Shown in pieces: positions 1-26,937 of a stretch of DNA of 26,937 bases. Below the pieces are notes generated by a model. The model had not been told where the DNA came from, made no database searches, and worked only from the letters and a program-made list of their open reading frames with translations. The position numbers and the translations under genes were made by a program. This stretch comes from a virus, in the IMG/VR virus record IMGVR_UViG_3300000230_000020, positions 5,701 to 32,637 of that record; one strand, 5' to 3'. Within the stretch, counting starts at the first letter, position 1. Each line of letters begins with the position of its first letter.

Positions 1-1070
1 TTTCTCTGCATCAACTGTTTGGGATCAGTGCCAGCATCTTTTAAATTGATTGCCAGTTTAGGGAAAGCGTAAACATCCGCATATCTAATTATCTGGCCTA
101 TTCTGATACTTTCCTGTCTTTGTTGTTCTCCAAGTAGTTTAGCTAAACCAAAACCAAAGAATTTTTTGGGCAATGAATACCATCTGCCAATAGCACAAGT
201 TGGTTCTTTGATTGGTGATTCGTCAATTTTTAAGATCTTTTTCTTAGTAAAGACCGCATAAATAACTTGCTTAGACTCACCAATATCCTCACTATCTGCC
301 TCTTCTGGCTCTGGTGCTTCTTCACTATTTAGAGAGGCAATATACTCAACGAGTTCCTTCTTTGGTAGAGTTCCAAAGTAGTAGTAAACTCCACATCTAA
401 GTAATTCGCCCTTTAGGCTTTCTTTTTCATTTGTGACATCTTCGGATAAAATAGATTCATCACCCTCGGAATCAACATCAAAGGCTTTTTTAACCTCTGC
501 CTTAGTCATTTTCTTTTTACGAAAGTAGCTTGTTCCTTTAGCATCTGGACTGAACACTGAGTCAGGCATAAACCACTCATTCTCATAGTCAAAAGCTTCT
601 AGAATTGGATCATCATAACTAAATTGTGAATACTCAACACCATCTTCACCCATTTTAGTTTCAACTTCTTTACGATATCCAACGTGACCGGCCGTGAATC
701 CTCCAATACCAAAATATGTAAAGGTATCATCCATGAATTGCTTGAAGTTTGTCTTTTCCTTGAGATATACCCAAGCAGAGGCTACTTTTTGAGCTTTTTC
801 CTCATCTTCTTTGCCCTTCTTAGTGTACATAACATCTGGTGGTTTTTCAAAGAATGAAGATCTATATTTTTCAACATTATCAAAAATAACTTTAGCGGTG
901 TATTGATAGCGTTGATCTCTATCTATAATTTCTTCAACAGATTGGACTTTAGGGGTTTCCCCGTTGTAATCCTCAATCCACCTCTTAAAGTCTTCAATAT
1001 TTTCTTTAGTAAAGCGTTGAGCTACTTCTAAACGAGCCATTAAAATTTGATGTAGTGATTTTTCAGTCAT
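1..1070 (-). CDS. Phage portal protein, partial (C-terminus beyond window)
   Basis: The reading frame starts at the ATG at 1070 and is open to the left edge for about 356 codons. The N-terminus resembles P22/SPP1-type portals: a helical region with paired charges, 'FFEKPPDVMY' near residue 90, then 'FGIGGFTAGHVGYR', an acidic insert rich in Glu/Asp, and 'FFGFGLAKLLGEQQR' near the visible end. Portals form the dodecameric ring at one capsid vertex through which DNA is packaged and ejected. Its position downstream of terminase small and large subunits is the classical packaging order and supports the call. The remaining C-terminal part lies outside the window. Identification rests on overall pattern and context rather than a single diagnostic motif. 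Confidence 0.82.
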   Translation of the reverse strand, partial: MTEKSLHQILMARLEVAQRFTKENIEDFKRWIEDYNGETPKVQSVEEIIDRDQRYQYTAKVIFDNVEKYRSSFFEKPPDVMYTKKGKEDEEKAQKVASAWVYLKEKTNFKQFMDDTFTYFGIGGFTAGHVGYRKEVETKMGEDGVEYSQFSYDDPILEAFDYENEWFMPDSVFSPDAKGTSYFRKKKMTKAEVKKAFDVDSEGDESILSEDVTNEKESLKGELLRCGVYYYFGTLPKKELVEYIASLNSEEAPEPEEADSEDIGESKQVIYAVFTKKKILKIDESPIKEPTCAIGRWYSLPKKFFGFGLAKLLGEQQRQESIRIGQIIRYADVYAFPKLAINLKDAGTDPKQLMQR

Positions 1071-1101
1071 GTCTTAATTATCTAGTATAAAAAAAAGTAG
1101 G

Positions 1102-1368
1102 TTACTCATTAAACAATAAATAGCTTACTTTAAGATTCTTTAATACTTCTTTAATTCTCTTATGTCTTTTCCAAATAGTCTTTCTGCATAGTCCAGTAGC
1201 GATTGCAGTAGCTTGTTGCGAGTTGCCTAAGTCAAACATAAAAGCAATAATAAATTTATCTATTGGATCAGGTATTAAGCCGTAAACGTTGGCATATGCA
1301 AATTCAATTATTTTTCTTTCAACGACTGTTGAGTTAGGTGGCATTTGTATAAGCGGTTGGTTGGGCAT
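1102..1368 (-). CDS. Small helix-turn-helix protein between terminase and portal
   Basis: This 88-residue protein starts with an ATG preceded by AAAGGAAAACG, a clear ribosome binding site, so this start is preferred although it overlaps the upstream gene by 35 bases. Residues about 48-78 (NSQQATAIATGLCRKTIWKR and the following basic helix) look like a helix-turn-helix, with basic residues in the putative recognition helix and a basic tail. It could be a transcription regulator of the head genes or an accessory packaging factor. The family is not recognised. The DNA-binding fold is inferred from pattern only. Confidence 0.72.
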   Translation of the reverse strand: MPNQPLIQMPPNSTVVERKIIEFAYANVYGLIPDPIDKFIIAFMFDLGNSQQATAIATGLCRKTIWKRHKRIKEVLKNLKVSYLLFNE

Positions 1369-1825
1369 CGTTTTCCTTTACTATTTCTTTTACTATTTCT
1401 TTGGATATTCTTTCCTCTGGTGTAGAAGCAGGAAGGCTCTCTATTGCCTCAATTTCGTCTCTTTTTGCGTCTTTGGCTTCCTGTGCCTTCTTTTCATCCT
1501 CTATTTCAGCTAAAAATTTATTTAATCTAATTTTTCCTGAATCATAACCTTTTTGAAAACCCTGAAAGAATCTATTAACAATTGCTTGGTCATAATCAGT
1601 CTCTTTTAAGTCGCAACACCAAACATCATCAAAGTAAACCTCACACACGTTTGGCAAGTAACCTCGCTTTTGTCTCCAAACACTCTCATCCTCTTTGAAG
1701 TCAAACTGTTCAACGTCTAACTTAATGGTGATTCGTTTTTCTAACTCAATTTCATTGATTCCAAAGTCACCCATATCTTTTTTAATTGCACCGACTACTC
1801 GTTTCTTTGCTCCAATATTCATCAT
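1334..1825 (-). CDS. Hypothetical protein between large terminase and portal
   Basis: About 163 residues, beginning MMNIGAKKR. The ATG at 1825 forms an ATGA overlap with the terminase stop and has AAAGGA five bases upstream, so it is preferred over the ATG at 1831. The middle has 'CEVYFDDVWCCDLKETDYDQAIVNRFFQGF', and the C-terminal third is a highly charged helix (EIEDEKKAQEAKDAKRDE) followed by a repeated 'EIVKEIVKEN'. No family is recognised. Its place between terL and portal suggests a packaging or head-assembly accessory role, which is inference. Confidence 0.72.
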   Translation of the reverse strand: MMNIGAKKRVVGAIKKDMGDFGINEIELEKRITIKLDVEQFDFKEDESVWRQKRGYLPNVCEVYFDDVWCCDLKETDYDQAIVNRFFQGFQKGYDSGKIRLNKFLAEIEDEKKAQEAKDAKRDEIEAIESLPASTPEERISKEIVKEIVKENDAQPTAYTNAT

Positions 1826-3183
1826 CGCCATCCTTTATTTGCTCTAGACTGAGCAAGTCTCTTTTGTAATAATATCTCTCCTGTATTTGGTTTAACCTCC
1901 TCTTTGATCTTGTTTGGCATAGTCCAAGATAATGCAGCCATTCTTAGAGCATCATAAAGATCGTCTCCACCCTCACCATCAACTGCATCTAATTTGATTA
2001 CGTCTTCTGGTTTATTTGGGTTTATTTGTTGCTCAAGCAAACAATCAAAGACTTCTCTAGTATTTCTAAAAAACTTAATTAGTGGCGTTTTGTCACTAGC
2101 ATAAGCGAATAATTTTCTTAACTCGGCAATTCCTTGAATATGATTTAGTGAGGCATAATTTAGCGTATGTTCACTCTTAGCAAATCCAGCATCCATTAGC
2201 TGATCTTCAATCGTACGCCCTCCATCTCTATTAGCAAAAATATCATGACCACAATAGATTTCTACTCTACCCTTACCCTCTAGCATTTGTAGCATCAGTC
2301 TGGCCTGCTCATCAGGTTTACAGAAACGCTTGCGGATATGTGAGACTACATAAGATTGCCCGTCAGTAGTTAAAGCACAAAGCACAAAAGCAAACGGGTG
2401 ATTAAAGCCATAGTCATAACCAGCATAATATCTAGTTGTTTTAGAAAGCTCGAACGGTTCAACGATATGGATTGATTCTCTCAACTCTCCAAACATCTGA
2501 CCAGCAAATATAGACCAGTCACCATAAAGATAAGCTCGTTTAAGATGTTCTGGTAAGTTCTCAAGTCTTGAAATATAGTCAGGATCAGCATCCAAAATAG
2601 CTCTGTTATCCTGTACAAATGCTTGCACAAAGGCATAATCTTCTGGGCGTTCACCTTCTCTGAATTTGCGATCAATAAAAATTCGTTTAACTTGGTTGTG
2701 TCCTCTGCCTCCAGGATTACCAGTTAGAAACATTGTAGGCTTTACGTCTTTGTTGGTCGTACGATTAGATGATCTTAAGATTGAGATAGATTCCCAATCA
2801 TGCTGGGTTATCTCATCTACCGAAATGTCTTCATATTCTCTACCTTGAAAGTTAAAAACATCATCCTCGTTACCTAAGTACGAAAACTCTGTGATAGAAC
2901 CGTTAGGATAATAGATCGCCTTCTCACCTTTATTGTACCAAGACTTAGTAATTGGATATTCCAAAAAGAATTTACGAATATGATTTGATAAAAGTTCTGG
3001 ATAAGTTTTGCGAATAATTAGTCCCTTAGTATTAGGGTATTTCATTCTCCTTAGAATTTCTCTTGCTCTGACTAGATGACTCTTGCCTCCACCTTTTGAT
3101 CCTCCATAGAATGTAATAGGTGTTATTTCGGAAACTCTCAAAGCCTCCCTTTGTTTAGGTTGTAGACTGATCGTCAGCTCCAT
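1822..3183 (-). CDS. terL: Terminase large subunit (packaging ATPase/nuclease)
   Basis: This 453-residue motor cuts concatemeric DNA and pumps it into the prohead through the portal. The N-terminal ATPase has a Walker A at residues 28-35 (GSKGGGKS), a Walker B 'ISVDE' at 120-124 with the catalytic Glu, and a coupling motif 'FLTGNPGG' at 152-159. The C-terminal RNase H-like nuclease is visible as 'GYDYGF' (Asp257), 'CGHD' (Asp314) and 'GGDDLYDALR' (Asp407/408), the three acidic clusters expected for metal binding. Length is normal for the Terminase_6/Terminase_3 type. The start overlaps the small subunit by 29 bases, suggesting coupled translation; no strong Shine-Dalgarno is seen. Confidence 0.97.
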   Translation of the reverse strand: MELTISLQPKQREALRVSEITPITFYGGSKGGGKSHLVRAREILRRMKYPNTKGLIIRKTYPELLSNHIRKFFLEYPITKSWYNKGEKAIYYPNGSITEFSYLGNEDDVFNFQGREYEDISVDEITQHDWESISILRSSNRTTNKDVKPTMFLTGNPGGRGHNQVKRIFIDRKFREGERPEDYAFVQAFVQDNRAILDADPDYISRLENLPEHLKRAYLYGDWSIFAGQMFGELRESIHIVEPFELSKTTRYYAGYDYGFNHPFAFVLCALTTDGQSYVVSHIRKRFCKPDEQARLMLQMLEGKGRVEIYCGHDIFANRDGGRTIEDQLMDAGFAKSEHTLNYASLNHIQGIAELRKLFAYASDKTPLIKFFRNTREVFDCLLEQQINPNKPEDVIKLDAVDGEGGDDLYDALRMAALSWTMPNKIKEEVKPNTGEILLQKRLAQSRANKGWR

Positions 3184-3460
3184 AGTCTTTTATGCTTATC
3201 TTAATTTCTCCAGAGTGTTCATTGTCTATAGATTGCTTAGGCATCCCATCCATGTAGTTCCAAACTAATTTAAGAGCTGTTGGATCACCTTGTTTTGCCT
3301 TAGCTAATATAGCAAGTCCTAGTTCATTCTTAATCTCAGAATCACTATTAAACATTTCTTGGAACCACTCAGTGATTGAGTAGCCTTTTTTTGGTCTGCC
3401 GTTGGGGTTTGCTTCTGCTCCTCTTTTGGTTAAATTAGCTACTGCATTAGGATTTTTCAT
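3155..3460 (-). CDS. terS: Putative terminase small subunit
   Basis: A 101-residue protein directly upstream of and overlapping terL. The N-terminal 'NPNGRPKKGYS' resembles the basic NPxGRPKG segment of DUF5681-type small phage proteins found next to large terminases. The middle is helical ('ELGLAILAKAKQGDPTALKLVWNYMDG'), a pattern common in small terminase-like proteins. Small terminases recognise the packaging site and load the large subunit. The ATG lacks a Shine-Dalgarno; instead a tandem 11-bp repeat directly abuts it. The assignment relies mainly on position plus the GRPKK motif. Confidence 0.72.
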   Translation of the reverse strand: MKNPNAVANLTKRGAEANPNGRPKKGYSITEWFQEMFNSDSEIKNELGLAILAKAKQGDPTALKLVWNYMDGMPKQSIDNEHSGEIKISIKDYGADDQSTT

Positions 3461-3480
3461 TTGCGGTTAATTTGCGGTTA
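3461..3480. repeat. Tandem 11-bp repeat abutting the terS start codon
   Basis: TTGCGGTTA occurs at 3461-3469 and again at 3472-3480 with an 11-bp period, about one helical turn, immediately before the terS start. No ribosome binding site is present there. It could be a binding site for a regulator or for the small terminase itself; this is inference. Confidence 0.6.
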
Positions 3481-3497
3481 TAACAAATAATAGATCC

Positions 3498-3526
3498 AAT
3501 ATAAACTATTATTATAGGATTTTCAA
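3498..3526 (-). promoter_or_regulatory. Candidate sigma70-type promoter for the packaging genes
   Basis: On the minus strand TTGAAA (3521-3526) is followed after exactly 17 bases by TATATT (3498-3503), close to the TTGACA/TATAAT consensus and about 38 bases upstream of the terS start. An overlapping TATAAT at 3511-3516 lies in the spacer. Upstream, at about 3541-3550, is the small palindrome ATCTGGAGAT. The 141-base gap 3461-3601 otherwise holds no gene and no clear terminator. Confidence 0.55.
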
Positions 3527-3601
3527 TAAGGTATCTTACATCTGGAGATAGGGTTTACTCTACTCTCTTTTCGTGTTTATTTCGGTGGGGGAGTGGTAAG
3601 A

Positions 3602-3910
3602 TCAGGTTTTTTTAATATTTATTTTCAAAGAAGCATTTTTATATCTTGGATGGCCCGTTTGAGCCTGACTTCTTCTTTCTTGCTCTCTTCTTAGACAATA
3701 ATCGCAGTAGAGTTGCCTTATGTATATAATTCCCTTACCGTGAAGTAGACAGCCACAGCTGGAGCACACCTCGTCTTCTTTTGGAATATCCACTACCTTG
3801 ACTAAGGTCTTAACTAGTTCGTTGTTGTTTATGTTAGAGATAATGAGTTCTATTTCATCTCCTATTTTTACATTTAGTTTTGATTTAGTTGTTTTTGTTC
3901 TGAGGATCAT
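3602..3910 (-). CDS. Zinc-ribbon-like protein (two CxxC pairs)
   Basis: 102 residues. The ATG at 3910 is chosen because it forms an ATGA overlap with the small gene upstream and has AAAGGTGG just before it; a GTG at 3919 is possible but poorly placed. Residues 10-42 form an alternating hydrophobic segment (KIGDEIELIISNI), probably beta. Then come Cys49-x2-Cys52 (plus Cys54) and Cys69-x2-Cys72, the spacing of a treble-clef or zinc-ribbon knuckle pair, followed by a basic tail. The fold resembles DksA/TraR-type or general zinc ribbons only at the level of cysteine spacing. It is the last gene of the early array before the packaging promoter. Function unknown. Confidence 0.75.
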   Translation of the reverse strand: MILRTKTTKSKLNVKIGDEIELIISNINNNELVKTLVKVVDIPKEDEVCSSCGCLLHGKGIIYIRQLYCDYCLRREQERRSQAQTGHPRYKNASLKINIKKT

Positions 3911-4011
3911 TTCAACCACCTTTCTAAGCCTAAGGCTCTCTGATATTCTAAAACTACTACCACGCTCATAGATAAGAAGAAGAAGATTAAAGCGTATTTA
4001 ATTATTTTCAT
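3907..4011 (-). CDS. 34-residue single-pass membrane peptide
   Basis: The peptide begins MKIIKYALIFFFLSMSVV and has a hydrophobic stretch at residues about 6-21 followed by a charged tail (LEYQRALGLERWLK). Its stop overlaps the next gene's start as ATGA, and its own ATG overlaps the stop of a possible 11-codon ORF in the same way, so it sits in a chain of coupled genes. The upstream sequence is purine-rich (GAAGAAGAAAAAAAAG) rather than a strong Shine-Dalgarno. It is likely a small inner-membrane protein; role unknown. Confidence 0.55.
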   Translation of the reverse strand: MKIIKYALIFFFLSMSVVVVLEYQRALGLERWLK

Positions 4012-4043
4012 TCTTTTTTTTCTTCTTCATTTGTTTTTGGCAT
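4008..4043 (-). CDS. Possible 11-residue ORF
   Basis: MPKTNEEEKKE, preceded by AAGGAACTAAT (good ribosome binding site) and ending in an ATGA overlap with the membrane-peptide gene. It may be a true micro-gene or a leader whose translation couples the next start. Signals are clean, but the length makes it uncertain. Confidence 0.3.
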   Translation of the reverse strand: MPKTNEEEKKE

Positions 4044-4052
4044 ATTAGTTCC

Positions 4053-4232
4053 TTAAAATGGCAAGTCTTCCGACTCTAAATGTCCTAATAATACTTCTTG
4101 AAACCAATCGCAATTGCTACACTGCCAATTTCCAACAGCTATTCTGTCTGGGTGTTCATCTCTGTAAAGCAAAGCTCCACATTTTGGGCAAATATCTTCG
4201 TCTTTTATTTGTTTCTCTTTATTCTGTGACAT
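4053..4232 (-). CDS. 59-residue zinc-ribbon mini-protein
   Basis: Starts with ATG preceded by AAAGGATTAAATA. Cys15-x2-Cys18 ('ICPKCGALL') and Cys38-x2-Cys41 ('WQCSNCDWF') are spaced 19 residues apart, a textbook rubredoxin/zinc-ribbon knuckle pair. The start lies inside the end of the preceding gene (14-base overlap). Such single zinc-ribbon proteins are common in phage early operons as nucleic-acid or protein binders. The specific role is unknown. Confidence 0.75.
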   Translation of the reverse strand: MSQNKEKQIKDEDICPKCGALLYRDEHPDRIAVGNWQCSNCDWFQEVLLGHLESEDLPF

Positions 4233-4362
4233 TATTTAATCCTTTATTGTTAGTAAGTTGTTTTATACACTCATCACAGACTCCAGCCCACCAGTTAGTT
4301 GTTAGCCTTCCGCATCTATTGCAGGTCTTAATTCCTAACAGCCAAAAAATAAATCTTTTCAT
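4219..4362 (-). CDS. 47-residue cysteine-pair mini-protein
   Basis: Begins MKRFIFWLLGIK; the start forms an ATGA overlap with the upstream stop and has AAGGATTCAAA before it. Cys14-x2-Cys17 and Cys29-x2-Cys32 ('TCNRCGRL', 'VCDECIKQL') predict one bound zinc ion. The hydrophobic N-terminus (residues 3-11) is too short for a clear membrane segment. It is one of three consecutive double-CxxC genes in this part of the operon. Confidence 0.65.
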   Translation of the reverse strand: MKRFIFWLLGIKTCNRCGRLTTNWWAGVCDECIKQLTNNKGLNNVTE

Positions 4363-4718
4363 TTTGAATCCTTAGTTAGTGAGAGGGATTCAATTTGCTT
4401 TAAGTAACCTCTTTCATCTCTAAAAAAATTGCCAATCTTAGCTGACCAATCTTTTCCAAGTAGCTCAACAAACTCATCTTTTATTCTATCTGACCCTGCT
4501 TTCCCCATTGAATAGTAGGAGTTGTCCCAAAGTTTATATAAAATAATTATTGCACCAGTTAATCGCTCTTTTCCCATAGACTTCTGACCTGCTTCAAATT
4601 GTTGTTCTACTAATTCCTTTAATGCTTTCCAAGAAATTCTAACCTCACTAGGAAAAGTGTATCTACTTCCTTCTACTATTCTAAATTGGTCTTTCCAGTC
4701 TGTTCTTGTTTCTTTCAT
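4359..4718 (-). CDS. Hypothetical protein, 119 residues
   Basis: Not recognised. The protein is charged and mostly helical in appearance, with aromatic-rich 'LYKLWDNSYYSMGKAG' at residues about 61-76. ATGA overlaps link it to both the gene before (stop at 4715) and the gene after, placing it firmly in the coupled early operon. No catalytic motif or membrane segment is seen. Confidence 0.75.
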   Translation of the reverse strand: MKETRTDWKDQFRIVEGSRYTFPSEVRISWKALKELVEQQFEAGQKSMGKERLTGAIIILYKLWDNSYYSMGKAGSDRIKDEFVELLGKDWSAKIGNFFRDERGYLKQIESLSLTKDSK

Positions 4719-5041
4719 AGTTTATTTATATCTTTCTCTTTTAATGGAATGTTATTAAACTTTAATTCTTCATAAAGAAATTCCTGATCTTGGTTTTCTT
4801 TATAAGACCAAAGCCTTTTATTGCACTCTATAGTTACAGCCTTTAAAGCATTGAGTATCGTTAGCCAACCGCCTAGATAATCAATGCCTCTACAAGCAAA
4901 AACAAATCCAAATGGTTTGCCATTTTCATCTACAAAACTAACCACCTCTTTTTTGTAATCGATGTGGGCAATAATTCTCACCCCCTCTTGGTTGAAAAGT
5001 ATGGTTTCTGATAATGGTCTTGACTGTAAGATTGGTGTCAT
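4715..5041 (-). CDS. Hypothetical protein, 108 residues
   Basis: Not recognised. The start has AAAGGAAAA directly upstream and an ATGA overlap with the hexad-repeat gene. A central segment 'VVSFVDENGKPFGFVFACRGIDYLGGWLTILNALKAV' (given here in part: FVDENGKPFGF, YLGGWLTILNALKAV) suggests a beta hairpin followed by an amphipathic helix. A small globular cytoplasmic protein is likely; function unknown. Confidence 0.75.
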   Translation of the reverse strand: MTPILQSRPLSETILFNQEGVRIIAHIDYKKEVVSFVDENGKPFGFVFACRGIDYLGGWLTILNALKAVTIECNKRLWSYKENQDQEFLYEELKFNNIPLKEKDINKL

Positions 5042-5838
5042 TTTTCCTTTGTAATTTTTAAGTTTTCTACCTTTATACCAAACTTATTGGCTATTTCATC
5101 AATCGTCAACTCTACCTTTTCTTCTTCTGGTAGTCCTAATTCTTTAACAATACCATATTCAACAACTCCACCCTCTAGCTTGCCACAAGTGATAGTCTTT
5201 TCTTCATCACTAATATCTCTCCAAGTGTTAATACCTGCAAAGATTTTAAGTCCAAAAGATAGTTTACCCTTACAGGTGATTGATAAACCTGCTTGTATGC
5301 CGTATGAGTCACCAGCTTCAATCCAGTTATTAGCTTTAATCCAGCTACCAGCTTCAATCCAGTCACCAGCTTTAATCCAGCTACCAGCTTTAATCCAGCT
5401 ACCAGCTTCAATCCAGCTATCAGCTTCAATCCAGCTATCAGCTTTAATCCAGCTACCAGCTTCAATCGAGTCACCAGCTTCAATCGAGTAACCAGCTTCA
5501 ATCGAGCCACCAGCTTCAATCCAGTTATTAGCTTTAATCCAGCTACCAGCTCCAATCGAGCTACCAGCTTCAATCCAGCTATCAGCTTTAATCCAGCTAC
5601 CAGCTTTAATCCAGCTATCAGCTTTAATCGAGTCACCAGCTTCAATCGAGCCACCAACTTCAATCGAGCCACCAGCCTTAATCGAGTTGCCAGCTTTAAT
5701 CAATAAATAGCCAGTTACATCTAATCTGCCTTCAAAGAATAATGAGCATTGAAACTCTAGGTTTCCTTCTACTTTATAACCATAGTCGTCTTTGTGTTTG
5801 TCTAAATCTGATTGAGATTTAATAATGTATGTTTGCAT
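5038..5838 (-). CDS. Six-residue-repeat protein, predicted beta-helix
   Basis: 266 residues with AAGGAAAAACAAAT before the ATG. Residues 51-176 are 21 uninterrupted copies of a six-residue unit of the form [S/D/G/N/Y]-[S/W]-I-[E/K]-A-[G/D/N]. The regular Ile followed two residues later by Ala fits a left-handed hexapeptide or bactofilin-like beta-helix. The N-terminal 45 residues ('YKVEGNLEFQCSLFFEGRLDVTG') look like a leading beta segment, as in polymer-forming cytoskeletal proteins. After the repeats comes a cap, then a C-terminal motif 'TIDEIANKFGIKVENLKI'. The gene is in an early, non-virion operon, so an intracellular scaffold or binding role is more likely than a tail fibre. The fold is inferred; no enzyme motif is visible. 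Confidence 0.85.
   Translation of the reverse strand: MQTYIIKSQSDLDKHKDDYGYKVEGNLEFQCSLFFEGRLDVTGYLLIKAGNSIKAGGSIEVGGSIEAGDSIKADSWIKAGSWIKADSWIEAGSSIGAGSWIKANNWIEAGGSIEAGYSIEAGDSIEAGSWIKADSWIEADSWIEAGSWIKAGSWIKAGDWIEAGSWIKANNWIEAGDSYGIQAGLSITCKGKLSFGLKIFAGINTWRDISDEEKTITCGKLEGGVVEYGIVKELGLPEEEKVELTIDEIANKFGIKVENLKITKEK
5311..5688. repeat. 21-unit 18-bp tandem coding repeat
   Basis: Exactly 378 bases made of 18-bp units encoding the hexads. Differences concentrate in three places: an NAC/NGC codon (Ser, Asn, Asp, Gly or Tyr), TGG/TCG (Trp/Ser), and GAA/AAA (Glu/Lys). Because the unit is a multiple of three and lacks stops in other frames, long spurious frames open on both strands here. Such a repeat is prone to unit-number change by slippage or recombination. 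Confidence 0.95.
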
Positions 5839-5885
5839 ATTTGTTTTTCCTTAATAGTTTATAAAAACAGCTTTTTGCCTATAAA

Positions 5886-6071
5886 CTACTTAGCAAAATA
5901 TTTATAACATTCAGCTGTCACTCCGATCATCGGATCCTTCGCATATTCAAACTCACAATCAGCTCTGTTTTGATAATCTTTTTGTTTATCCATCCCAATA
6001 TCAAAACCTAAATAAAAACCTATGAACATCCCAATAACCAAAATATGTGTTATAAGTAAGAATTCTTTCAT
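5886..6071 (-). CDS. 61-residue membrane-anchored small protein
   Basis: The ATG at 6071 (MKEFLLITHILVIG) is chosen because it is preceded by AGGAAAGGCTTAATT; a longer frame upstream would run into the lysozyme-like gene. Residues 4-21 form a transmembrane helix with glycine spacing (GMFIGFYLGFDIG), followed by a charged soluble tail with two cysteines (Cys39, Cys55). It lies directly downstream of the membrane-anchored lysozyme-like gene and may act with it. No family recognised. Confidence 0.65.
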   Translation of the reverse strand: MKEFLLITHILVIGMFIGFYLGFDIGMDKQKDYQNRADCEFEYAKDPMIGVTAECYKYFAK

Positions 6072-6096
6072 AATTAAGCCTTTCCTAAAATAATTG

Positions 6097-6597
6097 TTAT
6101 TGCCAGAATGATTTAATTCCAACAACGTGGCTGCAAGCCCAAGCAGACCAGCCATTTCGGTCATAGATTTGCTTTGCTTTGTCAGTATTAAACTTCCAGT
6201 TCATGAGTTGTTCTTCGCTATATCCATGTACACTATTAACCATAAAAATTCCTACATCTTCTGAGCCATCTGAATTCCAATTAGTGGCTTTAGGATCAAA
6301 GTTGTGGTTTTCACATTTATTTATAATGGTAATAGCGTTAGCACTTTCATCACCAAACACTTCCACGATATAATTTAAGATCATTTGCTTCTGAGTAAGC
6401 TCTTTTACTTCTTCTTTAGCCTGTACTGTCTTTTCTAGTTGAAAAGTTGATTTCAGGGTGTTTAGTGAGCTTCTATTCATCTCTTTAACCCAACCAAATA
6501 GCGTGGCGATCAGAATGACCGTAACAAAAAATGAGATTATAGTTATCCAAGCTAGTTTGCTAAAGGTCTTTGGTTTCCTGCGTGTTCTTGCTTTCAT
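6097..6597 (-). CDS. Membrane-anchored lysozyme/SLT-like protein
   Basis: 166 residues. A basic N-terminus is followed by one transmembrane helix at about 17-36, then a short linker and a lysozyme-like domain from about 70 to the end. The likely catalytic Glu96 is in 'INKCENHNFDP'; 'DVGIFMVNSVHG' (114-125) matches the GxxQ-type core of goose-lysozyme/SLT folds, and 'AKQIYDRNGWSAWACS' is the characteristic C-terminal helix with Trp. Family members cleave the MurNAc-GlcNAc bond of peptidoglycan. With an N-in anchor the enzyme domain would face outside the membrane. It is encoded in the early operon, far from the endolysin. No clear Shine-Dalgarno precedes the ATG. Confidence 0.83.
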   Translation of the reverse strand: MKARTRRKPKTFSKLAWITIISFFVTVILIATLFGWVKEMNRSSLNTLKSTFQLEKTVQAKEEVKELTQKQMILNYIVEVFGDESANAITIINKCENHNFDPKATNWNSDGSEDVGIFMVNSVHGYSEEQLMNWKFNTDKAKQIYDRNGWSAWACSHVVGIKSFWQ

Positions 6598-6620
6598 ATA
6601 GTCAAGAGTACCATACTTTC

Positions 6621-6881
6621 TTAACTCTGCATAGTAGCAGTTTTAAGAAACTCTTTGCCTGCTTCTGTTACCTGCCAATTTCGATCAGTTCTTTTACTTC
6701 CTTTACGATTTAAGGCTTTCTTAGGCTTAATCATTCCTACAACGTAAATTGATCTAATTAGTCTGATTACTTTCTTGTAAGACCAATTAAGATGAGTGAT
6801 TATTTCAGTTTGTGAAGGACATTTATCTTGTTCTTCTGAGTAGTCGTTGATGTATTTAAGTAGTTTTTGTAAGTCTGTCAT
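6621..6881 (-). CDS. Winged-helix DNA-binding protein
   Basis: 86 residues, AAAGGAAAA ribosome binding site, and ATGA overlap with the gene before it. The layout fits a winged helix: helix 1 (LQKLLKYINDYSE), 'CPSQTEIITHLNWSYKKVIRLIRSIY' as the helix-turn-helix (residues about 20-46), then a basic wing and 'NWQVTEAGKEFLKT', a typical ending for MarR/LexA-like winged helices. Probably a small transcription regulator; target unknown. Confidence 0.72.
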   Translation of the reverse strand: MTDLQKLLKYINDYSEEQDKCPSQTEIITHLNWSYKKVIRLIRSIYVVGMIKPKKALNRKGSKRTDRNWQVTEAGKEFLKTATMQS

Positions 6882-7120
6882 AATTTTTTTCCTTTTAATT
6901 TGAGTGATTTATCTTTTTTGTTAGACGGCACTTCCCATTTAATCTCTATCTCTCCTTTTGTTAAAACTCTCCATGCAGTTTTTAAGCGATTTGTACATTT
7001 AATTATGGTTGAGTAAGTTTCGTTTAAATACCAAGTGGTGTCTATATTAGTTAAAAATATAGTATCTTTTGGACAATCTGGATCTTTTATAATTGGTATT
7101 CCTCTGTATTCAAGCCTCAT
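6878..7120 (-). CDS. Hypothetical protein, 80 residues
   Basis: Not recognised. Alternating hydrophobic residues in 'GIPIIKDPDCPKDTIFLTN' suggest beta structure, and the C-terminus is lysine-rich (KKDKSLKLKGKKL). Overlaps the HNH gene by 11 bases and the winged-helix gene by four, so it sits in the same transcript. Confidence 0.65.
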   Translation of the reverse strand: MRLEYRGIPIIKDPDCPKDTIFLTNIDTTWYLNETYSTIIKCTNRLKTAWRVLTKGEIEIKWEVPSNKKDKSLKLKGKKL

Positions 7121-7556
7121 ATATTTTTACTTTCTCTTTATATTCTTGTAATTCCTCTAATAATTCCTCAAGTTCTCCATATTTCCAGCTCGTATGCTCT
7201 ATTGCTCGCTTCTCAATATCATCAAACCATTCTTGACCCTTTAACTCTTTCATTTTCGTCTTAAAGGCTTCTGGTGTTCTATGAGCTGAAAACTGATGAT
7301 TGAATGTGTGATGATGGACACAAAGACAAATCAAATTCGGTAAATACCATCTAACGCCTTTGTAAACTCTAGACTTAAAGTGGTGGGCGTTTAACACTCC
7401 ATCACTCTTACCACAGATCGTACAAAATCCCTGCATACGACAGATCTTAGCTGATAATGTGTCTAGGTTGTTTTCTAGGATTTTACGAGGCGAGTTCTTC
7501 TTCCTAGTCTTTACCTTAGTGCTTTTTAGTTGATCTGATTTTGGATAGCTGATCAT
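7110..7556 (-). CDS. HNH-type endonuclease, NinG-like
   Basis: 148 residues. A basic N-terminus is followed by a zinc knuckle Cys45-x2-Cys48 ('FCTICGKS'), 'LNAHHFKSR' (His58/59, HNH motif start), 'YLPNLICLCVHHH' (Asn74, Cys77, Cys79, His81-83), then a helical tail ending in charged coils. This matches the treble-clef beta-beta-alpha-metal nuclease layout. The zinc knuckle and AHHF motif near recombination genes resemble NinG/Rap proteins, which process branched DNA, but a stand-alone HNH nuclease is equally possible. The first 40 bases overlap the upstream gene; AAGG lies nine bases before the ATG. Confidence 0.83.
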   Translation of the reverse strand: MISYPKSDQLKSTKVKTRKKNSPRKILENNLDTLSAKICRMQGFCTICGKSDGVLNAHHFKSRVYKGVRWYLPNLICLCVHHHTFNHQFSAHRTPEAFKTKMKELKGQEWFDDIEKRAIEHTSWKYGELEELLEELQEYKEKVKIYEA

Positions 7557-7740
7557 TTTTAATAACCTTAAAACCTTCTTTAGTTAGCTTGTCAAAAAAG
7601 TATCTAACTGCTCCCTGAAAATCAAAGTATTTAATTCCTGTGACTATCCCAGCGTTCTTTTTGGCTTCTCCGCCAAATATGCCTCTTGCTAAATACTCTC
7701 TAGTTGCCATTTTTTCGGCTTCTTTTTGGATATCTGACAT
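7516..7740 (-). CDS. Hypothetical protein, 74 residues
   Basis: Good ribosome binding site (AAAGGAATTGA). A helical N-terminus (MSDIQKEAEKMATREYLARG) is followed by 'FDFQGAVRYFFDKLTKEGFKVIKND', which looks like a helix-strand pair. No known motif. The 41-base overlap with the nuclease gene is long but both frames have usable start signals. Confidence 0.65.
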   Translation of the reverse strand: MSDIQKEAEKMATREYLARGIFGGEAKKNAGIVTGIKYFDFQGAVRYFFDKLTKEGFKVIKNDQLSKIRSTKKH

Positions 7741-7751
7741 TCAATTCCTTT

Positions 7752-8036
7752 CTATACTAATACTTCTTGTTTGCTCCCTGTTATCGGATTTGTAATTATC
7801 ATTATTCTGGGTTGTTCTACCAATATATATCTAATCCAGTGTCTACCATTTTTATGCTCTGGTTGCTTTTCAATCCTTGAGTCCATTTTCTCCTCTATAA
7901 AATATCTGGTTAGGTTGGTTATGCACTTTCTCATCTCCGTACCTAGACCTAACTCCACAACCTCAATTACTGTTAGTCCCTTAGGGTTTCGTTTAAGAGC
8001 TAGATAGATTTGTTTGTTACGACCTTTTAGGTTCAT
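7752..8036 (-). CDS. Winged-helix-like protein, 94 residues
   Basis: Residues 5-40 ('KQIYLALKRNPKGLTVIEVV', then GLGTEMRKCITNLTRYFIE) read as the three helices of a winged-helix domain, followed by a basic wing 'EHKNGRHWIRYILV'. A C-terminal strand pair ends in 'GSKQEVLV'. Probably DNA-binding. The ATG has no clear Shine-Dalgarno; a disrupted small frame overlaps it. Confidence 0.68.
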   Translation of the reverse strand: MNLKGRNKQIYLALKRNPKGLTVIEVVELGLGTEMRKCITNLTRYFIEEKMDSRIEKQPEHKNGRHWIRYILVEQPRIMIITNPITGSKQEVLV

Positions 8037-8122
8037 ATTTTTTAAGTTTTTCGTATTGTTGTTTGGTTATCTTTTTATGTTCGTGGTCAAAGTATTCGTT
8101 TTCTAGTTAAAAGTATTTTCAT
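8017..8122 (-). pseudogene. Possible frame-disrupted small ORF
   Basis: The ATG at 8122 (MKILL) runs into a stop after 11 codons. The +1 frame continues as LENEYFDHEHKKITKQQYEK and a lysine-rich end, stopping at 8017, but it has no start codon. Removing one A in TTAACT would give a 34-residue protein. This may be a decayed gene, an assembly error or chance; no ribosome binding site is seen. Otherwise the gap 8037-8126 holds nothing recognisable. Confidence 0.25.
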
Positions 8123-8126
8123 ATTA

Positions 8127-8378
8127 TTAATCATAAAGACCATCTTCAAAACCTATATCATAGGCTGTTTTTATTAATTTCTTTACTTCATTAAAGTTAA
8201 TAGTCTTTGTATCAAATATTTTACTTAAATGTTTCAGTAGTTCTTCAATTTTTTCATCTCCAGATTTGTTTATTTCACTACATATCTGAAATATTCCATT
8301 ACAATTATGGACTAACAGATAAGCATCTGACCATTTATCAAACTTTAAACCACAATGGCTGCAAGTAAATTTTTTCAT
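8127..8378 (-). CDS. Small zinc-finger-like protein
   Basis: 83 residues. The N-terminal 'FTCSHCGLKFDKWSDAYLLV' followed by HNC gives Cys6-x2-Cys9 and His24-x-Cys26, a four-ligand arrangement like a CCHC finger. The rest is helical and acidic, ending 'AYDIGFEDGLYD'. The ATG overlaps the upstream stop as ATGA. Probably a nucleic-acid or protein-binding early protein; family unknown. Confidence 0.65.
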   Translation of the reverse strand: MKKFTCSHCGLKFDKWSDAYLLVHNCNGIFQICSEINKSGDEKIEELLKHLSKIFDTKTINFNEVKKLIKTAYDIGFEDGLYD

Positions 8379-8653
8379 TGTTTCTTAATAGTAATTGGCG
8401 GTGTTTTTAGTCCATCACAAACACTTTTAATGTACTTTTTCGCTAATTGTTTGTTTTCACCTTCAACAGTCTTGATAAATTTTGCTAGATCGTCTTTACC
8501 AAACGCCTCACCCTCTAAACTAACATCTTCTATTAACTCTCTATTTACCTCAAACCATTCATAAGCACGATCTTTTTCGTTATATTTTTGATAGGCGAGT
8601 GATCCTGCTAATTCTTGTCGCTTACCATCAATTTTAATCATTATTTTCTTCAT
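8375..8653 (-). CDS. Hypothetical protein, 92 residues
   Basis: Begins with a beta-like 'MIKIDGKRQELAGSLAYQKY' and continues as charged helices ('DDLAKFIKTVEGENKQLAKK'). No motif recognised. AAGGTTAAATCT precedes the ATG. Coupled to the zinc-finger-like gene by ATGA. Confidence 0.65.
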   Translation of the reverse strand: MKKIMIKIDGKRQELAGSLAYQKYNEKDRAYEWFEVNRELIEDVSLEGEAFGKDDLAKFIKTVEGENKQLAKKYIKSVCDGLKTPPITIKKQ

Positions 8654-8667
8654 AGATTTAACCTTAT

Positions 8668-8853
8668 TTATTCATAAATAATTTTAACCCCATCAAAAGT
8701 TTTCCAAGTTTCACTATATTCTGGGTTAAACTCTCTAATTGCTCTTAGTGGGTGATTTTTTGGTATATAAATCTCATCGGCTTTAACATTTTCTAGCCAT
8801 ACTCTTAGGTCTGTTAGCGTTTGTGCTGCTCCAATTGGTGTCCTTCTATTCAT
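8668..8853 (-). CDS. Hypothetical protein, 61 residues
   Basis: MNRRTPIGAAQTLTDLRVWL and a short proline-containing middle 'IYIPKNHPLRAI'. The start forms an ATGA overlap with the previous gene. No family recognised; probably a small cytoplasmic protein. Confidence 0.6.
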   Translation of the reverse strand: MNRRTPIGAAQTLTDLRVWLENVKADEIYIPKNHPLRAIREFNPEYSETWKTFDGVKIIYE

Positions 8854-9071
8854 AATTTGATTTTCTTTGTTATGTAATTAAATATAATTGCTTCTTTGTT
8901 CCAGTTTCTACCTATCATCTGGTCAATCCATAGTTCTACCTCTCTTAGTTGTTCAGCCTTTCCACTTAAATACTTATTATCAAAGCCTTTTAATTTGTCT
9001 TCCTCAAGATACTTATTAATTTCTTTATATTCATCTTGTAGTTTAATTTTAATAAAATCTAAATCTGTCAT
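8850..9071 (-). CDS. Hypothetical protein, 73 residues
   Basis: Preceded by AGGGTAGG, a strong ribosome binding site. Sequence is charged and helical, typical of small coiled-coil early proteins ('LQDEYKEINKYLEEDKLKGF', 'AEQLREVELWIDQMIGRNW'). No motif recognised. Confidence 0.65.
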   Translation of the reverse strand: MTDLDFIKIKLQDEYKEINKYLEEDKLKGFDNKYLSGKAEQLREVELWIDQMIGRNWNKEAIIFNYITKKIKL

Positions 9072-9086
9072 CCTACCCTTTCATCT

Positions 9087-9422
9087 TTAATTTAACTTAG
9101 TTCTTTGCTCTAAGATTAAAGTTTCTAAACTAGGGAAGTTAGTTTCTAGGTTATGTTTTTCCCCCAAATATCTTATTAAGGTTTCGCTTACTAGCGTTAA
9201 TTCCTTGGTTGTTAATTGTGTTGTACTCTCCTTGTGTAGCATTGTTTTCATTAGCTGTCTAAAAAGAATTTCCTTTATTGTGATTGCTGTCCAAGGTATC
9301 TCTGCTTCTGCTTTCAAGGTTTTAAGCATTGATAGTCCTGCATCGTTCAAACTTTCAGCAAGCAACTCAAACCAAAGGTGTGCTGCTCTTGACTGGCGGT
9401 TAGTTCTTTTATTTTCTTTCAT
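9087..9422 (-). CDS. NinB-like/ERF-neighbourhood protein
   Basis: 111 residues from the ATG at 9422, which overlaps the ERF stop as ATGA (a frame extended by four codons lacks signals). Features such as 'QSRAAHLWFELLAESLNDAG', 'IPWTAITIKEILFRQLMKTM', 'HKESTTQLTTKE' and 'YLGEKHNLETNFPS' match, from memory, a widespread phage family usually found next to single-strand annealing genes and sometimes annotated NinB-like. A role in recombination or replication is likely given the coupling to ERF. The exact biochemistry is not established from the sequence. Confidence 0.72.
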   Translation of the reverse strand: MKENKRTNRQSRAAHLWFELLAESLNDAGLSMLKTLKAEAEIPWTAITIKEILFRQLMKTMLHKESTTQLTTKELTLVSETLIRYLGEKHNLETNFPSLETLILEQRTKLN

Positions 9423-9985
9423 TTTCCAAAGCAAAGGCTGTTATCTTCTAATTTATGTGACCAGTAAGGATTGCCTGTCCTTGCACTAATCTTTTGCACC
9501 ATTTTGACATTATGTTTTTGACAGATTGAAGTCAAACCATCGTCTAACTGCACCTCTTGTTTTTTTTGTGGATTACTTTGTGGGGAACTCTTTGTTTCCC
9601 TGTAAGTATTCTGTGCCTGTTCAGCGTCATCATCATTATCACTCATACAAAGGAATGACTTCAAAGAATAGCGTCTAGCATAAGTGATGGCAGATCCTTG
9701 TGCTTGTGGGTCATTGCTCTTAGCCTCTCTAATGGTCATTTTTGAGTCAATCTGCCCACCGCTAGTATGAATGAGCGACGTGCATACATAAACCCCGTTT
9801 TGATCACTTTGAATTGGTTGTAGCACTAAGAAGTTATGCTTGTTAAGAACCTGTTTACAAGCAAAGATGGTAGCGTTAAGGCTCGTATAGTCACTTTTAA
9901 AGAATGGATTTTTTCCATCCTTCTCAACTCCTTCGATCTCCATTTGGGCTTTTAACAGATCTTCGTACATTGAGTTATCTGGCAT
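9419..9985 (-). CDS. erf: ERF-family single-strand annealing protein
   Basis: 188 residues with AAAGGAAAAAT before the ATG. The ERF core is clear: 'NPFFKSDYTSLNATIFACKQ' from residue 26, a beta region with 'SLIHTSGGQI', then 'DPQAQGSAITYARRYSLKSF' (92-111) and 'CMSDNDDDAE'. ERF proteins form rings on single-stranded DNA and anneal complementary strands, promoting recombination and genome circularisation or concatemer formation. After a Ser/Gln-rich linker the C-terminus has Cys155-x2-His158 and His177...Cys185 around 'GNPYWSHKLEDNS', resembling a degraded zinc ribbon often appended to phage ERF or SSB proteins. Confidence 0.95.
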   Translation of the reverse strand: MPDNSMYEDLLKAQMEIEGVEKDGKNPFFKSDYTSLNATIFACKQVLNKHNFLVLQPIQSDQNGVYVCTSLIHTSGGQIDSKMTIREAKSNDPQAQGSAITYARRYSLKSFLCMSDNDDDAEQAQNTYRETKSSPQSNPQKKQEVQLDDGLTSICQKHNVKMVQKISARTGNPYWSHKLEDNSLCFGK

Positions 9986-10220
9986 ATTTTTCCTTTAATT
10001 TGTTTGCTTGTTTAGTAAGAAAGTCTATTTGTTCTAATGGATTCCCCATGAGATTATCTAGTGTTGATTGCATATCTCTTTCAACTTCTGTACTTGCATC
10101 CACCCATGAGTTATCATCTTCTTTATCTACTGAACAATGTTCTCTGCACATTTGGCATATTCCTTCGCCTCTGTGTTCGTTTAAGATGCTTGCTCCACAA
10201 CAATTTGATATGTTTGACAT
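9975..10220 (-). CDS. Cysteine-rich mini-protein
   Basis: 81 residues. The N-terminus 'SNCCGASILNEHRGEGICQMC' plus the next REHC gives Cys7/Cys8, Cys22-x2-Cys25 and Cys29, a zinc-knuckle pattern common in small phage proteins. The rest is an acidic helix ending in a basic coil. Start and upstream stop overlap as TAATG; it overlaps ERF by 11 bases. Confidence 0.68.
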   Translation of the reverse strand: MSNISNCCGASILNEHRGEGICQMCREHCSVDKEDDNSWVDASTEVERDMQSTLDNLMGNPLEQIDFLTKQANKLKEKYAR

Positions 10221-10408
10221 TAGTAGTTAATTCCTAAAATATCTAATACTTTTGCTATTCCTGTTTCTTGACCTTGATATTGTTCATAAAAAGTCTTTGC
10301 AGTCTTAGAGCTGTTCTCCTGATATTGTTTGAAGTAAAAATCCTGCAATCCTTTGATTGTTTCTAGTTGTTTTATTACCTCAATTATTTTTTCTTGTTTT
10401 ATTTCCAT
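10220..10408 (-). CDS. Hypothetical coiled-coil protein, 62 residues
   Basis: Charged helical protein (MEIKQEKIIEVIKQLETIKG) with a CAGGAG ribosome binding site. TAATG couplings on both sides bind it into the ERF transcript. No motif recognised. Confidence 0.65.
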   Translation of the reverse strand: MEIKQEKIIEVIKQLETIKGLQDFYFKQYQENSSKTAKTFYEQYQGQETGIAKVLDILGINY

Positions 10409-10653
10409 TAGTTGTACTCCTGTATGTTAGACATAATGTCAAAGTATTTGTCTTCTGCCATCATCCTAGCGAATCTGACTGATTCTTGTGAATACTGATA
10501 TTTATCTATGAAAAGATCTTGCATTAGTTTAGGCATAGCCTTAAACCAGTCATATTGTTTGAGGGTGTTTATGTTTGCTTTCATAGTCTCAAGTATACTA
10601 CCAATTTGTATTGTGTCAATACCCAATTTACAAGAGGTTATTTGTTCAACCAC
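10408..10653 (-). CDS. Hypothetical protein, 81 residues
   Basis: Starts with GTG at 10653, with AAGGA nine bases upstream; an ATG 26 codons further in is less likely. Helical sequence with 'LKQYDWFKAMPKLMQDLFID' in the middle. No known domain. Its start lies inside the end of the small basic gene before it. Confidence 0.6.
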   Translation of the reverse strand: MVEQITSCKLGIDTIQIGSILETMKANINTLKQYDWFKAMPKLMQDLFIDKYQYSQESVRFARMMAEDKYFDIMSNIQEYN

Positions 10654-10751
10654 TTCTCAAATTCCTTCTTGGTTTTTTGTTTGTGCTTGTTTTTGAATTT
10701 CTCAGCCCAGGCTTTAGAACAAACTATCAATTGTTTCTTTGATGAAATCAT
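10638..10751 (-). CDS. 37-residue lysine-rich basic protein
   Basis: MISSKKQLIVCSKAWAEKF followed by a very basic 'KNKHKQKTKKEFEKWLNK'. The ATG has GGAGAG eight bases upstream, the best signal in this stretch. It overlaps the end of the preceding gene by 38 bases and the next start by 16. It may be a small nucleic-acid-binding peptide; the function is unknown. Confidence 0.5.
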   Translation of the reverse strand: MISSKKQLIVCSKAWAEKFKNKHKQKTKKEFEKWLNK

Positions 10752-11019
10752 CTTGTGTCTCTCCTTTAACTTTTATTTTATATTGACCAATGAGTCTATT
10801 TAATTTTTGTTTTGTTTCAATACCCTCTCGCTTAACCAATTCATTTTCAAAACTATTTTTAGTTGCTTGATATCTGATTCTCAAAAGCCTTAGATTCTCT
10901 TCTAGGTCATTTATCCTTGATAAGAGGGTGTCTCTCTGCCTTGGTTTGTATAGAGCTAAGATGCCTAATACACGATCTGGTTGACTCAATGGCTTCAAAT
11001 ATTTTTTGTTTTGTTTCAT
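10714..11019 (-). CDS. Hypothetical coiled-coil protein, 101 residues
   Basis: The frame starts at ATG 11019 without a Shine-Dalgarno. The part from residue about 25 looks genuinely coding: 'RDTLLSRINDLEENLRLLRI' then 'KREGIETKQKLNRLIGQYKI', a long helical/coiled-coil region. Its first 113 bases overlap another frame (10907-11089). Either the genes truly overlap or a one-base difference in an A-run has split one gene. Function unknown. Confidence 0.6.
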   Translation of the reverse strand: MKQNKKYLKPLSQPDRVLGILALYKPRQRDTLLSRINDLEENLRLLRIRYQATKNSFENELVKREGIETKQKLNRLIGQYKIKVKGETQDDFIKETIDSLF

Positions 11020-11089
11020 CTGCGTATGGTTTTTGTGACATTTTCAAAAGTGTCATTAGTAGCTTTTTATTTTCTTCAATTAGAGTCAT
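10907..11089 (-). CDS. Hypothetical protein, 60 residues (overlapping frame)
   Basis: MTLIEENKKLLMTLLKMSQK, then 'PYADETKQKIFEAIESTRSC' and a basic end. It starts inside the helicase gene's last codons (14-base overlap) and has a weak GGA upstream. The N-terminal half looks coding; the C-terminal half lies antiparallel in frame to the start of the 101-residue gene. A fusion of both frames through an A6 run is possible. Confidence 0.5.
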   Translation of the reverse strand: MTLIEENKKLLMTLLKMSQKPYADETKQKIFEAIESTRSCIRHLSSIQTKAERHPLIKDK

Positions 11090-11945
11090 ATTCAGTCATT
11101 CCGAAAAAGTTGGCAGATGGTGCAAAATAGAGCTTAAAACCAATATGCACTTTTTCTGTATATCTTGATTTGTCCACATAAATAATAATATTTCTATCGT
11201 TTTTATTGGTAACCGTTAATCCACTTTCATCAAGTTCTACTGGCTTATTGATTGAAAGAAAATAATCACATTTTTGAGTAATAGCCTTAGAACCTGAGAT
11301 ATCTGTTCTGCGTAGAATTTTTTTATCTGCGGCTGCACCATTTGGTTGGGTATAAACAAAAAGCCAAGCGTCTTTGTATTTTTTAAGAAGTTTTTGAAAA
11401 GCCTTGGCCCATTTTTCAGTGACAGATTGATTCGTTTGATTTGAATTAGCTCCATCCAATTCGTGTAAGTGATCAAAGTGAAAAACCCTATACCCAATTT
11501 CATAATAATCGTCAACAAGTTTCTCAAAATTTTCGACAGTTTGATACTTTCCCTCATCTGCAAAGAAGTCGTCAACAACAATTACATCTTGTCTAAGATG
11601 TCCTAAGGCTTTTAGTTCATGCGTTCCACTCTCGAACTCCGCTTTAGTGAGATCTGACCATTGTTGCAAAATTCTTTGGCGAATAGTTGGTTCTGGCATT
11701 TCAAGAGAAAAATAGACAGACTTAACTCCATTAAAATTGAAGAATACCCTAGAAAGCCACAATGCAAACCAAGATTTTCCAGCACCAGGATTTCCAACAA
11801 TTACATAATACCCAGTAGGAAAACCGAAGTCGTTGTCCATGTCTGGTATACCAGTGTTTAACTCACTTCGTTTTTCAATTAGCAAGAGTTCTTTATCTGG
11901 CTTGGCTGAATATAATTTATCTGAGAGCCGCTTCTCTAAGTGCAT
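11076..11945 (-). CDS. DnaB-like replicative helicase (RecA-type ATPase)
   Basis: 289 residues with AAAGGAAAGCTT before the ATG. The DnaB C-terminal helicase core is present: Walker A 'GNPGAGKS' at 51-58, motif H1a 'YFSLEMP' (78-84), Walker B-like 'RVFHFDHLHE' (153-162), motif H3 'LFVYTQPN' (195-202), and 'DISGSKAITQKCDYFL' (215-230), which corresponds to the H4/arginine-finger region of DnaB. The primase-interacting N-terminal domain is absent, as in short phage helicases of the DnaB-C or loader type. It unwinds the fork or loads the host helicase. The gene overlaps the initiator by 29 bases, a typical initiator-helicase pair. Confidence 0.92.
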   Translation of the reverse strand: MHLEKRLSDKLYSAKPDKELLLIEKRSELNTGIPDMDNDFGFPTGYYVIVGNPGAGKSWFALWLSRVFFNFNGVKSVYFSLEMPEPTIRQRILQQWSDLTKAEFESGTHELKALGHLRQDVIVVDDFFADEGKYQTVENFEKLVDDYYEIGYRVFHFDHLHELDGANSNQTNQSVTEKWAKAFQKLLKKYKDAWLFVYTQPNGAAADKKILRRTDISGSKAITQKCDYFLSINKPVELDESGLTVTNKNDRNIIIYVDKSRYTEKVHIGFKLYFAPSANFFGMTEYDSN

Positions 11946-12726
11946 AAGCTTTCCTTTCTAGTTCTTCTTGATACTTTTTAATTTCCTCTGGTGTTTGTTT
12001 GCACTCGATAAGTGTTACACCTTCGTTCTTAAGATAGTACTCTTCAAGTGTCGGTGGTTTTTTATTCTCCCCCTTAGCAGTTAGGGTTGCTACACTATGC
12101 CATCTGGTTGCGTTGTTTATCCAAGTGTTTAGTTTCGATTTAACATTGCTTATCTCAATATTTTTTTCACTACTCTTTGAGAGCATATCCCTTATGCACC
12201 AAATAACGTCTTTTGGTCTAATGTCAAACTCTTTTGCTATATCCACAATCTTTTGATTGCTTTCTTTTAGGTTTCCAAAATAAGAAAAAATTAAACTCTC
12301 GTTAGAGGTATATATATTCTTTTCTTTCTTTTCTTTATTGTTAGTGTCCTGTCTGTTGCCCGTCTGTTGTACTGTCTGTTGTACTGTCTGTTGCCCGAAT
12401 GACTGCTTAATATCATAGTTTTTGATTGACATAACGGTACTAATTCTGTTGTCCGTTTTAATGTCTATACGACCGTCCGTTTTTAGCTCATTTATAAAAC
12501 GGTCTATTTTACCTCTGGACCAACCCCATCGTTTTGCTAACTTAAGTTTTGACCAACCGACATCACCACGTTCTAAAAAAACCCTATTACCACGTACCAT
12601 TAAAAAACCTGGTTGATATTTAGCTAATCCAACCAAATCAATCCAAGCTTGACCTCTCGTGAATGTTTCAGATAACCACAAGTCATGACTAAGAAATTCT
12701 CTGTCTACAGTAAATTTACCATTCAT
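11917..12726 (-). CDS. Replication initiator with winged-helix domain
   Basis: 269 residues from the ATG at 12726, chosen because TTAAGGCATAT precedes it; an in-frame TTG at 12777 would place the start inside an inverted repeat. An N-terminal domain (TVDREFLSHDLWLSE ... QAWIDLVGLAKYQPG) leads into a winged helix: 'LERGDVGWSKLKLAKRWGWS', 'GKIDRFINELKTDG' and a wing 'RIDIKTDNRISTVMSI'. After a low-complexity Gln/Thr/Asn linker comes a helical C-terminal region (about 140-230), resembling DnaD/O-type helicase-recruiting domains. Such proteins bind origin repeats, often inside their own gene, and recruit the helicase encoded next. Confidence 0.85.
   Translation of the reverse strand: MNGKFTVDREFLSHDLWLSETFTRGQAWIDLVGLAKYQPGFLMVRGNRVFLERGDVGWSKLKLAKRWGWSRGKIDRFINELKTDGRIDIKTDNRISTVMSIKNYDIKQSFGQQTVQQTVQQTGNRQDTNNKEKKEKNIYTSNESLIFSYFGNLKESNQKIVDIAKEFDIRPKDVIWCIRDMLSKSSEKNIEISNVKSKLNTWINNATRWHSVATLTAKGENKKPPTLEEYYLKNEGVTLIECKQTPEEIKKYQEELERKAYALREAALR
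12351..12393. repeat. Iteron-like repeats inside the initiator gene
   Basis: GTCTGTTG occurs four times, starting at 12351, 12362, 12374 and 12386 (spacings 11, 12, 12), about one helical turn each. They encode the low-complexity 'QQTVQQT' linker. Phage origins of the lambda-O type lie in exactly this kind of linker within the initiator gene, so this is a candidate replication origin. Confidence 0.6.
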
Positions 12727-12742
12727 ATATGCCTTAATAAAA

Positions 12743-12785
12743 TAGCCGACTTGCTTGCACAACGACGTAGAAAGCAAATCGGCTA
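12743..12785 (-). promoter_or_regulatory. 14-bp-arm inverted repeat upstream of initiator
   Basis: TAGCCGACTTGCTT (12743-12756) and AAGCAAATCGGCTA (12772-12785) are inverted with one mismatch and a 15-base loop. In the minus-strand transcript the mismatch becomes a G-U pair, so an mRNA hairpin forms well, ending about 17 bases before the initiator ATG. It may control translation or be an origin/operator dyad. Confidence 0.6.
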
Positions 12786-12804
12786 AATTAAAAGCTCTTA
12801 ATTT
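12785..12804. promoter_or_regulatory. 20-bp AT-rich palindrome next to the dyad
   Basis: AAATTAAAAGCTCTTAATTT is a palindrome apart from one base pair either side of the AGCT centre. It directly abuts the 14-bp-arm inverted repeat. Possible operator for a small dimeric regulator or an easily melted origin element. Confidence 0.45.
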
Positions 12805-12843
12805 ATCTATTTTGTCTAAAAATGATTTGTCGTTGTGTCTCTG

Positions 12844-12973
12844 TCATCTTGTTTGGACTGCCTTAATTAGTCTTAAACTATATCCAGAATAGTACTTTTG
12901 AAATGAAATGCAACTACATCTTTCTAGCACTTCTTCCCTTAGTTCAGATAGTTTTTTTATCTATTAGAGTCAT
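12844..12973 (-). pseudogene. Small ORF split at an A7 run
   Basis: The ATG at 12973 reads MTLIDKKTI then stops. Dropping one A from the A7 run would continue it as a 42-residue protein with 'KKLSELREEVLERCSC' and 'ISFQKYYSGYSLRLIKAVQTR' (parts shown), ending at 12844. Without the shift a GTG at 12930, preceded by AAGGGAAGAA, could express the last 28 residues. This may be a sequencing or assembly indel, slippage, or a decayed gene. The rest of the 12778-12956 gap holds the palindromes. Confidence 0.35.
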
Positions 12974-13112
12974 ATAATTTAGCGATCTCTTTATCTTCTA
13001 TAAACCAGTCACGACCAAGTTTTGTAGCCTTTAGAGTTCCCCTCGCTATTCTTTGGCGTAGGTTATCTGCTTTAATGCCTGTTATTTGTTCTGCTTGTTT
13101 AAGGGTTTTCAT
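12957..13112 (-). CDS. Small excisionase/MerR-like HTH protein
   Basis: 51 residues: 'MKTLKQAEQITGIKADNLRQ', 'RIARGTLKATKLGRDWFIED', then KEIAKLYDSNR. This is the compact winged HTH of Xis/AlpA/MerR N-terminal type: 'QAEQITGIKADNLRQRIARG' is the helix-turn-helix and 'KLGRDWFIEDKEI' the conserved wing with Trp. Such proteins bind DNA as recombination directionality factors or transcription regulators. It lies just upstream of the initiator module. No integrase is in the window, so a regulatory role is as likely as excision. Confidence 0.78.
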   Translation of the reverse strand: MKTLKQAEQITGIKADNLRQRIARGTLKATKLGRDWFIEDKEIAKLYDSNR

Positions 13113-13263
13113 GTCTGAAATATTCGTTTATCCACAGTTCAAGTTCTAGTAATTTTTGATGTATCAAAACCTGATAGTGAATAAGGTTTATACTATCTAG
13201 CTCATAAGCCTTTAATTGTGTTATTAAATCAAGCATTGAGTCTTTAGTTGTTTTTGATTTCAT
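13099..13263 (-). CDS. Hypothetical protein, 54 residues
   Basis: MKSKTTKDSMLDLITQLKAY followed by 'ELDSINLIHYQVLIHQKLLE' and an aromatic end. Helical throughout. Overlaps both neighbours (the HTH gene by 14 bases and the upstream gene by 20). Ribosome binding site is weak. No family recognised. Confidence 0.5.
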   Translation of the reverse strand: MKSKTTKDSMLDLITQLKAYELDSINLIHYQVLIHQKLLELELWINEYFRHENP

Positions 13264-13606
13264 ACTGTTTAAGTTGTTCTATTGCATTTTTTAGTATATT
13301 ATTTTGTTCGTTATGTAAAATTGGTCTAACTCCAATATATTCTTCTTCTCCAAGCTCTATCATTTCTTCTATAATCTGAATGCATTTTTGTTTTCCTCTA
13401 TTTTCAGCCTTAGCCATTTCTGTTTTAAACTCTCTTGTTAAGTATTTAGGAAAATCAACATTTATCTGTAATCTTGGAATGTCATCCTCTAAAAGTTTTG
13501 GAAGAAATCCAATAGTTTGACTTTTCAAATACATTGTTTGATCACCTATCTTTGTAAAAATATCGAAGATGATACTACATCCATCTGCTGAGAATCTATC
13601 TTTCAT
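13244..13606 (-). CDS. Hypothetical protein, 120 residues
   Basis: Not recognised. The N-terminus (FSADGCSIIFDIFTKIGDQT) looks beta-rich, and the C-terminal half is charged helix ('GKQKCIQIIEEMIELGEEEY'). AAGGAAAAAA directly precedes the ATG, inside the end of the upstream membrane-peptide gene. Confidence 0.7.
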   Translation of the reverse strand: MKDRFSADGCSIIFDIFTKIGDQTMYLKSQTIGFLPKLLEDDIPRLQINVDFPKYLTREFKTEMAKAENRGKQKCIQIIEEMIELGEEEYIGVRPILHNEQNNILKNAIEQLKQYEIKNN

Positions 13607-13721
13607 TTTTTTCCTTAAATAATTGATAAAAAGTTATTAAAGCTAAAGTTGTTCCAAGTAGCCACTTGTCTATACAAAATGCTGTTGTCATTGCCAAAAA
13701 ATACATTTGTGAGTTTTTCAT
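13596..13721 (-). CDS. 41-residue membrane peptide
   Basis: MKNSQMYFLAMTTAFCIDKW then 'LLGTTLALITFYQLFKEKNE' and a final Arg: two short hydrophobic stretches flanking a charged pair, compatible with a small membrane protein or helical hairpin. The ATG overlaps the upstream stop as ATGA and has GAGG before it. Function unknown. Confidence 0.6.
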   Translation of the reverse strand: MKNSQMYFLAMTTAFCIDKWLLGTTLALITFYQLFKEKNER

Positions 13722-13975
13722 TTTGCCTCATTTAAAATAATATTTTTAATTTTCACGCCTCTGTTATTGCATGTAGTTATTTTATATTTTGGAAGTCCAT
13801 AAAATTCTTGCACTTCTACTGGTTTTATATATTCAATTTTTGTTTTTATCTTTTTACCACAACGAAAACAGTGTCCAGGAAAAGGATAATCATCTAAGCT
13901 AAATACATTCCATTGATTGCCAATTAGTAATATTTCTTGTTTTTTATGACCAAATAATAAACAAATAATGTTCAT
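13718..13975 (-). CDS. DUF1660-like prophage zinc-binding protein
   Basis: 85 residues starting MNIICLLFGHKK, with the Cys5...His10 'CxxFGHK' opening and a later Cys36-x2-Cys39 'HCFRCGKK'. This four-ligand signature matches the small prophage proteins grouped as DUF1660. GAGGAATATTT precedes the ATG; ATGA overlaps occur at both ends. Function in the family is not established; metal binding is the only confident prediction. Confidence 0.7.
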   Translation of the reverse strand: MNIICLLFGHKKQEILLIGNQWNVFSLDDYPFPGHCFRCGKKIKTKIEYIKPVEVQEFYGLPKYKITTCNNRGVKIKNIILNEAK

Positions 13976-14157
13976 AAATATTCCTCTACTTTATTTATCG
14001 CCTGTCTCATGCCTTCTAGTCTTTCTAAAAACTTAATACGATCTTCTGGGTGTATACCATCTTCTTCGCTTAGATCTTTTAAAAGATGGAAATAATAATC
14101 AAGTGCTCCTACTATGAATAATAAAGTATCTCTATCTAGTTTGTCTGAAGATATCAT
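13972..14157 (-). CDS. Hypothetical protein, 61 residues
   Basis: Charged helical protein (DKLDRDTLLFIVGALDYYFH, then an acidic patch and 'FLERLEGMRQAINKVEEYL'). AGGAGATAAG precedes the ATG, an excellent ribosome binding site. No motif recognised. Confidence 0.65.
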   Translation of the reverse strand: MISSDKLDRDTLLFIVGALDYYFHLLKDLSEEDGIHPEDRIKFLERLEGMRQAINKVEEYL

Positions 14158-14261
14158 CTTATCTCCTGTTTTAATTTTGTAATCACTTCTGCTAATACTT
14201 GGTAAGTTGGATCTTCTGAAATCTCTTTATAATCTGAGTATGTTTTTCTTGAATCGGTCAT
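14154..14261 (-). CDS. 35-residue small protein
   Basis: MTDSRKTYSDYKEISEDPTY then 'QVLAEVITKLKQEIR'. Joined to both neighbours by ATGA overlaps, which supports a real gene despite its size. Polar and probably helical; function unknown. Confidence 0.6.
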   Translation of the reverse strand: MTDSRKTYSDYKEISEDPTYQVLAEVITKLKQEIR

Positions 14262-14716
14262 AACTTATACTTTATAAGTATTGATTTAAGTTTCTTTTTA
14301 GACTCTTTTTCCATTAAAGTTGATTTTCTGTTTTTCATAAAGTAACCATAAGGATCATTTGTTCCATAAGACTTAGAAGCTCCGATAATGTCACAAGCCA
14401 TTTCTAAAATATATTTATCTGGGATTTTACAAAGCAACTGTTTTCCCTCTCTCCAGTCCACCCAATATTCCCAATGATGTTTGTTATGTCCTTTGTGGTG
14501 TAGCCAAGCCTCTGAGTAACCTTTATCGGCTTTTTCTAGTCCGATTGGAGTTTGCTTGCCATTCCAATATTTAGCACTATTTAGGAATTCAGTGGTAGAA
14601 TATTTGCTCCAGTCGTGCATAAATCCCTGCCAATATAAGCCTCTCTTGAAACATTCAACACCAACAAAAAACTTATGTTTAGTAATGGTCATAAAATGAC
14701 CTAGATATTTATTCAT
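14258..14716 (-). CDS. DUF5662-family protein
   Basis: 152 residues. 'FMHDWSKYSTTEFLNSAKYW' (His34-Asp35) followed by 'WLHHKGHNKHHWEYWVDW' (His73, His74, His77, His80, His81) matches DUF5662, a family common in phages and bacteria. The histidine/aspartate clusters resemble a helical metal-binding site of HD type, so a metal-dependent hydrolase is possible, but the activity is not established. Second gene of the early transcript. Confidence 0.83.
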   Translation of the reverse strand: MNKYLGHFMTITKHKFFVGVECFKRGLYWQGFMHDWSKYSTTEFLNSAKYWNGKQTPIGLEKADKGYSEAWLHHKGHNKHHWEYWVDWREGKQLLCKIPDKYILEMACDIIGASKSYGTNDPYGYFMKNRKSTLMEKESKKKLKSILIKYKL

Positions 14717-14739
14717 AATTTATCTTTCTTTGTTAGTTA

Positions 14740-14898
14740 TTAAGTCCATGATCCATTTATAACTTTTCCATCTTTTTTCCACTCATATTTTAAGTCATCT
14801 CCAGTAAGCATTTTTCCTCTAACATACTCAGAATATTCAATAGCTTCCTCTAAAGTCATATTTTTCTTTGTAAAATCTTCTTTGTCATTTGGTGACAT
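14740..14898 (-). CDS. 52-residue small protein, first gene of the early operon
   Basis: MSPNDKEDFTKKNMTLEEAI then 'EYSEYVRGKMLTGDDLKYEW' and a basic end finishing NGSWT. AAAGGAAATAT precedes the ATG. It is the most upstream gene of the long early array, directly after the candidate promoter region. No family recognised. Confidence 0.65.
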   Translation of the reverse strand: MSPNDKEDFTKKNMTLEEAIEYSEYVRGKMLTGDDLKYEWKKDGKVINGSWT

Positions 14899-15019
14899 AT
14901 ATTTCCTTTCTTTTTTTGAGTAAGTCTTTTTTCATTTTAAGTGGGGGTTATTTGAGGTAAAAAGGCTATAAATTGAAAGTATGCAAAAAAAAGTAAATGG
15001 TTAGAAATAACCCTCTTTG

Positions 15020-15047
15020 ATTATAAAACTTTAATGCTTAAAGTAAA
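15020..15047 (-). promoter_or_regulatory. Candidate early promoter with internal operator
   Basis: Minus strand: TTTACT (15042-15047), 16-base spacer, perfect TATAAT (15020-15025). The spacer carries ACTTTAA-GCA-TTAAAGT, a perfect inverted repeat with 7-bp arms at 15028-15044, overlapping the -35 box. This is where a repressor dimer would block RNA polymerase. Transcription would start near 15012 and read into the early operon. Confidence 0.6.
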
Positions 15048-15060
15048 CTATATCAAAAGT

Positions 15061-15106
15061 TCCCTTATCTCGCTATTTACCGTCAGGCTTGTAGAAAAAT
15101 AAGGGA
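15061..15106. promoter_or_regulatory. Inverted repeat TCCCTTAT / ATAAGGGA
   Basis: Eight-bp perfect arms at 15061-15068 and 15099-15106 with a 30-base loop. On plus-strand RNA the right arm contains AAGGGA, the ribosome binding site of the small plus-strand ORF at 15111, so the hairpin could mask it. As DNA it could be a pair of operator half-sites upstream of the early promoter. Confidence 0.45.
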
Positions 15107-15110
15107 GCTA

Positions 15111-15173
15111 ATGAAAAAAGATCAATACAAACCTCTGTTGGAAATTTATATTGCTCAAAGTATAGACCTATGA
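15111..15173 (+). CDS. Possible 20-residue plus-strand ORF
   Basis: MKKDQYKPLLEIYIAQSIDL, preceded by AAGGGAG at good spacing. It is the only plus-strand frame in the window with a convincing ribosome binding site, and lies divergent to the early operon where phages commonly place a repressor. The short length makes it uncertain; it may be a leader, a remnant or chance. Confidence 0.3.
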   Translation: MKKDQYKPLLEIYIAQSIDL

Positions 15174-15189
15174 GCTGATTAACTGTCAA
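15159..15189 (-). promoter_or_regulatory. Second candidate minus-strand promoter
   Basis: Perfect TTGACA (15184-15189) and TATACT (15159-15164) separated by 19 bases, slightly longer than ideal. It would start transcription near 15152, upstream of the operator-bearing promoter, reading toward the early operon. Confidence 0.45.
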
Positions 15190-15249
15190 TTGGGAGTTCT
15201 AGCTAATATCAGGTTGATAGAGAACAGAGTCAAATTCTTTTCATTGTAA

Positions 15250-15567
15250 TCACCAGCTTCTACCTTTTTTTTTGACTACTTGTGCAGCTCGATGCTTTTC
15301 AAAATCAGCGTCAGTTAATCCCAAGAATATTTTTGCAACAAAAATAAAATCTTCTTCTTCATAGGTTTGGTGGATGTAGTCGTGATCTTCTTGTTCTAGT
15401 GAAATAGCGTTTGCATCGGACTTTATTATTTGCGGATTTATATGATATTTTCTTGCTACACTTTTTGCCAAAATATGATGGGTACTATCTGGATTAATTC
15501 CACTCTCACGAGCCTCTCTCATAGCTCGTTCTCGGACTTCTTTGGGTAAGTTATATTCTTTACTCAT
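15250..15567 (-). CDS. HNH-like small protein
   Basis: 105 residues from the ATG at 15567 (a TTG two codons earlier is less likely). 'DSTHHILAKSVARKYHINPQ' (His30, His31) followed by 'SDANAISLEQEDHDYIHQTY' (Asn53, His62, His66) reproduces the HH-N-H spacing of HNH nucleases without the zinc knuckle cysteines. Small HNH proteins often assist terminase cutting or act as homing nucleases. It stands alone between the terminator-like hairpin and the early control region, without a Shine-Dalgarno. Confidence 0.7.
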   Translation of the reverse strand: MSKEYNLPKEVRERAMREARESGINPDSTHHILAKSVARKYHINPQIIKSDANAISLEQEDHDYIHQTYEEEDFIFVAKIFLGLTDADFEKHRAAQVVKKKGRSW

Positions 15568-15617
15568 AGACAAGCGATCAAAAACATAACTAATATTATT
15601 TCTATTAAATTTAGTAT

Positions 15618-15641
15618 TAAAAAATGCCTCGTTCCCGAAGC
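15618..15641 (-). terminator. Rho-independent terminator after the lysis cassette
   Basis: On the minus strand GCTTCG-GGAA-CGAGGC (15641 to 15626) forms a six-pair stem with one G-U and a GNRA-type loop, followed by ATTTTTT (15625-15619). It lies 11 bases after the holin stop, the expected end of the late transcript. Confidence 0.7.
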
Positions 15642-15651
15642 CTTTTTGTTT

Positions 15652-15852
15652 TTATTCTTTTCCCGCTAAATATTTTCTACCAGTATTGATAAGGATCATT
15701 AAAACAACGGCTACAAGCTCACCATATTGCCCAAAATCGACATTAGGGATCAGTTCTGCTGAGTAGGTAAGTATTGCCCCGCAACCCGCAATTGCAGCAC
15801 CTGAGCCGATCTTTTGTAAGTCCTTTTTATTAAGGGTATATTTCTTTGACAT
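15652..15852 (-). CDS. Putative holin
   Basis: 66 residues with AAAGGTTAA before the ATG. A basic N-terminus leads to a hydrophobic Ala/Gly-rich helix 'IGSGAAIAGCGAILTYSAEL' (15-34) and a second helix 'GELVAVVLMILINTGRKYLA' (44-63) with a charged end. Two helices, small size and position immediately after the endolysin gene (stop and start adjacent) are characteristic of class II holins, which form the membrane lesions that time lysis. The assignment is by topology and context. Confidence 0.75.
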   Translation of the reverse strand: MSKKYTLNKKDLQKIGSGAAIAGCGAILTYSAELIPNVDFGQYGELVAVVLMILINTGRKYLAGKE

Positions 15853-16815
15853 TTAACCTTTCTTAAAGATTTTTATAATAGCGTCAACAAAAGTTTTCCA
15901 TGAATCTATTTTTATCACCTCTTCTTGGTTGTCTTCAAACTGAGTTTGTACATTAGTTAAACGTTTTCTAAATACTTCAATTTCAGCTTGATGTTTTTTT
16001 TCCATTTCTAGAAATTCATTTTGTAATCTCTCTAGTTCATCCTTAAGGCCTTTGTTTTCTCTTTCTAGTTCTGCTTGTTTTTTAGCACTCTCTGCTTCCA
16101 TTTGCTTAATCTGTGCTTGTAAAAGAGACTCTTGGCTGATTAAACGCTGTGTAGTTTCAATAATATTGTTTTCATCAGCAGTAGACATTATAATTGCAGC
16201 AACCTTATCAATAAAGTTTTGCCTTTCAGTTTTAAGATCATCTCTTGACTTAGTGACACCAGATATTTCTGCTCGGATCTCTAAAAGTTCATTTTTAAGC
16301 AATTGATTGATTTCTAGTGATGATTGAAGTAAATCCCAATTACGATTTCTTTCATCTCTTTCCATTTGCCATTCTTCTTGAGTGTATGTTTTTTCCATAG
16401 TTCCTGTGGTAGTTTGTAATGCTCTCATCCAGCCAATGACTTTTGGTCTAAGGTAAGTATGAGATTGGATATGACAAGCCGTGTTTGTCGGATAATTTTG
16501 ATCGAAAGAATTGAATTTATTTGCGTCCCCATCTACAAAGATGGCAATATGACCCACATTATCAGCAGATGACCAAACAACTAAATCTCCTTCTTGTGGG
16601 ACACCATCTGGAGTATTTTTAATATACTTGAAGTTAGAACCACATTTCTTAGGGAAATCTTGAGCGTTAGTACCAATGATCGCTGGAAGCCCTAAGCATT
16701 CTACGATGTATTGATTACAAACATCAACACATTGATTTAATGCTCCAGAAATATAAGAATGATATTCTACCTTTTTACCATTATATTTTTTAATGAAATC
16801 CTTTAAAGATAACAT
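15853..16815 (-). CDS. CHAP-domain endolysin with coiled-coil tail
   Basis: 320 residues. The N-terminal 135 residues form a CHAP domain: Cys29 in 'LNQCVDVCNQY', 'VPQEGDLVVW' (72-81), His89 in 'VGHIAIFVDG', 'SFDQNYP' (103-109) and 'VIGWMR' (126-131). CHAP enzymes are cysteine amidases/endopeptidases of peptidoglycan. After a linker (TTTGTMEKTYTQEEWQ) about 150 residues are a long coiled coil, ending in an amphipathic basic helix 'WKTFVDAIIKIFKKG'. No ordinary cell-wall-binding repeat (SH3b, LysM) is seen. It precedes the holin directly, which fixes its role in lysis. Confidence 0.88.
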   Translation of the reverse strand: MLSLKDFIKKYNGKKVEYHSYISGALNQCVDVCNQYIVECLGLPAIIGTNAQDFPKKCGSNFKYIKNTPDGVPQEGDLVVWSSADNVGHIAIFVDGDANKFNSFDQNYPTNTACHIQSHTYLRPKVIGWMRALQTTTGTMEKTYTQEEWQMERDERNRNWDLLQSSLEINQLLKNELLEIRAEISGVTKSRDDLKTERQNFIDKVAAIIMSTADENNIIETTQRLISQESLLQAQIKQMEAESAKKQAELERENKGLKDELERLQNEFLEMEKKHQAEIEVFRKRLTNVQTQFEDNQEEVIKIDSWKTFVDAIIKIFKKG

Positions 16816-16858
16816 ATTTTTATACTATCACTTTCTTTTTTTTATACAATCTATCAAA

Positions 16859-17110
16859 CTATTTAATATTGATAAGTGTCTCAAGAGTATTCACCTTGAG
16901 GCTTAGTTGTTTGTTTTCGTTTTGGTTGTCTTTAAGCAAAGTAATAATTTCTGTCTGTTGAGTTTGGATTGTGTCCAATTTCTGCTCTAAAAGAGCAATG
17001 CGTGTTATTGTAGCTCCAAAGGTTAAGGCAATAGAAACTGCCATAGCTATTAGTGGTATCCAATTGTTTAATGATAAAAAACTTATAAATTTTTCAGATT
17101 TTTCTTCCAT
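16859..17110 (-). CDS. Membrane/coiled-coil small protein of the lysis cassette
   Basis: 83 residues with a strong AGAGGAG ribosome binding site. A short charged N-terminus, one transmembrane helix at about 16-38 ('WIPLIAMAVSIALTFGATIT'), then a coiled coil of heptads to the end ('LEQKLDTIQTQQTEIITLLK', 'NENKQLSLKVNTLETL'). Resembles in layout the small accessory proteins near holin/endolysin genes (XhlA-like with reversed order, or spanin-like), but no family is certain. Confidence 0.68.
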   Translation of the reverse strand: MEEKSEKFISFLSLNNWIPLIAMAVSIALTFGATITRIALLEQKLDTIQTQQTEIITLLKDNQNENKQLSLKVNTLETLINIK

Positions 17111-17134
17111 AATTCTCCTCTTTTTTTATTCGCT

Positions 17135-17320
17135 TCATAACTCCCCCCATTCATCGAATCTAGTTTGCACTGCACTCATTGATGCCTCTATTATTCTAAA
17201 TTTTGTTCCTAAGCTGTCTATTTTTTGATTAAGCATCTGGATAGAAAAAAGTATATTAGCCAAAGACCACGCTAAAAGTAGAATTGTTATTAAAACGATT
17301 GTTAACGTATATTTTTGCAT
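17135..17320 (-). CDS. Second membrane/coiled-coil small protein
   Basis: 61 residues: N-terminal transmembrane helix (about 6-26, 'LTIVLITILLLAWSLANILF') followed by a short coiled coil 'QMLNQKIDSLGTKFRIIEAS' and an acidic end. Same topology as its neighbour, which suggests they may associate. No clear Shine-Dalgarno. Probably a lysis accessory or structural membrane peptide. Confidence 0.58.
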   Translation of the reverse strand: MQKYTLTIVLITILLLAWSLANILFSIQMLNQKIDSLGTKFRIIEASMSAVQTRFDEWGEL

Positions 17321-17330
17321 ATTTAATTCA

Positions 17331-20300
17331 TTACACTATTATCTCTCCATCAATGATAAGCGATGGATTTTTCAAGTTTGCTAGATGTCCGATATGACTA
17401 CCCTTTGTTTCATCAAGTACGGCATCTGCATTTTCTTCTGCTGTTGGAATTGCATCCACACTTACTTGTGTAGCAAGTCCTGATACATCGGCCTTATATT
17501 GATTTGGATTGTCTAGGTCTGTTTGAATAGCAGTTAACTCACTGTCATATTCACCAGCAGGTGCAAGGCCTGACTGTATAGCTGATACTCCACCACTTGT
17601 TAATTCTCTAGTGGTGTAAGTCCACACCTCCGCAGCTGTTGCACCACCACCTCCGCCTGTTTCAATACCTATTGCTAAAGCAGAGTTTCTAATCAGTAAA
17701 GTCGTGGTATTCCCAGCTATCATTTCCATAACTGTTGCCAGCGGATTATCACCGTAGAATGAACCTGTTACTTGTATTGTTACAGGATCAACATCGGGTG
17801 GAACTCCCTTCCAAGTATCATTCATCATGAAAATGTAGTTTCCAACATAAGAGCCACCTCCAATATCATCGCCACCAGTGTTTCTAAACGCAGGAAAATA
17901 TTTTAGGTTGTTCCCAGTCAATGCCCAGTCAAACCATTCATCATACATTTCCTCTTGTGTGAAGTTGAAGAAACCTCCCGATACTTCACTAGCCTTTCCA
18001 TATATTCTGTGAGCTGTACCATACAAAGAGCCGTCGCCGTCAATCTCAAACTTACTTGTCGTAGCTGTGGCGTAAATTAAGTCCTCTGTTTGAGTGATTG
18101 GGATTGAAGCATTAGAGTCCCCAAGTGTATAGCTTTCAATTTTAAGATATTTATAACCAGGAGCTAATATTGCAATATCAATATCAAGCCCGACCAAAGT
18201 ATCTGGGTATAAGACGAATGTGCTAGTGCCAACTACTGATTTAACAGCTGCTAAAAGTGTTTCTGTTCCTGCTGCGAGAAACGCTACCCTTGAGCCTGTC
18301 TGTAACCCTGTTAGTGTTAAAGTGTAAGTATCTAGTGGGTAATTCGTGTATTGAGCAGTGGAGTCAGTCACCATTGAGAAGTAAAGCGAGTTTATATAAT
18401 TCGTCCCTGCGGTTGCACAAGTAATTTGGATTTTTAACTTGAAGCCGTCTGTCTCGTTGATTGTTTCAGCAGATAAGTTAGCACTAGTTGCGTTTTTCCA
18501 AGTTCCACCATATCCGTTGCCATCGTTGATGTCTATTTGATATTTAACCGCTAGATTAGTAGCGCTTGAACCAGCTTTAACAACATCAGAAGCGGCAAAA
18601 GCTGTATAACCTAAAACATAATAGGGGAACTCATATTCAATTACATCATTTAAGTTATAGAGATAAAGTTGACCAGCCGAGGAAAACCCCGAAGCTCCTG
18701 TTAAACCTGTCTTATCTACATAAGAAGCGTAAGTTGCCGTTTCTTCATTAAAAGTTAGCCCTACTCTCCCTGTCGTAGCTGCGGTAAAAATGTTGTAAAA
18801 AATAGTTCCATAAACCGAAGTAAATGCGGTATCGGCAGCCGCACAATTTAATCCTTTTGCCAAACCATCAAGACAATCAAAAACAGTGTTGGTGTCAGCA
18901 TAAGCACTAGCACAATTCTCAATAACAACTCCCTTGGATGAGTTTAGTGATGTGTAAAAAGTCGTTGCTACATCATCAAAATAAACTCTTTTAATCTCTA
19001 CGCCGATATTATTTCCAGCATCATTTACGGCATAAAGTATTCTGTTTGTTGTCCCTCCAACAATAGGCACGGCTGAGGTTCCGCAGGTATGCCAGCGAGT
19101 GTTGGTTGCTCCAGAGAGATAGAGAAAAGCGGTATCTATGTGTATATTGGATATACCACTCCACCAATTACCACCTTTTATCTCGGCATCAACACAACCT
19201 GCACCAATCATAACCACCCCAGCAGGAGGAGTCGTTGCACTTGATGTTGTATGGAAACTATCAGCATATATCGGGTCTTCTACATAAGGATTAGTAACCG
19301 CTGCGTAAGCTAATGCTCCACCAACCATAGTCGGACGAATAAATTTTATATTATCCGAATAAGCAGCATAAACTGAATAAGACGCTGCGTTGGTTCTAAA
19401 AATCCTATTTTGAAAATGGCAATCAGTAAAGGTGAGGTCTTTACAGTATGAGATATAAGTCCCTAAGTCGCTTGAACCCATTGTTCCTGTTCTACCCCAT
19501 TTACACTTGGTCGCAGTTCCACCTGCAAGGTTAGAGGTAATCGTGACATTGTTTATGTCTGTATTAAGGTAATTTCCTGTATGAAACTCCTCTAACGTAA
19601 AAGAGGTTGCGCATTCGGTTAGATTGACATTATCCACAACCGCAGTGTTCTTGATGGTGACAGAATACGGCTGATTGATATTAAAATACCAAGTAGATAA
19701 GCATCCTTGAATGTCTATGTTCCCTGCACTTGTTACTGTAAACTCTGGTCTTGAGGTAATTGTTGCGTGAGGAAGTGAGTTTACTGCTCTTGAAGCAGTG
19801 GCACAAGACATCATTAAGACATTTGGAATACGAACCTTACAGCCACTTGCAGGAATGTACCCATAAGCACCCGATGAATTAGCTCCTATTCTTACTGCTC
19901 CACCGTCTTGCATTTCTACAAACTTACTTCTTGCGTCAGTTCCTTTAGCGGTTGAATACCAGCCAGAAGCAAGCGAAGCACTGTATCTTTGAGCAGGCCA
20001 AAACTCGTAAAGATTAGTTCCTACACCTGTTTCAATCCAAACTCCAGCATACATCGTATTAGCACCACCACCACAAGTAGGTAGTTGAATGATTTGAGAA
20101 GAACCAGTTGTGTTGGCTAAATAAAACCAATCACTTCTAACAGTAAACTTTTGCGCTCGAGCTATCGTGATATTGGCAGCATCATCTAAAACAACTTCAA
20201 TCCAACCAGTTACATCTACTCCATTAGTAGTGGCAGTAGCCATTCCTAGTGTCAAACTTTCCGAAGCGTTATAAGCAGTTGAGGCACTCTTCAACTTGAT

Positions 20301-20666
20301 AAACCCAGAGGCAGGCATGGCTCCACCAACTGATGAGGGAGCAGCGTTTAAGGCAGTATATAAGCCAAGAAGTTTGCCAGTTGCACCGCTTGTAAAGCCT
20401 ACTACATTGGTGTCATACGCAGGAACAAGACCCATCCCAGAAGTAAACGGAAGCCAACGAACATTTCTACCATCAACCAAACACTCCCCACCTGTCGTAT
20501 CAGTCATCGTAAAAGAACCTAGTGAACCAGTACCAGAGGCAGGAGCGTTCTTGTGATAGCGAGTATCAGTATTGATGGTTAAAACAGCACCTGAAGTGAT
20601 AGTCATCGCCTCACCGGCTGTTCTGGCTGAATTGTCCAAATCTTGTGCTGTCGAGATTGTTGCCAT
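17331..20666 (-). CDS. Tail-spike-like protein, predicted beta-helix
   Basis: 1111 residues, start in the end of the upstream gene with TTGGAG nearby. Composition is dominated by Thr, Ala, Gly, Ser, Asn with short beta strands. A central region (about 250-600) has the repeated 'SNIHIDT', 'VTIKNTAVVDNVNLTECATS', 'LTFTDCHFQN', 'VEIKRVYFDDV', 'VVIENCASAY' pattern of right-handed parallel beta-helix spikes such as those that bind or cut polysaccharides. A following domain is beta-sandwich-like, and near residue 1011 lies 'AAEVWTYTTRELTSGG', a motif common at the ends of phage tail proteins, then a helical C-terminus. Likely host recognition; no catalytic residues can be assigned. Confidence 0.8.
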   Translation of the reverse strand: MATISTAQDLDNSARTAGEAMTITSGAVLTINTDTRYHKNAPASGTGSLGSFTMTDTTGGECLVDGRNVRWLPFTSGMGLVPAYDTNVVGFTSGATGKLLGLYTALNAAPSSVGGAMPASGFIKLKSASTAYNASESLTLGMATATTNGVDVTGWIEVVLDDAANITIARAQKFTVRSDWFYLANTTGSSQIIQLPTCGGGANTMYAGVWIETGVGTNLYEFWPAQRYSASLASGWYSTAKGTDARSKFVEMQDGGAVRIGANSSGAYGYIPASGCKVRIPNVLMMSCATASRAVNSLPHATITSRPEFTVTSAGNIDIQGCLSTWYFNINQPYSVTIKNTAVVDNVNLTECATSFTLEEFHTGNYLNTDINNVTITSNLAGGTATKCKWGRTGTMGSSDLGTYISYCKDLTFTDCHFQNRIFRTNAASYSVYAAYSDNIKFIRPTMVGGALAYAAVTNPYVEDPIYADSFHTTSSATTPPAGVVMIGAGCVDAEIKGGNWWSGISNIHIDTAFLYLSGATNTRWHTCGTSAVPIVGGTTNRILYAVNDAGNNIGVEIKRVYFDDVATTFYTSLNSSKGVVIENCASAYADTNTVFDCLDGLAKGLNCAAADTAFTSVYGTIFYNIFTAATTGRVGLTFNEETATYASYVDKTGLTGASGFSSAGQLYLYNLNDVIEYEFPYYVLGYTAFAASDVVKAGSSATNLAVKYQIDINDGNGYGGTWKNATSANLSAETINETDGFKLKIQITCATAGTNYINSLYFSMVTDSTAQYTNYPLDTYTLTLTGLQTGSRVAFLAAGTETLLAAVKSVVGTSTFVLYPDTLVGLDIDIAILAPGYKYLKIESYTLGDSNASIPITQTEDLIYATATTSKFEIDGDGSLYGTAHRIYGKASEVSGGFFNFTQEEMYDEWFDWALTGNNLKYFPAFRNTGGDDIGGGSYVGNYIFMMNDTWKGVPPDVDPVTIQVTGSFYGDNPLATVMEMIAGNTTTLLIRNSALAIGIETGGGGGATAAEVWTYTTRELTSGGVSAIQSGLAPAGEYDSELTAIQTDLDNPNQYKADVSGLATQVSVDAIPTAEENADAVLDETKGSHIGHLANLKNPSLIIDGEIIV

Positions 20667-20667
20667 A

Positions 20668-20997
20668 TTATATTAAACTCCAATTTGATACTTGTATAAT
20701 ATCCCCGCCTGAGTTCATAGATAATGTTTTTAGATAACTTGCAGCTCCGATTGTTTTAGTTATCGTTTTAGTTGAAGAAACAACTGCATCAGCGTTTGAA
20801 ATTACTAAGGACGCATTATTATTTAATGGATCTGTGGGTATTGTCTCTTTAATTTTAGTTACTTGGTCACCGTTGGTTTGATTAGCAGAGGTAGAAGCTC
20901 CTACAGGAAAGATACTATTGAGATCTGACCCGTCAGGATTGACTACTATTTGTCCGTGTACTCCAGCTTTAGAGGTTGATTCGATTGCGTCTGCCAA
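20668..20997 (-). CDS. Small virion-type protein with TTG start
   Basis: 109 residues. The start is TTG at 20997, supported by AAAAAGGAACAAA just upstream; no nearby ATG in frame would retain the conserved-looking N-terminus. 'AGVHGQIVVNPDGSDLNSIF' is an opening often seen in phage virion proteins of unknown role, and the C-terminus is beta-rich. It abuts the spike-like gene and may be a tail-associated or decoration protein. Confidence 0.7.
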   Translation of the reverse strand: MADAIESTSKAGVHGQIVVNPDGSDLNSIFPVGASTSANQTNGDQVTKIKETIPTDPLNNNASLVISNADAVVSSTKTITKTIGAASYLKTLSMNSGGDIIQVSNWSLI

Positions 20998-21008
20998 TTT
21001 GTTCCTTT

Positions 21009-22703
21009 TTAATTAAATGATCCTGCTTTTAATCTAAATGTTCTTCCATAATTTGATTTATTGCTAAACACATTTTTAGGAGGTGAATACTTGATTTCCT
21101 TGGTCAAAGCTTGCCTTTTTGGAGCAACTGGTGGTAAGATTGGACTATATGGAATTAATTCTTGGTTTACTTGCGGGACTGTTTGTGGGAACTGTGATTG
21201 CATTTGGTCGCTGGTTTGATTAAGCATTCTTGCTTGTCTTAAAGTAGGATATATTGCTTGAGTTGATTTTGATACAGTTCTTCCAGCAGTTCCTAAGTTT
21301 CTAGCAAATGACTGTCCACCTCTTGATACTGTTTTTATTCCAGCGGGTGAAGTTAAAGCATTTTTAGCTAAATTTGCACCAACTGCACCAACAGCTGCAC
21401 CATAAGGACCAAACAAAGCACCTGCTCCAGCTCCGATACCTGTTACTGCTGTTCCTGATAATGTTATTGGGTTTCTAGCTTCTGCTCTTGATTGATATCC
21501 GCTAAATGCTTTCATTAAAGGACCTTCTTTGCCTGGACTATCGAAGCCAATAGCCTGCATCTTTTTACCGAGTCCAGTTAATCTTGGGTCTGCCCCCCTG
21601 AGTCCTGATCTAAGTCCAGAAACCATTGCTTGCTTTGCTTGCATTTCTCCTGGTCTAAGTGTTACGCCTCTACTTGCAGCGTCTGATGTAACAGAATCAA
21701 GGCTTCTTCTCATTCTTAGAGCCTCATCCCCTCTTATAACACCGCCAACCGCTTTAGAAGCCATATTTTGTCTTTGTCTGGTTAATTCTCCAAGCTGTAT
21801 CTTAAAAGACTTTTCGTTAGGAAAATCTTTTATTGCTTGTTTTGTGCTTTCAATAAGTTTATCTAGAGGCTCAGTGATATCAATGGCTTTGACAGCTAGG
21901 TTTGGATTGTTTGCAATTTTGTCAAACTGACTAGATAATTCACTTGAGTATCTTGAAAGATCATCAGCTGATCTACCATATAAATTGCCCTCAGAAATCA
22001 AATCAGCAGCAGTCATTTTAGTTCTATAAGATTTTCCAGTAACGGGATTTATTCTAGTAGTGTTGGTTCTTCCCAAAATTCTATTTGCTTCTCTAATTTG
22101 AGCTGGATTGCCAATTCCAGCGGTTGCATATCCTCTTGACCATTCATCAAGACCACTTATACCTTTTTTAGCAACTGAAGACGCTCCTCTACCAATAGCA
22201 GATAATGGATCAATTTTCCCAGCGACCTGAATTGCTTTGTTTCCAATGTTTGAAAGTCCAGCAGCTTTAGTTAGTCCACCAACTCCTTTAGCAGCAGCTC
22301 CAACACCGCTGAAAACAGCAGCTACATCGGCAGCCACTCCAACTGGATCGTTATAAAAAGAGTTCCAAGCCTTGTCTAAACTTCCATATCTATCTACGTA
22401 AAATCTACCTACATTCCTAGCAAGTTCTTCGTTCCCCTGTTCTCCAGGTATCATGAGCTGAACAAGTCCAGAACCTAGACCAAGAATGCTTTTAGCTGTT
22501 TGTACTGGACTCAATACTGCTTTTGCTGTATCACCAATGAATTTTGCTCCAGAAGTTAAGACATTGCTGGCGAAGTTTTTTTGTGATTGCCCGCCATACT
22601 TTTGTTCATATTCTTGTCGAGTCATTTCAACTGGTCGATTTGTTTGTACGCTAGGAGATGCACCGTATTTTTGTTGGTATTGTTGACGAGTCATTTTAAT
22701 CAT
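21009..22703 (-). CDS. Putative internal/ejection virion protein
   Basis: About 564 residues from the ATG at 22703 (a TTG at 22715 overlapping the upstream stop is less likely). The N-terminus carries a duplicated short motif, 'MTRQQYQQKYGASP' and 'MTRQEYEQKYGGQS'. Then come Gly/Ala-rich helical stretches ('AADVAAVFSGVGAAAKGVGG', and 'GIGAGAGALFGPYGAAVGAV' near 420-445) that look membrane-active, with long charged helices between. The C-terminus is proline-rich. Such layout is seen in podovirus ejection proteins and tail-length-independent internal proteins. No enzymatic motif is visible. Confidence 0.62.
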   Translation of the reverse strand: MIKMTRQQYQQKYGASPSVQTNRPVEMTRQEYEQKYGGQSQKNFASNVLTSGAKFIGDTAKAVLSPVQTAKSILGLGSGLVQLMIPGEQGNEELARNVGRFYVDRYGSLDKAWNSFYNDPVGVAADVAAVFSGVGAAAKGVGGLTKAAGLSNIGNKAIQVAGKIDPLSAIGRGASSVAKKGISGLDEWSRGYATAGIGNPAQIREANRILGRTNTTRINPVTGKSYRTKMTAADLISEGNLYGRSADDLSRYSSELSSQFDKIANNPNLAVKAIDITEPLDKLIESTKQAIKDFPNEKSFKIQLGELTRQRQNMASKAVGGVIRGDEALRMRRSLDSVTSDAASRGVTLRPGEMQAKQAMVSGLRSGLRGADPRLTGLGKKMQAIGFDSPGKEGPLMKAFSGYQSRAEARNPITLSGTAVTGIGAGAGALFGPYGAAVGAVGANLAKNALTSPAGIKTVSRGGQSFARNLGTAGRTVSKSTQAIYPTLRQARMLNQTSDQMQSQFPQTVPQVNQELIPYSPILPPVAPKRQALTKEIKYSPPKNVFSNKSNYGRTFRLKAGSFN

Positions 22704-22704
22704 A

Positions 22705-24234
22705 TTAGTCCACAATTATTATTTGCTGTCCATCTGGAGCAGTTATAATGCTTCCTTGTTGCCCTGGCTGTGGAATGCTTACTCCACCATTTCTTTCAAG
22801 TATTCCTCTAACTTTGTTCATTTCTGCTTTAAAGTCTGCAGGGCTCATGCCACTGTCAAGGGCGGTAACAGCACTTGCAAGCATTTTTTGCTCTCCCTCA
22901 GTAATTTGTCCCTGACCTTTTAACTGTCCACGAGAAGCTAAAGTCAATTGATCTTTAATTTGTTGAATCAATCTAGAAGTTCCATAAGCATTTGTTCCTG
23001 GGATTTTAGGTAGTGCACCTGCTATTCCAAGATTATAGGTCAAATCTCTAGTACTAACCTGATCTATTAAATTGATAGTATCTTTAACAGCGGACTGTTG
23101 TGAGTTGTTAACATTTGTTGATGCTAATGCAGCAGTATAAGCAGCAGAACCCTTTGGATTATTATATATAAATTCCATATCTGCATCAGTAGCTGGCTTA
23201 CCAGTATTCTTAAATTGTCTTGATAAATTAGCTGTGCTTGTTCTAGCCATCTCATTCTCTAGTTTTTGTTGTTCTAATCCAAATTGATATTTCATCTGAG
23301 CTACTGAGTCTTCAATATCGTAGATATATTGCTGAGATTGGTTAAAAGCGGCTGTAAGCTCTCTAGCTTGCTGTAAATCGTTGTTTGCCATAGCATACTG
23401 AATACTACGAGCCAATTCGTTTATTTTGGTTTCTTCTTGGGTTATGGTGGCTCTAGCACTTCTTTCTGCTGCTCCGACTGCTGCATCAATTTCACTTAGT
23501 TTATCTGCCTGAGCTTTTAAGTTCTGCTGAGTGTAGCGATTAAATTCACTATCTGCATTTTCGGTAGCCTGGGCGAATGATCCTTCACCTCTTGAGTCTA
23601 GAGTATTCAAGTTGGCGAATGTTCTAGCAGTTTGACCTTGAGTCTCTCTACGAGTTTGTGCTGCACCTCTTTGTGCTTCTCCATAGTAGTCACGAGCCTG
23701 GCCTTTTTGTCTTTCACCACCTGCGAGAAGATCGGCAATTGTAGCCTCTGTGTTAGCTTTAAACTCACCAAATTGTTTTTGAGCTGCTGGGAGTTGTTCT
23801 TGAAGCTGTTGATTAGCTAATCCGTACTGTTGTTTAATATAGTCTTCGTTTTGTTTTCTTTGTTGTTCTGCTAGAGTTTGTTTTTTTAAAGCTGCACCAG
23901 TCCCATAACTTAACCAATTGGTAGAAGCATCTGGATGCGGAATAGTTTTTTGAAATTCTGTTTCTGGTTTTGGTTTAGGTACGCTGTAAGTAGGACCTTG
24001 AACCTTTGGAGTTTGACCAGTTACCGCACCACCTGTGATTTTGTTGATGTATCCTTGGGTGGTTTGAGTTGGATCTAATTTTTGTACAGTTGGTTTAGCA
24101 GCAAAACTGTATGTCGATGAAGTTCTAGCCTTAGGCTTATTAGACGAATTAGTCAACTGGTTGGTGTATCCTTGAGTGGTGAGAGTAGGATCTAATTTTT
24201 TAACTGGTTTTTTAATTGAAAAAACATTTAGCAT
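22705..24234 (-). CDS. Coiled-coil virion protein with duplicated N-terminal motif
   Basis: About 509 residues from the ATG at 24234, preceded by TAGGAGATAAT (strong), so a frame extended upstream is rejected. The N-terminus holds two copies of 'KLDPTxTTQGYxNxxT' about 40 residues apart. The middle (about 120-350) is a very long Gln/Ala/Glu-rich coiled coil ('QQLQEQLPAAQKQFGEFKAN', 'QEETKINELARSIQYAMANN'). The C-terminal part is globular and ends in 'GSIITAPDGQQIIIVD'. It sits between two large virion-type genes and resembles internal virion or scaffold-like proteins. The specific role is unknown. Confidence 0.62.
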   Translation of the reverse strand: MLNVFSIKKPVKKLDPTLTTQGYTNQLTNSSNKPKARTSSTYSFAAKPTVQKLDPTQTTQGYINKITGGAVTGQTPKVQGPTYSVPKPKPETEFQKTIPHPDASTNWLSYGTGAALKKQTLAEQQRKQNEDYIKQQYGLANQQLQEQLPAAQKQFGEFKANTEATIADLLAGGERQKGQARDYYGEAQRGAAQTRRETQGQTARTFANLNTLDSRGEGSFAQATENADSEFNRYTQQNLKAQADKLSEIDAAVGAAERSARATITQEETKINELARSIQYAMANNDLQQARELTAAFNQSQQYIYDIEDSVAQMKYQFGLEQQKLENEMARTSTANLSRQFKNTGKPATDADMEFIYNNPKGSAAYTAALASTNVNNSQQSAVKDTINLIDQVSTRDLTYNLGIAGALPKIPGTNAYGTSRLIQQIKDQLTLASRGQLKGQGQITEGEQKMLASAVTALDSGMSPADFKAEMNKVRGILERNGGVSIPQPGQQGSIITAPDGQQIIIVD

Positions 24235-24235
24235 A

Positions 24236-26937
24236 TTATCTCCTAAATACATTCTTAATTGCACTTGTTACTTTACTAAATACATTGCTCTTTGGTTTGC
24301 TTTGAGGTGCTGGAGCTTTACTCATTTGAGGTCTGTAGTTAGCAGCTCTAGAGTCTGTAGCACTGCTCATTTGCAATTTAGCTGGAGAAGAAACTTTAGG
24401 AGCCCTGCTCATTTGAGGTCTATAATTAGCTGCTTTTGGATTACTGGCACTACTCATCTGTAATTTAGCAGGTGAAGAAGAAGCCTTTGGAGCTTTACTC
24501 ATTTGGGGTTGGTAGTTTGCAGCTCTTGGATTGCTAGCACTACTCATTTGTAACTTAGCTGGAGAGGCAAACGATTTTCGAAGTGAAGCACTCGCCATAC
24601 TTGTTTTTGGAGCATTCAAAGAGAAATTAGCACTTGGCATTACTGGACTGCTAGCTTTTGAGCCACTTGAAGCAAAGATGTTCCTATTTGCAGAAGTTGG
24701 CAATGGAGTAAAAATACTCTGTTGCCCCTTTGTAGAGGATCTAATTTGATCAAAATAGCTATTCAAGGAGTTGTTGTATTCATCGACCTGTCTATTATAA
24801 GCATCAATAGACCCTGAATCATATTCATCAGAGTAGCCCATTTTAGACATTGGTTGATATTTAGTCTTTTCAAAATCCACGTACTTTTCAGTCGCAGCTC
24901 CTAGGTCCTTAGAACCTCCAAAAACTGATGAGATGTTTCCTAGATCTTTGTAAAAATCTTCATTAAATAAATCTAGAGTTAAAGCACCACCAGCCAAATC
25001 TTTAGCGTTAGGCTTTAAGAACTGTTTATACATCTCACCACCACCGAGCTTGAAAAATGGGTCAGAAACGTCATTTCTAGCCAAATCAGACATAGATGGA
25101 GCAGCATCCATTAAAGACGAAAATTGACCTGCTCGTGTTTGTTGCCCCGTACCTGAAACATCACCAACAGCACGTTTTGAAATAGAAGGCTGTGGCCTAA
25201 ATACGTTCTCAAGACCTGAAACACCTGCTTGACTAAGAGCTTTTATACCTTCTCCTGCTTTAGCAGAGGCGTAACCGCCAATACTATCTGCTGCACCCTT
25301 TAAGTTCTTGCCTAAAGATTCAATAAATGGTTTTTGAGAACCGTCATCTGCATAAGCAGGTTTGACCACTTCGTTGGCGATCTCTCCAGGTAATCTGGAA
25401 AGTCTAGCTCCAACTCTATTTACAGTGTCTAAAAAGTTTGTTTTAGCACCTTTGAAGTCTCCTCTGGATAACTCGGACAATCCAGTATCAATTCTTGGAG
25501 TTAGATTTGCTTTTTCAATGTTATAGCTTAAAGCCTGTCCTGGGGTAACTTGGCCGCTAGCAACTTCACCAGCAAACATTTCTGGTAGTCCAGCTTTTGC
25601 ACCTAGTTCGTTAATATTCTGACCAAGTTCTTGTCTTTCAGGACTCATTGGTTTGACAGATTCTTTAGCTGTACTAAATACGTTCCCTATGTTTTGACCT
25701 GCTTCTTGGCCAGCCTGTTTAATTGTTTGAAAAGGTTTATATTCTTGCTGAATGCCACTATCTTGCTGTACTGGTTTACTTATTTGCTCTTGTGATTGCT
25801 GTGTCTGACCTTCTGGTTGAAATGATCTATCTAGCGTTCCTGGAGCTGGTTGCCCTGGCAGTGGAGTACGAGTTCCCTGTGGGTTGGTGAATCCTGAGAA
25901 AGAGGTAGGATTGCTGATTTGACCACTTTGATCGTAGTATTCAAGATCAAGATGCTCACCTTGAGTGTTTCCAGTTGTTCCTGGGATACCAAAAGTCTCA
26001 CCTGGATCAATTACATCACCTGGTTCAACATCTATCATTTGACTCATGTGAGAGAAACGAAGCATTTCGCCTGTTGCGAGTCTAACGAGGATAGAATTTC
26101 CATAACCTTGATGACCTGATCTATCTCCAAATTGAGTGCCATCATCATAAAGAACCTGTACAACTTCTGCACCTACTGGAAGTTTTAATTCCCTTTGTCC
26201 TTCTGCCAAATCTTTGGTTCGGATATCTGTTCCATAGTTTACATTGCCTGGGGTTGGTTCAATTGGATTTATGTTTCCGTAAGGCTGAGTGATTGTTCTA
26301 TCTTGACCGAAAATGCCTGAAATAAGCCCTTGAATGCCTCCCTGTGTATCTGGTTGACCTTCTCCATATTGATAGTTTCCATAGCGAGCTGTTCCATCTG
26401 AGTAACGAATACGTTCACGATCACCTGCGAGTGAAGCAATACCCTCTGGAGCAGTTTGTCTTAAACTTCCATCTGAGTAGCGAACACCACCACTAACATC
26501 TGAGGCAATGGCATAAGCGTTTGGATCACCTTGACGAATAGTCCCATCATCGTAGACGATCGTTCCATCTCCAAGCATTGTGCCACCATCTGCGGTAGTC
26601 ATTACGCCCTCTAGTTGAGGATCTCCAAAGCTAGGTTGATTTTCTGGAGCGTTATATGCTTGTTCAAACTGAGTTAAAAAGTCCTCAATTGTTATAGGTT
26701 CTTCTGTAAATTCTGGCACATCAACTTGGTTAGGTTCAGGGTAAACTTCTGGAGCTTTTCTCTGTACAGGAGTAGGCTGAGTCATTCCATTGCCGTATTG
26801 CATGGTCGATGGAGTTTCGCTAAGTCCTGTTGGGTTAGCTACTTTTCCAGGTAAATACATTGGAATATTCGAGGAGGTGTCTTGACCGACAAAAAGACCT
26901 GTGCCTGTATTTCTCTTTAAGAGATCTTCAAGCTGTT
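24236..26937 (-). CDS. Large virion protein with degenerate M23-like domain, partial
   Basis: The frame is open through the right edge: 25 codons upstream of the ATG at 26860 read as protein and that ATG lacks a ribosome binding site, so the true start probably lies outside. Numbering from 26860: residues 90-160 carry repeated 'YxDGTxR' strands. Residues about 205-315 look like an M23/LytM peptidase: 'NVNYGTDIRT', 'GYGNSILVRLATGEML', 'FSHMSQ' (His271), 'GIPGTTGNTQGEHLDLEYY' (His303). However, the usual zinc ligands His and His are Asn208 and Asp305; only Asp212 is retained. Long helical, low-complexity stretches follow, then three 29-30-residue repeats. Probably a virion-associated wall-contact or internal protein. 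Confidence 0.75.
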   Translation of the reverse strand, partial: QLEDLLKRNTGTGLFVGQDTSSNIPMYLPGKVANPTGLSETPSTMQYGNGMTQPTPVQRKAPEVYPEPNQVDVPEFTEEPITIEDFLTQFEQAYNAPENQPSFGDPQLEGVMTTADGGTMLGDGTIVYDDGTIRQGDPNAYAIASDVSGGVRYSDGSLRQTAPEGIASLAGDRERIRYSDGTARYGNYQYGEGQPDTQGGIQGLISGIFGQDRTITQPYGNINPIEPTPGNVNYGTDIRTKDLAEGQRELKLPVGAEVVQVLYDDGTQFGDRSGHQGYGNSILVRLATGEMLRFSHMSQMIDVEPGDVIDPGETFGIPGTTGNTQGEHLDLEYYDQSGQISNPTSFSGFTNPQGTRTPLPGQPAPGTLDRSFQPEGQTQQSQEQISKPVQQDSGIQQEYKPFQTIKQAGQEAGQNIGNVFSTAKESVKPMSPERQELGQNINELGAKAGLPEMFAGEVASGQVTPGQALSYNIEKANLTPRIDTGLSELSRGDFKGAKTNFLDTVNRVGARLSRLPGEIANEVVKPAYADDGSQKPFIESLGKNLKGAADSIGGYASAKAGEGIKALSQAGVSGLENVFRPQPSISKRAVGDVSGTGQQTRAGQFSSLMDAAPSMSDLARNDVSDPFFKLGGGEMYKQFLKPNAKDLAGGALTLDLFNEDFYKDLGNISSVFGGSKDLGAATEKYVDFEKTKYQPMSKMGYSDEYDSGSIDAYNRQVDEYNNSLNSYFDQIRSSTKGQQSIFTPLPTSANRNIFASSGSKASSPVMPSANFSLNAPKTSMASASLRKSFASPAKLQMSSASNPRAANYQPQMSKAPKASSSPAKLQMSSASNPKAANYRPQMSRAPKVSSPAKLQMSSATDSRAANYRPQMSKAPAPQSKPKSNVFSKVTSAIKNVFRR
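24302..24565. repeat. Three tandem 29-30-codon repeats
   Basis: Three consecutive copies of a unit beginning SPAKLQMSSA and containing AANYxPQMSxAPK, residues 766-853 counted from the ATG at 26860. At the DNA level copies are alike but diverged, indicating older duplication kept by selection. Ser/Ala/Pro-rich, probably an extended or flexible segment. Confidence 0.88.

Follow-up and report, generated by a model that had tools for sequence, protein, structure and literature searches.

Capped hexad-repeat proteins of phages combine uniform silent sites with diverse amino acids in a predicted beta-solenoid

A minus-strand gene in a 26,937-nt stretch of viral DNA (positions 5,701 to 32,637 of IMG/VR record IMGVR_UViG_3300000230_000020; the whole stretch is called the window here) encodes a protein of tandem six-residue units enclosed by two caps. 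The hexads and the C-terminal cap apparently define an undescribed phage protein family, in which the number of repeats varies and the units of an array differ far more in amino acids than at silent sites. Identical silent sites together with diverse surface residues clearly point, in a way that can be tested, to selection on the repeat surface. Solenoids made of six-residue strands are known; the phage family and the surface diversification of its repeats are apparently new, as no description of either was found in the open-access literature on phage hexapeptide and beta-solenoid repeat proteins.

The repeat gene and its surroundings

The hexad-repeat ORF of the original prediction was confirmed, with exact coordinates and on the minus strand (Table 1). 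Tandem Repeats Finder (TRF) reported an 18-bp period at 5311-5701 (21.7 copies, 85% matches, score 474), and counting by codon gave 22 contiguous hexads. The long uninterrupted array thus stands as predicted, but with 22 units instead of 21, and the description as perfect was slightly overstated. All 22 units begin with Ile, and all but unit 3, where Val replaces it, carry Ala at position 3. At position 2, 11 units have E, 10 have K and one has G; at position 4, 16 have Gly, four have Asp and two have Asn. Position 5 takes S, D, N, G or Y, and position 6 is divided between W (13 units) and S (9 units). When the protein was shuffled 10,000 times, no more than 7 Ile residues fell into exact six-residue register, against the 22 observed.

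Table 1. Features of the hexad-repeat gene and its immediate surroundings; positions refer to the window.
Feature	Position	Strand	Remarks
Capped hexad-repeat protein gene	5038..5838	-	266-aa ORF
Possible Shine-Dalgarno sequence AAGGA	5848..5852	-	9 nt before ATG; by consensus only
N-terminal cap, aa 1-46	5701..5838	-	kept in closer relatives; strand-helix, then irregular solenoid strands (AlphaFold2)
22 tandem hexads I-[EK]-A-[GDN]-x-x, aa 47-178	5305..5700	-	18-bp units
Conserved C-terminal cap, aa 179-235	5134..5304	-	YGIQAGLSITCK...FAG..W...DEEKTITC...VEYGI.KELG
Variable C-terminal tail, aa 236-266	5041..5133	-	unconserved; low pLDDT
Downstream 108-aa ORF	4715..5041	-	start overlaps hexad-gene stop by ATGA

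The gene occurs once in the 32.6-kb virus record that contains the window. All three stop codons terminate genes, and therefore the standard genetic code holds for the window. Upstream lie DnaB-like, DnaD-like, Erf-like and NinG/HNH-like genes, also on the minus strand, and downstream lies the terminase. From the overlap of start and stop, translational coupling with the 108-aa ORF is probable; no family was found for the latter. Two overlapping ORFs in other frames (165 and 134 aa) were rejected as by-products of a stop-free 18-bp repeat. Elsewhere in the window, about three 90-bp repeats (24311-24565) lie near the 3' end of an 874-aa ORF (24236-26860, minus strand) and are Ser/Ala/Pro-rich, and a 166-aa ORF (6097-6597) looks, by eye, membrane-like in a segment at its N-terminus and lysozyme-like towards its C-terminus; the latter ORF had no match in PHROG or Pfam.

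Predicted fold and database searches

For the window protein, AlphaFold2 run without an alignment predicts a beta-solenoid with a strand every six residues and a pLDDT of 94-98 in the central repeats. A short relative of 6 units (L008), modelled with an alignment of 21 sequences, gave a mean pLDDT of 86 with no residue below 50; its model has an N-terminal strand-helix, solenoid strands, a loop round the conserved Trp and further strands in the C-terminal cap. The two models support the regular beta-solenoid foreseen in the original prediction, neither disorder nor a coiled coil having appeared, and the expected seven or so turns are right if a turn comprises 18 residues (22/3 = 7.3).

Searches of Pfam, PHROG, NCBIfam and PDB sequences, and two fold searches of the PDB, returned generic solenoid matches and no family of known function. 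The profile search against bactofilin and hexapeptide families that had been proposed with the prediction gave no match that reached a curated cut-off. The best Pfam match was the FapA/DUF342 beta-solenoid domain (PF03961; 4.8e-07) at 30.1 bits, below its gathering score of 31, and the relatives scored 20-25 bits or did not match it. Hexapep (PF00132) reached 24.8 bits against a gathering score of 27, the NCBIfam acyltransferase models scored far under their cut-offs, and the Bactofilin profile (PF04519) did not match the window protein at E<=10. The best PHROG match, phrog_5353 (1.2e-09), covered the repeats only (aa 48-177). A phmmer match to 9e5c was rejected as a low-complexity match of A/E repeats. 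Neither PDB fold search gave a hit at E<=0.001; the weak ones were to hexapeptide enzymes, a bactofilin and MinC-type proteins. In BFVD, an uncultured Caudovirales protein matched at 3e-11 with 42% identity.

These searches bear on the idea of a bactofilin-like cytoplasmic polymer, in which end-to-end or side-by-side filaments would organise phage replication or the host membrane. We regard it as quite unlikely. The FapA similarity just below threshold is in its favour, as are the solved bactofilin 6ria among the weak fold matches (E 0.66, TMt 0.34) and a plasmid protein of Janthinobacterium, a hit of the search with the repeats, that exceeds the Pfam cut-offs of both FapA and Bactofilin (L038:3617-4621). 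However, there was no significant PDB fold match and no Bactofilin profile match for the window protein; cap-like segments are present at both ends, which usually blocks end-to-end stacking, and polymer contacts are not expected to favour surface diversity. The Janthinobacterium protein has an SYGIYAGL motif near its C-terminus, and a VgrG gene adjoins it.

A phage family with a conserved cap and variable length

Searches with the protein, and then with the C-terminal cap, identified members on 33 viral contigs, on two MAG contigs and in a single deposited phage genome, whose three equally long records were counted once. Intact members have 6 to 32 hexads. The C-terminal cap is the most conserved part (GI.AGLSI.C...FAG..W...EKTITC...VEYGI.KE) and gave no specific match in Pfam, PHROG or PDB sequences; the window protein has the hexads and every hallmark of the family cap (G-I-x-A-G-L, FAG, W, EKTITC and YGI-x-KE). 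Repeat number, which the original prediction singled out for comparison, varies among related phages and also between near-identical ones: L062, L063 and L064 agree at all 366 bases of the caps and are 97.5-99.9% identical over their longest aligned stretches, yet carry 13, 14 and 19 units. Turnover of the arrays is therefore rapid.

In the fetched flanks, no other gene cluster was common to more than three loci, so there is no conserved operon partner among them and the hexad gene behaves like an accessory gene that travels between diverse phages. The neighbours at several relatives' loci look like early, recombination or nuclease genes. An early-type gene setting was found in every locus inspected, which supports a probable intracellular role, as suggested earlier. 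The gene of the window lies in the early region as well; we infer a cytoplasmic location. By eye, the protein sequence showed no signal or anchor. That the protein is part of the virion or the tail, as many phage beta-helices are, is hardly probable. Beta-helices are common in phage fibres and the weak BFVD matches include baseplate proteins, but the early setting in the window and the other inspected loci, and the absence of conserved structural neighbours, argue against it.

Several loci have features of their own. One member lies on a contig binned as Candidatus Dependentiae (L034:7569-8267) and is open only if TGA encodes a residue; under code 25 (Absconditabacteria/Gracilibacteria), in which TGA stands for Gly, several TGAs coincide with Gly positions conserved in the relatives, and the contig may have been mis-binned and belong to a phage whose host uses code 25. 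L006:2-1014 carries two tandem members, of which the first (cut by the contig end) has the hexad YQEVGG and the second the usual I-E/K-A-G, and a variant with SQEIGG occurs in L033. In L016, upstream of the hexad gene, the product of 18-1361 looks by eye like a putative TROVE/Ro60-type RNA-binding protein. Cupriavidus megaplasmid proteins were not accepted as members: their repeats match and GYGIYAGL stands at the position of the cap start, without EKTITC...YGI. These proteins (L036:3632-4657 and L037) are unannotated, with irregular solenoid repeats ending in GYGIYAGL and an unrelated N-terminal domain.

Amino-acid and silent differences between units

Third codon positions are nearly invariant in the array of the window (the three exceptions are in units 1, 2 and 22), and the amino-acid changes lie in codons 2, 5 and 6, plus 4. 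Nearly every relative shows the same pattern, but each phage has its own fixed set of silent bases. Codon 5 across arrays is mostly NNG (G/E/W/S/T/R) or NNC (S/D/N/G/Y), the first two bases varying and the third being fixed; the alphabets of the variable positions are restricted, and the diversity is one among few tolerated residues.

The difference was quantified by a simple count of pN and pS over the interior units of 25 arrays. The mean pN at codons 2/5/6 was 0.249 and the mean pS 0.043, whereas pN at codons 1/3/4 was 0.022. In 24 of the 25 arrays pN at codons 2/5/6 exceeded pS; the arrays of related phages share ancestry, and p-values overstate their independence. A minimum-change count for the interior units of 20 arrays yielded 101 nonsynonymous and 6 synonymous changes, with 21.7 synonymous changes expected. 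The exception is L028 (pS 0.495): its units are irregular and differ at many silent sites, which is what one would expect of an array that is old or in decay. In the other genes of the window, TCG and AGC account for 5% and 11% of the Ser codons; the array does not just use the favoured codons, and codon preference does not explain its uniformity. From these sequence patterns, we read the arrays as undergoing concerted evolution by gain and loss of units, with selection holding the surface positions heterogeneous.

Nearly all arrays are metagenomic, and repeats of 18 bp are hard for short reads, so that assembly may distort them; in addition, two members, L010 and L011, lose the reading frame at their last unit. 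It is nevertheless very unlikely that the variation is an artefact of short-repeat assembly or a product of mutation bias instead of selection, since in 24 of 25 arrays the changes are confined to nonsynonymous sites and the four-fold sites of the same units are spared, which neither cause would bring about, and Ile and Ala remain fixed. The breaks themselves (L010:2020-2380 and L011:7870-8310) apparently involve a single base of a G run that directly precedes the last unit; they may reflect error, decay or phase switching.

Order and charge along the arrays

Neither the order of E and K nor the two variable positions showed convincing periodicity along the arrays. The aromatic-charged ladder that had been proposed is therefore present in composition but not as an ordered ladder. 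A salt-bridge ladder with E stacked over K at lag 3 was rejected, as no E/K pairing was found at any lag. A unit count fixed modulo 3, with both caps keeping one orientation, was rejected too: counts change in single-unit steps, and thus the caps cannot need a fixed angular relation. At lag 1, adjacent units do not avoid each other when set against shuffled arrays (z=-0.66). At lag 3, where units stack, they are if anything more alike (z=+2.6, among seven lags tested), and this weak excess of identical units would fit occasional duplications of a whole turn.

The heterogeneity of the surface could serve folding or solubility and not an arms race. The protein would then be a passive structural spacer, in which differences between units only prevent out-of-register misfolding or aggregation of identical turns and the E/K mix provides solubility. 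We consider this possible, if somewhat unlikely. E and K are near equal in number (186 to 157), nearly all arrays contain a mixture of the two, and the repeat number is free to change; for Ig-type tandem domains, divergence of neighbouring repeats has been proposed to counter misfolding (PMC4660218). On the other hand, neighbouring units are no more different than shuffled ones and those at lag 3 are if anything more alike, E and K are not paired with their opposites at lag 3, and the inner Ile and Ala, the expected drivers of register slip, stay identical.

Charge also bears on the earlier suggestion of a DNA mimic: the rod would imitate nucleic acid, or act as a decoy for host proteins that bind DNA, in the manner of the pentapeptide-repeat gyrase inhibitors. 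A regular solenoid encoded in an early region, with a net array charge of -9 in the window, is what such a mimic might look like. The net charge ranges from -17 to +3 across arrays, however, K is nearly as common as E and their order is random. This mixed and variable charge does not support a regular DNA mimic, which we hold to be most improbable. Pentapeptide-repeat mimics have, moreover, a strongly negative, DNA-like surface and a five-residue period, as opposed to the mixed E/K and the exact six-residue period, over 22 units, found here.

Proposed role

The reading that we favour, tentatively, is that of an intracellular binding rod with a surface that keeps up with changes in a host partner. 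An early accessory protein, probably cytoplasmic, would form a beta-solenoid rod with Ile and Ala stacked inside and about three hexads per turn, closed by the N-terminal cap and the conserved C-terminal cap. Array length would shift by whole 18-bp units via recombination or slippage, thereby homogenising the silent sites, and selection would keep three outward positions diverse (E/K; a turn residue or W/Y; S or an aromatic residue). The conserved cap may have a constant job, such as docking, dimerisation or binding of a fixed target. The rod itself would present a multivalent surface tracking the host partner, which may be a protein of defence or regulation; we infer both the cause of selection and any such target. 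In a more specific version, which we consider rather unlikely, 18-bp units would be shuffled by recombination into a combinatorially variable intracellular surface, selected for diversity against a variable host factor. By analogy, its logic would resemble that of antigenic variation, acting inside the cell as counter-defence.

If the arms race is true, the family would be a new class of hypervariable phage effector and offer a direct handle on the host target. If a folding constraint is true, nature would have supplied in these arrays a clean set of data on how solenoids cope with identical turns.

Comparison with known systems

The protein shares with FapA/DUF342 a regular beta-solenoid with G-x-I and A-G spacing, and differs from it by a unique C-terminal cap and the lack of a flagellar context. 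The FapA and Hexapep scores, both below threshold, put the fold in the vicinity of these two families but outside them. Bactofilins are cytoplasmic solenoids made of short strands, and this is the feature that the hexad protein recalls; in contrast to them, it is capped, variable in length and diversified at its surface. Bactofilins form a self-assembling cytoskeletal family (PMC12448750). The hexapeptide acyltransferases (PF00132; LpxA/LpxD/GlmU) have the six-residue period and a triangular solenoid, and gave weak sequence and fold matches; the hexad protein has no partner enzymatic domain, and the fold-search E-values were >0.03. Most relatives tested do not match phrog_5353, a family of unknown function. 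Finally, Periscope Proteins are bacterial surface proteins with length-variable, identical repeats (PMC9704523). The likeness is that of a rod made of tandem, highly identical repeats that close relatives have in different numbers. Periscope Proteins, however, are found at the bacterial cell surface and have much longer repeats, whereas here a phage early gene encodes six-residue repeats whose variation is biased towards amino-acid change.
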